A stretch of DNA of 64,000 nt. It comes from Siccirubricoccus sp. G192. GTDB lineage: Bacteria; Pseudomonadota; Alphaproteobacteria; Acetobacterales; Acetobacteraceae. Shown one piece after another: positions 1-64,000 of this stretch; within the stretch, counting starts at the first letter, position 1; every line of letters starts with the position of its first letter. The notes below the pieces were generated by a model. That model did no database searches. It was given only the letters and a program-made list of their open reading frames with translations, and was not told where the DNA came from. The position numbers were made by a program, and so were the translations under genes. The DNA is taken from positions 4,552,501 through 4,616,500 of the forward strand of contig NZ_JAHREN010000001.1 in the NCBI RefSeq assembly GCF_019084075.1, in the 5' to 3' direction.

Positions 1-78
1 CCCGCACCCCTGCGGGAAAGGGTGTCCGCCCGCGGTCCGATCCGGTAACGAGGGATCGGACCAGCGGGAGGGCACCAG

Positions 79-864
79 ATGAGCGAGGTCAGGGCCGGCA
101 ATCTCGGCGAATATGACCTGAAGGGCCGTGTTGCCGTCATCACCGGCGGCAGCAGCGGCATCGGCGCCGCCACCGCCCGGCGCCTGGCCGCCGCCGGCGC
201 CAGCGTGGCGGTCGGCTACAACCAGGGGGCCGAACGCGCCGCCGCCCTGGCCGCGAGCCTGCCCACGAGCCAGCCCGGCCAGTCCCATCTCGCGCTCCGC
301 ACCCCCATGGAGGACAGCGCCGCGCTGCGCGCCGCCGCGGCGGAGGTGGAGGCGCGGTTCGGCCGCTGCGACCTGCTGGTGAACTCCGCCGCCACCACCC
401 GCGCCGTGCCGCATGCGGATCTGGAGGCGCTGGACGACGCGCTGATCGACCGCGTGCTCGTCACCAATATCCGTGGCCCCTTCGCTACCATCCGCGCCTT
501 CGCACCCCTGCTGAAGCGGGGCGGCGATGCGGTGATCGTCAATATCTCCTCGCTGGCGGCCATCACCGGCACCGGCAGCAGCATCATCTATGGCGCCTCC
601 AAGGCGGCGCTCGACACCATGGGGATGTCGCTGGCGCGGGTGCTAGGGCCGGAGATCCGGGTGCTCTCGATCTCGCCCTCGGCCGTCGCGACGGATTTTG
701 TGCCGGGCCGCTCCCGCGCGGCGGTGGAGCGGCAGGCCGCGGCCTCGCCGCTCGCCACCGTGACGGAGGCGGATGACGTGGCGCTGGCCATCATGGGGGC
801 GGTGACGCATCTCCGCCTCACCACCGGCAGCGTCATCCTGGTGGATGGCGGCAAGCACCTGTAG
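79..864 (+). CDS. SDR family NAD(P)-dependent oxidoreductase
   Basis: This 261-residue protein is a classical short-chain dehydrogenase/reductase, a cytosolic NAD(P)(H)-dependent enzyme acting on hydroxyl or keto groups. The Rossmann glycine motif TGGSSGIGAA lies near residues 22-31, the active-site pair appears as YGASK near residues 171-175, and the C-terminal VDGGKHL resembles the usual family ending. The ATG is preceded by GGGAGG at a good spacing. The next gene is convergent, so it is probably a single-gene unit on this side. The substrate cannot be told from sequence; family assignment is secure. Confidence 0.9.
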   Translation: MSEVRAGNLGEYDLKGRVAVITGGSSGIGAATARRLAAAGASVAVGYNQGAERAAALAASLPTSQPGQSHLALRTPMEDSAALRAAAAEVEARFGRCDLLVNSAATTRAVPHADLEALDDALIDRVLVTNIRGPFATIRAFAPLLKRGGDAVIVNISSLAAITGTGSSIIYGASKAALDTMGMSLARVLGPEIRVLSISPSAVATDFVPGRSRAAVERQAAASPLATVTEADDVALAIMGAVTHLRLTTGSVILVDGGKHL

Positions 865-875
865 GCCCGGCGTCG

Positions 876-3495
876 TCAGGCCGTGCCGGAGCCGCCCCGC
901 GCCGCCGCGGGCCGCCTGTGGCGGCGCCTTGCCGGCCGCCCTTCAGCCCGCAGCGCCACGCCCTTGAGGGATTCCGCCAGCACCAGATAGGCCAGGACCA
1001 GGGCGCCGATGGCACCGAGCAGGGCAGCCGGGAGCGGTGCGAAGCCCAGGGCCGGGCCGAGCGGCCCCAGCGCCAGGCCGAGCGCCAGGGCCAGGGCACC
1101 GAGCGAGGTCGCCACCAGCACGGGATGCGGCGGCGCCCTGCGCCAGACCGGGCCGGCACTGCGGATCAGGAAGATCACCAGGATCTGCGTCGCCATGCTC
1201 TCCACGAACCAGGCGGTGCGGAACTGCTCCGGCGTGGCGCCGAAACCCCAGGGGGGGAGCCGCCAGCAGCAGGCCGAAGATCGCCAGGTCGAAGAGCGAG
1301 GAGAGCGGCCCCATCACCAGGGTGAAGCGCAGCACCGCCGCCATGTCCCAGCCATGCGGCCGGGCCAGGTCGGCCGGGTCCACCGCGTCGAAGGGGATGC
1401 CGATTTCCGACAGGTCGTAGAGGAGGTTGTTCAGCAGGATCTGCGCCGGCAGCAGCGGCAGGAAGGGCAGTGCCAGCGACGCCACCGCCATGGACAGCAT
1501 GTTCCCGAAATTCGAGGAGGTGCCCATGCGGACGTATTTCATGACATTGGTATAGGTCCGTCGCCCCTCCACCACTCCGTCCGCCAGCACGCCGAGATCG
1601 GGCGCCAATAGGATCAGGTCGGCGGCGGCGCGCGCCACCTCGGTCGCGCCCTCCACCGAGATTCCGGCATCGGCGGCATGGATGGCGGGGGCGTCGTTGA
1701 TGCCGTCGCCGATGAAGCCGACGGTGTGGCCACGCGCCTTCAGGGCGAGGATGACCCGCCGCTTCTGGTCCGGCGAGAGCCGGGCGAAAAGGTCCACCCT
1801 CCCCACCCTCGCGGCCAGCGCCGGGGCGTCGAGCCGGGCCACCTCCTCCCCGGTCAGCAGCCCGCGCGCCGGCAGGCCGAGCGTCTGCACCAGGTGCAGC
1901 ACCACCGGCGCGGCATCGCCGGAGACCACCTTCACCCGCACCCCGGCCGCAGCCAGCCGCGCCACCGCGGCGCCGGCCGACTGCTTCGGCGGGTCGAGGA
2001 AGGCGCAGAAGCCGGCCAGCACCAGGTCCCGCTCGGCCTCCGGCCCGAGGGCCGCCTCCCCGGGCGCCTCGCCGTCCGGCACGGCACGCCAGGCCACGCC
2101 GAGCAGGCGGAGCCCCTCGGCGCCGCGCGCCTCGGCCCGAGCCAGCAGCGCGGCGCGGCTGGCCTGGTCGAGCGGCCGGGGGACGCCATCGGGGCCCTCG
2201 GCCGATATGCAGGCGGCGAGCACCGCCTCCGGTGCCCCCTTCACCACCAGCAGGCGCTGCCCGCCCTCGCTGCGGCAGAGCACGGAGGAACGGCGGCGCT
2301 CGAAGCCGAAAGGCGCCTCCGCCAGCAGGCTCCAGCCCTGCATCGCATCCGGCGGCGCCGCGGCGAGGATGGCATCGTCCAGAGTGGTGCGGGCGCCGCT
2401 GGCCAGCCCGGCATTCAGCGCCGCAAGCTGCAGCACGCGCGCCGAGGCCGCGCCATCCGGCGCCGTCGCATCGGCCAGGGCGATCCGCGCCTCGGTCAGG
2501 GTGCCGGTCTTGTCGGTGCAGAGCACATCCATGGCGCCGAGGTCGTGGATCGCCGCCAGCCGCTTCACCACTACCCGCTTCGCCGCCATGCGCAGGGCGC
2601 CGCGCGACAGCGTCACCGTGGTGACCATCGGCAGCAATTCCGGCGTCAGCCCGACCGCCAGGGCCACCGCGAAGAGGAAGCTCTCCAGGGTCGGGCGGTG
2701 GAAGACCAGATGCGCCAGCAGGACGAACAGCACCAGGAAGGCGGTCAGCCGCAGGATCAGCAGGCCGAGGCCATGCAGCCCCCGCTCGAAGGCCGTGGGC
2801 GGGCGGCGGGCCGAGAGCGCCGTGGCGATGCCGCCGAGCTGGGTGGCATGGCCGGTGGCCACCACCAGCATGGCCGCGGTGCCGGCCACCAGCGCGGTGC
2901 CGGCGAACAGCGCATCGAAGGCCTCCGCCGGGCCGGCGCCGTCGCTCGGGCCCGGGCGCTTCGGGACCGGATAGGGCTCGCCGGTCAGCAGCGCCTCCTG
3001 CGCCTGGGCGCCGTGGCTTTCCAGCACCACGCCATCGGCGGGGACCAGGCTGCCCGCAGCCAGTTCCACCACATCGCCGGGGACCAGTTCCTCCACCGGC
3101 AGGGGCCGGACCTGACCGTCGCGGCGAACCATGGCCCGCAGCGCGACACTGTCCCGCAGCTTGCCCGCCGCCACTTCCGCCCGATGCTCCTGGACCACGT
3201 CCATGACGACGGAGAAGGTGACGATAGCCAGGATGATGGCGAAGCCCGGCCAGTCGCCGGTGAGGCCGGAAACCAGCGCCGCGACCAGCAGGATGGCGAC
3301 CAGCGGCTCCGCCAGACGGCGCAGGAGCCGCATGGCGAGATGCCGGCGCGGGGTGTCGGCGACGCTGTTGCGGCCATGGATGCGGAGGCGGCGCGCTGCC
3401 TCCTCGGCGCCCAGGCCCGATGCGGCGGTGCCGAGATCCCGCACCAGGCCGGGGACGGGCTGCGCCCAGAAGCGGGCGGGCAATGCGGTCGACAT
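876..3495 (-). CDS. mgtA: Magnesium-translocating P-type ATPase (MgtA/MgtB type), frameshifted near the C-terminus
   Basis: This is a P3B-type ATPase that imports Mg2+ across the inner membrane. It has the actuator region (LTGEPYPVPK), the phosphorylated aspartate in CTDKTGTLT, the hinge GDGINDAPA and the MgtA-specific stretch MGTSSNFGNMLSMA. The ATG at 3495 is preferred over an upstream TTG at 3531. After the conserved membrane segment near LLLAAPP the frame is lost at a run of seven G (1251-1257). Removing one G restores PPWGFGATPEQFRTAWFVES and the last transmembrane helices, ending at 876. Without correction the frame runs to 943 with a nonsense arginine/proline tail. I take the gene as functional with a consensus error, though a real pseudogene is possible. 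Confidence 0.88.
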
Positions 3496-3636
3496 CGGCA
3501 CAGCCTGCGCGCCGCGCCCGCTCCGCCGCAATGCGGCAAATCAAGCCCGGATCGTCCTCGTTACAACAGCCCTGGAATGGAGCATGGTTGTGCAGCCTGG
3601 ATCGCCGGCCCCGCCGCGCCCCCGGAGACATGCCCC

Positions 3637-4326
3637 ATGATCACACTCTTCTCCTACCCAGAGTTGTTCGGTGTCGCGGACAACAACCCCTATGGCCTGA
3701 AGGTCTACGCCTTCCTGCGGCTGTGCCGGCTGGACTTCCGGCATGAGCATGTCTTCGACGCGAAAGCCGCGCCGCGCGGCCAGCTTCCCTATATCGAGGA
3801 TGACGGCGAGATCATCGGCGACAGCGACGCGATCATCGCCCATCTGATCGGCAGGCATGGGCTCGCGATCGACAACCACCTGACCGCCGCGCAAAGGGTC
3901 ACGGACCTCCTGCTCCGCAGGACGCTCGACGACCTCTACTGGGTCATGTCCTATTCACGCTGGAGCGACGACCGCTTCTGGCCGCTGTTCCGCGACCGGA
4001 TCCTCGGGACCCATCCCAACGTGACGCCGGACCAGATGGAGGCGGCCCGGGAATTCAATGCCAAGCGCTACTACTACCAGGGCATCGGCCGCTACGACGC
4101 GGCGGGGGTCTATCGCCGGGGCCTGGCCGACCTCCAGGCCCTGGCGGCACTGGTCGGGGAGAGCGGGTATCTGTCCGGCCCGGCGCCGAGCAGCATGGAC
4201 GCCGGCCTCTACGGGTTCCTGGCCAATATCCTGTTCTTCGAGATCGACACGCCCCTGAAGCAATTCGTCTCCGCCCATCCGAACCTCGTCCGGCATTGCC
4301 GCTCGGTCCATGCGGCGGTGGGCTGA
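3637..4326 (+). CDS. Glutathione S-transferase family protein (Tom37/metaxin-like)
   Basis: This 229-residue cytosolic protein looks like a GST-fold protein. The N-terminal thioredoxin-like half starts MITLFSYPELFGVADNNPY and includes the segment RGQLPYIEDDGEIIGDSDAI, which matches the conserved cis-proline and glutathione-binding ED/SD turn. The helical C-terminal half covers roughly residues 85-225. The variant resembles the metaxin/failed-axon-connections group more than classical detoxifying GSTs, and no catalytic Ser/Cys/Tyr is obvious. The start is placed at 3637 after GGAGA. A long open frame extends upstream but is antisense to mgtA. The substrate is unknown. Confidence 0.82.
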   Translation: MITLFSYPELFGVADNNPYGLKVYAFLRLCRLDFRHEHVFDAKAAPRGQLPYIEDDGEIIGDSDAIIAHLIGRHGLAIDNHLTAAQRVTDLLLRRTLDDLYWVMSYSRWSDDRFWPLFRDRILGTHPNVTPDQMEAAREFNAKRYYYQGIGRYDAAGVYRRGLADLQALAALVGESGYLSGPAPSSMDAGLYGFLANILFFEIDTPLKQFVSAHPNLVRHCRSVHAAVG

Positions 4327-4353
4327 TCCGGCCGCGCCGGCAGGGTGCTGGCG

Positions 4354-5758
<1,405 letters not shown>

Positions 5759-5762
5759 CGGG

Positions 5763-6167
5763 TCAGCCCTTCCGCTTGAACATGGCGAGCATCCGGCGGG
5801 TGACGATGAAGCCCCCGAAGATGTTCACCGCCGCCAGCATCGCGGCGAGGAAGCCGAAGACCTGCGCCGCCAGGCTCTCGCCCAGGCCGGTGGCCAGGAT
5901 GGCGCCGACGACGATGACGGAGGAAATGGCATTGGTCACGCCCATCAGCGGGCTGTGCAGCGCCGGGGTGACGTTCCAGACCACGTAATAGCCGACGAAA
6001 CAGGCCAGCAGGAAGATGGTCAGCAGGTAGAGGAAGGGCTCGGCGGCACCGGCGGCCTGCTCCACCATGGGCATCTGCGCCGCGGCCAGGTCGCGTGCCT
6101 GCTGCGCGACGATCAGGGCGCGCTCGGCCATCAGGCTGGCCTGGTTGGCCAGGTCGGTCGGGTTCAT
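5763..6167 (-). CDS. pntA2: NAD(P) transhydrogenase subunit alpha part 2 (membrane)
   Basis: This 134-residue membrane protein corresponds to the C-terminal, membrane-embedded part of PntA. After a polar N-terminus it has about four hydrophobic segments from LYLLTIFLLACFVGYYVV onward, with the conserved stretches VTPALHSPLMGVTNAIS and NIFGGFIVTRRML. In Alphaproteobacteria PntA is commonly encoded as two polypeptides, and this gene lies between part 1 (ending at 6241) and pntB (starting at 5758). It joins the PntA1 dI domain and PntB in the inner-membrane proton pump. Assignment is secure. Confidence 0.93.
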   Translation of the reverse strand: MNPTDLANQASLMAERALIVAQQARDLAAAQMPMVEQAAGAAEPFLYLLTIFLLACFVGYYVVWNVTPALHSPLMGVTNAISSVIVVGAILATGLGESLAAQVFGFLAAMLAAVNIFGGFIVTRRMLAMFKRKG

Positions 6168-6240
6168 GCTGTGGTTCCCTTGTTCCGGGCCATCCGCCTC
6201 AGCCTTCCGCGCCCTTCGGCGCTCCAGTCATCCGATGGCA

Positions 6241-7395
6241 TCAGGCCGCCTTCGCCGCGGTCAGCATCGGATGCACCACCTGGCCGGCGCGGGTCAGCGT
6301 GACGCCGCGGACGATCTCGTCCTCGGCCGGCAGCTTCGGCGCCTTGGCCTCCTTGTCCCAGAAGGTGGTGAGGAAGGTCAGCAGGTTGCGGGCATAGAGC
6401 GCGGAGGAAGCGGCCGGAATCCGGCCGGGCCAGTTGGAGAAGCCGAGGATCTTCACCCCCCCCGGCGTCACCACCCCCTCCCCCGGCACGGTCAGCGCGC
6501 AATTGCCGCCGGCATCCGCGGCGAGGTCGACGATGACGCTGCCGGGCTTCATGCTCTCGACCATCGGCGCGGTCACCAGCGTCGGCGCCTTCCGTCCCTG
6601 CACAAGGGCGGTGGTGATGACGATATCCATCTTGCGGATGGCCTCGGCCACCACCGCGGCCTGCTTCTGCATGAACTCGGCGCTCATCGCCTTGGCATAG
6701 CCGCCGGCGGTTTGGGCGGCGCGGCTTTCCTCGTCCTCATGGCCGATGAAGCTGGCGCCGAGCGACTTGATCTCCTCCTTGGCGGCCGGCCGCACATCGG
6801 TGGCGGCGACCCGGCCGCCGAGGCGGCGCGCCGTGGCGATGGCCTGCAACCCGGCGACGCCGGCGCCCATGACGAAGACATTCGCCGCCGGAATGGTGCC
6901 GGCCGCGGTCATCAGCATGGGGAAGCCCTTGTCAAAGGCGGCCGCCGCCTCCACCACCGCCCGGTAGCCGGCCAGGTTCGCCTGGGAGGAGAGGATATCC
7001 ATGCTCTGCGCCCGGGTGATGCGCGGCAGCAGCTCCATGGCGCAGGCCTCGATGCCCTGCGCCGCATAGGCTTCCGCGCCCTCGGTGCCGAGCTGGCCGA
7101 TCAGCAGCGCGCCGCGCGGGATCAGGGCAAGCTCGTCCATCGCCCCCTCGCCCGCGCCGAGCGGCGCCCGGACCTTCAGCACGATGCCCGCCCCGGCCAG
7201 GGCCGCGGCGGCATCCGGCGCGATCTCCGCCCCCGCCTCGGCGAAGGCGGCATCGGGGATGCCGGCGGCGAGGCCGGCCCCCGTTTCCACCGCCACGGTC
7301 AGGCCGAGGCCGAGATATTTCTTCACCGTCTCCGGCGTCGCCGCGACCCGGGTTTCAGCCGGGCGCCGCTCCTTCAGGACTGCCAATCGCATCAA
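6241..7395 (-). CDS. pntA1: NAD(P) transhydrogenase subunit alpha part 1 (NAD-binding domain I)
   Basis: This 384-residue soluble protein is domain I of the Re/Si-specific transhydrogenase, which binds NAD(H). Typical features are the alanine-dehydrogenase-like start RLAVLKERRPAETRVAATP, the RQD-loop region LSSQANLAGYRAV and the dinucleotide motif VMGAGVAGLQAIATARRLGG, with DVRPAAKEE following the second strand. Tandem ATG codons occur at 7395 and 7392. The gene leads the pntA1-pntA2-pntB operon, and a GAAGAGGG ribosome site lies upstream. Together with PntB it supplies NADPH, which fits the PHA synthesis genes elsewhere in the window. Confidence 0.94.
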   Translation of the reverse strand: MMRLAVLKERRPAETRVAATPETVKKYLGLGLTVAVETGAGLAAGIPDAAFAEAGAEIAPDAAAALAGAGIVLKVRAPLGAGEGAMDELALIPRGALLIGQLGTEGAEAYAAQGIEACAMELLPRITRAQSMDILSSQANLAGYRAVVEAAAAFDKGFPMLMTAAGTIPAANVFVMGAGVAGLQAIATARRLGGRVAATDVRPAAKEEIKSLGASFIGHEDEESRAAQTAGGYAKAMSAEFMQKQAAVVAEAIRKMDIVITTALVQGRKAPTLVTAPMVESMKPGSVIVDLAADAGGNCALTVPGEGVVTPGGVKILGFSNWPGRIPAASSALYARNLLTFLTTFWDKEAKAPKLPAEDEIVRGVTLTRAGQVVHPMLTAAKAA

Positions 7396-7699
7396 GGGGC
7401 CCTCTTCGCGGCCGCAACATGCGCGAAGGTGCGGGATGGCCGCAAGCCGCCTCGGCGCCGGGCAGGCCCCATTCAGCCGTTACGGTTGAATTTGTCCCCG
7501 CCGGGCGCCCCTTGGGGGCAAAGGCGCCGCATCCCCGAATTCCAGGCCCCGGCCTCGCCCGATTCCGGCAACCGGAACAGGCTTCCCGATTCTGTCGCGG
7601 CTGCCGCTTCCAGCGCGCCATGCCCGACCCCACGAGGCCGATGCCGGGCAGGAGCCGGGTGGAAGGCCCGGCACCTGCTCCGGAGTGCCGCCAACACGA
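7396..7699. other. Intergenic region upstream of pntA1
   Basis: This stretch of about 300 bases separates the pnt operon from the 3' end of a Bug receptor gene on the same strand. I see no convincing gene. The open frames here have no start with a ribosome site and no family resemblance. It presumably holds the pnt promoter and the terminator of the Bug gene, but I could not identify a clear hairpin or promoter pair. Confidence 0.5.
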
Positions 7700-8701
7700 C
7701 TACTCCAGCCGGATATTCGCTTCCCGGATGAAGGCATGCCATCTTGTGCTCTGCTCCTGGAAAAACCGGGCAAACTCCTCGGGCGTATTGGCCTTCGCCT
7801 GCAGATCGGTGCTCCGCAGCCTCTCGGCCACAGCCGGTGTCGCGATGGTCTCGTTCAGGCTCCTGTTGAGCTTCTCCACGATGGGCCTCGGCGTTCCGGC
7901 CGGCACGAAGACCCCGTTCCATTCATAGGTCTCGAAGCCAGGCAGGGTATCGGACAGGGGCGGCAGGTCGGGCAGTGCCGCAAGCCGGTCCTTGCCCGTA
8001 TGGCAGAGGGCCCGGAGGCGGCCGCTCTTCACGAAGGCGATCGCGGTATCGGCATTGCCGAAATAGTATTTCACCTGCCCGCCCAGGAGGTCATTGGTCG
8101 CCGGCCCGCCGCCACGGTACGGAACGTGGTTGACCTCGATACCCGCCCGCCGCGCGAAGAGCTCGAGCGCGAGGTGCTGCACGCCGCCGCTTCCGGCGGA
8201 GGCCCAGTTCATCCGCCCGGGATTGGCCTTCGCCTCCGCGATGAGCTCGGCGACGGACCTGGCCGTGGCCGACGGATGCGTCAGCAGCAATTGCGGCACG
8301 GTGATGGACTGGAACACCGGGACGAGGTCGCGCACCGGGTCGAAGCTCAGTTGCGGAAACAGGATCGCGGTCGAGAGAGGGGTGGTTCCATACAGGACCG
8401 TATAGCCGTCCGGCGCCGCGGCGGCGACGAAGCCGCTGCCGATCATGCCGGTGGCGCCGGTGCGGTTGTCCACCACGAATTGCTGGCCGGTGCGCTGCGA
8501 GGTCTCGGTGAACAGCACGCGGGCGACCGTATCCGCGGTGCCCCCGGGCGGCCACCCCACGACCACCCGCACCGGCCGTGCCGGCCATTCCGCATCCTGG
8601 GCCCGGGCCGTGGCGGCGGGCGCCGCGACGAGCCCCGCCGCCGCGGCCAGGAGATTGCGGCGCGGAAGGCGCTGATGCGGCGGGAAAACATGCTCCGTCA
8701 A
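7700..8701 (-). CDS. Bug family tripartite tricarboxylate transporter substrate-binding protein
   Basis: This 333-residue protein is a periplasmic extracytoplasmic receptor of the Bug/TctC family, which binds carboxylates or other small solutes for a TctAB-type importer. It has an N-terminal export signal with twin arginines (RLPRRNLLAAAAGL), the first beta strand RPVRVVVGWPPGGTAD, VVDNRTGATGMIGS, DGYTVLYGTT and the hinge HVPYRGGGPATNDLL. All are standard Bug positions. A second Bug gene lies just upstream on the same strand (gap 39 bases). No TctA or TctB gene is present in the window, so the ligand and partner permease are unknown. Confidence 0.92.
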   Translation of the reverse strand: MTEHVFPPHQRLPRRNLLAAAAGLVAAPAATARAQDAEWPARPVRVVVGWPPGGTADTVARVLFTETSQRTGQQFVVDNRTGATGMIGSGFVAAAAPDGYTVLYGTTPLSTAILFPQLSFDPVRDLVPVFQSITVPQLLLTHPSATARSVAELIAEAKANPGRMNWASAGSGGVQHLALELFARRAGIEVNHVPYRGGGPATNDLLGGQVKYYFGNADTAIAFVKSGRLRALCHTGKDRLAALPDLPPLSDTLPGFETYEWNGVFVPAGTPRPIVEKLNRSLNETIATPAVAERLRSTDLQAKANTPEEFARFFQEQSTRWHAFIREANIRLE

Positions 8702-8740
8702 GGCAGGCTCCTCTCGGTGGTTGCGGGTTCCGCGGCGGGG

Positions 8741-9727
8741 TCAATCGACCCTGATGCCGGCGGTGCTGATGACATGCGACCACTTCGCGGTCTCGGCGGC
8801 GAAGAAGCGCCGCGCCTCCTCCACGGTGCCGCCGATGGGCGTCGCGCCGCCCTGGGCGAAGCGGCCACGCAACTCGGGGTCCGCCAGGGCGGCGCGGAGA
8901 TCGGCATTCAGCCGCTCCAGCAGCGGTGCCGGGGTGGAGGCGGGCGCGGCGATGGTGAACCAGGCCGTGGCGACATAGCCTTCCAGCCCGGCCTCGGCCG
9001 CGGTCGGGGCTTCCGGCAGGCTCTCCGAGCGGCCGGCGCTGGTCAGCGCCAGGACGCGCACGCGCCCCTCGCGGGCCAGCGGCGGCACGGTGGGCAGGTT
9101 CTCGAACATCACCTGGATGCTGCCCGCCACCAGGTCGTTCAGGGCCTGGGAACTGCCGCGATAGGGCACATGCGTCAGCCGCACGCCGGCCACGAGCATG
9201 AACAGCTCGCCCGCCATATGCGTGGAGGTGCCGTTGCCGGCGGAGCCGAAGGTGAGCTCCCCGGCTTCCGCCGCGCCAGTTCGATCAGCTCGCGCAGGTT
9301 GCGCGCGGGAAGTGCCGGGTGGGTGATGATGGCATTGGGGAATTCCGCCAGCACCACGACGGGGGCGAGGTCGGTGACCGGGTTGTAGGAAAGCGAGCGA
9401 TAGATCGCGCTCGCCGCATGGATGCCGATGGTGCCGAGCACCAGCGTGTGCCCATCGCCCGGGCTGCGCGCCGCCTGCTCGGCGCCGATATGCCCGCCGG
9501 CGCCCGGCCGGTTGTCCACCACCACCTGTTGCCGCCAGCGCGTGGACAGCGCCTGGCCCGTGATGCGCGCCAGCACATCGGCCGACCCGCCCGCCGCGAA
9601 GGGCACGATGAGCCGCACCGGGCGCTGCGGGAACTCCGCATCCTGCGGCATCTGGGCCCGGGCAGCCGCCCAGGGCGCGGCGGCCAGGGCGAGAGCAAGC
9701 AGGGGGGGCGAGGCTCCGGCGCAGCAT
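8741..9727 (-). CDS. Bug family substrate-binding protein with two compensating frameshifts
   Basis: The frame open from 9727 to 8741 reads as Bug only at its two ends: MLRRSLAP at the start, and from GELTFGSAGNGTSTHMAGEL to ISTAGIRVD at the end. Between about 9702 and 9262 the correct Bug sequence (LLALALAAAPWAAARAQ, RPVRLIVPFAAGGSADVL, VVDNRPGAGGHIGAEQ) is in another frame. One extra G in a run of seven (9702-9708) and one missing base in a run of four C (9259-9262) explain both breaks and cancel each other. Corrected, it is a normal periplasmic receptor of about 329 residues with a cleavable signal. It is paired with the adjacent Bug gene. Confidence 0.85.
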   Translation of the reverse strand: MLRRSLAPPACSRPGRRALGGCPGPDAAGCGVPAAPGAAHRALRGGRVGRCAGAHHGPGAVHALAATGGGGQPAGRRRAYRRRAGGAQPGRWAHAGARHHRHPCGERDLSLAFLQPGHRPRPRRGAGGIPQCHHHPPGTSRAQPARADRTGAAEAGELTFGSAGNGTSTHMAGELFMLVAGVRLTHVPYRGSSQALNDLVAGSIQVMFENLPTVPPLAREGRVRVLALTSAGRSESLPEAPTAAEAGLEGYVATAWFTIAAPASTPAPLLERLNADLRAALADPELRGRFAQGGATPIGGTVEEARRFFAAETAKWSHVISTAGIRVD

Positions 9728-9877
9728 CGGCGATCCTCCAGGTCTTTGCGGGGATCACCGCATGGCAGGGCCGGGCTGGCAAGCCGGAGCGGCCATCCGC
9801 GCCCGGTCGACGGGGGAATGCCCATGCGGCATCCTGCCGCCGTGCCGGACTGGCGCATTGGGCAGGAGGAACGAACC

Positions 9878-10825
9878 ATGCAGAAGCGCAGCTTGGGCCG
9901 GTCGGGGATCGAGGTGCCGCCCATCATCGTCGGCGGCAATGTCTTCGGCTGGACGGCGGACAGGGACATGTCCTTCCGCCTGCTCGATGCCCTGGCGGAG
10001 GCCGGGCTGAACGCGATCGACACGGCCGATGTCTACTCCGCCTGGGCGCCCGGCCATGCCGGGGGCGAGTCCGAAACCGTCATCGGCGAATGGCTGCAGG
10101 CCCGCGGACGGCGGCGGGACGTGCTGATCCTGACCAAGGTCGGCATGGAGATGCCGGGCCGCGGCAAGGGGCTCTCCGCCGCCTGGATCATGCAATCCGC
10201 CGAGGAGAGCCTCAAGCGCCTGAACACCGATGTCATCGACCTCTACCAGGCCCACAAGGACGACGAGGCCACCCCGCTCGAGGAGACGCTCGGCGCCTTC
10301 GCCCGGCTGGTCGAGCAGGGCAAGGTCCGGGCCATCGGCGCCTCCAACTACAGCGCGCCGCGCCTGAAGGCGGCGCTGGAGACCAGCGCGAGGCTCGGCC
10401 TGCCGCGCTTTGAAAGCATGCAGCCGCTGTACAACCTGATGGAGCGCGGGATCGAGGCCGATCTGCTGCCGCTGTGCCGGGAGCAGGGCATCGGGGTCAT
10501 TCCCTACTACGCCCTGGCGGCCGGCTTCCTCACGGGCAAATACCGCTCCGAAGCCGATCTCTCGAAAAGCGTGCGCGGCGCCCGCAGCGCGGCGCAGTAC
10601 CTGAACGAGCGCGGGATGCGGGTGCTCGCCGCCCTCGACGCGGCGGCGGCCCGCCTCGGCGCCACGCCGACGCAGGTGGCGCTGGCATGGCAGATCGCCC
10701 GCCCCGGCATCACCGCCCCCATCGCCAGCATCACCAGGCCTGAGCAGTTGCAGGACCTGGTGAGGGCTACCGCCCTGACCCTGGACCGGGACGCCATGGC
10801 GGCGCTGGACGCGGCGAGCGGGTAA
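9878..10825 (+). CDS. Aldo/keto reductase
   Basis: This 315-residue cytosolic NADPH-dependent oxidoreductase has a TIM-barrel fold. The catalytic tetrad can be read: Asp in NAIDTADVYSAW with the Tyr two residues on, Lys in VLILTKVGMEM and His in LYQAHKDDE. The C-terminal IASITRPEQLQDLV is the cofactor-binding region. The N-terminus MQKRSLGRSGIEVPPIIVGG is typical of the YajO/Tas-like group. The ATG at 9878 follows a strong GGAGGA site; open sequence further upstream belongs to the antisense Bug gene. It diverges from that gene and faces the FAD-subunit gene tail-to-tail. Confidence 0.93.
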   Translation: MQKRSLGRSGIEVPPIIVGGNVFGWTADRDMSFRLLDALAEAGLNAIDTADVYSAWAPGHAGGESETVIGEWLQARGRRRDVLILTKVGMEMPGRGKGLSAAWIMQSAEESLKRLNTDVIDLYQAHKDDEATPLEETLGAFARLVEQGKVRAIGASNYSAPRLKAALETSARLGLPRFESMQPLYNLMERGIEADLLPLCREQGIGVIPYYALAAGFLTGKYRSEADLSKSVRGARSAAQYLNERGMRVLAALDAAAARLGATPTQVALAWQIARPGITAPIASITRPEQLQDLVRATALTLDRDAMAALDAASG

Positions 10826-10833
10826 CGCAGGGG

Positions 10834-10864
10834 CCGGGGCGGCGGCCGGGTCCGGCCGCCCCGC
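10834..10864. terminator. GC-rich hairpin between convergent genes
   Basis: A GC-rich inverted repeat (GGCGGCC and GGCCGCC around GGGTCC, with further GGGGC/GCCCC pairing outside) lies between the aldo/keto reductase stop and the stop of the FAD-subunit gene. It has no clear T-run, so terminator function, possibly bidirectional, is inferred from position. Confidence 0.4.
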
Positions 10865-10868
10865 GCGG

Positions 10869-12599
10869 CTATTCGGCTGCCGCCAGCAGGCTTTCGCCAG
10901 GCTGCAACCGGGTGAAATGCACCGGCCGCCAGTCCAGCGCGATCCGGCCCGCCGCCAGGGTGGCGACGGTATGGGAAAGCCCGTCCCGCCCCGCATCGGT
11001 CTCAGGGAAATCCTCGCGCCAATGGGCGCCGCGGCTTTCCCGCCGCGCCTCGGCGGCGGCCACGATGCTGCGGCTGACCAGGACCAGGGATTTCAGGTTC
11101 AGCCAGTCGTGCCAGGTGAGGTTGAAGGCGCGGTCCTGGCCGTCCAGCCCGGCTGCGTCCAGCTCGGCCTCCAGCGCATCCAGGCCGCGCGCCGCCTCGG
11201 CCAGCCCGGCCGCATCCCGCAGGATGCCGGCCTTCTCCCACATCAGCGCATGCAGCCCGTCGCGGATCGGCGAGAGCGGCGCGGCGGGCCGCCCGAAGGG
11301 CGCCAGGGTGGCGGCGATGGCGGCCTCCAGCGCCGCACGGTCCGGTTCCTCGAAGGCGCCATGCCGCGGCACCCAGCGCCCCATGCTGTCGCCGGCGATG
11401 CCGCCGAAGACGGTGGAATTCGCCACGCCATTGCCGCCCAGCCGGTTCGCGCCATGCACGCCGCCGGTATCCTCGCCGGCCGCGAAAAGTCCGGGCAGTT
11501 CGGTGCTGCCATCGGGGGCGAAGACCAGCCCGCCCATCATGTAATGCGCGGTCGGCACCACCGGCACGCGACCGCCGGCCAGGTCGAAGCCGCAATCGGC
11601 GCAGCGTTCCACCATGCCCTTGAACATCCGGCGGACCTTCTCGGCGCCGAGATGCCGCATCTCGATCCAGAGCCCGCCCTCGGCATTCACATTGCCCGCC
11701 AGCATCTCCCGGTACATGGAGCGGCTGACGATGTCGCGCGTCGCCCGCTCCAGCCGCGGATCGTATTTGTGCATGAAGCGCTCGCCATCGCCGCCGAGCA
11801 GATAGCCGCCGGCGCCGCGCAGCCCCTCCTCGATGATGGTGCCGGTCATGCGCGTGCCCGGGCCGGCGAGCACGCCGGTCGGGTGGAACTGCACCATCTC
11901 CATGTCGCGCAGCGGCAGCCCCGCTTGCAGCGCCATCGCCATGCCGTCGCAGGACTTGTCGCCGGAGGGGGTGTGGTAGGTGTACATGGTCGGCCCGCCG
12001 CCGGTGCCGAGCAGCACCGCGCGCGCCTGGCAGAAGACCAGCTCGCCGCTGCGCACATCGACCAGCAGTACGCCCGAAAGCCGCGAGCCATCCGCCGTGC
12101 GGATCAGCGCGACGGCGCGGTGCTCCTCCAGCCGCTCGATGCCGCGCGCCCAGACCTGTTCGGCCAGGCGGTTGATGATCTCGATGCCGGTCAGGTCGCC
12201 CTTGTGCACCGTGCGGTCGAAGGTCTGGCCGGCGAAAGCCTTCTGGTGGATGGTGCCGTCCGGGTTGCGATCGAAGAAGCAGCCCCAGCGGTTCTCAAGC
12301 TCGCGGATGCGGTCCTGCGCCACCGTCACCAGGGTCCAGGCGAGGTCCTGGTCGTTCAGCCATTTCCCGCCATCGAGCGTGTCCATGAAATGCCGCTCGG
12401 CGGAATCGCCCTCGGCAATGGCGACATTGTAGCCGCCCTGCACCATGCGGGTGCAGCCGGACTTGCCGAGCAGCCCCTTCACCGCCACCGTCACCTGCAA
12501 TTCCGGCGCCGCATCCTTGGCATGCAGCGCCGCCAGCAGCCCGGCGCCGCCGGAGCCGAGCACCAGGATATCCGTGCGGATGCGGCGCGGCGCGGTCAT
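10869..12599 (-). CDS. FAD-binding succinate dehydrogenase/fumarate reductase-like flavoprotein subunit
   Basis: This 576-residue flavoprotein belongs to the SdhA/FrdA/L-aspartate oxidase family and interconverts a saturated dicarboxylate with its alkene. It shows the FAD motif ILVLGSGGAGLLAAL, the substrate-site stretch MVQFHPTGVLAG and GEDTGGVHGANRLGGNGV. The segment that in SdhA/FrdA reads SHTVAAQGG is SGCTRMVQGG here, so the histidine that covalently holds FAD appears absent. Its ATG overlaps the stop of the upstream fumarase-beta gene (ATGA). It is the last gene of an operon with the iron-sulfur and membrane-anchor subunits. The divergence from canonical SdhA suggests a specialised substrate rather than the housekeeping TCA enzyme. 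Confidence 0.9.
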   Translation of the reverse strand: MTAPRRIRTDILVLGSGGAGLLAALHAKDAAPELQVTVAVKGLLGKSGCTRMVQGGYNVAIAEGDSAERHFMDTLDGGKWLNDQDLAWTLVTVAQDRIRELENRWGCFFDRNPDGTIHQKAFAGQTFDRTVHKGDLTGIEIINRLAEQVWARGIERLEEHRAVALIRTADGSRLSGVLLVDVRSGELVFCQARAVLLGTGGGPTMYTYHTPSGDKSCDGMAMALQAGLPLRDMEMVQFHPTGVLAGPGTRMTGTIIEEGLRGAGGYLLGGDGERFMHKYDPRLERATRDIVSRSMYREMLAGNVNAEGGLWIEMRHLGAEKVRRMFKGMVERCADCGFDLAGGRVPVVPTAHYMMGGLVFAPDGSTELPGLFAAGEDTGGVHGANRLGGNGVANSTVFGGIAGDSMGRWVPRHGAFEEPDRAALEAAIAATLAPFGRPAAPLSPIRDGLHALMWEKAGILRDAAGLAEAARGLDALEAELDAAGLDGQDRAFNLTWHDWLNLKSLVLVSRSIVAAAEARRESRGAHWREDFPETDAGRDGLSHTVATLAAGRIALDWRPVHFTRLQPGESLLAAAE

Positions 12600-13219
12600 G
12601 GCCGGGCGCCTTCGGCCGCGCCGAGCTTCTCCAGCACCGCCTGCCGCCGCGCCGCCACCTTGGCGTTCACCTCCGTGTAGAGGCTGCCGCCATGGCTATC
12701 CATGGCGACCAGCAGCGGGCCGAAATCGCGGATGCGGAATTTGTAGAGGCTTTCCGGGTTGAGGTCGTCGAGATCGACATCCTCCAACTGCTCGATCCAG
12801 GTGGTCTCCAGCGCCGCCGCGCCGCCCACCACGGCCAGGTAGCAGCCGCCAAGCTCGGCGAAGGCGCGCAGGCTCTCCTCGCGCAGCCCGCCCTTGCCGA
12901 TGATGATCCGCACGCCTTCCCGCTCCATTAGCGGCCGGGTGAAGCGCTCCATGCGGTCCGAGGTGGTGGTGCCGACGCAGACCGGGGCATAGCCGGCGGG
13001 ATGCTCCGGCGAGGGCTCCACCTTGCGGAGATTGGGCGCGGTATGGATCACGGCATGGCCGCGCAGGTCGAATTTCGTGCGGCGGCCATGGTCGAACATG
13101 TGGATCTGCGTGGCGTCGCGGATGCCGAAGAGGGTGGATTGCAGGGTCACGCGGTCGCCAACGCGCAGGGCGCGGATATCCGCCTCGGAAACCGGGGTGT
13201 TCAGCACATGATCGGCCAT
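12596..13219 (-). CDS. Class I fumarase-type hydratase, beta subunit (C-terminal domain)
   Basis: This 207-residue protein matches the C-terminal domain of iron-sulfur-dependent class I fumarases, and the small TtdB subunit of tartrate dehydratase. Recognisable motifs are VCVGTTTSDRMERFT and IIIGKGGLREES, with a GG/AAL stretch after it. It pairs with the alpha subunit encoded 3 bases upstream to hydrate a double bond (fumarate to malate or an analogue) or dehydrate a hydroxy acid. Its stop overlaps the start of the flavoprotein gene, implying translational coupling of dehydrogenation and hydration. Whether the substrate is fumarate, tartrate or a methylated analogue cannot be read from the sequence. 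Confidence 0.9.
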   Translation of the reverse strand: MADHVLNTPVSEADIRALRVGDRVTLQSTLFGIRDATQIHMFDHGRRTKFDLRGHAVIHTAPNLRKVEPSPEHPAGYAPVCVGTTTSDRMERFTRPLMEREGVRIIIGKGGLREESLRAFAELGGCYLAVVGGAAALETTWIEQLEDVDLDDLNPESLYKFRIRDFGPLLVAMDSHGGSLYTEVNAKVAARRQAVLEKLGAAEGARP

Positions 13220-13222
13220 GGT

Positions 13223-14131
13223 TCAGAACCCCACCACGATGCCATCGGGCGTGAAGGTCGCGCTGGCGCGCCGCGCGCTGTGGCACTGGATGTTCACCGC
13301 CACCGGGTTCATGGTGATATGCGTCGCCGCCGTCTCCACATGCACGGCGAAGCTGGTGCCATCGCCGCCCAGGCCCTGCGGCCCGATGCCAAGGCCGTTC
13401 ACCGCGTCAGACAATTCCGCCTCCAGCTTCGCACCCTCGGCATCGGCGCAGCGCGAGCCGAGCGGCCGGGTCGCCGCCATCTTCGCCAGATGCATGCAGA
13501 GGTCGGAGGTGCCGCCGATGCCGACGCCGACGATGGTGGGAGGGCAGACCTTGCCGCCGGCCTGCATCACCCGGTCCACCACGAAGCGCTTCACCGCGGC
13601 GAGCCCATCCGCCGGGATCAGCATCTGCAGGAAGCTGCCATTCTCGCTGCCCGATCCCTTCGGGATCATCTCCAGGCGGAGTTCCCGGTCGCGATCGGTG
13701 AAGTCGATATTGATGACCGGCACCCGCTCGCCGCAGCTGGTATGCTCGTTCTTCCGGGTGATGGGATGCACGACCGAGGAGCGCAGCGGCGCCTCCCGCG
13801 TCGCGCGCGCCGTGCCGCGGGCGATCGCCGCCTTCAGGTCCCAGCCATCCAGCGCGATGTTGCGGCCGATCAGCACGTTGAAGATCGGGATGCCGGTATC
13901 CTGGCAGAGCAGGTTGTCCATGCGTTCCGCCACGCCGATATTCTCGATCATGGTGGCGAGGATGGCCTTGGCGGTGCCGTCCGTCTCATCGGCATCGAGC
14001 CGGGCGAAGCCCTGCTTGATGTCGTCCGGCAGGATCTTGCAGGCCCGGATATAGAGCAGCTTCGCCGCCTCCTCGACGGCGCCGGGGTCGATCCGCAACG
14101 GCTCGGCATTGGGCCTGGAAACATGGGTCAT
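13223..14131 (-). CDS. Class I fumarase-type hydratase, alpha subunit (4Fe-4S)
   Basis: This 302-residue protein is the N-terminal, 4Fe-4S-binding part of a two-subunit class I hydratase (FumA/TtdA family). The three cluster cysteines are visible in LLCQDTGIPIFNV, GGKVCPPTIVGVGIGG and LGSRCADAEGAKLE. The start at 14131 (MTHVSRPNAE) leaves an N-terminus of normal length, although the frame is open further upstream. It sits between the TauE-like permease gene (20 bases upstream) and the beta-subunit gene (3 bases downstream) in a single operon with the SDH-like subunits. Catalysis takes place in the cytosol. Confidence 0.92.
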   Translation of the reverse strand: MTHVSRPNAEPLRIDPGAVEEAAKLLYIRACKILPDDIKQGFARLDADETDGTAKAILATMIENIGVAERMDNLLCQDTGIPIFNVLIGRNIALDGWDLKAAIARGTARATREAPLRSSVVHPITRKNEHTSCGERVPVINIDFTDRDRELRLEMIPKGSGSENGSFLQMLIPADGLAAVKRFVVDRVMQAGGKVCPPTIVGVGIGGTSDLCMHLAKMAATRPLGSRCADAEGAKLEAELSDAVNGLGIGPQGLGGDGTSFAVHVETAATHITMNPVAVNIQCHSARRASATFTPDGIVVGF

Positions 14132-14150
14132 CGCGTTCTCCTCCCGTCCA

Positions 14151-14885
14151 TCAGGCCACCAGCGAGAGGCCGGAGGCCAGAAGCAGCGCCAGCAGCACCA
14201 GGCGGTAGCGCTCCGCCGTCGCGGCATGGAAGGCCCGCACGCCGAGCCAGCCGCCCAGGGCCAGGACCGGCAGCAGCAGCAGCAGCCGCTCCCCGGTGCC
14301 GCCGCCGAAGAGCCCGGCGCCGAAGGCCCAGGCCAGGGCCAGCGACTGCATCACCAGGATGAAGGGCTGGTAGACGCCGCGCGCCGTATCCTTGCGCCAG
14401 CCGCGCAAGTCGCACCAGATGGTCGGCAGCGCGCCGGAGAAGCCGCCGACCCCGCCCAGCACGCCGCCGGCGAAACCCACTGCCGCATCGGCGCCGCGGC
14501 CGCCGGCCGTCATCGGCGCGGGCGCCCGGCGCAGCGCCAGCCGGGCCAGCATCCAGCCGGCATAGAGGATCAGCAGCACCCCCACCGCGAAGCCGAGCGT
14601 GCGGGCATCGATATGCGCCAGCGCCAGGGTGCCCAGCGGCACGCCGAAGACGCCGCCGACCAGGAAGGGCGCCGCCGCGCGCCACTGCACGACCCGGCGC
14701 AGCGAGAGCAGGGTGCCCACCTGCATCAGGGTGCTGGCGGCGATCACCAGCGGCGCCGCCTCGGTGGGCGGCAGCAGGTGATACCAGACGCCCGAGGCGA
14801 TCAGCGCGAAGGCGAAGCCCGCCAGCCCCGCGGCGAAGGCGGCGAAGAAGCCGCCCGCCAGCAGCCAGAGGAGGTCAGAGGACAT
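14151..14885 (-). CDS. TauE/SafE family membrane permease
   Basis: This 244-residue integral membrane protein of the TauE/SafE (DUF81) family has about seven or eight hydrophobic segments. The family repeat is recognisable as GGFFAAFAAGLAGFAFALI at the N-terminus and GFAGGVLGGVGGFSGALP near residue 140. Relatives export sulfite, sulfoacetate or other organic anions. Its position in the middle of a dehydrogenase/hydratase operon suggests transport of the pathway substrate or product, but the direction and ligand are inference only. Confidence 0.88.
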   Translation of the reverse strand: MSSDLLWLLAGGFFAAFAAGLAGFAFALIASGVWYHLLPPTEAAPLVIAASTLMQVGTLLSLRRVVQWRAAAPFLVGGVFGVPLGTLALAHIDARTLGFAVGVLLILYAGWMLARLALRRAPAPMTAGGRGADAAVGFAGGVLGGVGGFSGALPTIWCDLRGWRKDTARGVYQPFILVMQSLALAWAFGAGLFGGGTGERLLLLLPVLALGGWLGVRAFHAATAERYRLVLLALLLASGLSLVA

Positions 14886-14900
14886 CGTGCGGATGCGCGT

Positions 14901-15245
14901 TCAAAAAACAGCCAGGAGGAACAGCAGGCCGGCGGCAAGGGAGATCCCGGCCGAGGCCGCCACCAGATCCTTCTGCCGACGCCGCCAGCCAAGGAATTCC
15001 AGCGCCAGCACTCGCAGCCCGCCGGCGAGATGCGCCGCCAGCAGCAGCACCAGGCCGAATTCCGCGGCCTTCACCAGCGGGCGGTCGGTCCAGCGCAGGA
15101 AGCCCTCCAGCGCCGCCTCGCCCTGGATGGCGCCGCCGAGCGCCCAGAAATGCAGTGGCAGGAACAGCGCCAGCAGCAGGCCGGAGATGCGGTGCACGAG
15201 GAAGGCAAGGTAGGTCGGGTGGGAGCGGGGCCGGAGGTCCATCAT
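14901..15245 (-). CDS. Succinate dehydrogenase/fumarate reductase-like membrane anchor subunit (SdhC-like)
   Basis: This is a small membrane protein of 113-114 residues with three hydrophobic helices. The stretch RSHPTYLAFLVHRISGLLLA contains the HRxSG pattern of SdhC-type cytochrome b anchors, and further histidines (LPLHFWALGG, LLAAHLAGG) could ligate heme. Two adjacent ATG codons (15245 and 15242) overlap the stop of the preceding anchor gene. It would anchor the flavoprotein and iron-sulfur subunits to the inner membrane and pass electrons to quinone. Family membership rests on size, topology and context. Confidence 0.83.
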   Translation of the reverse strand: MMDLRPRSHPTYLAFLVHRISGLLLALFLPLHFWALGGAIQGEAALEGFLRWTDRPLVKAAEFGLVLLLAAHLAGGLRVLALEFLGWRRRQKDLVAASAGISLAAGLLFLLAVF

Positions 15246-15589
15246 GCTGCGTAGAGCCCCCAGGCGGCACGGATGCCGAAGCCCGCGGTGGCCAGCCCGA
15301 TGCCGAGCCAGGCCAGGTCGAAGCCGCGGCCGCGCCAGCCCAGCGTCTCGCCCGCGATGTTGCGCAGCCCGATCGCCCCATGCAGCCCGGCGCAGAGCGC
15401 GAAGACCGCATAGAAGCCGAGCCATAGCGCGTCGCCCCGCAGCCGCCCCAGGATCTCCGCCGCCGTCAGCCCGCCGCGCACCGCCAGGATGATGGTGACG
15501 AGGTGCACCGTCACCGCCAGCGCCAGCACCATGGCGGTGACGCGCTGGGCGATCCAGAGATGCATCTGGCCTTGCGCCACGCGGTTCAC
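15242..15589 (-). CDS. Second SDH-like membrane anchor subunit
   Basis: This is a roughly 115-residue membrane protein with three hydrophobic helices, including MHLWIAQRVTAMVLALAVTV and a histidine-containing segment CAGLHGAIGLRNI. I place the start at a GTG (15589) overlapping the stop of the iron-sulfur subunit gene (GTGA), which gives VNRVAQGQMHLW; an ATG at 15565 is the alternative. Between sdhB-like and sdhC-like genes it is best explained as the other quinone-binding anchor. Sequence conservation in such anchors is low, so the exact C/D naming is uncertain. Confidence 0.8.
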   Translation of the reverse strand: MNRVAQGQMHLWIAQRVTAMVLALAVTVHLVTIILAVRGGLTAAEILGRLRGDALWLGFYAVFALCAGLHGAIGLRNIAGETLGWRGRGFDLAWLGIGLATAGFGIRAAWGLYAA

Positions 15590-16335
15590 GCGCGCCGCCC
15601 GAGCAGCGTGTCCCAGAACAGGCTGCGCTTCAGCCCGGCGATGGCCGCGGAAGGATCGAGCTGCTTCGGGCAGCGCTCGGTGCAGCTTTGCGTGGAGTGG
15701 CAGGAATGGCAGCCGGCATCGCCCGCCACTGCCTCCATGCGTTCCTGCCGGGCGCCGTCGCGCACGTCGTTCACCAGGGTCCAGGCGCGGTTCAGCGCGG
15801 CGGGGCCGAGATAGTCGGGGTTCCAGGCCACCACGTCGCAGCTTGCATGGCAGACGCCGCAGCCGATGCATTCGATGCCCGCATCGGCCTCCCGCCGCTG
15901 CTTGGAGGCAGGGGGGACCACGTGGAATTCCTGGGGCACCGCGCCATCCGGTGCATCCTTCGGCTGGAAGCGGCCGCGCGCCCGGGCCCATTTGTCGAAG
16001 AAGGGCGCCATGTCGGTGGCGAGGTCGCGGATAACAGGCAGATTGGCCAGCGGCCGCAATCCCAGCCTGCCATCGGCGCCGATGACGCGGCTCGCATGGG
16101 TGCGGCAGGTCCAGCGGGCGCGGCCATTCACCATCATGGCGCAACTGCCGCACATGCCGACCCGGCAGGCGAAGCGATAGGCAAGCGAGGGGTCCAGCTC
16201 CCGCTGGATATGGGTGACGATATCGAGCACGGTCTGGTTGCCGCGCGCCGGCACCTGGTAGCGCTGCATCGCGCCCTCGGCACCGCCGCGCCAGATGCTG
16301 ACCTCAAGCGTCCCCGCCGCTTCCACCATCGGCAT
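15586..16335 (-). CDS. Succinate dehydrogenase/fumarate reductase-like iron-sulfur subunit
   Basis: This 249-residue electron-transfer subunit has three cluster motifs. The N-terminal 2Fe-2S ferredoxin domain has CRVGMCGSCAMMVNG followed by a later Cys (RWTCRTH). The 4Fe-4S motif is CIGCGVCHASCD, and the last cluster site is CHSCHSTQSCTERCP. It transfers electrons from the flavoprotein to quinone at the membrane anchors. It is the first gene of the seven-gene operon and diverges from the thiamine-diphosphate enzyme gene across 93 bases that hold palindromic operator candidates. The cysteine spacing is like fumarate reductases and non-TCA SDH relatives. Confidence 0.92.
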   Translation of the reverse strand: MPMVEAAGTLEVSIWRGGAEGAMQRYQVPARGNQTVLDIVTHIQRELDPSLAYRFACRVGMCGSCAMMVNGRARWTCRTHASRVIGADGRLGLRPLANLPVIRDLATDMAPFFDKWARARGRFQPKDAPDGAVPQEFHVVPPASKQRREADAGIECIGCGVCHASCDVVAWNPDYLGPAALNRAWTLVNDVRDGARQERMEAVAGDAGCHSCHSTQSCTERCPKQLDPSAAIAGLKRSLFWDTLLGRRA

Positions 16336-16366
16336 TCTGCCTTATTCCGCCGTAATTTCCCGAGCC

Positions 16367-16389
16367 AGTCTTGTATAAGACACAAGACT
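16367..16389. promoter_or_regulatory. Palindromic operator candidate for the GntR regulator
   Basis: A perfect 8-base inverted repeat AGTCTTGT-N7-ACAAGACT lies in the divergent intergenic region. Nested within it is a second palindrome, GTCTT-GTAT-AAGAC (16368-16381). GntR/HutC-type regulators bind sites of similar size, often with GT/AC arms, so this is the natural operator for the regulator encoded at 18067. A further perfect 12-base palindrome CGAAATATTTCG follows at 16406-16417, just before the ribosome site of the thiamine-diphosphate gene. Binding is inferred. Confidence 0.6.
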
Positions 16390-16428
16390 TGCCTAGCCTT
16401 AATCGCGAAATATTTCGAAGGTGAAAAA

Positions 16429-18070
16429 ATGGGCAAGCCGATCCGGGGGGCGGATGCGCTGGTCGAGGGGTTGGCGCGGGCCGGGGTGGGAACGGTCTTC
16501 ACCCTCTCGGGCAACCACATCATGCCGGTCTTCGACGCCCTGCTGGGGCGAGGAATCGAGCTGATCCACACCCGCCAGGAAGCCGCCGCCGTGCATATGG
16601 CCGATGCCTATGCCCGCCTCACCGGCGAGGCCGGGATCGCCCTGGTGACGGGTGGGCAGGGCCATACCAACGCGGTGGCCGCGCTCAGCACCGCCATGGC
16701 GGGGGGAGGTGCCGCTGGTGCTGCTCTCCGGCCATGCGCCGCTCGGCGAACTCGGTCTCGGCGCCTTCCAGGAATTGCGCAATGCCGATCTCGCCGCGCC
16801 CGTGACCAAGGCGGCCTGGGTGGCGCAATCGACCGCCACCCTGGCGCAGGACCTGGCCCGCGCCATCCGCATCGCCCGTTCCGGCCGACCCGGCCCGGTG
16901 CATCTCAGCCTGCCCACCGATGTGCTGGAAGCGCGGCTCGACCCCTCCGGCATCGCCTGGCCGGAGCCGGCGGCGTTCCAGCCGGAGCCGATGCCGCTCT
17001 CGCCCGGCATGGTGGCCGCCGTCATGGCGGAAATCGCCAGCGCCAGCCGGCCGCTGGTCATCGCCCCGCCCGCGCTCTGCACGCCGGAAGGACGCGGGTT
17101 GCTGGCCCCGCTCAGCGGCGTGCTCGGCGCGCCGGTGCTGGCCATGGAAAGCCCGCGCGGGGTGGCCGACCCCTCGCTCGGCGCCTTCGCGGAGGTGCTG
17201 GCGGAGGCCGACCTGATCCTGCTGCTCGGCAAGCCGCTCGACTTCACCCTGCGCTTCGGCCGGGCGCCGGCCATCGCGCCCGGCTGCCGCTGGATCGTGC
17301 TGGACCCCGAGCCCGCGCTGCTCGCCCGCGCGGCGCATCTGCTCGGCGGGCGCCTGGCACTGGCCGCCCTCTGCGGCGCCGCGGAAGCGGCGCGGGCCTT
17401 CATCATGCTCCCCGATGCAGGCAATCGACCGGCACCGGGCTGGATGGATAAAGTGTCTGACGCCATCGCCCATCGCCCCGCCGCCTGGGACGCCTATCGC
17501 GGCCGCAGCGCCGGCCCGATCCATCCCGTCACCCTCTGCCACGCCCTCGCGCCGCATCTGCGCGACCCGCAGGCCGTGCTGGTGAGCGATGGCGGCGAGA
17601 TCGGGCAATGGGCGCAGGCGCTGCTCACCGCGCCCGCCCGCGTCATCAATGGCGTGGCCGGCGCCATCGGCCCCTCCATCCCCTTCGCCATGGCGGCGCG
17701 GCGGGCGCGGCCGGAGGCCAGCATCCTCGCCGTGCTGGGCGATGGCACCTTCGGCTTCCACATGGCGGAATTCGACACCGCGGTCCGCCACGGCCTGCCC
17801 TTCGTCGCCGTGGTCGGCAATGACGGCCGCTGGAACGCCGAGCACCAGATCCAGCTCCGCGACTATGGCGCGGACCGCGCGCATGGCTGCAGCCTGGCGC
17901 CGGCCACCCGCTACGACCTGGTGGCCACGGCGCTGGGCGGGCATGGCGAATTCGTGCAGGACGCCGCCGAATTGCCCGTCGCGCTGGACCGCGCCTTCGC
18001 CAGCAAGCGCCCGGCCTGCGTCAATGTGCTGATCGAGGGGCAGCCGGCGCCGGTCGTCCGCCGCAAATGA
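16429..18070 (+). CDS. Thiamine diphosphate-binding enzyme (acetolactate synthase-like), frameshifted
   Basis: This enzyme of about 546 residues belongs to the acetolactate synthase/2-oxoacid decarboxylase superfamily. The N-terminal pyrimidine domain has the catalytic glutamate in HTRQEAAAVHMADAYARLTG. The C-terminal pyrophosphate domain has the motif GDGTFGFHMAEFD ending in GNDGRWN. The frame breaks at six G (16701-16706); removing one G restores TAMAGEVPLVLLSGHAPLG. The start follows GAAGGTG. The gene overlaps the GntR gene by four bases (ATGA). Divergent organisation with the SDH-like operon implies a shared pathway, perhaps cleaving or condensing a 2-oxoacid. It is not a biosynthetic AHAS by context, since no small subunit is nearby. 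Confidence 0.87.
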
Positions 18071-18810
18071 CCATGCTGCTGCCGGAGGAATCGCGGCCCG
18101 CCGCGCAGCCGCTCTACCTCCAGGTGGAGGCGCTGCTGATGGGCCGCATCGCCGAGGGCCTCTGGCCCCCCGGCACGCCGCTGCCGAGCGAGGTGGAGAT
18201 CGGCCGCGACCTCGGCGTTTCCCAGGGCACGGTGCGCAAGGCCTTGCAGGCGCTGGAGCGGCGCCGGCTCATCGAGCGCCGCCAGGGCCGCGGCACCTTC
18301 GTCGCCGAGCACACCAGCGAACGCGCGCTGTTCCACTTCTTCCGCGTCGCCGATCCCTGGGGGCGGAAGCCGGTGCCGACCAGCCGGCTGCTGCGCATGG
18401 GCACCGGCCCGGCCAACAACGACGAGGCGCGGCGCCTGCACCTGCCGCTTGAAACCCCGATGATGCGGCTGCTGCGGCTCAGGCTGCTGGAGGGCAGGCC
18501 CTGCATCCTGGAGCAGATCTCGCTCCCCGCCGCGCTCTTCCCGCATTTCACCCTGCCGCTCGACCGCGAGCTGACGGACGAGATGTACGTGCTCTACCAG
18601 CGCCGCCACGGCGTCACGGTGATGCGGGCGGAGGAGGAGCTGCGCGCCATCGCCGCCGATGCCTGGATCGCCGAGGCCCTGGCCGGCGCCGCCGGTCAGG
18701 TGCTGCTGGAGATCGACCGCGTCGCCTTCGACGTCTCCGGCCAGCGGGTGGAACGGCGCCTCACCTGGCTCGACACCACCGACTGGCGCTACCGGCTGGA
18801 ATTGGAATAG
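18067..18810 (+). CDS. GntR family transcriptional regulator (HutC/UTRA type)
   Basis: This 247-residue regulator has an N-terminal winged helix-turn-helix (residues about 15-80, with GTPLPSEVEIGRDLGVSQG and RRQGRGTFVAEHT) and a C-terminal UTRA ligand-binding domain (about 95-245, with RRHGVTVMRAEEELRAI). HutC-type members are usually repressors released by a pathway metabolite. It is translationally coupled to the thiamine-diphosphate gene and probably controls both divergent units through the palindromes at 16367-16417. ATG codons at 18067 and 18073 are both possible. Confidence 0.93.
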   Translation: MTMLLPEESRPAAQPLYLQVEALLMGRIAEGLWPPGTPLPSEVEIGRDLGVSQGTVRKALQALERRRLIERRQGRGTFVAEHTSERALFHFFRVADPWGRKPVPTSRLLRMGTGPANNDEARRLHLPLETPMMRLLRLRLLEGRPCILEQISLPAALFPHFTLPLDRELTDEMYVLYQRRHGVTVMRAEEELRAIAADAWIAEALAGAAGQVLLEIDRVAFDVSGQRVERRLTWLDTTDWRYRLELE

Positions 18811-18853
18811 CGGCCCTCCCCCAATCGGGCGGGAGAGGGCCGCTTGATTTCCT

Positions 18854-18899
18854 CGGCCCGATTCAGACCTCCGGGCCATGCGGCCCTGCGGTCATCGGG
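18854..18899. repeat. Palindromic intergenic repeat, copy 1
   Basis: This is a 46-base unit that recurs at 18909-18954 and 61351-61395. It folds as a long imperfect hairpin: arms CCCGAT/ATCGGG, then GACC/GGTC, then GGGCC/GGCCC around ATGC. It lies between two convergent genes and has no coding role. REP-like element or bidirectional terminator function is inferred. Confidence 0.8.
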
Positions 18900-18908
18900 T
18901 CGTCGCTG

Positions 18909-18954
18909 CGGCCCGATTCAGACCTCCGGGCCATGCGGCCCTGCGGTCATCGGG
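18909..18954. repeat. Palindromic intergenic repeat, copy 2
   Basis: This second copy is in direct orientation to copy 1 after a 9-base spacer, with the same nested arms. The outer arm here extends to GGCCCGAT/ATCGGGCC. It ends five bases before the stop codon of the convergent binding-protein gene. Confidence 0.8.
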
Positions 18955-18959
18955 CCGTC

Positions 18960-20318
18960 TCAGCGCATGAAGCCCTCCACCTCGCGCTCGGCCCAGCCCA
19001 GCACGCGGTCCATCGGCTCCTTGCTCTGCACCAGGCGGGCGATCATCTTCGCCTGGATGCCCTGGGTGTACATCTGCACCGCGATGCTGGCCGGCGCCGG
19101 GGAGCAGGCGATCGAGGGATGCGCATGGTGGTGCTCCTTGACCGGGTAGTTGAACACCGTCCCGCGCGGCGGCCCGACCGTGGACCAGGTATCGAGGTCG
19201 GTCAGGGTGGCGAAGGGCGGGATGTCGTAGCCATCCGAGGCGGCGACCATCTTCGCCACCTGCTCCCGCTGCGACAGGTGCTCCAGCAGCGCCTTGGCCG
19301 TCGGCTTGTTGTTGCTGAAGTTCCAGATGCCCCAGAAATAGGGCAGATGCGGCACGTACTGGCCGGCCGGCCCGATGGGGCTCGGGAAGTGCCAGGTCTG
19401 CTCCGCCACATGGATCGCGTCGCGCTTGGCCACCGCCCAGGCGGAGGGCGGGTTGAAGATGAAGGCGGAGCGGCCGGAGATCAGCGCCCGGTTGTTGGTG
19501 GCGTCATCCGCCGCGAACATCTCGCCGGGGATGTGCTGGAACAGCCGCGCGGCATAGTCCAGCACCTGCCTGACCTTGTCGTTGTTGCGGATGGTGATGT
19601 CGCCCTTGGCATCCACCATCTCCGCGCCATGGCAGCGGAACATGGCGCCGATCCAGTCGGTGGCGTCGCTGAAGGTGCCGGCCGGCAGGGCGAAGGGCAC
19701 CCCCGCCGCATTGCATTTCTGCGCCGCGACCAGGAAATTCTCCCAGGTCCACTGGTCGACGCCGGGGCCGAGCCGGGTCTCGGCCGGATACATCGCCCGC
19801 ACATCGATGCCGGCATGCTGCTTCATCAGGTCGATGCGCGCCGCCGAGCCCTTGTACTGGCTGCCCGCGGTCGCCGGCACCGCCCGCCAACTGCCGTCCA
19901 CCTTGCCGAGATACTCGGTGGCCGGATTGGCCGGGCCGTTCTTCTGGATCAGGCGGCCGACGATGTCATCCACCGGCTCCAGGTTGCGCGCCTGGTCGTG
20001 CACCTGCCAACTCGGGAAGGCCAGGATGTCGTGGCCCTGGCGGGCCTGCGCCTCGGCGGCGATGGTCAGCAGGTTCTTCATGCCGACCGAGGTGATGAAG
20101 TCCATCTGGACCTCCACCCGGTTTTTCTCCGCCCATTCGCCGACGATCTGGCGCATCGCCTCGTTGCCGGTCGGCACCCAATGGTCCCAGAAGCCGACCG
20201 CGACGCGGCCCGCCGAAGTCTGGCCATGCACGTTGAACAGCGGCAGCGCGCCGGCCGCCACGCCCAGCCCTCCGGCGCGCAGCACGGCGCGCCGGGTCGT
20301 TCCGGTGATCTTCGTCAT
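18960..20318 (-). CDS. ABC transporter extracellular solute-binding protein (family 1, sugar type)
   Basis: This 452-residue periplasmic binding protein has a twin-arginine export signal (TTRRAVLRAGGLGVAAGAL). The mature part resembles family 1 (sugar/glycerol-phosphate) binding proteins: VGFWDHWVPTGNEAMRQIV and an aromatic-rich C-terminal half with PHLPYFWGIWNFSNNKP. It would deliver an oligosaccharide or polyol to an inner-membrane ABC permease. No permease or ATPase gene adjoins it: on one side is the convergent GntR gene with the repeat pair, and on the other the divergent PHA synthase. It is therefore an orphan receptor here. Confidence 0.87.
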   Translation of the reverse strand: MTKITGTTRRAVLRAGGLGVAAGALPLFNVHGQTSAGRVAVGFWDHWVPTGNEAMRQIVGEWAEKNRVEVQMDFITSVGMKNLLTIAAEAQARQGHDILAFPSWQVHDQARNLEPVDDIVGRLIQKNGPANPATEYLGKVDGSWRAVPATAGSQYKGSAARIDLMKQHAGIDVRAMYPAETRLGPGVDQWTWENFLVAAQKCNAAGVPFALPAGTFSDATDWIGAMFRCHGAEMVDAKGDITIRNNDKVRQVLDYAARLFQHIPGEMFAADDATNNRALISGRSAFIFNPPSAWAVAKRDAIHVAEQTWHFPSPIGPAGQYVPHLPYFWGIWNFSNNKPTAKALLEHLSQREQVAKMVAASDGYDIPPFATLTDLDTWSTVGPPRGTVFNYPVKEHHHAHPSIACSPAPASIAVQMYTQGIQAKMIARLVQSKEPMDRVLGWAEREVEGFMR

Positions 20319-20649
20319 CAGACCTGGTCTCCCTCCGCCACGGCGGGCTCCTCTCGCACGGGAGAGGCCAGGAGAAGCCCGCGGGGCATTGTTGCCCTTC
20401 GCGCAGCGGCGACAGACTTGGCCCCACCGGCCGCTGCCGCCGAATCACGGTCCGGTGCGGTCGGTCCGGAACCGGCTCCGGTGGCGGCGTTGAGGACCCA
20501 TTGGCCCTGGCGTCCTGGCCGCCTGCATGCGGCCGGAGGGGCTTCAGGGAAGTTATCGCCGGGCCGGCCGCCTATGCGACAGTCCGGCAGGAATGGCGAG
20601 GCGCCCGGGCGGCAGCGTCCGGACGGCCGGAGAATGGGAGGCAGGCAGC
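20319..20649. other. Divergent intergenic region between binding protein and phaC
   Basis: About 330 bases lie between two divergent genes and should contain both promoters. I see no gene supported by a start and a ribosome site, apart from the GGGAGG just before phaC. No clear promoter pair or palindrome stands out. Confidence 0.5.
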
Positions 20650-22710
20650 ATGGCTGGCCGGACAGGCAAGGACACTCCCGAGCGGCGGCGGGAATCGGGT
20701 CGGGACGCGGGAGGCAGGGCCCCGCCGGAGAGCGCGGCCGCATCGGCAGGCACGGCACCGGAGGCAAGCGCGACGCCGGAGGCAAGCGCGACGCCGGAGG
20801 CAAGTGCCGCACCGGAGGCCATTTTCGGGCTCTGGGCGGCCTGGATGGAGGCGGCGGCGAAGGCCATGCCGCGCCCGGCCGGTGGCGAGGCCGGCCAGGG
20901 AGCACCAGGCCAGGGCACCCCGTGGTGGACGGTGCCGCCCAGTGAATTCGGCGATGCGATCCTCGCCGCCGGCGCCAAGCAGGCCACCGCCATGCTCACC
21001 CGGGACCCGATGCTGAAGGCGATCGACCGGGCCTGGAACGCCAATCCGCTGCGCGAGGTGGTGCCGGTGGACTGGGCGGAGGTGGCGCGGGCGCTGCGCA
21101 CCGTCTGGCTGCGCTCGCTCAGCCGGCCAGCGACGACCCTGGCCGCAGCGGCCTCGCTCAACGCCTCGCTCTGGGGCGCGGCGATGGAGGCTTGGCAGGA
21201 TGCGGCCCGGCGCTGGACCGGTGAAGCCGCCACTGGCAGCGCGCCGGCGGCGGGCGACAAGCGTTTCGCGGCCCCGGAATGGCAGGCCAACCCGGTCTAT
21301 CGCAGCCTCCGCGATGCCTATCTGCTCGCCTCCGACTGGCTGCTGCGGCAGAACGAGGCGGATACCGACCTCGACCCGGCCGAGCGGGAGCGGCTACAAT
21401 CCCACCTCCGGCAATTCGTCGATGCGATGAGCCCGAACCTGCTGCTGGCCTCGAACCCGGTGGCGCTGAAGCGGGCCGTCGAAACCGGCGGCGCCAGCGT
21501 GGCGGAGGGCGTGCGCAACCTGCTGGCCGACCTCAAGGCCGGCCGGCTTTCCATGGTGGACGAGACGGCCTTCGCGCCGGGGCGGAACCTGGCGCTCACC
21601 CCGGGCAAGGTGGTGCACCGCAACCGGCTGATCGAGCTGATCCAGTACGAGCCGAGCACGCCCAACGTGCATGCCACGCCGCTGCTGATCCTGCCGCCCT
21701 GGATCAACAAATACTACATCCTCGATATGCAGCCGAAGAACAGCATGGTGCGGTACCTGGTGGCGCAGGGCTTCACCGTCTTCGTGGTGTCCTGGAAGAA
21801 TCCCGACGCCTCGATGGAGGACACCACCATCGAGGACTACATGGATCTCGGCCCGCTGGAGGCGAGCGACGTGATCCGCGACATCACCGGCGCCAAGCAG
21901 GTGAACGTGATGGGCTACTGCATCGGCGGCACCCTGCTGGCGATGCTGCTGTCGGTGCTGGCGGCCAAGGGCGACAACCGCTTCGCCTCCGCCACCTTCA
22001 TGGTCTCGCTGCAGGATTTCTCCCGGGTCGGCGATACGGCGGTGTTCCTGGGCGAGCCCGGCATCGACTTCGTGGAGCAGCAGATGATGGACCGCGGCTA
22101 TCTCGACAGCCGCGAGATGTCCAACATGTTCAACCTGCTGCGCTCGAACGACCTGATCTGGGCGAATGTGGTCAACAACTACCTGCTCGGCGAGAAGCCG
22201 CCGGCCTTCGACCTGCTCTACTGGAACAGCGACGGCACCCGCATGGCCCGCACCGCGCATAGCTGGTACCTGCGCAACACCTATGTCGAGAACAACCTGA
22301 TGGTCCCCGGCAGGATCCAGTTGAAGGGCGAGGCGATCGACCTCGGCCGCATCGCGCTGGATGTCTATGCGGTGGGGGCCGAAAAGGACCACATCGTGCC
22401 CTGGGATGCGGCCTGGCGGATCACCCAGTTGGTCGGCGGCAAGGCGCGCTACGTACTGGCCTCGTCCGGGCATATCGCCGGCATCATCAACCCGCCGGGC
22501 GGCAAGGGCATCTACTGGACCAACGAGGACAAGGCCGAGAGTGCCGAGGCTTGGCGCGCCGCCGCCACTAGGCATGACGGAAGCTGGTGGACGGACTGGA
22601 CCGCCTGGCTGGCGGAGCGCTCCGGCCCACGGCGGAAGCCGCCCGGCCTGGGCAGCACCGCGCATCCGCCGCTGGAGGATGCGCCGGGCCTCTACGTGCT
22701 GGAGAAATAG
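20650..22710 (+). CDS. phaC: Class I poly(3-hydroxyalkanoate) synthase
   Basis: PhaC polymerises (R)-3-hydroxyacyl-CoA into storage polyester on granule surfaces. The 686-residue protein has the PhaC N-terminal domain, then the alpha/beta-hydrolase core. The catalytic cysteine is C424 in VMGYCIGGTLL, the aspartate in GAEKDHIVPWD and the histidine in SSGHIAGIINPPGG. It is longer than typical class I enzymes because of an about 100-residue N-terminal Ala/Pro/Glu/Gly-rich extension containing a short tandem repeat. The ATG at 20650 follows GGGAGG; an upstream in-frame ATG at 20527 lacks one. A MaoC-like gene follows 29 bases later. The pnt operon may supply NADPH for precursor synthesis. Confidence 0.95.
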   Translation: MAGRTGKDTPERRRESGRDAGGRAPPESAAASAGTAPEASATPEASATPEASAAPEAIFGLWAAWMEAAAKAMPRPAGGEAGQGAPGQGTPWWTVPPSEFGDAILAAGAKQATAMLTRDPMLKAIDRAWNANPLREVVPVDWAEVARALRTVWLRSLSRPATTLAAAASLNASLWGAAMEAWQDAARRWTGEAATGSAPAAGDKRFAAPEWQANPVYRSLRDAYLLASDWLLRQNEADTDLDPAERERLQSHLRQFVDAMSPNLLLASNPVALKRAVETGGASVAEGVRNLLADLKAGRLSMVDETAFAPGRNLALTPGKVVHRNRLIELIQYEPSTPNVHATPLLILPPWINKYYILDMQPKNSMVRYLVAQGFTVFVVSWKNPDASMEDTTIEDYMDLGPLEASDVIRDITGAKQVNVMGYCIGGTLLAMLLSVLAAKGDNRFASATFMVSLQDFSRVGDTAVFLGEPGIDFVEQQMMDRGYLDSREMSNMFNLLRSNDLIWANVVNNYLLGEKPPAFDLLYWNSDGTRMARTAHSWYLRNTYVENNLMVPGRIQLKGEAIDLGRIALDVYAVGAEKDHIVPWDAAWRITQLVGGKARYVLASSGHIAGIINPPGGKGIYWTNEDKAESAEAWRAAATRHDGSWWTDWTAWLAERSGPRRKPPGLGSTAHPPLEDAPGLYVLEK
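20761..20814 (+). repeat. 18-base in-frame tandem repeat (three units) in phaC
   Basis: Three head-to-tail 18-base units encode EASATP, EASATP and EASAAP within the disordered N-terminal extension of PhaC. The first two are identical in DNA and the third differs at a few bases. The array is a candidate for copy-number variation between strains. Confidence 0.85.
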
Positions 22711-22739
22711 GCCATGCGCCGGAATGGGGGGGATCGCCG

Positions 22740-23540
22740 ATGAGCGTGACGGATGGGCTTCGCTACCGGGTCAGCGCCAACAACCTCTCGCGCGCTTCGG
22801 AGAACAAGATCCATGACGATGCGGTGGCGCGCCGCTTCGGCTTCACCGGGGCGCTGGTGCCGGGGGTGGAGGTCTATGCCTATGCCTGCCACCCCGCGGT
22901 GCAGCGCTGGGGCCGCGCCTGGCTGGAGCGGGGCCGGCTGGAATGCCGCTTCCTGAAGCCGGTCTATGACGGGAAGCTGGTCGAGGTGACGGCGGCGGAG
23001 GAGGCGGAGGGCGGGCTGGCGCTGCGGGTGGAGAGCGAGGGCGTGCTCTGCGCCACCGGCCGCGCTGGGCTCGATGCTGCCGCGCCGCCGCCGGCAATCG
23101 CGGATTGGCGCTGGCAGGCACCGCCGGAGACCCGCCCGCCGGCGGATGAGGCCAGCCTGGCGCCGGGCACCTGGCTCGGCACCAGGCCGCTGCCGCTGAC
23201 CCCGGAGGTCGCCGCGGACTACCTGCAAGGGGTGGGCGAGACGGAGACGCTCTATGGCGATGAGGGGCTGGCGCATCCGGGGATGATCCTGCGGCAGTGC
23301 AACCAGGCGCTGACGCAGAATGTGGTGCTCGGGCCCTGGATCCATGTCGGCAGCAAGGTGCAGAATTTCTCGGCTGCCCGGCTTGGCGAGACGCTCTCCG
23401 CGCGGGCCCGGGTGGTGGCGAATTACGAGGCCAAGGGGCACCGGCTGGTGGATCTCGACGTGCTGGTGATGGCCGGTGGGGAGCGGGTGCTGGCGCGGGT
23501 GCTGCATACCGCCGTGTGGCGGCCGCGCGGAAGCGGCTAG
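22740..23540 (+). CDS. MaoC-like (hot-dog fold) acyl-CoA hydratase-type protein
   Basis: This 266-residue cytosolic protein has the hydratase-2 signature near its N-terminus: SENKIHDDAVARRFGFTGA, where Asp/His equivalents of (R)-specific enoyl-CoA hydratases would lie. A second hot-dog-like half (about residues 165-262, with GPWIHVGSKVQNFSAARLGE) suggests a double-hot-dog monomer. The start at 22740 follows a G-rich site. Position 29 bases after phaC suggests co-transcription and a possible role in feeding (R)-3-hydroxyacyl-CoA to the synthase. Activity on enoyl-CoA is inferred, and the catalytic spacing differs somewhat from PhaJ. Confidence 0.78.
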   Translation: MSVTDGLRYRVSANNLSRASENKIHDDAVARRFGFTGALVPGVEVYAYACHPAVQRWGRAWLERGRLECRFLKPVYDGKLVEVTAAEEAEGGLALRVESEGVLCATGRAGLDAAAPPPAIADWRWQAPPETRPPADEASLAPGTWLGTRPLPLTPEVAADYLQGVGETETLYGDEGLAHPGMILRQCNQALTQNVVLGPWIHVGSKVQNFSAARLGETLSARARVVANYEAKGHRLVDLDVLVMAGGERVLARVLHTAVWRPRGSG

Positions 23541-23656
23541 GGAATTCGCCGCCGCCGAACTTAACCAAACCCTAACATTGCCCCGCTGGAGCCGTTGCGG
23601 GCACCGCCCTACCCTGCGCCCGGGTCCGCGCCTTGCGGTCCTGGGGAGCGGGGACC

Positions 23657-25630
23657 ATGGCGGACCACGAAATCGAGCCGGTGGAGATCGAGGATATCGG
23701 CAGCAACCCCGATCCCCGCCGGGCGATCGGCGAGCTGATCGAGGAACGGCTCTCGCGGCGCACGGCCCTGCGTGGGCTCTTCGCGGCGGGCGCGGCGGCG
23801 GTGCTGACCGGCCCGGCCGCGGCGGAGGTTCCGGCGCGGCCGGCGCATAGCACCGGCAATTCGCCGGAGGCCGGCCCCTCCTCGCTGCGCTTCCCGGAAC
23901 TGCGCCACCAGCTTGCCGAAGGCGATGCGGTGGCGGAGGGGCACAGTATCCAGACCCTCATCCGCTGGGGCGACCCGATCCTGGCGGATGCCCCGGAACT
24001 CGACCCGGCGGCCCAGACCCCGGAGGCCCAGGCGCGGCAATTCGGCTATAATTGCGACTACCTGGATTTCTTCCCGCTGCCGCGCGGCGCGGGCGGCAGC
24101 GACCACGGGCTGCTGGTGGTGAACCATGAATATGCCAGCCCCGGGCTGATGTTCCCGGGCCTTGGCGCCGGGTCCCAGGCCAGGCGCCACGTCAGCGAGC
24201 AGCAGGCGCGGATCGAGATGATGGCGCATGGCGGCTCGGTGGTGGAGGTCCGGCGCGAGGCCGGGGCCTGGTCCGTGGTGCGCGAAAGCCACCTGAACCG
24301 CCGCATCACCGCCGAGACGCCGATGCGCCTCTCCGGCCCCGCCGCCGGCCACCCGCGGCTGCGGACCGGCGCCGACCCGGAGGGCCTGACCGTGCTCGGC
24401 ATGCTGAACAATTGCGCCGGCGGCAATACGCCCTGGGGCACGGTCCTGACCTGCGAGGAGAATTTCAACCTCTATTTCGGTGGCGAGAGCGCCGAGACGG
24501 GGCCGGAGGCTGCCGCCCGCCGGCGCTACGGCATCCAGAAGCAGGCGAGCTATTCCTGGGGCCGGCACGAGCCGCGCTTCGACCTGGACCGGGAGCCGAA
24601 CGAGCCGAACCGCTTCGGCTGGGTCGTGGAATTCGATCCCTACGACCCGGAGAGCATGCCGGTGAAGCGCACCGCGCTCGGCCGCTTCAAGCATGAGTGC
24701 TGCACCCATGCGGTCTCGAAGGACGGGCGCGTGGCCTTCTACGGCGGCGACGACGAGCGCTTCGACCATGTCTACAAATTCGTCACCGCTTGCCCTTGGA
24801 ACCCCGCCGACCCCGCCGCCAACCGCGACCTGCTGGACGAGGGCACGCTGCACGCGGCGCGCTTCGAGGCGGATGGCACCATGCGCTGGCTGCCGCTGGT
24901 GCATGGCGAGGGGCCGCTCACCGCGGCGAACGGCTTCGCCAGCCAGGCCGATGTGGTGATCGAGGCGCGCCGCGCCGCCGGCCTGCTCGGCGCCACGCCG
25001 ATGGACCGGCCGGAGGATGTCGAGACCAACCCCGCCAATGGCCGCGTCTATGTCATGCTCACCAACAATGGCCGCCGCACCGCGGAGCAGGTAAACCCGG
25101 CCAATCCGCGCCCGCGCAACATCCATGGCCATGTGGTGGAGATCATCCCGCCCGGCGCCGGTACGCCGGAGGTGGATCACGCGGCCATGGAGGCGCGTTG
25201 GGAGATCTTCCTCGCCGCCGGCAAGCCCGGGGTCGATCCCGGCGCGCAGTACCACCGCGCCACCAGCGACGAGGGCTGGCTCTCCTGCCCCGACAATTGC
25301 GCCTTCGACAGCCGCGGCCGCATCTGGATCTCGACCGATGGTGCGGCGGAGAATGCCGGCGTGGCGGATGGGCTCTATGCCGCCGACACGGTGGGGCGCG
25401 GCCGGGCGCTGACCCGGCTCTTCTACCAGGCCCCGACCGGGGCCGAGGTCTGCGGCCCCCGCTTCACGCCTGACGACACCACGCTCTTCCTGGCGATCCA
25501 GCATCCCGGCGAGGACCCCGGCAGCACCTTCGACAATCCCTCCACCCGCTGGCCCGATTTCCAGCCCGGCACGCCGCCGCGGCCGAGCGTGATCGCCATC
25601 ACCCGGCAGGGCGGCGGCCGGATCGGCTGA
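23657..25630 (+). CDS. PhoX family (DUF839) phosphatase
   Basis: This 657-residue protein is related to PhoX alkaline phosphatases, Tat-exported Ca2+/Fe3+ enzymes that release phosphate from esters. A Tat-type signal RRTALRGLFAAGAAAVL lies at about residues 33-50. The conserved stretches VVNHEYASPGLMF, LTCEENFNLYFGG (with the iron-ligand cysteine), RFKHECCTHAV, RPEDVETNP and SCPDNCAFDSRG are present. I chose the ATG at 23657 over an in-frame ATG at 23633 because the shorter form places the Tat motif normally. No Pho-box was recognisable upstream. A strong hairpin follows the stop. Confidence 0.88.
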   Translation: MADHEIEPVEIEDIGSNPDPRRAIGELIEERLSRRTALRGLFAAGAAAVLTGPAAAEVPARPAHSTGNSPEAGPSSLRFPELRHQLAEGDAVAEGHSIQTLIRWGDPILADAPELDPAAQTPEAQARQFGYNCDYLDFFPLPRGAGGSDHGLLVVNHEYASPGLMFPGLGAGSQARRHVSEQQARIEMMAHGGSVVEVRREAGAWSVVRESHLNRRITAETPMRLSGPAAGHPRLRTGADPEGLTVLGMLNNCAGGNTPWGTVLTCEENFNLYFGGESAETGPEAAARRRYGIQKQASYSWGRHEPRFDLDREPNEPNRFGWVVEFDPYDPESMPVKRTALGRFKHECCTHAVSKDGRVAFYGGDDERFDHVYKFVTACPWNPADPAANRDLLDEGTLHAARFEADGTMRWLPLVHGEGPLTAANGFASQADVVIEARRAAGLLGATPMDRPEDVETNPANGRVYVMLTNNGRRTAEQVNPANPRPRNIHGHVVEIIPPGAGTPEVDHAAMEARWEIFLAAGKPGVDPGAQYHRATSDEGWLSCPDNCAFDSRGRIWISTDGAAENAGVADGLYAADTVGRGRALTRLFYQAPTGAEVCGPRFTPDDTTLFLAIQHPGEDPGSTFDNPSTRWPDFQPGTPPRPSVIAITRQGGGRIG

Positions 25631-25632
25631 GG

Positions 25633-25660
25633 CATGGATGACCTTCGCAGGTCATCCATG
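25633..25660 (+). terminator. Perfect 12-bp hairpin downstream of the PhoX-like gene
   Basis: A perfect 12-base inverted repeat (CATGGATGACCT and its complement) flanks a TCGC tetraloop three bases after the stop codon. It lacks a T-tract, but its strength and position make transcription termination or mRNA 3'-end protection the best reading. Confidence 0.65.
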
Positions 25661-25758
25661 GCTTCCCGGCACGGCGGGCCAAATCGTCTGGACGTCCGGG
25701 TAGCGGCAGCGCAGTAGTGGCTCAGGTCACACGCGATGTCCGGGAACCCGAACGGTCC

Positions 25759-26223
25759 ATGCCCCGCAAAGCTCCGCCCAGCAAGCGGAAACCGCCCCGC
25801 GAATCGCCCTCCCCTGGCCGGCAATACGCGGCCCTGCCCTTCGCCGAGCGCGAGGGGCAGACCATGGTGCTGCTGGTGACGAGCCGCGAGACGCGCCGCT
25901 GGGTGCTGCCCAAGGGCTGGGCCGAGAAGCGCCTGGCGCCGCATGAACTGGCCGCCAAGGAAGCCTTCGAGGAGGCGGGCATCCTCGGCCAGGTCATGCC
26001 GGAGGCGATCGGCAGCTATGCCTATCTGAAGCGCGTGGAACACGGCCGCACCGTGACCTGCGAGGTCGAGGTCTTCCCGCTGAAGGTGGAGCGGCTGCTG
26101 GAGGACTGGCCGGAAAAATCGGAGCGCGAGCGCCGCTGGTTCGCCATGGCCGAGGCGGCGATGGCGGTGGATGAGGGCGACCTCGTCACCCTGCTGCTGC
26201 GGCTGGCGGCCCCCTTGGCCTGA
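25759..26223 (+). CDS. Nudix hydrolase
   Basis: This 154-residue cytosolic pyrophosphohydrolase has the Nudix helix recognisable as PKGWAEKRLAPHELAAKEAF followed by EEAGILG. The spacing between the glycine and the first glutamate is that of the diadenosine/diphosphoinositol-polyphosphate (DIPP) type rather than MutT. The basic, proline-rich N-terminus (MPRKAPPSKRKPPRE) is unusual. The ATG at 25759 is preferred; a GTG at 25717 would add 14 residues. The substrate is unknown. It is followed by an alpha/beta hydrolase gene. Confidence 0.85.
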   Translation: MPRKAPPSKRKPPRESPSPGRQYAALPFAEREGQTMVLLVTSRETRRWVLPKGWAEKRLAPHELAAKEAFEEAGILGQVMPEAIGSYAYLKRVEHGRTVTCEVEVFPLKVERLLEDWPEKSERERRWFAMAEAAMAVDEGDLVTLLLRLAAPLA

Positions 26224-26309
26224 TCCCGCTGGACCCATGCGCCGCGCGGGGAAAGACTGGCGATGCCGCAGCCCGGGTTACAGGGACGGCGGGGGAGGGA
26301 AACGCGACA

Positions 26310-26999
26310 ATGGCACCCATCGTGCTGATCCATGGCGCCTATCAGGGCGGCTGGATCTGGAACCAGGTGGCGGCGCGGCTGCGGGCGGCGGGGCATCTCG
26401 TGCTGACGCCCACGCTCGATGGCTGCGCCGAGCGGCAGGGCCAGCTCCGGCCCGGCATCACCACCGAGAGCCAGGCCGAGGAGCTCGCCGGCCTGCTGTT
26501 CAACCACGACCTGCGCGATGCCGTGCTGGTCGGCACCAGCACCGGCGGCATGGTGCTGGCCCGCGTCGCGGAACAGGCACGCGACCGCGTGGGCCGGCTG
26601 GTCTTCGCCGATGCGCTGGCGCTGCGCGACGGGGAGCGGCTGTCCGACATCGTGCAGCGCCCGACGGCGGTGAATACCGCGCTGACCAGCGGGCCGTCGC
26701 GCCAGGATGCCGAGACCCGGCTCTTCGCCGAGTTGGAGCCGGCGCGGCGGGACTGGGTGCTGGCGCGCTATACCCAGCACCCGATCGCCGCCATGGAGGC
26801 GCCGGTGCGGCTTCCGCAATTCTGGCAGCAACGCTGGCAGGCCAGCGTCATCTGGTGCCGCCAGAGCGCCAATCCGCCGGAGGTGCATCAGCGCCGCACG
26901 GCGGCGGCGCTGGGGGCGGCCTGGCATGAACTCGACACCGGGCATTACCCGATGCTGACCAGGCCGGAGGACCTCGCGCGGCTGATCCTGGCGGGGTAG
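26310..26999 (+). CDS. Alpha/beta fold hydrolase (esterase-like)
   Basis: This 229-residue hydrolase begins MAPIVLIHGAYQGGWIWNQV, with the HG oxyanion-hole motif and the GGW(I)W pattern common in plant methylesterase/salicylate-binding relatives. The nucleophile is the Ser of VGTSTGGMVLARV near residue 76, and the catalytic His lies in LDTGHYPML near the C-terminus. The ATG follows GGGAGGG. It is a single-domain cytosolic protein of unknown ester or amide substrate, convergent with the MlrC gene. Confidence 0.88.
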   Translation: MAPIVLIHGAYQGGWIWNQVAARLRAAGHLVLTPTLDGCAERQGQLRPGITTESQAEELAGLLFNHDLRDAVLVGTSTGGMVLARVAEQARDRVGRLVFADALALRDGERLSDIVQRPTAVNTALTSGPSRQDAETRLFAELEPARRDWVLARYTQHPIAAMEAPVRLPQFWQQRWQASVIWCRQSANPPEVHQRRTAAALGAAWHELDTGHYPMLTRPEDLARLILAG

Positions 27000-27022
27000 C
27001 CCGGGCGCGAAGCCCGGACCGG

Positions 27023-28531
27023 TCACGGGCTGCCCGGGGATGGCAGGTGGTCCGGCCCCAGCGGGCGCAGGCGGATGCCCGGGCGCAGCCGCCGATAGGG
27101 ATAGACCGCCGGGTCGGCGCGGTAATAGCCCGGCGCCAGCACCACGATGACGGCCTCGGCAATCGGCTCGAATTCGCCCCGGAAGTGGCAGGTGGATTTG
27201 AGGCCGAGGATCTTCTGCTGCCGCGGCTCGATGCCAAGGTGCTGGAAGGGCGCCTGGTCCAGCGCCTGCATGCGCTTGGTGGTGACGGCAACGGAGACGC
27301 CACCGGTGGTCAGCAAGGCCATGGGGCCGAGATCGACCGGCCGGTTGCCGGAGACGCTGCCGGTGGTGTTGAACCTGCCGCTGCCCAGGCGCGTGACGCG
27401 GAAGGTGCCCTCCAGCGACGTCACCCCCTCCGGGCCGGTGCGGCCGCCGAGGGCCAGCGCGATCTCCGCTCCCTCGCCGGCCGCATGCGCGGCCCTGGCC
27501 GCCTCGGGATCGCAGAGGAAGCCGACCACGGCGTCCTCGGCCCCCGCGGCGACAAGGGCCCGGATCAGCCCCGTCGTATCGGCATTGCCGCCGCAGCCCG
27601 GGTTGTCCTGGGTATCGGCGATGACCACGGGCCTAGAGGCGGTCTTCGCCAGCCGCATGGCCCGTGCCACGCCCTCCTCCGGCGAGACCATCTCCACGGC
27701 GAAATTCGGCTCCTGCATGGCGATCTCCCGCAGCAGGCCGTCGGCGGCGCGGTCGGCGGCCTCCTGCGTCCAGGCATGCGCGATCACCGCAGGGCCGCAC
27801 CAATAGAGGTCGCTCGGCGGAAAGCCGGCAAGGTAGGAGAGGTTGACGAGATCGCCCTCCGCCACCCTGGAGCGTGAGACGATGGTTTTCGAAGGCTCGA
27901 CCAGGGTGCATTGGTCGTTCAGCGGAATCAGGAAGGGCGTCTTCCGCAGCGCCCGGCCCGCGGGCCGGCCGCGCTGCAACAGAAGCTGCATCGCCTTCGC
28001 GGCACGCTGGCCGGTCTCGGCCCGGTCCACATGCGGATAGGTGAGATAGGCCACCAGCCCATCGGTATTCGCCACCATCCCGGGCGTGACATTGGAATGG
28101 TAGTCCAGGCTGATGACGACCGGCACCGTCTCGCCCACCACGGCGCGCACCCGGCGCAGCAGCTCGCCCTCGCCATCCTCGAAGGGCGCGCTGACCATGG
28201 CGCCGTGCAGGTCGAGATAGACGGCATCCACCGGCATGGCTTCCGAGAGGCGGCCGATCAGCTCGCCCGTGATGCGCTCAAAGGCATCGGCGGTCACCAG
28301 GCCGCCGGCACCGCCGCTGGTCCAGAGCAGCGGCACCAGCTCATGCCCGGGCTGCATCTCCTGCATGAAGCCGGCCAGCGCGAAGGAGGAGCCGCCGAGC
28401 CATTCGAAGACCGCCTCGCCCCGCACCAACGGCGGACGGTCGCGGTGGCTGGCGAAATAGGCGTAGTCGGTATCCGGTTTCACGAAGCAATTGGTCTCGT
28501 GATGGAAGCCGCCGACGGCGATCCTGGCCAT
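27023..28531 (-). CDS. M81 family metallopeptidase (MlrC-like)
   Basis: This 502-residue protein belongs to the M81/microcystinase-C family, zinc-dependent amidohydrolases or peptidases. Conserved histidine-rich motifs include VGGFHHETNCF at the N-terminus, YLDLHGAMVSAPFEDGEGE, ISLDYHSNV and the C-terminal-domain marker IADTQDNPGCGGNADTT. The start at 28531 fits the family N-terminus (MARIAVGGFHHE). It is the last gene of a minus-strand cluster with an M28 peptidase and Bug receptors, which suggests breakdown of an imported peptide-like or amide compound. Most MlrC homologues have nothing to do with microcystin; the substrate is unknown. Confidence 0.92.
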   Translation of the reverse strand: MARIAVGGFHHETNCFVKPDTDYAYFASHRDRPPLVRGEAVFEWLGGSSFALAGFMQEMQPGHELVPLLWTSGGAGGLVTADAFERITGELIGRLSEAMPVDAVYLDLHGAMVSAPFEDGEGELLRRVRAVVGETVPVVISLDYHSNVTPGMVANTDGLVAYLTYPHVDRAETGQRAAKAMQLLLQRGRPAGRALRKTPFLIPLNDQCTLVEPSKTIVSRSRVAEGDLVNLSYLAGFPPSDLYWCGPAVIAHAWTQEAADRAADGLLREIAMQEPNFAVEMVSPEEGVARAMRLAKTASRPVVIADTQDNPGCGGNADTTGLIRALVAAGAEDAVVGFLCDPEAARAAHAAGEGAEIALALGGRTGPEGVTSLEGTFRVTRLGSGRFNTTGSVSGNRPVDLGPMALLTTGGVSVAVTTKRMQALDQAPFQHLGIEPRQQKILGLKSTCHFRGEFEPIAEAVIVVLAPGYYRADPAVYPYRRLRPGIRLRPLGPDHLPSPGSP

Positions 28532-28556
28532 GCTCGTATCCCCCCTGGTGATGTCC

Positions 28557-29513
28557 TCAGCCCGGCAACATGCCGATCTCGCGCAGCAGCGGCGGCATGG
28601 TGCGGAACAGCTCCTCCACATGCGCACGGTAGCCGCGGGCATCGCGCCGCCAGGGCGCCAGGTTCAGGCGGGCAAGGAGCTGCGCATGTTCCGGGTCGTC
28701 GGCCATCGCCAGGAAGGCGCGCTCGTAGACGGCGGCGATCCCGGGTGGCAGGCCGCGCGGGGCGATGAAGCCGGTGGGCAGGGCATGCAGCACGTCGAAG
28801 CCCTGCTCGCGCGCGGTCGGCACCTCGGGCCAGCGCGGGAAGCGTTCCTCCGCCGCGACGGCAAGGACGCGCATCTGCCCGCCCTCCACCATGCCAGCCA
28901 CGGCGCCGAGCGAGTCGAAGACCAGGTCGACCGTGCCGGCCATGGCGGCATTGATCATCTCGGCGCCCCCGGCGAAGGGCACGAAGAGCAGCCGCGTGCC
29001 GCTGCGGTGCTCCAGCACCTTCATGCCGACCGGCGGGTTGGCGGCGGTGCCGCCGGCGGCATAGGAGAGGCCCTCCGGCTTCGCCCGGGCCCGCCCGACC
29101 AGGTCGGCCAGGCTGCGGATCGGGCTGTCGGCGCGCACCGACCAGCCCCAGACCAGGGCATTGGTGCCGGCGAGATAGGTGAAGTCCGCCAGCGGGTCGT
29201 AGGCGACGGGCTGCACCATGGCGATGCGGAACACCGCCTCGGTCACGCCGCCGATCACGCCGCCATCCGGCCGCTGGTTGCGCAGATAGGCGGTGCCGAC
29301 CGAGCCGGAGGCGCCGCCGCGATTCTCCACGACGAAGCTGCGCTCCAGGTGCCGCGAGGCGATCTGCGCGGCGCCGCGCAGGTAGAGGTCGATCGTGCCG
29401 CCCGGCGTCCAGGGGCAGACCAGCCGGACCGGCCGGTCCGCCGGCTGCCCCCGCGCCGCGATCGGCCAGGCCGCGGCCCCTGCCAGGAGCGCGCGCCTCG
29501 GGAACGCCGTCAT
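28557..29513 (-). CDS. Bug family tripartite tricarboxylate transporter substrate-binding protein
   Basis: This is a periplasmic receptor of about 318 residues with an N-terminal signal (TAFPRRALLAGAAAWPIAARG), first strand RPVRLVCPWTPGGTIDLYL, VVENRGGASGSVGTA and the hinge FVPFAGGAEMINAAM. It keeps the Bug fold positions but differs from neighbours in the ligand-site loops (WTPGGTID). The ATG at 29513 overlaps the stop of the M28 peptidase gene (ATGA), so receptor and peptidase are co-translated. The ligand is likely a substrate of the peptidase/MlrC pathway, by inference. Confidence 0.92.
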   Translation of the reverse strand: MTAFPRRALLAGAAAWPIAARGQPADRPVRLVCPWTPGGTIDLYLRGAAQIASRHLERSFVVENRGGASGSVGTAYLRNQRPDGGVIGGVTEAVFRIAMVQPVAYDPLADFTYLAGTNALVWGWSVRADSPIRSLADLVGRARAKPEGLSYAAGGTAANPPVGMKVLEHRSGTRLLFVPFAGGAEMINAAMAGTVDLVFDSLGAVAGMVEGGQMRVLAVAAEERFPRWPEVPTAREQGFDVLHALPTGFIAPRGLPPGIAAVYERAFLAMADDPEHAQLLARLNLAPWRRDARGYRAHVEELFRTMPPLLREIGMLPG

Positions 29514-31270
29514 GGCAACCGCCGCAGCGTATCCTCGACCAGCCCGCAGCAATCACCGAGCACGTCGGCGATGCGGTTGCGGTCGCGGACGAGCTGCACC
29601 TCCAGCATCCACCGCTCCTCGCCATCCGGCAGCCGGCCAAGCCGCGGCACGTCGTAGAGGGAGGGGATCATGCTGCCCTGCGGCGTGTAGCCATAAGGGT
29701 CGTGCCCATAGGTGCCCTTGGCGGTGCTGGCCAGCGGCACCAGCATGCGCGAGAGGCGCTTGAGGCAGGCATTCAGCACCTCGGCCGGCCCGTCATCGGT
29801 GACGCTGCCCTTCGCATAGCGCGCCCGCCATTCGCCTGCTGCCGCCTCCAGCCGCTGCGCCGCAGCCTTGAATGCCTCGGCCCGGGCGAGGGCGCCCGGC
29901 AAGCCGATCGTCCCGCCGGCCGGCGCCAGGGCCGTCAGCCGCTCGATGAACTGGTCGGCGACATGGACGAATTCGAAGGGCAGCACCGGCGCGGTGCACA
30001 ATTCCCAGAGCCAGCCGGCATAGACCCGCAGATGCAGCTGCATCTCGTCCCAGTCCAGCTTGTCGATGGTGTTCTCGATGGAGTGGTGCCACCAGCCGAG
30101 GGTCGCCAGCGCGGTCCGCTTCAGCTCCTCCTCCGTGAAGGCGCCCTGCCCCGCCAGCATGGGCACCCCGAGGCCGAAGAAGGAGGAATCGCCGGTCTTC
30201 ACCGCCCGCCGCCAGGAGGCCGGGCGGGTGCCCAGCACGCGCTTCTCCACCGCCTGGTGGAAGCCCTTGAGCTCGGCATTGGAGGCGGTGCCCCAGCGCG
30301 TGGTGCCGATGCAGCCGGGCTGGTCGATCTGCAGGTAGGCGACGGCATGGTCCCGCAGCCGGTCCCAATTCCGGTCCACATACCAGGAGGAGCCGATCAT
30401 CGTGCCGGTCTCATGCGCGGTCCAGAAGCCGAGCACCAGGCCGCGGCGCAGCTTGTCGCGGTGCTGCTGGAAGACCCGCGCCAGTTCCAGGATGCAGGCA
30501 TTGCCGGCGGCATTGTCGGTGGCCTGCGGGCCCGGCCAGGAATCCTGGTGGCCGCCGACCACGACGAAGTCGTCGCTGCCGGGCGCCTTGATCTCGCCGG
30601 TCGTGATCTGCACCGGCCGCCAGCCATTCTCGACATTCGCCCGCATGCGGACGCGCACCGGGCCCTGGCCGATCATCTCCCGCAGCTTGAGCCCGGCGGT
30701 GCGGGCGATGCCGATGCAGGGCAGGGTCGGCATCTCGGTCCGGAAGCCTTCCGGGGTCGGATTGCCCCAGGCCGGCTTGACGCTGCCGAAGGGCACGGCG
30801 GTATTCCCGTCATGCCCCCAATTCATCATGATGCAGCCGGTGGAGCCCATCAGCCCGGCGATGCGCTGCTTCTCATGCCGCGCCGGATGGTAGGACAGTT
30901 CGGAAAGCGTGATCTTCCCGACCGCATCCTGGCCCTCATATTCCTTGAAGTCGCCGGAGCGGACGTCGATCACCTCCCCCGCGATGCCCTCCGGCAGGGT
31001 CGGCAGGCTGTGGCCGAGGGTATTGGCCTCGATCGCCAGTTCGACGGGTGCCAGCACCTGCAACTCCCCCTTCCCCGGGAAGCTGACCAGGCCGGGCATT
31101 TCGTGGACCTCGGCGCTGACGCCGGCGGCCCGGAGTGCGTCGCGGCTATACTCCGCCATGCGCTTCGCATTGGCCGAGCCGGCCAGGCGCGAGGGAATCG
31201 CCGTGGTGATCCGCTCCACATGGGCGCGGACATTCGCGGCGGAGACGGCGGCAATGATCTGCTCGGACAC
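29510..31270 (-). CDS. M28 family zinc peptidase with PA domain
   Basis: This 586-residue peptidase resembles M28 aminopeptidases/carboxypeptidases. The protease-associated domain covers roughly residues 100-210. The catalytic domain contains VVGGHQDSWPGPQATDNAAG with the first zinc His and bridging Asp, and FWTAHETGTMIGSSWY with the glutamate region. The C-terminal part is a helical dimerisation-like region. No export signal is evident (MSEQIIAAVSAANVRAHVER), so it probably acts in the cytosol on imported material. It sits between two Bug receptor genes and overlaps the downstream one. Confidence 0.9.
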   Translation of the reverse strand: MSEQIIAAVSAANVRAHVERITTAIPSRLAGSANAKRMAEYSRDALRAAGVSAEVHEMPGLVSFPGKGELQVLAPVELAIEANTLGHSLPTLPEGIAGEVIDVRSGDFKEYEGQDAVGKITLSELSYHPARHEKQRIAGLMGSTGCIMMNWGHDGNTAVPFGSVKPAWGNPTPEGFRTEMPTLPCIGIARTAGLKLREMIGQGPVRVRMRANVENGWRPVQITTGEIKAPGSDDFVVVGGHQDSWPGPQATDNAAGNACILELARVFQQHRDKLRRGLVLGFWTAHETGTMIGSSWYVDRNWDRLRDHAVAYLQIDQPGCIGTTRWGTASNAELKGFHQAVEKRVLGTRPASWRRAVKTGDSSFFGLGVPMLAGQGAFTEEELKRTALATLGWWHHSIENTIDKLDWDEMQLHLRVYAGWLWELCTAPVLPFEFVHVADQFIERLTALAPAGGTIGLPGALARAEAFKAAAQRLEAAAGEWRARYAKGSVTDDGPAEVLNACLKRLSRMLVPLASTAKGTYGHDPYGYTPQGSMIPSLYDVPRLGRLPDGEERWMLEVQLVRDRNRIADVLGDCCGLVEDTLRRLP

Positions 31271-31310
31271 TCAAGCCTCCCTGGTCAGTGAAATGCTTCG
31301 GCGCAGGCGG

Positions 31311-32292
31311 TCATCCACCCTGCGCACCGGCCCGCCGCATGACACCGCCCCATTTCTCGAATTCCTCCCGCAGGATCCTCGCCTGTTCCTCCGGTGTGGT
31401 GCCGAGCGCGACATAGCCGCGGTGCTCCAGGTCGCTGCTGACCGCAGGCTCGCGCACCGCCGCGACGAAGGCGGCACTGAGTTGCTGGATGATCTGCGGT
31501 GGCGTTCCGCCCGGCGCGTAGAAGCCCCAATGGGCCGCGACGACCACCTCGGGCAGGCCGGATTCGCGGAAGGTCGGCAGGTCAGGCATGGAGGGCAGGC
31601 GCTGCTCCGCGGTGGTGGCGATGGCGCGCACCGAGCCGGCCTCAATGAGGCCCTGGATGGCGCTGATCGCGGAGAAGGTGATGTCGATATGGCCTCCGAC
31701 CAGGTCATTGGCCGCCTGCCCGGCGCCGGCATAGGGCACATGCGTCAGCTTGATGCCGGCGGCCTCCTGCAACAGCAGGCCGGCGAGGTGGGCGGTGCCG
31801 CCAACGCTCCCCGTCGCATAGGTCAGGCGCCCCGGGCTGGCACGGGCCAGCGCGATGACATCCTGGAGCGAATGCGCAGGCAGGGAATTGCGCACGATCA
31901 GCGTCGTCGGGCCGGAGACGGCGAAGCTGATCGGCATGAGGTCCTTGAAGATATCGAAGGGCAGTTGCCGGTTCAGCGTGGGCAGCACGGGCAGGGTGGT
32001 GTCGATGATGAGCAGCGTGTAGCCGTCCGGCCGGGCCCGGGCGACCGCCTCGACCCCGACCACGGTGCTCGCGCTGGGCCGGTTCTCGACCACGATGGGT
32101 TGGCCGAGCCGCTCGGCGGCACGCGGCGCGATAATCCGGGCCACCGCATCGGTATTCCCGCCCGCCGAGAAGGGCACGATCAGCCGGATCGGTCGGTTCG
32201 GGGAATTCCTGCGCCGCCGCCTGCAACGGCGCCGCTGCAAGCAGGCCGAGGCCGAGCAGCCCCGCCCGGCGGGAGATGGGAAGGCTTCGCAT
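31311..32292 (-). CDS. Bug family substrate-binding protein, frameshifted near the N-terminus
   Basis: This is a Bug receptor of about 326 residues. The signal peptide (MRSLPISRRAGLLGLGLLAA, then AAAQEFP) and the body (NRPIRLIVPFSAGGNTDAVA, VVENRPSASTVVGVEAV, THVPYAGAGQAANDLVGGHI) lie in different frames that meet at 32200-32203. Deleting one base of a four-C run (coding strand) gives QEFPNRPIRLIV and an intact protein. The start at 32292 lies 13 bases after the SDR stop. The intact C-terminal 300 residues argue for a recent or artefactual indel. Confidence 0.86.
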
Positions 32293-32305
32293 GGAAAGGG
32301 TCCTG

Positions 32306-33064
32306 TCAGGCATATCCACCATCCACCGGAATCACGACGCCATTGACGAAACTTGCGAGGTCGGAGGCCAGGAAGGCCACGACCTTGGCGATCTCCTCCG
32401 CGGTGCCGAGCCGCCGCAACCCGATGCGGTTGAGGATCGCCCGCTGGCCTTCCTCGCCATAGCTGGCCCATTGCCGGTCGCGCGCGGCATTGGTGCGGAC
32501 CAGGCTCGGCGCGACGCTGTTCACGGTGATGCCATAGGGGCCGAGATCGGACGCCAATTGCCGGGTCAGCCCGACCACCGCATGCTTCGCGGCGGTATAG
32601 GCCTGCACGCCATGCAGCGATGCCTGCAGGCCGGCGCGCGAGCTGATATTGATGATCCGACCCCGCCCTGCCTGCTTCATGCGCGGAACCGCCGCGCGGC
32701 ACAGCACGAAGACGGCGTCGAGATTGATGCCGAGGATGCTGTCCCAGTCGGCATCGGCGACCTCCTCGAAGGCCCGCGGTGTCTGGCCGAGCGAGCCGCC
32801 GGCATTGTTCACCAGCACGTCGATCGCCTGGCCCGCCTCCTGCTCGACCGCGCGGATCCAGGCGGCGGCCGCCGCGCGATCGGTGAGATCGACGACCTCT
32901 GTCGCGACCCCGGGCAGCGCGCCGATGGAGGCCAATGCCTCGGCGGCGCGGTCGGCAGCGTAGATCCGCGCACCGAGCCCGTGGAAGAACCGCGCGATGG
33001 CGCCGCCGATGCCGCCGCCGGCGCCCGTCACCGCGACGACCTGGCCCTGCAACCCGAGATCCAT
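32306..33064 (-). CDS. SDR family oxidoreductase
   Basis: This 252-residue short-chain dehydrogenase shows the cofactor motif VTGAGGGIGGAIARF, the NAG motif VLVNNAGGSLG, the active-site YTAAKHAVVGLTRQL and the C-terminal GVVIPVDGGYA. It is of the FabG-like group and acts in the cytosol on a hydroxy or keto intermediate. It lies 27 bases after another SDR gene in the Bug/peptidase cluster; the two are only moderately similar, so they probably catalyse different steps. Confidence 0.93.
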   Translation of the reverse strand: MDLGLQGQVVAVTGAGGGIGGAIARFFHGLGARIYAADRAAEALASIGALPGVATEVVDLTDRAAAAAWIRAVEQEAGQAIDVLVNNAGGSLGQTPRAFEEVADADWDSILGINLDAVFVLCRAAVPRMKQAGRGRIINISSRAGLQASLHGVQAYTAAKHAVVGLTRQLASDLGPYGITVNSVAPSLVRTNAARDRQWASYGEEGQRAILNRIGLRRLGTAEEIAKVVAFLASDLASFVNGVVIPVDGGYA

Positions 33065-33091
33065 GCCCTGCTCCTCCGCTCGGCGTGCCGC

Positions 33092-33847
33092 TCAGTTGAT
33101 GTTCGCGCCGCCATCCACGTCGATGACCTCGCCGGTCATGAACATCGGCTCGGCGGTGGCGAGGAAGGCGGCGACCACGGCGATGTCCTCCGGCGTGCCG
33201 ACCCGGCCAAGGGGAATGATCTGCGGCAGCCGGTCGAGATGCGTGGCGAAGCTTTCGGCCGTCCGCTCGGTGAGGATGGGACCGGGACAGATCGCGTTGA
33301 CGCAGACCTGCGGCGCCAGCTCGCGGGCCAGGCCGCGGGTCAGGCCGAGCACGCCGGCCTTGGTGGCGCTATAGGCGAAGCGGCTGGCGGCATGGGCCGA
33401 GGGGCCGGTATGGGCCGAGACGGAGGACATGTTGATGATGCGGCCAGCACCCGCCGCCAGCATATGCGGCGCCACGGCCTGGCACCAGTTGAAGTAGCCC
33501 TTCAGATTAACGGCAACGCCGAGGTCCCATTCCGCCTCGGTGATCTCGAGGATGCGCTTGGGCTGCAATACGGCGGCATTGTTCACCAGCACGTCGATGC
33601 GGCGCCAGCGTTCCATGATGGCCGCCACATGGCCGCGCGCGGCCTGGTAATCGGCCGTGTCGGCCACGATCGGCAGCACCTCGATGCCGAGCGCGCGAAG
33701 CTCCCCGGCGGTTGCCGCCAATTGCTCCCGCAGCAGGTCGACGACCGCGACCGAGAAGCCGTGCCTTGCCAGCGCCATCGCGATCGCCCGTCCGATGCCG
33801 CGCGCGCCGCCGGTGACGATCGCCGTCTTGCCTTGCTGGCCGTTCAT
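33092..33847 (-). CDS. SDR family oxidoreductase
   Basis: This 251-residue short-chain dehydrogenase has the glycine motif VTGGARGIGRAIAMA, VLVNNAAVLQPKRI, the catalytic serine in INMSSVSAHTG and the Tyr-Lys pair in FAYSATKAGVLGLTRG. The ending GEVIDVDGGANIN is typical of the family. It is downstream of a Bug receptor gene and upstream of a second SDR gene, all on the minus strand and probably one transcript controlled by the IclR regulator at 35023. Confidence 0.93.
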   Translation of the reverse strand: MNGQQGKTAIVTGGARGIGRAIAMALARHGFSVAVVDLLREQLAATAGELRALGIEVLPIVADTADYQAARGHVAAIMERWRRIDVLVNNAAVLQPKRILEITEAEWDLGVAVNLKGYFNWCQAVAPHMLAAGAGRIINMSSVSAHTGPSAHAASRFAYSATKAGVLGLTRGLARELAPQVCVNAICPGPILTERTAESFATHLDRLPQIIPLGRVGTPEDIAVVAAFLATAEPMFMTGEVIDVDGGANIN

Positions 33848-33900
33848 CGCCTGCCTCCGTCATGCCGGGTCATGCGCCGATGCGATCGGCAGCTGCGCCT

Positions 33901-34872
33901 TCAGTCGACCCGCAGGTTCAATGGTTCGATCACGCGCCGCCAGGCCGCGATGTCCTGCGCGGTCAGCGCCGCAAGGCCCTCCGGCGTGCTGCTCTCGGGG
34001 ACCTGCATCTGGCCTTCGGCCTGGCGGCGGAATTCGGGGCTTTCCACCGCCGCCACGACGGCCTGGTTGAGGCACGCGATCACCTGATCCGGCGTGCCGG
34101 CGGGCGCATAGACGGCGAGCCAGGAGACCACCACCATGTCGGGATAGCCGGCCTCGGCGAAGGTCGGGACCTCCGGCAGCAGCGGCAGCCGCCGATCGCT
34201 GGAGACGGCGAGGATGCTCACCCTGCCGTCGCGGTAGAAGGGCAGGAAGTTGTTCGCCGATTCGAAGGTCATGGCGATGCGCCCGGTGATGACATCGAGC
34301 ACCGTCTGCTGGAAGCCGCGATAGGAGACCGAGATCATCCTGGTTCCGGTTGCTGCCATCAGCCTTTCACCGAGCAGATGGCCGATACCGCCCGTGCCGG
34401 TATGGCCGAAGGCATAGGTGTCCGGCTTCGCGCGCATGCGCTCCACCAATTGTTGCAGCGTCGCCGCCGCCTGCGGATTGACGCCCAGCCCATAGGGCTG
34501 CTTCAGCACCAGCGAGACCGGCGCGAAATCGGCAGGCTTGTAGGGCAGCCGATTCCAGATCAACGGCGGCACCACCAGGCTGGACGCGCCGGCGAAATAG
34601 AGGGTGTAGCCATCGGGCCGCGAGCGCGCGACGAATTCGGCGCCGACCGCGGTATTGGCGCCGCTGCGATTCTCCACGATCACCGGCTGATCGAGCACCG
34701 CGCTCATGTGCCGCGCAATCTCACGCGCGGCGACATCGGTGCCGCCGCCGGCGCTGTAGGGCACGACGAGGCGCAGCGGCCGGTCAGGGAAGACCTGCGC
34801 GGCCGCGGGCGCGGCCCCCATGGCGAGCCCCGTGCCAAGCATTCCACGCCGCGTCAGGAAAGCGCCCGCCAT
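33901..34872 (-). CDS. Bug family tripartite tricarboxylate transporter substrate-binding protein
   Basis: This 323-residue periplasmic receptor has a signal peptide (MAGAFLTRRGMLGTGLAMG), first strand RPLRLVVPYSAGGGTDVAA, VVENRSGANTAVGAEFV, DGYTLYFAGASS and SVSYRGFQQTVLDV. It is the first gene after the IclR gene, with two overlapping palindromes in its upstream region. It heads the catabolic cluster, so its expression is the most likely target of that regulator. The ligand is unknown. Confidence 0.93.
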   Translation of the reverse strand: MAGAFLTRRGMLGTGLAMGAAPAAAQVFPDRPLRLVVPYSAGGGTDVAAREIARHMSAVLDQPVIVENRSGANTAVGAEFVARSRPDGYTLYFAGASSLVVPPLIWNRLPYKPADFAPVSLVLKQPYGLGVNPQAAATLQQLVERMRAKPDTYAFGHTGTGGIGHLLGERLMAATGTRMISVSYRGFQQTVLDVITGRIAMTFESANNFLPFYRDGRVSILAVSSDRRLPLLPEVPTFAEAGYPDMVVVSWLAVYAPAGTPDQVIACLNQAVVAAVESPEFRRQAEGQMQVPESSTPEGLAALTAQDIAAWRRVIEPLNLRVD

Positions 34873-34927
34873 CCGTCACCCTCCCCGGCAGCCTGCCGCG
34901 GGATCCTCTGCCCCGGAAGCAGGCGTG

Positions 34928-34954
34928 GTTTCACTCAGTGAAACTCTGTTTCAT
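34928..34954. promoter_or_regulatory. Overlapping palindromes, candidate IclR operator
   Basis: Two perfect inverted repeats overlap: GTTTCAC-TCA-GTGAAAC (34928-34944) and TGAAAC-TCT-GTTTCA (34939-34953). They lie 56-84 bases upstream of the Bug gene start and about 70 bases downstream of the IclR coding region's end. The TGAAAC/GTTTCA arms resemble sites of IclR-family proteins such as KdgR. Regulation of the downstream cluster is inferred. Confidence 0.6.
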
Positions 34955-35022
34955 TGATCTAGCCACGGAACTCCGCCGCTGTTCAAGACCGATCTTGCGG
35001 CGGCAAGGCGGGCGGCATCGCG

Positions 35023-35838
35023 TCAGCCGCCAAGGCCGCGGGTGATGGCGGCCGCGCCCTCCCGTGCCAGCGCAACGAGTTCGGCAAGCCTCGCCTCAGG
35101 CACGCGGGCGATCGGTGCCGCCACGATGAAGACGGCGACGACCTCTCCCGTCGCGTCCCGGACCGACGCCCCGGCGGAGATCGCCCCGGCTTCCAGCTCG
35201 CCCTGGCTCACGCACAGGTCCTCCTTGCGGATCCCAGCCAGCTCCCGCGCCAATTGCTCCGTGGTGACAGGGGTATTCGGCGTGAAGCCCATGAGCGGCG
35301 CGGCAAGCACCTCGCGTTGCAGCTCGGCCGGCGCGAAGGCCAGCAGCAGCCTGCCCGATCCGGCATGCAGCGGGACACGGCGCCCGACCTCCGTGTGGTA
35401 GCGGACGATCTTGTCGGTTTCCCAGCGGCAGATGCACATGCTGTCACGGCCGTCGCGCACGCGAAGCTGCACGGTCTCGTCGCAGCGATGCCCGATGGCC
35501 TCGACGACCGGTTGCGCGACGCGCACCAGATCGATCTGCTCGGCCGCGCGCACGCCGAGCCGCAAGGCCTGGTAGCCAAGCCGGAAGCCGGGTTCGCTGC
35601 CCTTGCGCAGGATGAAGCCGGCAGCTTCCAGCGTGTGCAGCAGGCGGAAGGTGCGCGCCTTGCTGTTGCCGGACCGACGCGCAAGTTCCGTGAGGGTCAG
35701 GCCCTGCTTGTCGGCAACCAGCGTCAGCAATTGCAATGCCCGTTCGACGACCTGGACCTGGTAGGTGGAGGGCGATTCCCCTGCCGCGGGGGTCTTCACT
35801 CCAGGGTCCCGGCCGAATTGCTTCGGGATTTCGGTCAT
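35023..35838 (-). CDS. IclR family transcriptional regulator
   Basis: This 271-residue regulator has an N-terminal winged helix (about residues 28-90; VVERALQLLTLVADKQGLTL and ARRSGNSKARTFRLLHTLE) and a C-terminal GAF-like effector domain (about 100-265; RYHTEVGRRVPLHAGSGRLL and ISAGASVRDATGEVVAVFI). The start at 35838 (MTEIPKQFG) leaves a normal 25-residue lead. It sits between the amidase gene and the Bug-SDR-peptidase genes on the same strand and is the likely controller of both through the palindromes at 34928-34954. IclR members can activate or repress; the sign cannot be told. Confidence 0.94.
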   Translation of the reverse strand: MTEIPKQFGRDPGVKTPAAGESPSTYQVQVVERALQLLTLVADKQGLTLTELARRSGNSKARTFRLLHTLEAAGFILRKGSEPGFRLGYQALRLGVRAAEQIDLVRVAQPVVEAIGHRCDETVQLRVRDGRDSMCICRWETDKIVRYHTEVGRRVPLHAGSGRLLLAFAPAELQREVLAAPLMGFTPNTPVTTEQLARELAGIRKEDLCVSQGELEAGAISAGASVRDATGEVVAVFIVAAPIARVPEARLAELVALAREGAAAITRGLGG

Positions 35839-35896
35839 CCGTGGCCTGTTCGCGAACCAACCCACCACCGCATCGGGCCGCCCCACCCAGGACCGT

Positions 35897-37302
35897 CTAG
35901 CCGGCCATTGGCGGCATGCGCTCATGCCAGTCGGTCGCGTCCTGATAGGCCCAGCCGATCCTGAGTGCCGTCGCCTCGTCGCCGCCCCGGCACACGACCT
36001 GCAAGGATGTCGGCAGGCCCTTCGCCGTGAAGCCGTTCGGGACGGCAAGGCCGCAGAGATCGAGAAGGTTCACCCAGCGGGTCAGGAAGGCCGGTGTCGT
36101 CTCCTGATCGACCTCGCCGAGCCTGACCGCAGCCGTCATTGCAACCGGCGTCAGCAGCGCATCCACGCCCTCCATGGCGGCGGAGAATCCCAGCTTGAGC
36201 CGTTCTCGCTCCGCGAGCGCATGCAGGTAGTCGCGCGCGGAGATGGCGGCGCCGGCGCGGATGCGCGGCCGCACCGCCTCGTCGACCGGCAGATCGCCGT
36301 TGTCGGCGATGTCTCCGACCAGGGCATAGGCCTCGGCCGACATGATCCGCCCGTTCAATGCGCCGAGGTCGCGGAAGCCGCGCGGCAAGGACAGCTCGAC
36401 GATCTCGGCGCCGAGATTGCGCAATGCCTCGACGGAAAGGTCATAGGTGGCCAGCACCTCGGGATCGATGCCCCGGCGCTCGGCTTCCGGCAGCCGTGCC
36501 AGGCGCAGGCCCGTCACGCCGCGCCGCAGCCCGGGCATCGGCTCGGCATCGCGATGGCCCAGGGTTTTCGGGTCCAGCGGATCGGCCCCCTGCAGGACCT
36601 GCAGCAGGATGGCGGCATCCTCCACGCTGCGGGTCATGGGACCTGGCGTGTCGAGGGTCGGGCTGAGCGGCAGCACACCATAGGTGCTGATGCGCCCGAT
36701 CGTGGTCTTCAGCCCCGTGATGCCGCACCACCCGGCAGGCAGCCGCACCGAACCGCCGGTATCGGTGCCGATGGCGCAGGGCACCAGCCTTGCCGCCACC
36801 GCCACGGCCGAGCCGCTGCTCGACCCGCCCGGCGTGCGCGCCTCGGCGGCATCCCACGGGTTGCGCGGCGTGCCCATGTGCTGGTTGGTGCCCCAGCCGC
36901 CATAGGCGATTCCACCGTATGCGTCTTGCCGATCACGATCATGCCGGCGGCAATCAGGCGCCGCGCCAGCGTGGCCGTCCGTTCCGCCCGGCGGTTCCGC
37001 CAGACCGCGCTGCCGCCGGTGGCGACCTTGCCTTCGATCTCCACCAGGTCCTTCAGCGCGATGGGGATGCCGTGCAGCGGCCCGACCGCATGGCCGGAGC
37101 GGATGGCCTTGTCGGCGGCCTCGGCCGCCAGGTGGGCATCCGCGGCATTGACATCGACGAAGGCTTGCAGCTTCGGCTCCAGCCTTTCGATGCGCGCGAG
37201 GCAATCCTCGACGAGTTCGACCGGCGAAAGCCGGCCGGCGGCGATCCGGCGGGCGATGACATGGACCGGAAGCCCGGCCGGAGAGGACGCTGTCCCGCTC
37301 AT
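35897..37302 (-). CDS. Amidase (amidase signature family), frameshifted
   Basis: This is an amidase-signature hydrolase of about 468 residues. The Ser-cisSer-Lys triad is visible: Lys in IALKDLVEIEG, cis-Ser in GGSSSGSAVAVAA and nucleophile Ser in GTDTGGSVRLPAGW. The frame breaks near 36909, where VIGKTHTVE must continue into FAYGGWGTNQHMGTPRNPW. One missing base restores it. The start at 37302 is MSGTASSPAGLP. It is upstream of the IclR gene on the same strand and may open the pathway by hydrolysing an amide bond. The substrate is unknown. Confidence 0.87.
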
Positions 37303-37485
37303 CCGATGTTCCTCAAGCAAGTGGCTGGATAGCCGACCAGAGCGGAGGCTGAACCCCTTGCCCCGGCCGCGCAAGGCGGGAGCGGCGCGGGCACCAGGCG
37401 GCAGAGGCGGCGTGATGCGGCCACCGCCTCATGCGGCCGGGTGGGGTCCTGGAGCGGGCAGGCGCCGGGCAGGCCGGTGGCCGCG

Positions 37486-37626
37486 TCACGCGGCGGGGGC
37501 GGAGGTTCGCGCCACTTCCTGCACCTTGGCCGCGGCGGTGGCCGCCGGCTGGGACAGGTAGTCGAGGCCCGCCGCCCAGAGGAACGCCGCCGCCGCCGCG
37601 GCCAGCAGGAGGCGCTGCGGCGTCAT
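37486..37626 (-). CDS. Small hypothetical membrane or exported protein (46 residues)
   Basis: This short frame encodes MTPQRLLLAAAAAAFLWAAG followed by about 25 polar/alanine-rich residues. That is one hydrophobic segment, either a signal sequence or a single membrane helix. Its ATG overlaps the TGA of the upstream frame (37623-37988), which supports translational coupling. I recognise no family. A real but tiny gene is plausible; chance in GC-rich DNA is not excluded. Confidence 0.35.
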   Translation of the reverse strand: MTPQRLLLAAAAAAFLWAAGLDYLSQPAATAAAKVQEVARTSAPAA

Positions 37627-37988
37627 GCGCACGGTCCTGTGCCGGGGAGCGGCGGGGCGCCGCCTGCCGCCCCCACCCGCGCCCGCCCGGCCTTCGCGGG
37701 GCGGCGGAAGAGGGGCCGCGATTGCGGCGGGGGGCCGGCCTGGCACGGCGGCACGCCGGGCGCCGAGCGACCGGCGATCCTGTCGCGCGGCGGGGAATGC
37801 GGCGCCGTGCCTGCCCTCCAGCCTCCGCCGTAGTAGCGCGCCCCCAGGGATTGCGGCCCGGGCCGGCGACGCTGCTCCAGGATCTCGGGCAGGAGCACGC
37901 CCCCGCGCATGCGGACACCCTGGCAGCCCCGGCCCGATCCGGGATAACCCGCACGGGCCCGGTAAGCCGTGTCCGCGACCATTCTCAT
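37623..37988 (-). CDS. Hypothetical protein (121 residues)
   Basis: This frame starts MRMVADTAYRARAGYPGSGR and is arginine-, glycine- and proline-rich. It is preceded by GGGGGAG at a correct distance, has strongly GC-biased third codon positions, and overlaps the next small frame by ATGA. These features favour coding. The composition is low in hydrophobic residues and shows no motif that I recognise. It lies between the amidase gene and the integrase remnant, in an area of likely past insertion, so it may be strain-specific. Confidence 0.4.
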   Translation of the reverse strand: MRMVADTAYRARAGYPGSGRGCQGVRMRGGVLLPEILEQRRRPGPQSLGARYYGGGWRAGTAPHSPPRDRIAGRSAPGVPPCQAGPPPQSRPLFRRPAKAGRARVGAAGGAPPLPGTGPCA

Positions 37989-38239
37989 GGTGGCACTCCC
38001 CCTGTCTGGCCGTCCCGCTGCCCGTCGCAACCTGCCGGAGGGCTGCAGTCGACGGACCCTCTTGGGAGGCACCACAAGGAAGGGTGCCATAGTTTCGCCT
38101 GATTTGCCAAAGTTTTGACATAATGAGGCAATGCCTGGGTGGTTGCAGCGGGGTGGACGTTGAGGGGCTGTTGAAAGGCCGGAGCGAGACGCATCCTCGG
38201 CCGCATGCCTCCCCGGCCCGGGACATGTCCATGGCCGAC

Positions 38240-38560
38240 ACGCCCCGCCGTGGCAGGTCGATTATTTCCGCATGGGTTCCGCGACGCGGCGAACGCGGCA
38301 GGGATTCCGGCCAGGCTGCAATTCCGGGACCTGCGGGCCGCCGCGGCGATTGAGGCGGCGGACGGCGGCGCGGACGCGCTGCAACTCCGCACGATGCATG
38401 GCTGGACCACAACCCAGATGGCCGCCCGCCCTGCGCGCTCGGGCGCGGCGCAGGCCAAGGCGGCAGCGGTGGCGCGGCACCGCGGACAACGCTGGGAACG
38501 AATGGCGGAACAGCCAGCGGAACGCCGGAATTCCCGGCTTTATCCAGAGGCTAAGGTCTT
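38240..38560 (+). pseudogene. Tyrosine recombinase (phage-type integrase) C-terminal remnant
   Basis: The frame around 38265-38510 encodes an integrase-like C-terminus: HGFRDAANAAGIPARLQFRD with LRAAAAIEAADGGADALQLR next and MHGWTTTQMAARPARS. These match box II arginine and the H/W region of tyrosine recombinases. The catalytic tyrosine expected after AAR is a proline. The upstream part is missing or in another frame (DYFR is readable one frame away at about 38251), and there is no start codon. It points toward and ends next to the 3' end of tRNA-Lys, the classic layout of an integrated element whose body has been lost. Confidence 0.7.
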
Positions 38561-38564
38561 GATA

Positions 38565-38640
<76 letters not shown>

Positions 38641-38958
38641 GCCGGGCGCCGCCAGACCGTCCGGCTCCGGGAGGCGCTTCTTAGCGTCCGCTGCGGGTTT
38701 GTCCAGCCCAAAACCCACCGCCGCCGGCCGATCGCGGCGCTTTCAGTCCCGCGCCGGGCCGAATTCCGCCGCCCCATGGGCGAAACCGGGAGCAGCAGGC
38801 CGAATCCCGGCCTGATCCCCGCTCTCCGCCTATACCCCCTCTGTCCGCGCCTCTCCCGCTTCCCTGACCGGCACCTCGCCGAAGTGGCAACGGCCGGACC
38901 GCAACCAATCCGAAATGCCGGGCGTTTGCACCGGCACAACAGCCAGGAGACGGTCCCG
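38641..38958. other. Intergenic region between tRNA-Lys and the lipoprotein gene
   Basis: About 320 bases lie between divergently transcribed units and should hold the promoters of both the tRNA and the lipoprotein gene. I see no gene with a plausible start and no convincing -35/-10 pair at standard spacing. Confidence 0.45.
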
Positions 38959-39201
38959 ATGCGGAAAACCACCCTCAGCCTGCTTACCCTCGCCGCCCTC
39001 AGCCTTGGCGCCTGCGGCTATTCCACCGGCGACCGTGCTGTCTCGGGCGGATTGCTGGGCGCCGGGGCTGGCGCGGGTATCGGGGCGCTCACCGGCGGCA
39101 ACGCTGGCACCGGGGCGTTGATCGGCGGCGCCGCGGGCGCGGCTGGTGGTGCCCTGACCAGCGGCCGGGACGTGAATCTGGGCCGCCCGGTCTGGCGCTG
39201 A
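38959..39201 (+). CDS. Glycine-zipper lipoprotein
   Basis: This 80-residue protein begins MRKTTLSLLTLAALSLGAC with a clear lipobox (LGAC) and predicted lipidated cysteine 19. The mature part is a glycine/alanine-rich zipper (GGLLGAGAGAGIGALTGGNA and GALIGGAAGAAGGAL) like those in 17-kDa surface antigen and OmpA-associated lipoproteins. It probably inserts in or lines the outer membrane. The ATG follows CAGGAGA. It is a stand-alone gene with a hairpin downstream. Confidence 0.88.
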   Translation: MRKTTLSLLTLAALSLGACGYSTGDRAVSGGLLGAGAGAGIGALTGGNAGTGALIGGAAGAAGGALTSGRDVNLGRPVWR

Positions 39202-39246
39202 GCGTCCTGCCTGGCCGGGACCGTCCCGGCCTCCCGTTATGATACC

Positions 39247-39270
39247 GGGGCCATCCGCAAGGATGGCCCC
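39247..39270. terminator. Bidirectional hairpin terminator
   Basis: A perfect 10-base stem (GGGGCCATCC with its complement) around a GCAA tetraloop lies between the convergent lipoprotein and ABC transporter genes. It is followed by GTT on the plus strand. The T-tract is weak, but stem strength and position support termination in both directions. Confidence 0.72.
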
Positions 39271-39298
39271 GTTCCATGTCCGCGGTCCGGCCCCACCA

Positions 39299-41167
39299 TT
39301 ACGCCCGTGCCGAGCGCCCCCGCAGCAGCCGGCGCAGCGTCCCCTGCCCCACCGCCACCAGCGGCCCGGAGGGTGGCCGGCGCGGCGGCGGCCGGCGCCG
39401 CCGCGTGGTCAGCCTGGCCCCTTCGGCCGAACGCACCAGGGTCAGCGTCCGGTCGTGATAGGCATCGAGGCCGGGGCGATGGCCGATGGAGAGCAGGGCG
39501 CTCTCTGGCAGTTCCTCCGGGAAGAGCCGCATCATCACATCCTGGTTCTCCTCGTCGAGCGCCGCCGTCGCCTCGTCCATGAAGACCCAGCGCGGCTTGT
39601 GCAGCAGCAGCCGGGTGAAGGCCAGGCGCTGCTGCTCGCCGAGCGACAGGATGCGGTCCCAGCGCTCCTCCTCCTGCAGGCGGGAAGCAAGATGCGGCAA
39701 CCCGCAGCGTTCCAGCGCGGCGATGACAGCCGTTTCCGAGAACTTGCGCGCCGGGGCCGGATAGGTGATGGCGGCATGCAGGGTGCCGAGCGGCAGGTAG
39801 GGCCGCTGCGGCATGAACATCATCTGCGCCCGCGGCGGGATGCGGATCTCGCCAGAGCCCCAGGGCCAAAGCCCAGCGATGGCGCGGAACAGGGTGGACT
39901 TGCCGGAGCCGCTCTCGCCGACGATCAGCACCTTCTCGCCCTGCTGGATCTCGGCCGTGGCCTCGTCGATCACCACGTTGCCATCGGCATGCGCGATCTG
40001 CAGGTCGCGGAAGGCCAGCACGTCCCGCCCATCCGGCAGCGGCCCCTCCACCACCGAGATCACGCTGTCGGATTCGATGTGCTGGGCCGATTCCAGCGTC
40101 TCCTCCAGCTCCACCACCCGCTCGACATGGCTGCGCCAATCGGCGAGGCGCGGAAAATTGTCCACGAACCAGTTGAGGCTGGAGGTGACCTGATAGAAAG
40201 CCGAGGAGATCTGCATCAACACGCCGAGGGTGATGGCGCCGGCGAAAAAGCGCGGGCTCGCCACCAGCGCCGGGAAGACCGTGAGCAGCATGCCATAGGC
40301 GGAGGTCAGCCACATCAGGTGGCGCTCGCTGCGCATCAGGTCCTTCATCACCGTGACGACATGGTTGAAGGCGCGCTGCAAGCCACGCTCCTCATCCGCC
40401 TCGCCGCGGATCAGGGCCACGCCCTCGCTGCTCTCGCGCAGCCGGACCAGGGCGAAGCGGTGGTCGCTCTCGGCCTGGTTGCGGCGGATGTTGTACTCCA
40501 CCATCGGCCGGCCGATCAGCCAGGTGAAGCCCGAGCCGATGCCGGCATAGAGCAGCGCCGCCCAGACCATGTAGCCCGGGATGTCGAACTCATTGGCGCC
40601 GAAGGCCACATGCAGCGGCCCCGACAGGGTCCAGAGGATGCCGACGAAGGAGACCAGCATCAGCACCGAGGTGATGAGCCCGACCGCCATGTCCACCGCC
40701 ATGGCCGTGGCCCAGCGCGTGTTCTCGCTCATGCGCTGATCCGGGTTGTCGGCGGCGTCGGGCAGGAAGTTGAGCTGGTAATGCAGCCCGTTCTCCAGCC
40801 AGCGGTGCTGCAGCTGGAAGACCAGCCAGCGCCGCCAGTCCAGCTGCAGCATCTGCCGGACATAGAGCTGGCCCACCGCCGTCACCATGCTGGCTGCCGC
40901 CAGCACCAGGAAGAACCACATCTGGCCGAAGAAGGCGGAGCGGTCGCGGGTCTCGAGCGCGTTGAAGAAGTCGCGGTTCCAGATGTTGAACCGCACCTGG
41001 ATGCCGATCTGGAGGATGGTCAGCACCAGCACGCCCGCCGCCAAGCCGCGCGCCCGCCAGCGCTCGTCGCCCGTGAAATAGCCGCGTGCCAGGCGCCAGA
41101 AGCGGCGGATGAAACCTTCCCGTGGGGCGGTGTCCGCCTCGGGCTCCCGATCCTGCTGCGTGGTCAT
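39299..41167 (-). CDS. ABC transporter, fused permease and ATP-binding domains (YddA/SbmA-related)
   Basis: This 622-residue half-transporter has an N-terminal membrane domain (residues about 30-350) with the SbmA/BacA-like segments NIWNRDFFNALETRD and LHYQLNFLPDAADNPDQRMS. The C-terminal nucleotide-binding domain has Walker A GESGSGKST, the variant signature LSLGEQQRLAF, Walker B WVFMDEATAALD and switch His in SIGHRPG. The LSLGE(Q)Q form is typical of the ABCD/YddA group. It likely works as a homodimer in the inner membrane on peptides, fatty acyl compounds or cobalamin-like molecules. It is the third gene of an operon after DUF1328 and a secreted protein gene (8-base gap). Confidence 0.9.
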   Translation of the reverse strand: MTTQQDREPEADTAPREGFIRRFWRLARGYFTGDERWRARGLAAGVLVLTILQIGIQVRFNIWNRDFFNALETRDRSAFFGQMWFFLVLAAASMVTAVGQLYVRQMLQLDWRRWLVFQLQHRWLENGLHYQLNFLPDAADNPDQRMSENTRWATAMAVDMAVGLITSVLMLVSFVGILWTLSGPLHVAFGANEFDIPGYMVWAALLYAGIGSGFTWLIGRPMVEYNIRRNQAESDHRFALVRLRESSEGVALIRGEADEERGLQRAFNHVVTVMKDLMRSERHLMWLTSAYGMLLTVFPALVASPRFFAGAITLGVLMQISSAFYQVTSSLNWFVDNFPRLADWRSHVERVVELEETLESAQHIESDSVISVVEGPLPDGRDVLAFRDLQIAHADGNVVIDEATAEIQQGEKVLIVGESGSGKSTLFRAIAGLWPWGSGEIRIPPRAQMMFMPQRPYLPLGTLHAAITYPAPARKFSETAVIAALERCGLPHLASRLQEEERWDRILSLGEQQRLAFTRLLLHKPRWVFMDEATAALDEENQDVMMRLFPEELPESALLSIGHRPGLDAYHDRTLTLVRSAEGARLTTRRRRPPPRRPPSGPLVAVGQGTLRRLLRGRSARA

Positions 41168-41175
41168 GGCCTGGA

Positions 41176-41898
41176 TCAGCGCTGCGGACCGGGCGCGGCG
41201 GGAGGGGCGGCCGCGGGCCCAGCCGGCGTGGCGGGCACCGGCCGCAGCGCCTCGGCAGTCTCACCCAGCCGTTCCGCCAGCAGTGCGCGGCCCGTCTCGC
41301 TCGCCTGGCCCAGGCCCTCGGCGGCCAGCTTGGCGCCGGGCTTCAGCAGGTCCCGGAACCCCTCGGCCGCCCCCTGCGGCAGCAGCACCACCGTGCCATC
41401 CTCCAGGATCGCGCCTGCCACCTCGCCCTGCGGCGAGTAGTAGGGCTGCTTCACCGTGCCCGCGACCGCCAGCCGCACCGCCTGCTCCACCGGCTGGCGG
41501 CCGGCGAGCCGCCAGTAGAAGCGGTCGACCACCACGGGCGTCGCATCGCCATTGGGGGCGAAGGCCAGCATGGTGATGACGGGCGCGGTCCGCGCGCGGA
41601 TGCCCCAGACGATGATCGGCCGGCCGGCCGGCGCCACCTGCCGTACCGCTTCCGCGACATCGGGCGGAAACACCACCTGCGGGCCTTCCCGGAACAGCAG
41701 CGCATCGACCTCGCCGCGCGGATTGCTCAGATACCGCTCGACCGTGCCGGTGAAGGAGGGAAGCTGCGTCGGGTCGAACCAGAGATCGCTCGGGCGCCGT
41801 GGTGCCGGCGTGACATTGCTGCCGCTGGCAGCCTGGGCCGCGGCGCCCACCGGCACCATGATGACCAGCGCCAGCAGCGCGAGCAGCATCCGCAGCAT
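41176..41898 (-). CDS. Hypothetical exported protein
   Basis: This 240-residue protein has a cleavable signal peptide (MLRMLLALLALVIMVPVGAA, then AQA). The mature part includes RPSDLWFDPTQLPSFTGTVE and YLSNPRGEVDALLFREGPQV, suggesting a small beta-rich domain repeated twice (compare GTVKQPYYSPQGEVAGAILE). It has a Pro/Ala-rich C-terminal tail. I do not recognise a named family. It lies between DUF1328 and the ABC exporter gene in one transcript and may be its periplasmic partner, which is inference. Confidence 0.7.
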   Translation of the reverse strand: MLRMLLALLALVIMVPVGAAAQAASGSNVTPAPRRPSDLWFDPTQLPSFTGTVERYLSNPRGEVDALLFREGPQVVFPPDVAEAVRQVAPAGRPIIVWGIRARTAPVITMLAFAPNGDATPVVVDRFYWRLAGRQPVEQAVRLAVAGTVKQPYYSPQGEVAGAILEDGTVVLLPQGAAEGFRDLLKPGAKLAAEGLGQASETGRALLAERLGETAEALRPVPATPAGPAAAPPAAPGPQR

Positions 41899-41922
41899 CC
41901 GCCTTCCCCCCTGCGCCGGCCG

Positions 41923-42087
41923 CTAGGCGCCGCGGATGACGCCGAAGACCAGCGAGATCAGGAACAGCACCAGGAAGATGGCGAAGAGGATCTTGGCGAT
42001 GCCGGCCGAGGCCGAGGCGATGCCGCCGAAGCCGAACAGGCCGGCGACCAGCGCGATCACCAGGAATATCAGCGTCCAATAGAGCAT
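41923..42087 (-). CDS. DUF1328 family small membrane protein (YtjA-like)
   Basis: This 54-residue protein starts [20 protein letters not shown] and continues with [15 protein letters not shown] and a second hydrophobic stretch ending in VFGVIRGA. That is the complete pattern of the DUF1328/YtjA family of two-helix inner-membrane proteins, often stress-induced. The ATG follows GGAGG at a good distance. It is first in an operon with the exported protein and ABC transporter, next to the general stress regulator genes. Confidence 0.9.
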
Positions 42088-42173
42088 GGCAGCAGCCTCC
42101 GATCAGGGTCCGAGCGTCAACGCCACGCCCCTGCCGCGGTTGCCGATGCTCAACGACCCGCCGGGCCGGCCTG

Positions 42174-42941
42174 TCAGACCGGCCGCACCCCGCGCGTCAC
42201 CGCCTGGTAGGTGGCCACCGCGAGGGTGGTGGGGTCGAAGGGCTTGGTGATGACGAAGGCCGGCTCCACCGCCTCGCCGGTCAGCAGCCGCTCCGGATAG
42301 GCGGTGACGAAGATCACCGGCGCCGTCACATGCCGCAGGATCCGCGCCACCGCGCTCGCCCCGTCGCCGCCGGCGCCGAGGTTGATATCGGCCAGCACCA
42401 GGCCGGGCCGCTCCGCCCGGGCGATCTCCACCGCCTCCGCCTCGGTGGCGGCGATGCCGACCACGCTGTGGCCGCAGCGTTCCACGAGTTCCTGGATGTC
42501 GAGGGCGATGATCGGCTCATCCTCGATGATGAGCACCCGCGTGGCGGCGCCGGTCCGCAGCCCGTCCCGCGCCAGGTGCAGTTCCAGCTCCGCCGCCTCG
42601 GTGCCGATCCGGCAGGCGGCGGCGGCGGCCACCAGCGGCTGCTCCTCGAGCGCGGTCAGCAGCAGCAGCATCCGTTGCAGCAGCGACATGCCGTCCGTGA
42701 GGCTGGCCGCGGTGCCCTCCCGCTCCGGCGCCGTGGCGCGGACCTCGTCGCCGATCGCGCCATAGAGAGCCGTGCGCGCCGCCGCATCGGCGGTGAGGTC
42801 GGTGCCGGGTTCGGCGAGCACGCGCCGCAGGGCATCGGCCACCACCGAATCGCCCTGGCTCTGGCTGCCGGTCAGGGCCCGGGCATAGCGCCGGGCATAG
42901 GGAAGGGCGCGGATCAGTGCGGCCCGGTCGATGGCGCTCAT
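42174..42941 (-). CDS. phyR: PhyR-type general stress response regulator
   Basis: This 255-residue regulator has an N-terminal ECF-sigma-like domain (about residues 1-125) and a C-terminal receiver domain (about 133-250). The receiver shows acidic residues in VLIIEDEPIIALD, the phosphorylated Asp in LVLADINLGAGGDG, the PhyR-type motif VTAYPERLLTG and the Lys in VITKPFDP. When phosphorylated, PhyR sequesters the anti-sigma factor NepR and frees EcfG. The gene diverges from two sigma-factor genes, the usual alphaproteobacterial arrangement. Confidence 0.94.
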   Translation of the reverse strand: MSAIDRAALIRALPYARRYARALTGSQSQGDSVVADALRRVLAEPGTDLTADAAARTALYGAIGDEVRATAPEREGTAASLTDGMSLLQRMLLLLTALEEQPLVAAAAACRIGTEAAELELHLARDGLRTGAATRVLIIEDEPIIALDIQELVERCGHSVVGIAATEAEAVEIARAERPGLVLADINLGAGGDGASAVARILRHVTAPVIFVTAYPERLLTGEAVEPAFVITKPFDPTTLAVATYQAVTRGVRPV

Positions 42942-43059
42942 CGCCTTGTCATCCTTCACAGGCGTCGGACATCCTCGCCGTGGTCCGATCAGGTTGATAT
43001 TGAGCGCCGGGTGAACCAGCAAGCCATGGATAGGGGGGCTACGCGTCTCGCTCGCGGGA

Positions 43060-43512
43060 TTGTTGCCGGAGCTTCGCGCCTTCGCGCGGTTCCTCGCGGG
43101 ATCGCGCGCCGAAGCGGATGACCTGGTGCAGGAGGCGCTGGCGCGGACCCTGCGCGCCCTGGATGGGCGTTCGGACGACGTCGATCTCAAGGCATGGTGC
43201 CTCGCGGTGATCCGCAACGTCTTCCATGAGCAATTGCGGTCACGCCGGCGCGAGGCGGCGCGGTTGCAGGCGGCGGGCGAGCCGGAGCCGAGCCCGGCCA
43301 TGCAGGAGGTGCCCGGCCAGATGCGCGACCTGGCGCGCGGCATCGCCGGCCTGCCGCCATTGCTGCGGGAGGCGCTGGTGCTGGTCGGCGCGCAGGGGCT
43401 CTCCCATGAGGAGGCGGCCAAGGTCTGCGGCGTCCCGGTCGGCACCATGAAGGCCCGCGTCTCGCGCGCCCGCCGCCAGCTCGCTGTCGCTCTCGACCGT
43501 GTGACGGGATAA
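43060..43512 (+). CDS. ECF sigma factor (EcfG/Sigma70 region 2-4)
   Basis: This is a sigma factor of about 150 residues with region 2 (LAGSRAEADDLVQEALARTL) and region 4 (LPPLLREALVLVGAQGLSHE, then GTMKARVSRARRQL). As written it begins at TTG codons near 43060, because the only upstream ATG (43026) is out of frame. A run of six G at 43033-43038 lies between them. Losing one G would give MDRGLRVSLAGLLPELRAF, a more natural N-terminus. It lies opposite PhyR and 70 bases before a second sigma gene, so it is probably part of the general stress cluster. Confidence 0.85.
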   Translation: MLPELRAFARFLAGSRAEADDLVQEALARTLRALDGRSDDVDLKAWCLAVIRNVFHEQLRSRRREAARLQAAGEPEPSPAMQEVPGQMRDLARGIAGLPPLLREALVLVGAQGLSHEEAAKVCGVPVGTMKARVSRARRQLAVALDRVTG

Positions 43513-43582
43513 CGCCAGCGCGATGCAACCCTCCGCCGCTGCCGATCATTGGTCTGCAGTGGATCAAGAGGGGACCAGCCTG

Positions 43583-44458
43583 ATGGATGGAATGACAGCG
43601 ACGACGCCGCAGCCGACCGAAGCCCGTGGCGGCCGCAAGGAATTCCACGGACAACTGGTCGCGCTGCTGCCGAAGCTGCGGGTGCAGGCCCTGGCCTTGA
43701 CGCGCAACCGCGCCGCGGCCGAGGACCTGGTGCAGGATGCGGTGGCGAATGCGCTGGCCGCGCAGGACAGCTTCACGCCGGGCACCAATTTCGCCGCCTG
43801 GATGCACCGCATCCTGCGCAACCGCTTCATCAGCACGCTCCGCAAGCAGCGCGAGACCACCGATATCGAGGACCTGCCGATGTCCGCCTTCGCGGTGAGC
43901 GCCGCGCATGAGGACCGGATGGTGCTGAAGGAGCTGGGTGTCGCCCTGAACCGGCTGCCCTCCGATCAGCGCGAGGCGCTGTTCATGGTGGTGCTGCAGG
44001 GGCTTTCCTATGAGGAAGTGGCGCAGGCGACCGGCTGCGCCGTCGGCACGGCCAAGAGCCGCGTCTTCCGCGCCCGGCGGCAGTTGCAGACCTGGCTGAT
44101 GGGCGAGGAGCGGCACGGGCCGCAGCCGACGCCGCGGTCCGAGCGGTCTGAGGTGATCGGTATTGGCGAAGTCCGTGCGGGAGTCCAAGGTGCAATGATG
44201 CGGAGCGAGGCGGCGGTCCTGGAACGGATCGCCGCCATCCCGGCCTCGGCGGCAGGGGCCATGGGCGATACGGACGAGAAGCAACCAGGCGAGCCGGGCA
44301 AGGCGCCCAGGGAACCGGAACCGGGGGGGGTGGATAACGCCTTCGACCTCTGGCTTCGCCGCGGCCTGCACCAGCTCTACGATACGGTGGCGAAGGAGCC
44401 GATTCCCGAGGATCTCCTGCGCATGATCGAGGAGGACCGCACCTCACGCGAGGAGTGA
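43583..44458 (+). CDS. EcfG-like sigma factor with a NepR-like C-terminal extension
   Basis: Residues about 20-172 form an EcfG-type sigma factor: region 2 TRNRAAAEDLVQDAVANAL and WMHRILRNRFISTLRKQRE, region 4 LPSDQREALFMVVLQGLSYE and GTAKSRVFRARRQLQ. After a roughly 75-residue linker the frame ends with FDLWLRRGLHQLYDTVAKEP and IPEDLLRMIEED, which match NepR, the anti-sigma factor of EcfG. A separate NepR of 65 residues could start at ATG 44261 in the same frame, or at 44197 behind AAGGTG. I chose ATG 43583 behind GAGGGG. It is either a true sigma/anti-sigma fusion or two genes joined by an indel removing the sigma stop. Confidence 0.87.
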   Translation: MDGMTATTPQPTEARGGRKEFHGQLVALLPKLRVQALALTRNRAAAEDLVQDAVANALAAQDSFTPGTNFAAWMHRILRNRFISTLRKQRETTDIEDLPMSAFAVSAAHEDRMVLKELGVALNRLPSDQREALFMVVLQGLSYEEVAQATGCAVGTAKSRVFRARRQLQTWLMGEERHGPQPTPRSERSEVIGIGEVRAGVQGAMMRSEAAVLERIAAIPASAAGAMGDTDEKQPGEPGKAPREPEPGGVDNAFDLWLRRGLHQLYDTVAKEPIPEDLLRMIEEDRTSREE

Positions 44459-44475
44459 GGCGCGGCCCTGTCCTG

Positions 44476-46068
44476 TTACGCGGAACGCGCCGCGAATTGC
44501 TCCGCCGGCGCCGTGCGCTCGCGCTTCACCAGCAGCTTGTTCAGCGCATGCACATAGGCACGGGCTGAGGCCACGATGGTGTCCGTGTCCGCCCCCTGCC
44601 CGTCCACCAGCTTGCCGTTCTCCTCCAGCCGCACCGTCACCCGGGCCTGGGCATCGGTGCCGCCGGTCACGCTCTGCACGGCATAGAGCTTCAGCGCGAC
44701 CTCATGCGGGAAGGCGTTGCGGATGGCGGCGAAGGTCGCGTCGACGGCACCGTCGCCGGTGGCCATGCCATCCCGCCGATCGCCATCCACCTCCAGCGCC
44801 AGGGTCGCCATGGGCTTCGTGTTGAGGCCGGTCGCCACGGTCAGCGCCGTGAGCTTCACCCGGTCGTGGCCGCGCACCACCTCATCATCGACCAGCGCCA
44901 CCACGTCCTCGTCATAGACCACCTTCTTGCGGTCGGCGAGGTCCTTGAAACGGCGGAAGGCGTCGTTCAACTGGTTGTCGCCGACATCCCCATAGCCCAG
45001 CGCCTTCAGCTTGTCGCGGAAGGCAGCGCGGCCGGAATGCTTGCCGAGCACCAGGCTGTTCGTGGTCCAGCCAACGCTCTCCGGCGTCATGATCTCGTAG
45101 GTGGAGGCGTCCTTCAGCACGCCGTCCTGATGGATGCCGGATTCATGCGCGAAGGCGTTGCGGCCGACGATCGCCTTGTTCGGCTGCACGTCGAAGCCGG
45201 TGATGGTGGCCAGCAGCTTGCTGGTGCGGAGGATGTTCTCCGAAACCACGCCGTTCCGCACCGGGATCGCGTCGCTGCGGGTGCGCAGCGCCATCGCGAC
45301 TTCCTCCAGGCTGGCATTGCCGGCACGCTCGCCGATGCCGTTGATGGTGGCCTCCACCTGCCGCACCCCGGCCTGGATGGCGGCCAGCGTATTCGCCACC
45401 GCCAGGCCGAGGTCGTTGTGGTTGTGGGTGGAGAGCACGATCCGGTCGGCGCCCGGCACCCGTTCCCGCACCATGGTGAAGATGCGGTGCATGTCCTCCG
45501 GCACCGCATAGCCCACCGTGTCCGGGATGTTGATGGTGGTGGCGCCGGCCTTGATCGCAGCCTCGACGCAGCGGCAGAGGAAGTCGGGATCGGTGCGGGT
45601 GCCGTCCTCGGCCGACCATTCCACGTCATCCGTGTGCTGGCGAGCCAGGCTGACGCTGCTGGTGACCAGTTCCAGCACCTCCTCCGGCTCCAGCCGCAGC
45701 TTCACGCGCATATGCAGCGGGCTGGTGGAGACGAAGCTGTGGATGCGCTTGCGCGCCGCCGGGCGCACCGCCTTCGCGGCGCGCAGGATATCGGCCGGCG
45801 CGGTGCGGGCCAGACCGCAGACCACCGGGCCATCCTTCGAGAAATGCTTGGCGATGGAGAGCACGCTGTCGAAATCGCCGACGCTGGCGATCGGGAAGCC
45901 GGCCTCCATCACGTCGACGCCGAGCTCCGCCAGCGCCTCCGCCATCCGCAGCTTCTCCTCGATGTTCATGGAGAAGCCTGGCGACTGCTCGCCATCGCGC
46001 AAGGTGGTGTCGAAGATGATGATTCGGTTGTCGTCCAGCTTGCCGAAGCTGGGATGCTCGATGGCCAT
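44476..46068 (-). CDS. leuA: 2-Isopropylmalate synthase
   Basis: LeuA condenses acetyl-CoA with 2-oxoisovalerate, the first step of leucine synthesis. The 530-residue protein has the HMGL-like barrel with FDTTLRDGEQSPGFSMN, the metal-binding histidines in LSTHNHNDLGLAVANTLA, NGIGERAGNASLEE and AFAHESGIHQDGVLKD. A C-terminal leucine-binding regulatory domain follows from about residue 390. The start at 46068 follows GAAGGAAC. The size and domain set match the bacterial type I enzyme. It is a stand-alone gene convergent with the stress sigma gene. Confidence 0.96.
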   Translation of the reverse strand: MAIEHPSFGKLDDNRIIIFDTTLRDGEQSPGFSMNIEEKLRMAEALAELGVDVMEAGFPIASVGDFDSVLSIAKHFSKDGPVVCGLARTAPADILRAAKAVRPAARKRIHSFVSTSPLHMRVKLRLEPEEVLELVTSSVSLARQHTDDVEWSAEDGTRTDPDFLCRCVEAAIKAGATTINIPDTVGYAVPEDMHRIFTMVRERVPGADRIVLSTHNHNDLGLAVANTLAAIQAGVRQVEATINGIGERAGNASLEEVAMALRTRSDAIPVRNGVVSENILRTSKLLATITGFDVQPNKAIVGRNAFAHESGIHQDGVLKDASTYEIMTPESVGWTTNSLVLGKHSGRAAFRDKLKALGYGDVGDNQLNDAFRRFKDLADRKKVVYDEDVVALVDDEVVRGHDRVKLTALTVATGLNTKPMATLALEVDGDRRDGMATGDGAVDATFAAIRNAFPHEVALKLYAVQSVTGGTDAQARVTVRLEENGKLVDGQGADTDTIVASARAYVHALNKLLVKRERTAPAEQFAARSA

Positions 46069-46362
46069 GGGTGGCGTTCCTTCGATGCCGTGACTGCGCA
46101 AGAGTCTCCTCAGGTTCCCCTGAGCGGTGCCGGCCGAAAGCAGCCGGGCGTCACGCCCAGGGGCGGCTAAGTCGAAGGAGGAGGCCGAGCGCCAGGCACG
46201 CGCCGCCCGCGGCGGGAAGCCCACCGGTCAGGCTGGAAAGGGGCGCGCGCGGGGTCATTGCCGGGCCACCCTAGCGGCGGGGCCGGCGAACGGCAAGGAC
46301 CGAAGTTGCGGCCTGCCCTGCCGGGCGGCAAGCTGCCGGCAATCCGGGAGGAATCCACCGCG
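46069..46362. other. Divergent intergenic region of leuA with a small leader hairpin
   Basis: About 290 bases separate leuA from the hydroxyacid dehydrogenase gene. A perfect 6-base stem CTCAGG/CCTGAG with a 4-base loop (46109-46124; GGAA on the leuA mRNA) lies about 40 bases upstream of the leuA start. It could take part in leader control, but I see no leucine-rich leader peptide with its own start, so this is only a position to note. Confidence 0.4.
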
Positions 46363-47352
46363 ATGACGCACCGTGTCCTGCTCTGCCGCCGCCTCCACCC
46401 TGCCGGCATGGCGCTGCTGGAGGCGCGGGCCGACCTTGACATCGTTGCGCTGCATGACCCGCCGGTGGAGGAATCCCACCAGCACCTCTCCTCCGCCGAA
46501 GCGGTGCTCTGCTGGCTGGAGCGGCTGGACCAGGCGGCGCTGGCGACGGCGCCGCGGCTGCGCGTGGTGTCCCGCTATGGGGTCGGCTTCGACACGGTCG
46601 ATATCGCGGCCTGCACCGCGCGCGGCATCCCGGTCATGGTGGTGAACGGCACCAACGACCTCAGCGTGGCGGAACACGCCATGATGCTGATGCTCGCCGT
46701 GGCGCGCCGGGCAGTGGATGCGGACCGCCATGTGAAGACCGGCGGCTGGTGGTTCCCGGGCGGCCCGGACATGGTGGACCTCGCCGGCCGCAGCGTGCTG
46801 GTGGTGGGCCATGGCCGCATCGGCAGCCGCGTCGCGCGCTATTGCCGCGCCTTCGACATGCGCGTGCTGGTCTTCGACCCGCTCTACCACCCCGCCCGCA
46901 TCGCCGCCGATGGCTACCAACCCGTGCGCGACTTCCATGCGGCGCTGGCGGAAGCGGATGTGGTGACGCTGCATTGCCCGTTGAGCCCGCAGACGCGGCA
47001 CCTGATGGATGCCGCCGCCTTCGCCGCGCTGAAGCCCGGCGCCATCCTGGTGAATACCGCCCGCGGCCCGCTGGTGAGCCAGGCGGCGCTGGCCGAGGCG
47101 CTGCGGAGCGGCCGGCTGTTCGGCGCCGGGCTCGATGTGCTGGAGGCCGAGCCCTCGGAGGCCGCCAATCCGCTCTTCGAATTACCCAATGTGGTGGTCA
47201 GCCCACACAACGCGGCGAGCACCGAGGAAGGGCTGGCGCGCATGGCGCGGCAGGCGGCGCGGAACATCCTGGATGCGCTGGATGGCAAGCCCGATCCGGC
47301 GATGATGGTGAATGCCGAGGTGCTGCGTCAGGTCGGCTTCACGCTCTCATAG
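46363..47352 (+). CDS. D-isomer-specific 2-hydroxyacid dehydrogenase
   Basis: This 329-residue cytosolic NAD(P)-dependent dehydrogenase shows the nucleotide-binding motif VVGHGRIGSRVARY and the catalytic Arg in LVNTARGPLVSQ. The Glu lies in LDVLEAEPSEA and the His in VVSPHNAAST. It resembles phosphoglycerate dehydrogenase/hydroxypyruvate reductase relatives, without an ACT domain. The ATG follows GGGAGGAA. Its 3' end overlaps the convergent GNAT gene by 25 bases. The substrate is not defined. Confidence 0.93.
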   Translation: MTHRVLLCRRLHPAGMALLEARADLDIVALHDPPVEESHQHLSSAEAVLCWLERLDQAALATAPRLRVVSRYGVGFDTVDIAACTARGIPVMVVNGTNDLSVAEHAMMLMLAVARRAVDADRHVKTGGWWFPGGPDMVDLAGRSVLVVGHGRIGSRVARYCRAFDMRVLVFDPLYHPARIAADGYQPVRDFHAALAEADVVTLHCPLSPQTRHLMDAAAFAALKPGAILVNTARGPLVSQAALAEALRSGRLFGAGLDVLEAEPSEAANPLFELPNVVVSPHNAASTEEGLARMARQAARNILDALDGKPDPAMMVNAEVLRQVGFTLS

Positions 47353-47855
47353 ACCAGCATGCGGTGGCCGTGGTTCAGGAACTCGCCGGCTTCCCGCATG
47401 CCGAGTTCGCCGAGCACCGCGCGGGAGGGGTGGTTGGTCTCCCGCGCCACCGCGATGATGCGGCGGAGGCCGGCGCGATGGCCGAATTCCAGCGCCGCCC
47501 GCGCCGCCTCTCGCGCATAGCCCTGGCCGCGCACCTCCGGCCAGAGCGCGTAGCGGAGCGCGATGCCGCGGCCATCCGGCCGTTCCATCAGCCCGGTGAT
47601 GCCGAGGAAGCTCTCGTCCCGCATCAGGTGCACGGCCCAGGTTCCGTAGCCGCGCGCCTCCCAGAAGTCGATGTCGTCCTCCAGCTCCTCCCGCGTGCGT
47701 TCGGGGCTGCGGACGCCATGCAGCATGAAGCTGAAGACCCGTGGGTCGGCCTTCAGCCGCACCAGCTCCGGCAGGTTCTCGAGCCCGACCGGCAGCAGCA
47801 TCAGCCGCTCAGTGCGGACGATGCGCCCCGGCAGCGGCAGGGAGGCCGCGCCCAT
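47328..47855 (-). CDS. GNAT family N-acetyltransferase (RimJ/RimL-like)
   Basis: This 175-residue protein shows the RimJ/RimL layout: RIVRTERLMLLPVGLENLPE at the N-terminus, the acetyl-CoA-binding WPEVRGQGYAREAARAALEF (motif A, RGQGY) and the motif B region VARETNHPSRAVLGELGMRE. It transfers an acetyl group to a protein N-terminus or small amine in the cytosol. Its last 25 bases overlap the end of the opposite-strand dehydrogenase gene, and the EttA gene lies upstream on the same strand. Confidence 0.92.
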   Translation of the reverse strand: MGAASLPLPGRIVRTERLMLLPVGLENLPELVRLKADPRVFSFMLHGVRSPERTREELEDDIDFWEARGYGTWAVHLMRDESFLGITGLMERPDGRGIALRYALWPEVRGQGYAREAARAALEFGHRAGLRRIIAVARETNHPSRAVLGELGMREAGEFLNHGHRMLVYESVKPT

Positions 47856-47863
47856 CCCCGGCC

Positions 47864-49544
<1,681 letters not shown>

Positions 49545-49653
49545 AATTTCCGGATTCCTGGGGGCGGGGGTTCGGGCGCTATGTAGCGTTCGGGGGGGCG
49601 CCGGGCCAAGGCATCGCCGGGCCGCGTCCCCGGCATGGGGCCGGCAGCGGGTA

Positions 49654-49726
49654 TGGGCCCGGAGGGACTCGAACCCCCAACCAAGCCGTTATGAGCGGCC
49701 CGCTCTGACCATTGAGCTACAGGCCC
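49654..49726 (-). tRNA. tRNA with CAT anticodon, probably tRNA-Ile2 (or elongator tRNA-Met)
   Basis: The reverse strand folds as a 73-base cloverleaf: acceptor GGGCCTG/CGGGCCC, D-arm GCTC/GAGC, anticodon stem GGCCG/CGGCT with loop CTCATAA, and T-arm GGGGG/CCCTC. The CAT anticodon can be Met or lysidine-modified Ile2. The acceptor GGGCCTG and the TGGTT variable region resemble Ile2 tRNAs. No CCA is encoded. Its 5' end overlaps the last ten bases of the GH17 gene. Confidence 0.9.
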
Positions 49727-51393
49727 CGCTGGGCTCCCCCCTGAATGCCGGGCGCGGCCGCCGCTGGCAAGCGCCGAGGCGAAAGGCAGCGCAGCAGGGC
49801 CGGCGCCGCCAGCGCCAGGGCGCCGAGGCTCCAGCCCATCGCCTGCCAATTACCCGCGCCCTCCTGCCCCGCCGAGGCCATGGCGGCCAGGGCCAGCACC
49901 CCGCCCGCCCAGGCTTCCTCCCGCCCGCCGCCGCCGCGCGGCAGGTCGCGCAGCAGCGCCCGCGCCGCCACCGCCACCAGCGGCACGGCGAAGCTTGCCA
50001 GCGGGAAGTCGCGGTAGCGCGGGTCGATCAGCAGCAGCAATTGCAGGACCATGGCGGTCCAGAGGAAGAGGAAGGACAGGTCCTGGAAGGCGAGTTGCCG
50101 CCAGCCCCGCCAGGCGAGCCGGAAGCGCAGCAGGTCCCGCAGCGTCGCCGTCGCCTGCGCGCCGCTCCGCACCGGCTCCGGCGGCTGGCCGGCCAGCAGC
50201 AGCGCGGCCCGGCGCAGCAGCAAACCGGCCAGCAGCGCCTGCCCGGCCAGGTTCACCCAGGCTGCCAGCAACAGATGCTCATCGAAGGCATAGGGCATGG
50301 TGCCGGCCCAGGCGAAGGCCAGCGCATTGCCCAGGGTGAAGCCCAGCACCGCCAGCCCCGCCCGCGCCATGCCCGGCAACCCCGGCACGGCCCGCAAGGT
50401 GCCGAGCCAGAACCCCAGGCCCAGCAGCGCCGCCGCACCCGCATGGAGCGGCCAGGTGGGATTCTCCACCACCGCCCCGTGCAGCGGGAATTTCGGCGCC
50501 CGGTCGGCGGTGAAGAGGCCCCAGGCGGCACCGACCGTGCCCTCGGACTTGTATTTCCACTCCTGGTCGAAAGCCTCGATCAGGTTGTAGTCGAGCCCCT
50601 CCCGCTGCGCCAAGGCAATGAAGCGCCGCAGGAACACCGCCTGGTTGACGCGGGAGGGCGCCGCATCCTCCCGCCAGCGGCCGCGGCTCGGCCAGCCGAT
50701 CTCGCCGATGGCGATGGGCTTGCCCGGAAACAGCGCCCGCATGCGGTGGATCACCCGCTCCGCATGCGCCATGGCGGCGTCGATGGCGGTGGGCTGGTCC
50801 TCCCAATAGGGCAGGATATGGATGGTAATGATATCGACATGCCGCGCCAGTTCCGGGAATTGCTCCCAGAATTCCCAGACATCGGCATAGGTGACGGGCT
50901 GGCGCACCGCCGCCCGCACCTGGTCCAGCGCGGCGGCGAGATCGGCCACCGGCAGGTCGCGGCGCAGCAGCACCTCATTGCCGACCACCACCCGCTCCAC
51001 CGTCTCCGGGTGGTGGTTGGCGATCTCGATCGCCTGGGCCAATTCGCGTTCGTTGCGCCGGGCATCGGGGCCGAGCCAGGCGCCGTTCCAGAGCTTCAAC
51101 CCGTGCCGCGCGGCGATGGCGGCGATGTCGTAATCGCCTTCCAGCGAGGCATAGGTGCGGATGCCGCGGATGCTGGGGGCCAGCAGGGCGATGTCCTCCT
51201 CCACCTCCTGCGTGGTCGGGAACCGCTCGCGCAGCGGCGATTGGCCGGGGCGGAAGGGGGCGAAGGAGACGGAATTGAACCGCGCTGCCGGCATCGCCAG
51301 CGCCTCCGCCTGCGGCCGGTTGGGCAGCCACCAGAGCAACCCGGTCAGCAGCAGGAGGAACAGGGCCAGCAAGGCGGGAGGGAGACGGGACAT
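49717..51393 (-). CDS. Glycoside hydrolase family 17 protein with C-terminal membrane domain
   Basis: This 558-residue protein has an N-terminal hydrophobic anchor (LPPALLALFLLLLTGLLWW). A GH17 beta-1,3-glucanase/transglycosylase barrel follows at about residues 40-300. The acid/base Glu is in VVVGNEVLLRRDL and the nucleophile Glu in IAIGEIGWPSRGRW. The remaining 240 residues form about seven hydrophobic segments. Such proteins take part in cyclic or linear beta-glucan synthesis in Proteobacteria. The start at 51393 (MSRLPPALL) is chosen because the upstream open sequence is antisense to the CoA-binding gene. Its stop codon lies inside the adjacent tRNA gene. Confidence 0.88.
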   Translation of the reverse strand: MSRLPPALLALFLLLLTGLLWWLPNRPQAEALAMPAARFNSVSFAPFRPGQSPLRERFPTTQEVEEDIALLAPSIRGIRTYASLEGDYDIAAIAARHGLKLWNGAWLGPDARRNERELAQAIEIANHHPETVERVVVGNEVLLRRDLPVADLAAALDQVRAAVRQPVTYADVWEFWEQFPELARHVDIITIHILPYWEDQPTAIDAAMAHAERVIHRMRALFPGKPIAIGEIGWPSRGRWREDAAPSRVNQAVFLRRFIALAQREGLDYNLIEAFDQEWKYKSEGTVGAAWGLFTADRAPKFPLHGAVVENPTWPLHAGAAALLGLGFWLGTLRAVPGLPGMARAGLAVLGFTLGNALAFAWAGTMPYAFDEHLLLAAWVNLAGQALLAGLLLRRAALLLAGQPPEPVRSGAQATATLRDLLRFRLAWRGWRQLAFQDLSFLFLWTAMVLQLLLLIDPRYRDFPLASFAVPLVAVAARALLRDLPRGGGGREEAWAGGVLALAAMASAGQEGAGNWQAMGWSLGALALAAPALLRCLSPRRLPAAAAPGIQGGAQRGL

Positions 51394-51501
51394 CAGGGAA
51401 CCAGGGTTGCGGCCACCGCTTCTGCTCCTGCATTGCGGCGGAAGCGCGGTATCGGTGTGCCGCGCTTGCGGCCCGGCCCGAAGCCAGCCAGGAACCATCC
51501 C

Positions 51502-51921
51502 ATGACCGATGACGAGATCCGCGACATCCTGCTCACCACCCGGCGCATCGCCGTGGTCGGCGCTTCCGACCGCCCGGCGCGGCCGAGCTACGGAGTCAGC
51601 CGCTTCCTGGTGGACCGCGGCTACCAGGTGGTGCCGGTCAACCCCGGCATCGCCGGGCGCGAGTTGCATGGCGCCACCGTGGCGGCGCGGCTGGAGGAGG
51701 CGGGGCCGCTCGACATGGTGGATGTCTTCCGCCGCAGTGAGGAGGCCGGGGCGGTGGTGGACGAGGCGATCCGGCTCGGCGCCCGCAGCGTCTGGCTGCA
51801 ACTCGGCGTCATCGACCATGCGGCGGGGGAGCGGGCGCGGGCCGCCGGGCTGCGCTTCGTGCAGGACCGTTGCCCGGTGATCGAGTGGCGGCGGCTGTCG
51901 CTGCCGGCGCGGGTGAGCTAG
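51502..51921 (+). CDS. CoA-binding domain protein (YccU-like)
   Basis: This 139-residue protein is a single Rossmann-type CoA-binding domain of the YccU family. It shows RRIAVVGASDRPARPSYGVS near residues 14-33, the GYQVVPVNPG turn, VDVFRRSEEAGAVVDEAI and the ending VQDRCPVIEW. Members resemble the N-terminal domain of succinyl-CoA synthetase alpha but have no known catalytic role. The ATG at 51502 follows CAGGAAC. It diverges from the GH17 gene. Confidence 0.92.
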   Translation: MTDDEIRDILLTTRRIAVVGASDRPARPSYGVSRFLVDRGYQVVPVNPGIAGRELHGATVAARLEEAGPLDMVDVFRRSEEAGAVVDEAIRLGARSVWLQLGVIDHAAGERARAAGLRFVQDRCPVIEWRRLSLPARVS

Positions 51922-52062
51922 CCGGCGGAACAACCCCGCACCGAACCGGATGCGGCTTGAAAGCGCCGGCGCGCCGGGCCACTTCGCGGCGTGGCCCGCA
52001 TGGCCGGACCGCCCGCCAAAGGGCGGCCGCGCCGCCGGGGCGGACCAAGGAGACGAGGGACC

Positions 52063-52876
52063 ATGAACGACGAAGAGCGCCGCATCATCACCCAGTATGT
52101 CGAGCGGGTCGCCGGCGCGGCACCCGCCGCCGCGGCGGCCCCCGGCCCATGGGGCGGCAGCGTGCCCGCCACCGGCCAGCGCCCTGCCCTGCCGCCGGTG
52201 GACCGGGAAGCCGATGCGCTGATCGCCGACCTCTTCGCCCGCTACCCGGAGGCGCGCTACCGCCTGACCCAGACCGCCTTCGTGCAGGAAGCCGCGCTGG
52301 TGGAGGCGCAGAACCGCATCCGCCAGTTGGAATGGGAGGTGCAGAACGCGCAGTCCCGGGCCCAGGCGGAACCGCAGCGGGGCGGGCTCTTCGGCATGTT
52401 CGGCGGCGGCAGCAACAGCCGCCCTGCCCGGCCGATGCCGCCGCCGCCGCAGCCGGTCTATCCGCCCGGCCACAACCCGGCGATGCTGCAGCAGGGCCGT
52501 GCGGGCTCGGGCTTCCTCGGCACGGCGCTGACCACCGCGGCGGGCGTGGCCGGCGGCATGGTGCTCGGCAACATGCTGATGAACTCCCTCTCCGGCCATG
52601 GCGGCGCGGCGCATGCCGCCACGCCGGGCGCGGATGCGGCCCCGGCCGCGGATACCGGCGCGGCCGCTGGCGGCTTCGGCCAGGAAGCGGTCCCCGCCTC
52701 CTCCCCCCTGGACCGACCCGGGCGCCGCCGCCGCGGAGCAGGGCTGGGGCGGGGACAAGGGCGCGGCCCCGGATGCGGGCCAGGATGCCTGGGCCGCGGC
52801 CCCGGACGATGCCACCCAGGCCAGCTACGACGATGCCGGCTATGACGATGCCGGGGGCTTCGACGAGGAGGTCTGA
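52063..52876 (+). CDS. DUF2076 domain-containing protein, frameshifted
   Basis: This protein of about 270 residues matches DUF2076. It has an N-terminal helical part MNDEERRIITQYVERVAGAA and DREADALIADLFARYPEARY, and a coiled segment EAALVEAQNRIRQLEWEVQN. A glycine-rich central part with GSGFLGTALTTAAGVAGGM precedes the acidic Asp/Gly-rich tail (SYDDAGYDDAGGFDEEV). The tail is out of frame; one extra C in a run of six (52703-52708) explains this, since its removal gives ASSPWTDPGAAAAEQGW. The role is unknown; the family is often described as periplasmic ligand-binding sensor-like, without firm evidence. Confidence 0.87.
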
Positions 52877-52915
52877 CCGGCTTCCGGCCAAACCATGAGC
52901 CGGCCTCATTGAAAC

Positions 52916-52950
52916 CGCGCATGCCATGAGCGATCTTCATGGCATGCGCG
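52916..52950. promoter_or_regulatory. 14-bp inverted repeat spanning the lysR start codon
   Basis: A perfect 14-base inverted repeat (left arm 52916-52929, right arm 52937-52950, core CGCATGCCATGA) with a 7-base loop covers the first ATG of the LysR gene at 52926 and the second candidate at 52944. As DNA it is a possible operator; as RNA it would hide the start codon. Function is inferred. Confidence 0.55.
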
Positions 52951-53813
52951 TCCCCGACCTCGACCTCGACCTGCTGCGCTGCTTCGTCACCGTGGCGGAG
53001 CGCGGCGGCTTCACCGCCGCCGGCCAGGCCCTCGGCCTGACCCAATCCGCCGTCAGCCTGAAGATCAAGCGGCTGGAGGAGGTGGTGCGCCGCCGGGTCT
53101 TCGAGCGCACCAGCCGGGCCATCGCCCTGACGCGGGATGGCGAGACGCTGCTCGCCTATGCCCGGCGCATCCTGGCGCTCAACGACGAGGCGGTGCGGCG
53201 GATGGTGGCGCCGCCGGTCGCCGGGCGGCTGCGTCTCGGCGTCGCCGACCATTTCGTGCCGCGCAACCTGGCCCCGCTGCTGGCCCGCTTCGCCCGCACC
53301 TATCCGGAATTGCGCCTGGAGGTGGAAGTCGGCCGCAGCCACGAGCTTCGGGCCGCGCAGGAAGCCGGCGCGCTGGACTTGGTGCTCGGCAAGCGGCGCG
53401 ACGGCGAGACGGCGGGGCGGCCGATCTGGACCGAGGTTATTGTCTGGGTCGCCGCCCCGGATTGGGTGGCGCCCGAGGGCCGGCCGCTGCCGCTCGCCAT
53501 GCTGCCGCCCGGCTGCATGTTCCGCGACCGGGCGCTGGCGGCGCTGGCCCGGGCGGGGCTCGGCTTCGAGGTGGTCTACACCTCGGCCAGCCTGCTCGGC
53601 GTGGCGGCAGCGGCGCAGGCGGGTTTCGCGCTGACCGTGCTCGGCCGTTCCGGCCTGCCGCCGAGGCTGGTGGAGGTGGCCAGCCTGCCGCCGCTCGGCA
53701 CCGCGGAGATGTGCGTCTTCGGCGACACCGCCGGGCGCAGCCAATTGGTGGAACCGCTGGTGGGCTTCATCCGGGAGAGCCTGGGCGGGGCGGAGCTGGC
53801 TGCGGCCGCGTGA
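52926..53813 (+). CDS. LysR family transcriptional regulator
   Basis: This 295-residue protein has an N-terminal winged helix (LDLLRCFVTVAERGGFTAAG and LGLTQSAVSLKIKRLEEVV, residues about 13-70) and a periplasmic-binding-like effector domain. It starts GRLRLGVADHFVPRNLAPLL and has DLVLGKRRDGE in the ligand cleft. The ATG at 52926 and an in-frame ATG at 52944 both lie inside a strong inverted repeat, and neither has a clear ribosome site. No divergent partner gene is adjacent; the target may be the gene itself or unlinked genes. Confidence 0.92.
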   Translation: MSDLHGMRVPDLDLDLLRCFVTVAERGGFTAAGQALGLTQSAVSLKIKRLEEVVRRRVFERTSRAIALTRDGETLLAYARRILALNDEAVRRMVAPPVAGRLRLGVADHFVPRNLAPLLARFARTYPELRLEVEVGRSHELRAAQEAGALDLVLGKRRDGETAGRPIWTEVIVWVAAPDWVAPEGRPLPLAMLPPGCMFRDRALAALARAGLGFEVVYTSASLLGVAAAAQAGFALTVLGRSGLPPRLVEVASLPPLGTAEMCVFGDTAGRSQLVEPLVGFIRESLGGAELAAAA

Positions 53814-53856
53814 GACGGGGCTGGAAGCGCATCGGCCGGAGCCCCAAGATAGGGCC

Positions 53857-54354
53857 ATGAGCGATCCGGCCGCCCTCTATGAACGGGACTTCCATGCCTG
53901 GACCGAGGACCAGGCGGCGATGCTCCGCGCCTGGCCGGAGAAGCTGCGGCCCAATGCGCTCGATATCGAGCACCTCGCCGAGGAGATCGAGGATTTGGGC
54001 AGTGCGCAACGGAATGAGGTGAAAAGCCGGCTACAGCAGATCCTGGTGCATCTCCTCAAGCTGCGCTTCCATCCGGATCAGCAAAGCCGGCGGCATTGGC
54101 AGACCGAGACCGATGAATTCCGGGCCGCCATCGAGGCCGTGTTCGAGGACAGTCCCTCGCTGCGGGCGCGCCGGGCGGAACTCGCCGGCCCGGTTTGGGC
54201 GCGGGCAGCCAGGCTGTTCACCCGCCAGTTCGCCAGGGACGGGCACGATGCCGAAGCAGTTCGGGCCTGGCTTTCGGCCAGTGATGCGTCCTACTTCGAT
54301 CTCGACGCCGAAGTCCTGAACGCCGACTGGTTCCCGCCCCCGCCCGCCGGCTGA
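53857..54354 (+). CDS. DUF29 family protein
   Basis: This 165-residue helical protein of the DUF29 family is common in cyanobacteria and some Alphaproteobacteria. Characteristic stretches are LYERDFHAWTEDQAAMLRA, DIEHLAEEIEDLGSAQRNEV and LLKLRFHPDQQSRRHW. The function is not known; context gives no clear partner, as it sits between a LysR gene and an MFS transporter gene. Confidence 0.88.
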   Translation: MSDPAALYERDFHAWTEDQAAMLRAWPEKLRPNALDIEHLAEEIEDLGSAQRNEVKSRLQQILVHLLKLRFHPDQQSRRHWQTETDEFRAAIEAVFEDSPSLRARRAELAGPVWARAARLFTRQFARDGHDAEAVRAWLSASDASYFDLDAEVLNADWFPPPPAG

Positions 54355-54464
54355 CCCGCCCGCCGCTGCCCCGCCCCTGCCGCGGACCAGCCCCTCCCCA
54401 TCCGCTCGTTGACGGCGCGCCCCCCACGGCCGCAGGCTTGCGCCGGACTGCACGAGGCCCGCCC

Positions 54465-55700
54465 ATGACCGCCGCCAGCCCGGCCCCCGCCCCCAGCCAT
54501 GGCCACGATGCGCGCATCGTGGCGCTGATCGGCACCGGGCATTTCCTCTCGCATTTCTACATGCTGACCCTGCCGCCGCTGTTTCTGCTGTGGCGCGAGG
54601 AATTCGGCGTCTCCTTCGCCACGCTCGGCCTGGCGGTGGCGCTGATGAGCGGCACCACGGCGGTGCTGCAGACCCCGGTGGGATTCTGGGTGGACCGCTG
54701 GGGCGCGCGGCCATTCCTCGTCGGCGGCACCCTGCTGATGGCGTTGTCGGTCGCCGCCATGTCGCTGGCGCCGGCCTTCTGGATGATCCTGCCGCTGGCG
54801 GTGCTCTCCGGCATCGGCAACAGCGTCATCCATCCGGCCGACTATGCCATCCTGGCCGGCAGCGTGAACAAGTCCTTCATGGGCCGGGCCTTCGCGCTGC
54901 ACACCTTCACCGGCAATCTCGGCTTTGCCCTGGCCCCGCCGGTGGTGGCGCTGCTGCTCAGCGTGATGGACTGGCGCGGCGCGCTGCTGACGGTCGGGCT
55001 GCTCGGCCTGCCGGTGGTCGGCGCGATCCTGTTGCAAAGCCGCATCCTGCAGGACCAGGCCAGGCCGGCGAAGGGGCAGGACGAGCCCTCCGGCCGGGAG
55101 GTGCTGCTGAGCCGGCCGATGCTGCTGTTCTTCGCCTTCTTCCTGCTGACCTCCATGGCCGGCTCCGGCGTGCAGGCCTGGCTGGTGACGGTGCTGGGCG
55201 AGCTCTGGGGCACGCCGGTGCTGGTCGCCTCCTCGGCGCTCACCGGCTACCTGGTGGGCGCCACCTGCGGCACCCTGGTCGGCGGCTGGATCGCCGACAA
55301 GACGCGCCGCAGCCTGCTCGGCATGGTCGTGGTGCTGACCCTGGTGGCGATGGCGCTGCTGCTGGTGCCGGGCCTGGTGCCGCTGCCGGAATTGGTGCTG
55401 CCGGCGGTGACGGTGGTGGCCGGGCTGGCGCTCGGCACCTCCCGCACCCCGCGGGACGTCATGCTGCGGGACGCGGCGCCGCCGGGGCAGGTCGGCAAGG
55501 TCTTCGGCTTCGTCTCGGCCGGGCTGCCGCTTGGCTCCGCCATCACCCCGGTGCCGATGGGGATCCTCATCGACATGGGCCATCCGGGGCTGGTGCTGCC
55601 TGTCGTGGCGGGCCTGCTCGGCCTGTCGCTGTTCTGCGCCGGCGGGGCGCGCACGGCGAGCGTGGCGGGCCGGCGGGCGGAGACGGTGGCCGCCGAATAG
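54465..55700 (+). CDS. Major facilitator superfamily transporter
   Basis: This 411-residue inner-membrane protein has about 12 transmembrane helices in two sets of six. The conserved loop after helix 2 appears as GFWVDRWGARPFLVGG, and its counterpart in the second half is GGWIADKTRRSLLGM. The N-terminal RIVALIGTGHFLSHFYMLTL resembles FsR (fosmidomycin-resistance-like) exporters. The ATG at 54465 is used rather than an upstream TTG. It is followed after one base by the YicG-type gene. The substrate is unknown. Confidence 0.9.
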   Translation: MTAASPAPAPSHGHDARIVALIGTGHFLSHFYMLTLPPLFLLWREEFGVSFATLGLAVALMSGTTAVLQTPVGFWVDRWGARPFLVGGTLLMALSVAAMSLAPAFWMILPLAVLSGIGNSVIHPADYAILAGSVNKSFMGRAFALHTFTGNLGFALAPPVVALLLSVMDWRGALLTVGLLGLPVVGAILLQSRILQDQARPAKGQDEPSGREVLLSRPMLLFFAFFLLTSMAGSGVQAWLVTVLGELWGTPVLVASSALTGYLVGATCGTLVGGWIADKTRRSLLGMVVVLTLVAMALLLVPGLVPLPELVLPAVTVVAGLALGTSRTPRDVMLRDAAPPGQVGKVFGFVSAGLPLGSAITPVPMGILIDMGHPGLVLPVVAGLLGLSLFCAGGARTASVAGRRAETVAAE

Positions 55701-55701
55701 C

Positions 55702-56361
55702 GTGCCCAGTGGCCTGGCCGCCTTCGAGCAACTGCTGCGGGCGCTCGACCTCCTGGGCATCGCCGCCTTCGCCGCCTCGGGGGCGCTGGTGGCGTCGCGC
55801 AAGCAGCTCGACATCGTGGGCTTCGTGCTGATCGCCATCGTCACCGGTTTCGGTGGCGGCACGCTGCGCGACCTGCTGCTCGGCCGCACCCCGGTCTTCT
55901 GGCTGCGGGCGCCGGAATTGCTGGGGGTGTGCGCCGCCGCCGCGGTGCTGGTCTTCTTCACCGCGCATCTGGTGGAAAGCCGTTTCCGCCTGCTGCTCTG
56001 GGTCGATGCGCTGGGGCTGGCCCTCTATGCGGTGGTGGGTGCGGAGATCGCCCTGCTGGCCGGGGCGGACCCTTGGGCGGCGGTGCTGCTCGGCGTCGTC
56101 ACCGCCACCACCGGCGGCATCCTGCGCGACGTGATCTGCGACGAGCTGCCGCTGATCCTCCGCCGCGAGATCTACCTCACCGCCGCGGCAGTGGGCGCCA
56201 CCACCTTCGTCGCGCTGCGGATCGAGGGGGTGTGGCGGGAGCCGGCCCTGGCGGCCGGCTTCCTGGCGGCCTTCGGGCTGCGCGCCGTGGCGCTGCTGCG
56301 CGGCTGGTCGCTGCCGGCCTATCGGGCGCGGCCCGGGCGGGACTACCCGGACCGCGGATAG
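55702..56361 (+). CDS. TRIC cation channel family protein (YicG-like)
   Basis: This 219-residue inner-membrane protein has about seven helices and the duplicated TRIC/UPF0126 motif: GFGGGTLRDLLLGRTPVFW in the first half and TTGGILRDVICDELPLIL in the second. Bacterial TRIC homologues are trimeric K+-permeable channels. The GTG start at 55702 lies one base after the MFS stop, so the two genes are translationally linked. A longer upstream frame belongs to MFS sequence in another frame. Confidence 0.9.
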   Translation: MPSGLAAFEQLLRALDLLGIAAFAASGALVASRKQLDIVGFVLIAIVTGFGGGTLRDLLLGRTPVFWLRAPELLGVCAAAAVLVFFTAHLVESRFRLLLWVDALGLALYAVVGAEIALLAGADPWAAVLLGVVTATTGGILRDVICDELPLILRREIYLTAAAVGATTFVALRIEGVWREPALAAGFLAAFGLRAVALLRGWSLPAYRARPGRDYPDRG

Positions 56362-56371
56362 GGCGGGGCGC

Positions 56372-56956
56372 CTATTCGATGATGATCTCGCCGCGCATGC
56401 CGTGCTCGGCATGGCTGCGGCCATCCGCCGCCTTGACCTCGCAGCGGAGGTCGGTGAAGCGGCCCGCCTGCACCGGCACGAACCACCATTCGGCGGCGCA
56501 GCCGGGATAGACCTCGATCTCGCGGATGGCGCCCTTGAACTCGGCCATGACGCGGGGTTGCCCCGCCGCGTCCGGGCGCATCACCTGCACCTTGCGGGTC
56601 CAGATGCTGGCGGCGAAGCCCTCCGAGGTGAAGTAGTGCGGCTCCGGGCTGGGGTTGCGCAGCACCAGCCGGTAGAGCCGCCCGGTGCTGAAGCGCAGCC
56701 GCATCGGCCCGAAGACATGCCCGCCATCGGCATTGCCGAGTTCCACCACCATCTCGACAGGCGGCTGCCGCGAGAGGTCGCCGCCGGGCACGGCACCGCC
56801 CTGCCCGGCTGCCGGCCCCGAAACGAGGCCCACCGCCCCCGCCAGGCCGAAGCCCGCCATGCCCCGCCGCCCAAAGACGCCACCCTTGTTCGTGCCCAGC
56901 ATCCCATGCCCGTCGCCCGCAAGGCTGAACAGGTCTTCAGTTGAAGAGATCGACAT
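56372..56956 (-). CDS. Cupredoxin-like exported copper-protein candidate
   Basis: This is a roughly 194-residue protein. After a Tat-like signal (FGRRGMAGFGLAGAVGLVSG) the mature part resembles cupredoxins: YRLVLRNPSPEPHYFTSEG, the strand IREIEVYPGCAAEWWFVPVQ and the C-terminal RCEVKAADGRSHAEHGMRGE. It offers His, Cys and a Met as possible copper ligands. The start at 56956 (MSISSTEDLF) follows AGGGAA at 8 bases; a longer form from 57013 is possible. Electron-transfer or copper-chaperone function is inferred. Confidence 0.78.
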   Translation of the reverse strand: MSISSTEDLFSLAGDGHGMLGTNKGGVFGRRGMAGFGLAGAVGLVSGPAAGQGGAVPGGDLSRQPPVEMVVELGNADGGHVFGPMRLRFSTGRLYRLVLRNPSPEPHYFTSEGFAASIWTRKVQVMRPDAAGQPRVMAEFKGAIREIEVYPGCAAEWWFVPVQAGRFTDLRCEVKAADGRSHAEHGMRGEIIIE

Positions 56957-57079
56957 ATTTTCCCTAGCAATTTCAATAGATTGCAGAGTATATGCAGGCG
57001 CAGGGCGCGGCAAGCCCGGCGCGAGCGGGCCGGCCGCATCCGCGGCGGCGATGCCGGTTCCGGTTGCCGCAGCGCCTCC

Positions 57080-57300
57080 GGCGCTTCGACTTCAGCGGCG
57101 TCAACGGGCTCTTTGCGTCGGCGCGGGTGCCGCAGCCTGTCCTGGAGCGCCTCACCGATGTCTCCCGCGCGGTGCCGGCCAATCCGGAAACGCTGCGCCG
57201 ACTCCGCGCCATCCAGACCATCCCGGGCTATGAGGAGCCGGCCACCTTCCGCGCCTCGCTCGAGCGCAGCCTGCAGCAATGGACCGAGATGGCCGAGGCG
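57080..57300 (+). pseudogene. Bug-family binding protein, C-terminal remnant
   Basis: The frame from about 57082 encodes RFDFSGVNGLFASARVPQPV and ends IPGYEEPATFRASLERSLQQ followed by WTEMAE. This is clearly homologous to the C-terminal quarter of the intact Bug protein immediately downstream (GFSGLLAPARVPQPILDKL and SYRDPAAFRAQIERNLKEW). No start codon, signal peptide or N-terminal domain is present. It is the stub of a deleted tandem copy. Confidence 0.75.
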
Positions 57301-57422
57301 CCCGCCGCGCAACCGGGCGCGGAAGAATGGGCCACCCCGGCTTGCCGCCCACCGCGCCCGCCCATAGCCTGGGGCCGAGAGCCGCGGCAGCGGCCACAGA
57401 ACCTGTCTCGGGAGAGCACACC

Positions 57423-58422
57423 ATGCGGCGTCGTCCACTGCTCGGCCTGGCGGCCGGCACCCTCGCCATGCCCGCCGTGCTGGCGCGTGCCCAAGGGGGA
57501 GCCCAGGGCACGGCCGGCGCCTACCCCGACCGGCCGATCCGCTTCATCGTGCCCTTCCCCGCCGGCGGCGCCACCGATACCTGGGCGCGCATCGCTGCCG
57601 AGGGCATGCAGCCCGAACTCGGCCAGACCATCGTCATCGACAACCGCGGCGGCGCCGGCAGCATGATTGGCACGGAAGCCGCGGCGAAGGCGGTGCCGGA
57701 TGGCTACACGCTGCTCTTCACCATCACCACCTCCATCCAGTCCCCGGTGGTGCTGCGCCGCCATCCCTATGATTTCGTGAAGGATTTCGCCCCGATCGGG
57801 CAGCTCGGCTCCACCTCCATCACCTTCATGATCGGACCCAAGGTGCCGGCCGGGATCCGGACGCTGCAGGAGTTCATCGCCTGGGGGAAGGGCCGCGACC
57901 TCTCCTTCGGCGCCTATGCGCCGGGCTCGACGGGCCATGCCTTCGGCCTGCTGCTGGCCAAGGAAGCCGGGCTGAAGGCGGAAACCGTCTCCTACCGCGG
58001 CGAGGCGCCGATGGTGCAGGACCTGCTGGCCGGGCAGATCGATGGCGGCTTCCTCAGCATGGCCACGGCGGGGGGAGATGGTGAAGGTGGGGCGGTTCCG
58101 GCCGCTGGCAACCTCGGGCGACCGGCGCAGCCCGGCGCTGCCGGACACGCCGCTGCTGAAGGATCTGGGCTTCTCCGATCGCTTCGTCTTCGGCGGCTTC
58201 TCCGGCCTGCTGGCCCCGGCGCGGGTGCCGCAGCCGATCCTGGACAAGCTGGCGGCAGCCTTCCGCATCTCCGCGCAGAAGCCGGAGACGCATGAGCGCC
58301 TGCTGGCGCTGGATACCGTCCCGAGCTACCGGGACCCCGCCGCCTTCCGCGCCCAGATCGAGCGCAACCTCAAGGAATGGACGGAGATCGTCACGCAGCT
58401 CAACCTGACGGTCGATAGCTGA
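57423..58422 (+). CDS. Bug family substrate-binding protein, frameshifted
   Basis: This is a periplasmic receptor of about 332 residues. The signal peptide is MRRRPLLGLAAGTLAMPAVL; then come RPIRFIVPFPAGGATDTWAR, VIDNRGGAGSMIGTEA, DGYTLLFTITTS and TVSYRGEAPMVQDLLAGQI. The frame breaks at six G (58070-58075). Removing one gives LSMATAGEMVKVGRFRPLAT and a complete C-terminus ending LNLTVDS. A truncated relative lies just upstream. No TctAB genes adjoin, so the ligand is unknown. Confidence 0.87.
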
Positions 58423-59160
58423 GACCACCCGCCGCCCGCATTCCAGGCAGGCACGCGTCATTTAGCACCGAGGCTGGACCCGGCGAAGCCCGGGAGCCGC
58501 CCGGTTGCCCATGTCGGCGGATTTCGCGCGAGGTTTCGTTGTATCTGCAGCCAAGGCGCCATGTCAGGTTCCGCGCCCTTCCGGAAACCATGGCAGGCGT
58601 CTGCTCCGCGAGTCCGGCTTCCTCAGCGTCATCCTCGCGCCGATCCATGACTGCGTGCTCGAATCCGCCCGCTGGCAGGAGGTGGTGGTCGGGCTCGCCG
58701 CGACGACGGTGAGGACGCATCTCTCGGGCCTGTTCCGCAGGACCCGCACCACGCGCTGGAATCACGAGTAGGCGAGCATGGCCGTCACCACAGTAGTTTC
58801 CTTCCGATGCAGGAGGCCGCGCTCTGTAGTCTCGTATGCAATCCCGGTTCGGCGTGGAGCTGCCCGCCGGCGCAACCAGTCTCCGCGGTAGGACAGCCGA
58901 TGCTCCGCGCCCATCCAACCTGCTCTCCCTCACCCCTCCGGCTGCATCCCGCCGCGGCGCGGCCACCCCCGGGGACCGCACGGTCGCTTTCCATGGCGTG
59001 ACCGGGACAGCGGCCCCGCCGGCCGGCCCCGGGCCGGCGGCCTGGCATGGATGCTCCGCGCGGCCTTCCTGACGATTCCAGGATGTGCGCGCGGTCACAG
59101 ACCGCGCCGGATGCAGTCTCCAGAACCAGCCTCCGATCAGGCCCTTGGGGGAGAGCGTCG
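58423..59160. other. Largely non-coding region with a possible LuxR-type HTH remnant
   Basis: About 740 bases hold no gene that I can support. One short plus-strand stretch (58682-58756) reads VVVGLAATTVRTHLSGLFRR followed by TRTTR, which looks like the DNA-binding helices of a LuxR-family regulator (pattern TVRTHL...F.KT...R). There is no conserved lead-in and no full domain, so it is at most a fragment. The rest shows interrupted frames without ribosome sites. Confidence 0.4.
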
Positions 59161-59964
59161 ATGCCGCAGAGCTTGCCATTCCGGCCCGGGCCATGCCGCT
59201 GCGTCCTGGCCATGGCCATGGTCATCGCCACCATGCTGCCCGGCGGCTTGCTCCGCAGCGCCGACGCAGCCGAGCCGCAGGCGAACCCCGCCACGCAGAC
59301 CGTCACCTTCGTCGCGCCATCGGTCATCGGCACGCTCACCCTGCCCCTGGCCGGCGACGGACGCCGCCTGCCCGCGGTGGTGCTGGTCCATGACGCGCTC
59401 GGACCCGACCCGCGCAGCGAGGGCTACATCGCGCAGCTCGGCGGCGCCGGCATCGCCGTGCTCGAATTGCTGTCGGATGAGGTTCTGCCGGCTCTGCCCC
59501 TGGCCGCCGAAGCCCTGGCCGCCGACCCGCGGATCGATGGCTCCAGGATCGGCGTGCTGGGATTCGGGGCGGGCGCCGCCGCGGCAGCGGCGGTGCGGGT
59601 GCCCTTCGCGGCGCGGGCGCTGCTGTATCCCGGCTGCGCCACCCTGCCGGCCCAGCTCCCGGCCCCGGCCAGGACACCCCTGCTGCTGCTGCATGGCGGC
59701 GCCGACCCGGCCAACCCTCCCGCGGCCTGCGCCGCGGCGGCCGTGGCCCTCGCGCGGGGTGGCGCGGCGGTGCGGCGGGTCGAATATGCGGGGGCCGGAT
59801 TTGCCTGGGATCGCCCGGCCTACGGGCAGGAGGGGCGGTCGCTGCTGCCGGCACCGGGCAGCACGGAACGCATTCCGGCCGTCCCCTGGCCCGAACTGGC
59901 TGAATTCTCGGCGGCGCAGGTCGCCGGCTTCTTTGCCCTGGCGCTGCGGCCGGCGGGGCGATGA
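59161..59964 (+). CDS. Dienelactone hydrolase-like exported protein lacking the nucleophile
   Basis: This 267-residue protein has an N-terminal signal or anchor (CRCVLAMAMVIATMLPGGLL) and an alpha/beta-hydrolase core related to dienelactone hydrolases. It shows VVLVHDALGPDPRSEGYIAQ, then DPRIDGSRIGVLGFGAGAAA where relatives have a Cys or Ser (GFCxGG or GxSxG), and TPLLLLHGGADPANPP. The nucleophile position appears to be glycine, so hydrolytic activity is doubtful. The ATG follows GGGGGAGAG. Its stop overlaps the start of the MFS transporter gene (ATGA), implying a joint role. Confidence 0.75.
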   Translation: MPQSLPFRPGPCRCVLAMAMVIATMLPGGLLRSADAAEPQANPATQTVTFVAPSVIGTLTLPLAGDGRRLPAVVLVHDALGPDPRSEGYIAQLGGAGIAVLELLSDEVLPALPLAAEALAADPRIDGSRIGVLGFGAGAAAAAAVRVPFAARALLYPGCATLPAQLPAPARTPLLLLHGGADPANPPAACAAAAVALARGGAAVRRVEYAGAGFAWDRPAYGQEGRSLLPAPGSTERIPAVPWPELAEFSAAQVAGFFALALRPAGR

Positions 59965-61294
59965 GCGATGACGCCGCGCCGCAAGGCGCCCCGCGCAGGG
60001 TGACAGCCGCGGCGGCCGTGGTGCAGGCCATTCCGGCGGTTCGCCGCCGCCTGCCGCGCGCCATCGCCTGGCCAAGGCAGCGCCCGCGCGCGCTGTTCCA
60101 GGGCTGGGCCGTGGTGGCCGGCGCATTCCTGGTGACGATGGTGGGCTACGGTGCCGCCTATTCCTTCGCCGCCTTCGCGCCGGATCTGGAGCAGGCTTTC
60201 GGCGCCTCCCACGCCTCCGTCAGCCTAGTCTACTCGCTCTGCGGCTTCACCGCCTTCACGGTCAGCGCCATCAGCGGCCCGATCGCGGACCGCATCGGCC
60301 CGCGCCTGCTCGCGGCCATGGGCATGCTCATGGTCGGGACCGGCCTCGTCTCGGCCGGCGGCGCCACCAGCTTCGCCGAGGTGCTGCTGTGCTATGGCCT
60401 GCTGATCGGCATCGGCATCGGCTTCGCCTATGTGCCGGCGATCGCGGCGGTGCAGCGGTGGTTCGTTGTCCGGCGCGGACTAGCCTCCGGCATCGCCGCC
60501 TGCGGCATCGGCGTCGGCACGGCGCTGGTGCCGCCGGCGGCCGCGCTATTGGCGCGCATCGGAGACTGGCGCACCGCCTTCGTGATCTCCGGCGTGCTGG
60601 CGGGGCTGGTTGGCCTCGGCGGCGCGCTGCTCCTGGCCCGCTCGCCGGAAAGCCGGGGCCTGCATCCGGATGGCGCGCGAGCCCCGCCCCCGTGCCGCCG
60701 CGGGATTGCGCCCCGGTGCGCGAGGTGCTGCGCAGCCCGGGCTTCGCCCGCCTCTATGGCGCCTGCTTCCTGGTATCGGTGCCGGTAGGCGTGCCCTTCG
60801 CGCATCTCGCCGCTTTCGCGGAGGCGCAAGGGGTGCCACGCGGCGAGGCGCTGTCGCTCCTCGGCCTGATCGGCCTCGGCTCCATCGGCGGCCGCTTCGT
60901 CCTCGGGGCGCTGGCGGACGAGGTGGGGCGGCGGCAAACCTTCCTCGGCTGCTGCTGGGGCGTGGCGGCCGCCACCCTCTGGTGGGCGGTGAGCGGAACG
61001 GGGCTTGGCATGGCGGTCTTCGCCCTGGCGTTCGGCGTGCTCTATGGCGGCTTCGTGGCGCTGCTTCCGGCCTTCGCCGTGGACATCTTCGGCCGTCGCG
61101 CCGCGGGGGCGGTGCTGGGGGCCCTCTATACCAGCCGTGGCCTCGCATTGCTCGTCGGGCCGCCTCTTGTCGCGGTCCTCGCCGCGCTGGGCCGGACCTC
61201 TGCCCTGCCCATTGGCGTCTGCGCCTGCGCGGGCGTAGCCGGCGCGCTGCTGATGAGCAGGGTGCGGCCTTCGCCTGGCGAGGCCACCGGCTGA
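59961..61294 (+). CDS. Major facilitator superfamily transporter, frameshifted
   Basis: This is a 12-helix transporter of about 444 residues. The first half (from FQGWAVVAGAFLVTMVGYGA to LVGLGGALLLARSPESRG) and the second half (from VREVLRSPGFARLYGACFLV to GVAGALLMSRVRPSP) are in different frames. They meet in the central loop at about 60680-60692, where one missing C in a short C-run restores a normal loop. The conserved loop after helix 2 is GPIADRIGPRLLAAMG, and helix 7-8 has LGALADEVGRRQTFLG. It resembles oxalate/formate and monocarboxylate-type MFS proteins. It is coupled to the preceding hydrolase-like gene. Confidence 0.86.
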
Positions 61295-61350
61295 CCTGGT
61301 CGGGTGATCCCCTGTCCGGTTCCGAGACGCATCGGCCCGCCTCGTATCTT

Positions 61351-61395
61351 CGGCCCGATTCAGACCTCCGGGCCATGCGGCCCTGCGGTCATCGG
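61351..61395. repeat. Palindromic intergenic repeat, copy 3
   Basis: This is the same 45-46-base unit as at 18854 and 18909, in the same orientation and with the same nested arms, differing only at its last base. It again lies between two convergent genes, six bases before the stop of the HdrB-like gene. Confidence 0.8.
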
Positions 61396-61401
61396 CCCGC
61401 C

Positions 61402-62250
61402 TCACGCCGAGGGCGGCTTCCGCAGTTCCGGCTCCACCAGGCGGGTGAAGACCACCTCTCCCGCCGCCTCGATCCCTGCCGCGCCCACGGCGGCCCGCGG
61501 GTCGGGGGCGTTGCGCCAGGCCTTGTAGTCGTCCTTATAGGGCCAGCCCGCGGCCTCGGCCAGCAGGTGCACCCAGTTCACCACGCGGATCGGGTGAGTC
61601 TGCTCCAGCGCCACCGCCTCCCGGTGGCAGGAATGGAAGAGGGTGCAGAGCGTATCGGCGCCGCACTCCGCCATGGCCGCCAGCGCCGCCCGCTGCGCAT
61701 CCGCCAGCGCGCCGGGCACGCCGACCAGGCCGGAACACATATGGCCCGGCGCCCGGCAGGGATGCTCCAGCACCGTGAGGCCGGGGATGAGGCGCAGCAG
61801 ATCCGGCGCCAGAGTATTCACCGGCACCCGCGCATCGAAGCCGTGATGCGCATGCAGCAGCACCCGGGCCCGCACCGGATGCACCAGCAGCGGTCGCAGC
61901 CGCTCCCGCGCCGCATGCAGCACCTCGGAGACATGGGTGGTGGTGAAGGCGGTCGGCGTCACCGGCGCCATGACATCCTGCATGTTCATGTGGCAGGAGG
62001 GGCACCAGGTAATCACCTGGCCATGGCCGGCGGCGTTGAACTTCTCCACGGTGCGGCGGCCCATGCCCTCATTGATCCGGGCATTGGACTCCTTGGGCGA
62101 GCCGCAGCAATGCGCGGGGCCGCCGGCCGGCGCGGCCTGCACGCCCGCCACCTCCAGCAGCCGCGTGGTGAGGCGGATGATCTCGCCATGCCGCGCCATG
62201 TTGCAGCCGTACCAGAATGTCGCAGGCGCGGGGTGCATCGTCACAGCCAT
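61402..62250 (-). CDS. Heterodisulfide reductase subunit B-like (CCG domain) Fe-S protein
   Basis: This 282-residue protein has two cysteine-rich CCG-type domains. In the first, FWYGCNMARHGEI, AHCCGSPKESNARI and TWCPSCHMNM give the C...CC...CxxC pattern. The second has LEHPCRAPGHMCSG and LFHSCHREAV. Such domains bind non-cubane 4Fe-4S clusters in HdrB and related oxidoreductases (GlcF, LutA, GlpC). The start at 62250 overlaps the end of the HdrC-like gene by 10 bases. It is probably the electron-transfer half of a flavin- or PLP-linked oxidoreductase. Confidence 0.82.
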   Translation of the reverse strand: MAVTMHPAPATFWYGCNMARHGEIIRLTTRLLEVAGVQAAPAGGPAHCCGSPKESNARINEGMGRRTVEKFNAAGHGQVITWCPSCHMNMQDVMAPVTPTAFTTTHVSEVLHAARERLRPLLVHPVRARVLLHAHHGFDARVPVNTLAPDLLRLIPGLTVLEHPCRAPGHMCSGLVGVPGALADAQRAALAAMAECGADTLCTLFHSCHREAVALEQTHPIRVVNWVHLLAEAAGWPYKDDYKAWRNAPDPRAAVGAAGIEAAGEVVFTRLVEPELRKPPSA

Positions 62251-62648
62251 TGCGCCTGCTCCTCCTCGGTCATGGTGAGGCGTGCGAAGGCCTTCACCCG
62301 GGGCGAGAATTGCGTGTCCTCGCGCACCGGGATGCGCGGCGCCTCGCCCAGCGCGCCGCGCACGCGCATGCCGGCCAGGCGCAGCATGAGCGCGGCGTCG
62401 ATGCGCTCCGGGCAGGCGGCGGTGCAGAGGCCGCTTTTCGTGCAGGCGCCGATCCAGGCCAGCGCCTCCGGCGTGCCCGGCCCGTCCCGCAGCACATCCC
62501 GCATGCCCGCCGCCACCGCGCCCGGCGCCGCGGCATCCACGCCGGCGGCATAGGGCGTCATCGGGCAGGCGCGGACGCATTCGCCGCAGGCGGAGCAGAG
62601 CGCCGCCAGCCGCGCGGATTCGCCGCGGATATGCTCGGCGAGACTCAT
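62241..62648 (-). CDS. 4Fe-4S ferredoxin-type protein (HdrC-like)
   Basis: This 135-residue cytosolic protein has two four-cysteine motifs, LCSACGECVRACPMTPY and CTKSGLCTAACPERID, as in HdrC and the N-terminal part of GlcF. It would relay electrons to the HdrB-like protein encoded next. The ATG at 62648 overlaps the stop of the RidA gene (ATGA), and its end overlaps the HdrB-like start. All four genes of this operon are therefore tightly coupled. Confidence 0.85.
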   Translation of the reverse strand: MSLAEHIRGESARLAALCSACGECVRACPMTPYAAGVDAAAPGAVAAGMRDVLRDGPGTPEALAWIGACTKSGLCTAACPERIDAALMLRLAGMRVRGALGEAPRIPVREDTQFSPRVKAFARLTMTEEEQAQWL

Positions 62649-63028
62649 GTCTTCGGGCTCCAGACCGCGACACCCTCGATCTCGATGCGGCTTGCCGTGG
62701 TGGTGGATTGCGCGCCGCCGACGCAGGTGCTGGCGGGCGGCGTGGCAAGCTCGGCGAAGGCGTGGCGGCGCGCCGCGTCGAAGCCGGCATAGTCGCGCAT
62801 GTCGGCGAGCCAGGTATTCACCTTCAGCAGGTCCTGCAGCGAGGCGCCCTCGGCGGCCAGCGCCCGGCCGAGCCGCGCGAAGCACTCCGCCGCCTGCGCC
62901 TCCACGCCCTCCGCTTCCGCGGCGCTGCCGCGGGCAGTGACGCCGGAGCAGAAGATCAGCTTCGCGCCGCCCGGCAGCGGCACCACGCGGGCGGGGGAGA
63001 AGGCGGGCTTGCTGGGCGTGTCATTCAT
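62645..63028 (-). CDS. RidA family protein (enamine/imine deaminase)
   Basis: This 127-residue protein of the YjgF/YER057c/UK114 family forms trimers and hydrolyses reactive enamines/imines such as 2-aminoacrylate. Visible markers are LIFCSGVTARG near residue 25, LQDLLKVNTWLADMRDYAGF, and the C-terminal STTTASRIEIEGVAVW with the conserved arginine. It lies between a D-serine-dehydratase-like gene and Fe-S protein genes, which fits clearance of an imine made by the PLP enzyme. Confidence 0.9.
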   Translation of the reverse strand: MNDTPSKPAFSPARVVPLPGGAKLIFCSGVTARGSAAEAEGVEAQAAECFARLGRALAAEGASLQDLLKVNTWLADMRDYAGFDAARRHAFAELATPPASTCVGGAQSTTTASRIEIEGVAVWSPKT

Positions 63029-63054
63029 GCGACGTCTCCTGTTTGACCTGCTGG

Positions 63055-64000
63055 CTACCAGCCGTTCACCCGGTCCCAGACCGCGATGACCTCCTGCCCG
63101 CCCTCCACCACATGGTAGCGGTCATGCGCCGCGGCGGTGAGGCAGGTATGATTGGGCGCCACCCGCACCAGGGCGCCGATGGGCAGGCGCTCGAAGGGCA
63201 AGGGACCGTCGCCCTGCACCTCGCCATGCTCCTGATGCGTGCGCGTCAGGATGGCCTCGCCGAAGCTGCGCCTGCCCTCGCGGTCCAGCATCAGGCCGAA
63301 GCCGTAGTCCTTCGGCGCCTTTTCCGTGCTGCGGTCCTTGGAGAGCGCCAGCGCGCCTGCATCCAGCAGCACCGCGTTGCGCTCCGGCTTGCGGCCGATG
63401 ACGCTGGCCAGCACCGTCACCGCGATGTCCTGGGCCGCATGGGTGCCGAGCTGCGCCTGGAACAGGTCGCCGAACATATAGACCCCGGCCCGCACCTCGG
63501 TGACGCCGGCCATGCTGCGCCCATGCAGCGCGGTCGGCGAGGAGCCGAGCGAGACGATCTCCACCCGATGCCCCGCCGCGCGCAGCCGTTCCGCCGCGCG
63601 CACCACGCCGGCGCGCTCCGTCTCCGCCACCGCCACCATGTCCTCGGCGCTGCGGCCGAGATAGCTGTGGCCGGCATGGGTAAGCACGCCCGCCAGGCGC
63701 GGGCCGAGCGCGGCGGCGATGGCGAGCAACGCGTCGCTTTCCGGCGTGACGCCGCCGCGGCCCTCGCCGATATCCACCTCGATCAGCGCCCGCAGCGGCC
63801 CGGGATGCGCGGCGATGGCGCGGGCGGACTCGGGATCATCGGTGATGACCTTCACCTCCGCGCCGGCTGCGTTCAGCGCGGCCACGGCATCCAGCTTCCG
63901 CGGCGTGATGCCCACGGCATAGATCTGGTCGCGCCAGCCGCCTTCCGCGAAGTAGCGCGCCTCGGCCAGGGTGCTGACCGTGATGGGGCCGCAATCCGGG
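63055..64000 (-). CDS. D-serine dehydratase-like (DSD1/alanine racemase N-terminal) PLP enzyme, partial
   Basis: The gene enters from the right edge, so its N-terminus, including the PLP lysine, is outside the window. The visible 314 residues include QIYAVGITPRKLDAVAALNA, LIEVDIGEGRGGVTPES, VLTHAGHSYLG, RVEIVSLGSSPTALHG and VTEVRAGVYMFGD of the fold III barrel. The C-terminal metal-site motif is RVAPNHTCLTAAAHDRYHV. Family members are D-threonine aldolases, D-serine dehydratases and 3-hydroxyaspartate aldolases. It heads the operon with RidA and the two Fe-S proteins. Confidence 0.88.
   Translation of the reverse strand, partial: PDCGPITVSTLAEARYFAEGGWRDQIYAVGITPRKLDAVAALNAAGAEVKVITDDPESARAIAAHPGPLRALIEVDIGEGRGGVTPESDALLAIAAALGPRLAGVLTHAGHSYLGRSAEDMVAVAETERAGVVRAAERLRAAGHRVEIVSLGSSPTALHGRSMAGVTEVRAGVYMFGDLFQAQLGTHAAQDIAVTVLASVIGRKPERNAVLLDAGALALSKDRSTEKAPKDYGFGLMLDREGRRSFGEAILTRTHQEHGEVQGDGPLPFERLPIGALVRVAPNHTCLTAAAHDRYHVVEGGQEVIAVWDRVNGW

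Follow-up and report, generated by a model that had tools for sequence, protein, structure and literature searches.

Apparent recent loss of the ecfG stop codon places an EcfG sigma factor and its anti-sigma factor NepR in one open frame in Siccirubricoccus sp. G192

In the stretch of 64,000 nucleotides of Siccirubricoccus sp. G192 analysed here (the window), the genes of the sigma factor EcfG and of the anti-sigma factor NepR are read as a single open frame, and we have seen such a sigma/NepR fusion in this one genome only. From the comparison with relatives, this appears to be a recent stop loss, particular to a single genome, that joins two known genes, the parts being ordinary and the arrangement unusual. 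We favour, with a probability of about 65%, the explanation that loss of the ecfG stop codon has fused ecfG and nepR in this lineage, and that the product would be a tethered, self-inhibited sigma factor that PhyR can open.

Identity of the fused frame

The frame runs uninterrupted on the forward strand from 43583 to 44458 and encodes 291 amino acids; in this assembly, and in this one only, no stop separates the sigma and NepR domains. It extends formally upstream to an ATG at 43523, but relatives conserve the start at 43583 (MDGM). Pfam places sigma70 region 2 at residues 28-90 (PF04542, E 1.7e-13) and region 4 at residues 117-168 (PF08281, E 3e-17), both above their cut-offs. With these two regions and its linkage to phyR and nepR (Table 1), the sigma half is an EcfG (ECF15)-type sigma factor. 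The Pfam NepR match, at residues 260-282, scores 20.5-22.9 bits (E 3.6e-4 to 6.4e-5), below the curated cut-off of 25.7. We nevertheless consider its identification as NepR well supported by comparison, since this model gives 20.6-28.0 bits to the free NepR proteins of close relatives, since the only PDB sequence match of this segment, a weak one, is Caulobacter NepR (3T0Y, E 0.69), and since the sigma half is closest, in sequence (5UXX_A) as well as in fold, to the Bartonella RpoE(EcfG) that was co-crystallised with NepR. The first-pass annotation had described one frame holding sigma regions 2 and 4, a linker and a NepR-like segment, a reading that the Pfam and PDB matches bear out. A run of eight G lies at 44324-44331, just 5' of the NepR core; its length preserves the frame here, although slippage or sequencing errors are likely at such a site.

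The structure of the fused product was predicted with AlphaFold2, using an alignment of 33 relatives in which, for this purpose only, the stop was read as Gln. The model (mean pLDDT 65, pTM 0.37) has an ECF fold at residues 11-172, an unstructured stretch at 173-248 and NepR helices at 249-271 and 276-288, and in fold it comes closest to the sigma chain of 5UXX. At this pTM, NepR is not confidently docked onto the sigma domains. In principle, the modelled linker of about 76 residues would be long enough for NepR to contact the sigma domains of the same protein.

Table 1. Coordinates of the features discussed, in positions of the window
Feature	Position	Strand	Evidence
phyR, response regulator anti-anti-sigma factor, divergent from the sigma genes	42174..42941	-	NCBIfam NF006623, 264 bits vs cut-off 240; Pfam
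Second ECF sigma factor, upstream; frame starts earlier in relatives	43060..43512	+	Pfam; comparison with relatives
ecfG, EcfG/ECF15-type sigma factor, regions 2 and 4 and a C-terminal tail of about 29 residues	43583..44185	+	Pfam; relatives end here with TAA/TAG
Remnant of presumed nepR promoter: TTGGCG 44163-44168, 17 nt spacer, CAAGGT 44186-44191	44163..44191	+	Column conservation, 42 relatives
CAA codon (Gln202) in the column of the relatives' ecfG stop TAA/TAG; T to C at 44186	44186..44188	+	Alignments of relatives
Original 5' leader of nepR, read as linker in the fused frame, with in-frame ATGs 44195 and 44198	44189..44260	+	No codon periodicity; frame-shifting indels between stop and NepR in some relatives
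nepR, anti-sigma factor NepR, native start ATG 44261, core FDLWLRRGLHQLYDTVAKEPIPEDLLRMIEED	44261..44458	+	Invariant Met; codon periodicity; Pfam NepR

Apparent loss of the ecfG stop codon in a single genome

In GTDB genomes we found 78 named loci, among them those of Roseicella, Dankookia, Paracraurococcus, Belnapia, Siccirubricoccus, Falsiroseomonas and Acetobacter, and the addition of further genomes brought the set to 80 distinct loci of Acetobacteraceae/Roseomonadaceae, the window included. At all 79 others, the sigma frame terminates soon after region 4, and before NepR wherever NepR was found; nepR was not seen in the stretch examined at three loci (L063, L079 and L115). One of these, L079 (contig 37 of Dankookia rubra), is an additional ecfG copy, downstream of which no nepR was detected. 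The first-pass annotation had named a sigma stop before 44194 with a separate nepR in orthologues as the result that would speak against a fusion, and such a stop is what the other 79 distinct loci have, at 44186-44188 in the close clade. There, the TAA or TAG aligns with the CAA of the window and the difference amounts to one T to C change; the native ecfG would thus end at 44188. The full-length matches in the closest genomes have exactly one internal stop each, and among 397 genomes of the family there was no further full-length frame that lacked a stop. In two of the family's genomes (G087 and G298), long open frames had been listed without a stop; they belong to loci of the set above, which have a stop and carry nepR in another frame.

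The two genes share a reading frame in most close relatives, so that one base change is enough to join them, while indels shift nepR out of the ecfG frame at four loci (L073, L074, L075 and L157). Among the long NepR frames checked in a class-wide sample no sigma/NepR fusion was found, the two proteins always being encoded in different frames.

The event appears recent, because the end branch of the window in a tree of the sigma domains has zero length, beside Roseicella, and because the free NepR of Roseicella matches the NepR core at up to 93% identity. The same two observations indicate that both halves are still constrained, and nothing in these sequences suggests long co-evolution as a fusion, nor decay.

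A promoter-like element that overlaps the stop codon

The stop codon of the relatives seems to have a second function. When 42 relatives are aligned on it, a TTGGCGA island that starts 23 nt upstream is conserved at all codon positions, the third included; it is followed by a poorly conserved spacer and by TA(A/G)NNT, of which the stop codon forms the first three bases. The whole element, TTGGCGA-N16-TA(A/G)NNT, is present in most of the 42 aligned loci (for example at 3093-3121 of L040), and the stops at the loci that carry it are TAA or TAG, never TGA. Read as TTGGCG-N17-TARNNT, it has the spacing of a sigma70-type promoter. The element is apparently a promoter of nepR's own, in which the stop codon would open the -10 box. 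If the stop also serves in a -10 box, this would explain the avoidance of TGA at the loci that carry the element, and it would couple the two effects of the change in the window: the T to C at 44186 takes away the stop codon and the T of the putative -10 box together. Indeed, no TANNNT hexamer is found in the window between 44100 and 44262. A generic sigma70 scan of the region gave no match; such a scan would miss the element of the relatives as well, because only 8 of its 12 bases match the consensus.

Autoregulation of ecfG is usual, and it is not a defining property. It is absent from M. extorquens (PMC4814048). In the window, no EcfG-type promoter (GAAC-N16,17-C/GGTT) was found near ecfG or phyR.

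The native start of nepR

Across 19 loci aligned by codon, the NepR core has the periodicity of a coding sequence, with differences of 0.23/0.12/0.44 at codon positions 1/2/3, and the stretch 44195-44260 has none (0.29/0.35/0.36). The Met at 44261 is invariant in all 19 loci. Since the upstream stretch shows no coding periodicity and this Met is invariant, the native start of nepR is most likely the ATG at 44261, and what precedes it would be a leader that is read as linker if the fusion is made. A start at 44195 or 44198 was considered since most close relatives preserve the frame from the stop to NepR; it was rejected for the two reasons just given and because the ATG is missing in L044, L057 and Falsiroseomonas. 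The earlier proposal that free NepR may also come from in-frame ATGs is thus plausible for 44261 and fails for the upstream ATGs as native start. Of the two positions that it gave, 44197 and 44261, the latter is correct, the actual in-frame ATGs being 44195, 44198 and 44261.

Proposed mechanism and rival explanations

The open frame, the stop present in all relatives, the aligned codon and the conserved promoter-like element are all observed; our reading further supposes that the base has been called correctly, and that the cell accumulates a fusion protein which inhibits itself and responds to PhyR. The T to C change at 44186 would have turned TAA, possibly derived from an older TAG, into CAA, and the joining would have been possible because nepR is, by chance, in frame with the ecfG stop and with its own entire leader. 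The product would consist of EcfG, a disordered linker of about 76 residues and NepR. At high local concentration, NepR would bind its own sigma domains and keep the sigma factor inactive, until PhyR, once phosphorylated, competes for the tethered NepR. Free NepR, initiated internally at ATG 44261, may contribute. The same change would damage the putative nepR promoter and thereby tie the supply of NepR to the expression of ecfG. We offer only tentatively, as a doubtful extension, the full scenario in which a single natural transition at 44186 converted a two-gene partner switch into one tethered sigma/anti-sigma protein, still opened by PhyR, with the stop and the T of the -10 box lost together.

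The main rival is a sequencing or assembly error, the true codon being TAA and the genes being separate as in the relatives, because the neighbouring ECF sigma gene upstream appears to carry an additional G. Compared with the Roseicella and Paracraurococcus loci, it has one base more, at a run of six G (43034-43039), a typical error site; this breaks its conserved start and is either a frameshift or a sequencing error. Moreover, the stop is missing at no other locus, and the assembly (3 contigs) is 94.7% complete, against 97-100% for most close relatives. However, the change at 44186 is a substitution outside any homopolymer, while the suspected error next to it is a homopolymer indel, and no frame break was seen in the other genes compared across about 7 kb of synteny. 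We therefore regard an error as unlikely. We also find it improbable that the stop loss is real and the fusion a neutral or decaying side product, with stress sigma genes at this locus degenerating while an EcfG on contig 2 and other NepR paralogues do the work. This second EcfG (contig 2, of 297 kb, 141875-142354) is 68% identical, and five more NepR paralogues lie at 147452-147583 of contig 2 and at 898929, 2932002, 4140498 and 4996226 of contig 1; with these copies, the locus may be dispensable and a change there tolerated, and the possible frameshift in the adjacent sigma gene would fit. Against this, the zero-length sigma branch and the intact NepR core give no visible sign of relaxed constraint. 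No close relative of the contig 2 locus was found in the plasmid collection, and Methylobacterium also has several EcfG and NepR copies, with distinct roles (PMC4814048).

As for an ancestral, conserved self-inhibited sigma/anti-sigma protein, only the open frame speaks for it, and its probability is negligible: a conserved fusion system is ruled out by the stop at 79 of the 79 other distinct loci, the fusion not being kept in orthologues, and the long NepR frames of the class-wide sample point the same way. The self-inhibited switch that the first-pass annotation had suggested is thus not an established one; a stop loss in one genome, with a tethered product, remains our preferred reading.

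Relation to known systems

The locus resembles the EcfG-NepR-PhyR partner switch of the general stress response of Alphaproteobacteria in that all three parts are found together, with phyR divergent, and in that the sigma part matches the sigma chain of 5UXX in sequence and fold. It differs from it in the presence of sigma and anti-sigma in one frame, in the local order, ecfG followed by nepR, and in the apparent separate nepR promoter of the relatives.

The earlier statement that NepR is a separate protein in known systems is correct for every relative examined and needs a qualification for Methylobacteriaceae, in which EcfG has a NepR-like N-terminal extension that was interpreted as an ancient ecfG/nepR fusion; in vitro, free NepR was bound only by a truncated form of Methylobacterium EcfG (PMC4814048). 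Both proteins thus link EcfG covalently to a NepR-like segment, but the Methylobacterium extension is N-terminal, about 55 residues long, ancient and family-wide, whereas here a complete NepR is C-terminal, and the event is apparently recent and limited to one genome. In the open-licence PubMed Central papers that we searched, we found no complete C-terminal NepR on an EcfG. Other sigma and anti-sigma factors are also joined in one polypeptide, as in IutY of Pseudomonas putida (ECF243) and in ECF48, ECF52, ECF53 and ECF36 (PMC8999054). In those, however, the anti-sigma parts are membrane-anchored and activation is proteolytic, as known or predicted, whereas NepR is soluble and released by PhyR. 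If real, the fusion described here would be a natural experiment on the origin of sigma/anti-sigma fusions, from adjacent in-frame genes and one base change, and it would put to the test the ability of PhyR to free a sigma factor from a NepR that is covalently attached to it.

Follow-up and report, generated by a model that had tools for sequence, protein, structure and literature searches.

The function of CCG and HdrBC proteins is usually assigned through their flavoprotein partner. CCG and ferredoxin subunits serve hydroxy-acid oxidases (GlcF), LutA is a CCG protein with no recognised flavoprotein subunit, and GlcF and the Bhc proteins include, by family, members of the DSD1, PALP and HdrC/CCG Fe-S groups. 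Published work describes LutB and LutC as having a LUD domain (PMC3924224), the beta-hydroxyaspartate cycle (bhcABCD) as linked to glycolate (PMC11323563), and EtfD of mycobacteria as a membrane protein with an altered N-terminal CCG site (PMC13083937). In the literature available without subscription, we found nothing joining 3-hydroxyaspartate with heterodisulfide reductase, and nothing on HdrB or HdrC in Roseomonas. Here we describe HdrC-like and HdrB-like proteins encoded at one end of a 64,000-nucleotide stretch of the Siccirubricoccus sp. G192 genome (the window), in a narrow family and a conserved operon, where no GlcD-type partner is found in 94 neighbourhoods.

Gene order and composition of the locus

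Four genes claimed to be nearly touching (HdrB, HdrC, RidA-family, and DSD1-type PLP enzyme) are all present, in the minus-strand order DSD1, Rid, HdrC, HdrB, and neighbours overlap or are at most 26 bp apart (Table 1). The DSD1 stop codon is found at 63055, 26 bp ahead of Rid, and its start codon is outside the window. This order is also seen in other genomes, whose HdrB proteins show approximately 52-77% identity; the grouping is therefore more than chance.

Table 1 Features of the HdrC-HdrB locus, in window coordinates
Feature	Position	Strand	Remarks
HdrB-like protein, CCG family	61402..62250	-	282 aa; CCG site complete at the N-terminus and degenerate at the C-terminus
Codons of the five N-terminal CCG cysteines of HdrB (C16, C48, C49, C83, C86)	61993..62205	-	From alignment, 59 rows
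C-terminal CCG site remnant of HdrB (C172, C208)	61627..61737	-	From alignment and by-eye comparison with the HdrB pattern
HdrC-like ferredoxin	62241..62648	-	135 aa; 10 bp overlap with HdrB
Rid-family protein	62645..63028	-	127 aa; ATGA overlap with HdrC
DSD1/D-threo-3-hydroxyaspartate dehydratase-like PLP enzyme	63055..64000	-	Truncated by the window edge; whole 368-aa frame at L007:3556-4662
H338-C340 codons of the DSD1-like enzyme (H338 and C340, predicted metal ligands)	63142..63150	-	77/77 sequences

A GlcD/DLD-type flavoprotein gene, proposed to lie past position 64000, is absent. The operon continues upstream there with DUF427, an M81 metallopeptidase and a threonine-synthase-like PLP enzyme (PALP), and a divergent M20 peptidase and TctC are also found beyond the edge. 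Ten frames around the operon were scanned with Pfam, two of which had no match and are probably not genes.

The HdrB-like and HdrC-like proteins

The HdrB protein belongs to the CCG family (PF02754, 2.6e-10; 40.7 bits against a curated cut-off of 20.6). Its N-terminal CCG cysteines are invariant in 59/59 alignment rows, and C86 occupies what we take, by eye, to be the place of the bridging cysteine in an HdrB-type site. The C-terminal site retains C208 in all 59 rows and C172 in at least 90%, and its remnant was read by eye against the cysteine pattern of HdrB. Of the two noncubane sites (C..CC..CxxC twice), only one is thus complete in the 59-row alignment. The predicted model (pLDDT 88.7) matches HdrB 8rwn_B with a Z score of 21.1 (rmsd 2.5, 234 aligned, 20% identity), and the fold relatives returned by the structure search are HdrB, LutA and EtfD. 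The family is narrow: one search at 1e-30 found it in 2/398 phylum-wide genomes, including the window's own, and among plasmids one remote match was found, in Ilyobacter (24.5%).

HdrC matches the 4Fe-4S dicluster family (PF13237, 6.9e-9). Its seven cysteines are invariant in 35/35 rows and S72 is found in at least 90%. Judged by these motifs, it has one full cluster motif, CxxCxxCxxxCP (C18-C28), and one three-cysteine motif, CxxSxxCxxxC (C69, S72, C75, C79).

The pair resembles methanogen HdrABC in the HdrB fold, the adjoining HdrC-like ferredoxin, and the complete N-terminal CCG site with its bridging-cysteine place, but differs in the C-terminal site, reduced to C172 and C208, in Ser72 replacing Cys in the second HdrC motif, and in the lack of an HdrA gene among the scanned proteins. 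LutA of the L-lactate utilisation system LutABC has a similar fold (9a6l_A, Z 20.1, rmsd 2.7, 219 aligned), whereas no LUD match was found among the operon proteins scanned, that is, the ten frames around the operon. GlcDEF and bhcABCD likewise unite enzymes of the DSD1 and PALP families with HdrC/CCG Fe-S domains in one metabolism, but GlcD is missing from the window's locus and HdrC and HdrB are separate genes.

The DSD1-like and Rid-family proteins

The DSD1-like enzyme comprises Ala_racemase_N (PF01168, 1.3e-25) and D-ser_dehydrat (PF14031, 4.6e-20) domains. Its nearest solved relative is D-threo-3-hydroxyaspartate dehydratase (3wqc), matched over its full length at 4.8e-74; the best D-threonine aldolase scores 3.8e-26 and a hydroxyaspartate aldolase 1.4e-23. 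The PLP lysine and the His/Cys metal site, both shared with 3wqc, are present in 77/77 DSD1 sequences. In PMC4401734, His/Cys ligands are assigned to the dehydratase and His/Asp to D-threonine aldolase. The metal site points to a dehydratase-type enzyme, and the putative substrate is taken from distant homologues. With such a site, the enzyme's own reaction would not be a redox reaction and would pass no electrons. We considered the beta-hydroxyaspartate cycle and rejected it, because the scores on the BhcC 3-hydroxy-D-aspartate aldolase model NF045642 (108.5 bits against 690) and on the BhcB model (67.1 against 550) are far below the cut-offs, and GlcD is absent from the locus.

The Rid protein shares the family Ribonuc_L-PSP (PF01042, 3.9e-16) with the RidA proteins E. 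coli YjgF (1qu9) and TdcF (2uyj), but its match is weak (4e-5 to 1qu9), and at the position of the RidA catalytic Arg (Arg105 of TdcF) it has Ser100, a Ser in 25/25 rows. In alignments it reads PAST where MMF1, 1qu9 and TdcF have PARS or PTRS, and it scores 36.4 bits on the NCBIfam RidA model TIGR00004, against a cut-off of 106.25. A Ser at this position occurs in approximately 10% of RidA-subfamily proteins (PMC4433059). Classical imine deaminase activity is thus improbable for this protein, and the role in imine handling that the original prediction gave it is not supported, as imine hydrolysis depends on the missing arginine.

Conservation of the gene cluster

Synteny was scored from same-strand tblastn matches lying within 6.5 kb; of 80 loci, 20 were excluded because their upstream sequence was too short. 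The 60 remaining HdrB loci, each with 4.2 kb or more of upstream sequence, have HdrC in 60 cases, DSD1 in 36, PALP in 33, M81 in 27, and Rid in 19. Absence of the cluster from other genomes had been named as the result that would speak against the original prediction, and DSD1 is in fact upstream of HdrC-HdrB in those 36 loci. A gene for an SDF (sodium:dicarboxylate) symporter is found between DSD1 and HdrC in 8/60 loci, and DSD1 is missing upstream in 24/60.

The core also occurs by itself. Among 20 DSD1 loci without adjacent HdrC-HdrB, PALP is beside DSD1 in 16, M81 only in one (L162), and neither in three. In a survey of 100 genomes (the window's own and 99 relatives), DSD1 was found in 21/53 relatives from the same family that lack an HdrB orthologue; the core can do without HdrC-HdrB. 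Conversely, genomes with unlinked HdrC-HdrB were checked for DSD1 in 31 hand-picked genomes, in which a full orthologue (61-85%) is present in 20/23 alphaproteobacterial genomes, against the 21/53 above; HdrC-HdrB thus goes with DSD1 even where the two are apart. In the eight Burkholderiales genomes, the DSD1 match is just 50-52%, in 7/8, without adjoining PALP, M81 or M20, and in 7 loci the gene ahead of HdrC-HdrB encodes an HpcH/HpaI aldolase. This check omitted L059 (genome G047, already in the relatives survey) and very short-upstream loci such as L042, L045, L052, L058, L078 and L100; five included loci (L048, L061, L073, L075, L086) are on short upstream contigs where linkage is unreadable. 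Loci L024-L029 duplicate some genomes of L037-L116. The linkage is real but not obligate, as the core occurs without HdrC-HdrB and HdrC-HdrB also occurs elsewhere, and the co-occurrence of DSD1 and HdrC-HdrB is confounded by kinship and genome size.

Possible roles of HdrC-HdrB

Our preferred reading, which we hold tentatively and at a little under even confidence, is that the window contains the 3' end of an operon, conserved in Acetobacteraceae, for the degradation of a beta-hydroxy amino acid, perhaps a dicarboxylic one, or of a bound form of such an amino acid, with HdrC-HdrB as an optional Fe-S module. The M20 and M81 hydrolases would release the amino acid, and then PALP and the DSD1-like metal/PLP dehydratase would eliminate water and ammonia to give the oxoacid, from genes that may be co-transcribed. 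HdrC-HdrB, at the operon end, would most likely relay electrons or serve a thiol/hydroxy-acid redox step of the pathway; its donor or acceptor may be encoded elsewhere in the genome, or no flavin may be required. Against this reading, the PLP chemistry requires no redox step. It is rather unlikely that HdrC-HdrB is instead a general redox pair that landed by chance behind the operon in some lineages and has no pathway role. Such a passenger would fit the several unrelated gene settings of the pair (in the vicinity of argH-like, asd-like, phosphonate and HpaI aldolase genes, most of them assigned by eye), the HdrB tree, where the linked state requires just 5 changes, and the frequency of the core operon without HdrC-HdrB. 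However, the reading frames overlap in the window, linkage of DSD1 with HdrC-HdrB is kept down to 52% HdrB identity, and DSD1 is mostly kept in genomes with unlinked HdrC-HdrB.

The remaining alternatives concern the source of electrons. The original prediction proposed an oxidative route with electrons passed to the respiratory chain, and we consider it decidedly unlikely that a flavoprotein oxidising a hydroxy acid or D-3-hydroxy amino acid feeds HdrC-HdrB in this way. CCG and ferredoxin subunits do serve such oxidases, and the window's genome encodes five FAD-oxidase_C proteins elsewhere, one near an HpcH/HpaI aldolase and a TctC gene, but it also has further CCG proteins for these oxidases, one GlcF-like by eye. 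With the five as tblastn queries (1e-8; the second half of query FAD3 was out of frame), no FAD-oxidase_C relative was found in 94 loci, whereas positive controls were found. HdrA had no match among the ten frames around the operon, and the genes of other loci were identified by gene calling and BLAST alone. In favour of the proposed route, two flavoproteins are encoded on the same strand just upstream of HdrC-HdrB in some loci. One is an FMN-dependent dehydrogenase of the 2-hydroxyacid type (PF01070, 2e-117), the other a GMC oxidoreductase (PF00732, 8.8e-53); with both as queries, they were found in only 5/94 loci (L067, L081, L084, L087, L088). These loci form one close group, with identities above 92% in these proteins, and lie away from DSD1; in their close relatives, Rid or other genes occupy that place. 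The rest of the route is opposed by the FAD-oxidase_C result, the missing Rid arginine and the dehydratase site, oxidation not being done by DSD1-type enzymes. No consistent flavoprotein partner for HdrC-HdrB was found in the neighbourhoods, which were searched with the FAD-oxidase_C, FMN-dehydrogenase and GMC queries and read in the gene lists. An EtfD-like role, in which HdrC-HdrB accepts electrons from electron-transfer flavoprotein (ETF) and passes them to another acceptor, is also unlikely. The model shares the CCG fold with EtfD (9ojn, Z 17.7, rmsd 3.0, 222 aligned), and an acyl-CoA dehydrogenase gene, named by eye, is near 2/8 loci of fused HdrC-HdrB proteins (L031, L034). No shared neighbour was seen in the eight fused loci read, and the called frames of L199 and L030 are unreliable. 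PMC13083937 describes EtfD as the link between ETF and menaquinone, and DgcB as a presumed acceptor of electrons from ETF. By contrast, Pfam alone assigns HdrC and HdrB only 4Fe-4S and CCG domains and no membrane domain, no ETF gene was noticed in reading the neighbours of HdrC-HdrB, and the altered CCG site is C-terminal in the window's HdrB rather than N-terminal. Finally, HdrC-HdrB might be a flavin-independent oxidoreductase whose lone HdrB-type cluster, with its bridging cysteine kept, acts directly on a thiol, disulfide or hydroxy acid made in the pathway. We regard this as quite unlikely; if true, a heterodisulfide-reductase site would be at work in a setting other than methanogenesis, sulfur oxidation or the use of lactate.

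Under the preferred reading of an amino acid-degrading operon, the substrate, once found, would reveal a role of the HdrB-type cluster in amino-acid metabolism and help to assign a function to the M81/PALP/DSD1 operon, which is common in Acetobacteraceae. By eye, no oxidoreductase replacing HdrC-HdrB recurs beyond close relatives within three genes downstream at 21 DSD1 loci. Two of the loci (L189 and L190) have a common glyceraldehyde-3-phosphate-dehydrogenase-like gene downstream of DSD1, and several of the 21 DSD1 genomes without adjacent HdrC-HdrB encode HdrC-HdrB elsewhere.

Operon layout and surroundings

DSD1, Rid, HdrC and HdrB follow one another in this order on the minus strand of the window (bases 4552501-4616500 of contig C1 in the 5.96-Mb genome), with 26 bp between DSD1 and Rid, an ATGA overlap between Rid and HdrC and a 10-bp overlap between HdrC and HdrB, which bears out the tight packing originally noted. 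Every gene in the operon belongs to a known family. A GlcD- or DLD-type flavoprotein gene had been suggested as a possibility beyond the right edge; the sequence past base 64000 contains instead, upstream of DSD1, genes for DUF427, M81 and PALP proteins, then a divergent M20 gene and a TctC gene, with no GlcD or DLD gene among those read. In the convergent gap 3' of HdrB (window 61294-61402), the minus-strand RNA fold has -52.6 kcal/mol (z -2.19, equalled by 4/200 shuffles), and a terminator is possible there.

Locations of neighboring genes; L-numbers denote comparison loci
Feature	Location	Remarks
M81 metallopeptidase	beyond base 64000, upstream of DSD1	PF07364, 1e-76
PALP, threonine-synthase-like PLP enzyme	beyond base 64000, upstream of DSD1	2e-69
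M20 peptidase	beyond base 64000, divergent	PF01546
TctC receptor	beyond base 64000, after M20	
SDF symporter between DSD1 and HdrC	L024:9775-11070, L039:8246-9532, L041:8221-9507, L049:8171-9457, L051:8273-9565	Belnapia-type
FMN-dependent dehydrogenase and GMC oxidoreductase	L067:6505-9437, L081:6198-9244, L084:2423-5355, L087:6505-9437, L088:6505-9437	Roseomonas-type; Pfam check on L081

Conservation of the gene set

The HdrC-HdrB family is rare: one search at 1e-30 detected it in 2/398 phylum-wide genomes, one being the window's own. Seven aligned HdrB orthologues served as the query in a scan of genome contigs, and 80 loci were kept of 123 relatives, mostly from Acetobacteraceae with a few from Burkholderiales. 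Sequence upstream of HdrB extends for 4.2 kb or more in 60 loci; HdrC is present in all 60, DSD1 in 36, PALP in 33, M81 in 27, Rid in 19 and an SDF-type symporter in 8. Co-occurrence in other genomes, whose lack would have counted against the original reading, is seen for DSD1 with HdrC-HdrB. DSD1 and Rid are both present in 11 loci, DSD1 without Rid in 25, Rid without DSD1 in 8 and neither in 16. The DSD1-linked state requires 5 changes on the HdrB tree of these loci versus a mean of 19 with shuffled labels. Together, the counts and the tree indicate that the linkage is conserved, though not obligate.

The two halves also occur separately. A set of 100 genomes, made up of the window's own plus 99 relatives, gave HdrB matches in 14, including an orthologue of 57-72% identity in six relatives, and DSD1 matches at 1e-20 in 45. 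A DSD1 orthologue of at least 61% is present in 27/59 same-family relatives: 6/6 HdrB genomes versus 21/53 others (Fisher p 0.007 without correction for kinship). Some DSD1 match exists in 29 of the 31 genomes where HdrC-HdrB was not seen beside DSD1: 20 of the 23 alphaproteobacterial ones have a full orthologue (61-85%), one a partial (78%), one a weak match only and one none, and 7/8 Burkholderiales have a 50-52% match. PALP, M81 and M20 were not seen in the neighborhoods of these seven Burkholderiales matches, four of which were read gene by gene.

Predicted activities of DSD1 and Rid

The nearest solved structure to DSD1 is D-threo-3-hydroxyaspartate dehydratase 3wqc (4.8e-74), followed by 3llx (unpublished, predicted aldolase or racemase; 4.7e-67), D-serine dehydratase (4.4e-49), D-threonine aldolase (3.8e-26) and hydroxyaspartate aldolase (1.4e-23). 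The PLP lysine and a His-x-Cys pair are kept in 77/77 DSD1 sequences; PMC4401734 gives the metal ligands as His and Asp in D-threonine aldolase, and as His and Cys in chicken D-serine dehydratase and 3llx. DSD1 scored 108.5 bits with the BhcC model, below its cut-off of 690. The nearest structure, the conserved pair and the low BhcC score make dehydratase the likelier activity. Such a reaction would yield an oxoacid and ammonia and pass on no electrons, which argues against the oxidative step originally proposed.

Where MMF1, E. coli YjgF and TdcF read PARS or PTRS, the aligned Rid protein reads PAST, and the serine at the arginine position is invariant (25/25 rows). According to PMC4433059, imine hydrolysis requires this arginine, and serine occupies the position in about 10% of RidA-subfamily proteins. 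An imine-handling role, which Rid may still have, thus loses its main support.

HdrC-HdrB and its redox partner

HdrC carries CxxCxxCxxxCP and CxxSxxCxxxC motifs, the seven cysteines being invariant in 35/35 rows. In HdrB, the N-terminal CCG site keeps its five cysteines in 59/59 rows; in the C-terminal site C208 alone is invariant, and C172 occurs in at least 90% of these rows. The predicted HdrB model (mean pLDDT 88.7) resembles the HdrB structure (Z 21.1, rmsd 2.5, 234 aligned) and LutA (Z 20.1, rmsd 2.7, 219 aligned). HdrC and HdrB are fused into a single chain of about 420-440 aa in L031, L033, L034, L035 and L036 (HdrB part 29-34% identical); no common neighbor was seen in eight loci read.

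We tentatively favor a scheme, rated at somewhat below even chances, in which M20 and M81 hydrolases would liberate an amino acid, PALP and DSD1 would convert it to an oxoacid through elimination, and HdrC-HdrB would supply a redox step that is optional and whose partner is encoded in another part of the genome. The SDF symporter that some loci place between DSD1 and HdrC (no Rid gene was found in the Belnapia-type loci tabulated above) would fit a dicarboxylic substrate, for example 3-hydroxyaspartate. No paper linking heterodisulfide-reductase proteins with a DSD1-type enzyme was found in the open literature searched. That HdrC-HdrB is instead a passenger seems unlikely. Slightly less probable is an ETF link: the HdrB model is also like EtfD (Z 17.7, rmsd 3.0, 222 aligned) but differs in its CCG sites, the N-terminal one being altered in EtfD and the second one here.

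Service by a flavoprotein, as originally suggested, we consider the least probable of these by a small margin. Its best support comes from 5/94 loci in which genes for an FMN-dependent dehydrogenase and for a GMC oxidoreductase precede HdrC-HdrB in the same orientation; these loci form one close group (all >92% identical in these proteins), their close relatives in the HdrB tree carry Rid at that place, and the pair lies apart from the DSD1 operon. The window's genome encodes five FAD-oxidase_C proteins elsewhere, and further CCG proteins; relatives of the five were found at 1e-8 in 0/94 neighborhoods of HdrB or of its fused homologues, in a search whose queries recover each other's loci as controls. 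In this genome a DLD-type FAD oxidase gene lies together with an HpcH/HpaI aldolase gene and a TctC gene, the last named by eye, at C1:4842000-4852000 (L131), where a partner of HdrC-HdrB might be sought.

An HpcH/HpaI aldolase context is a second setting for the pair: in Burkholderiales the aldolase gene directly precedes HdrC-HdrB in seven loci (L108, L109, L110, L111, L112, L113 and L116; Pfam check on L112 only). TctC genes often lie ahead of it. Downstream of HdrB, phosphonate (phn)-like genes, named by eye, occur in L067, L071, L074, L077, L081, L084, L087 and L088. The PhnN-like frame of L081 begins 17 bp past HdrB and has no Pfam hit; L086, from the same group, encodes a DUF1045 protein that did give one.
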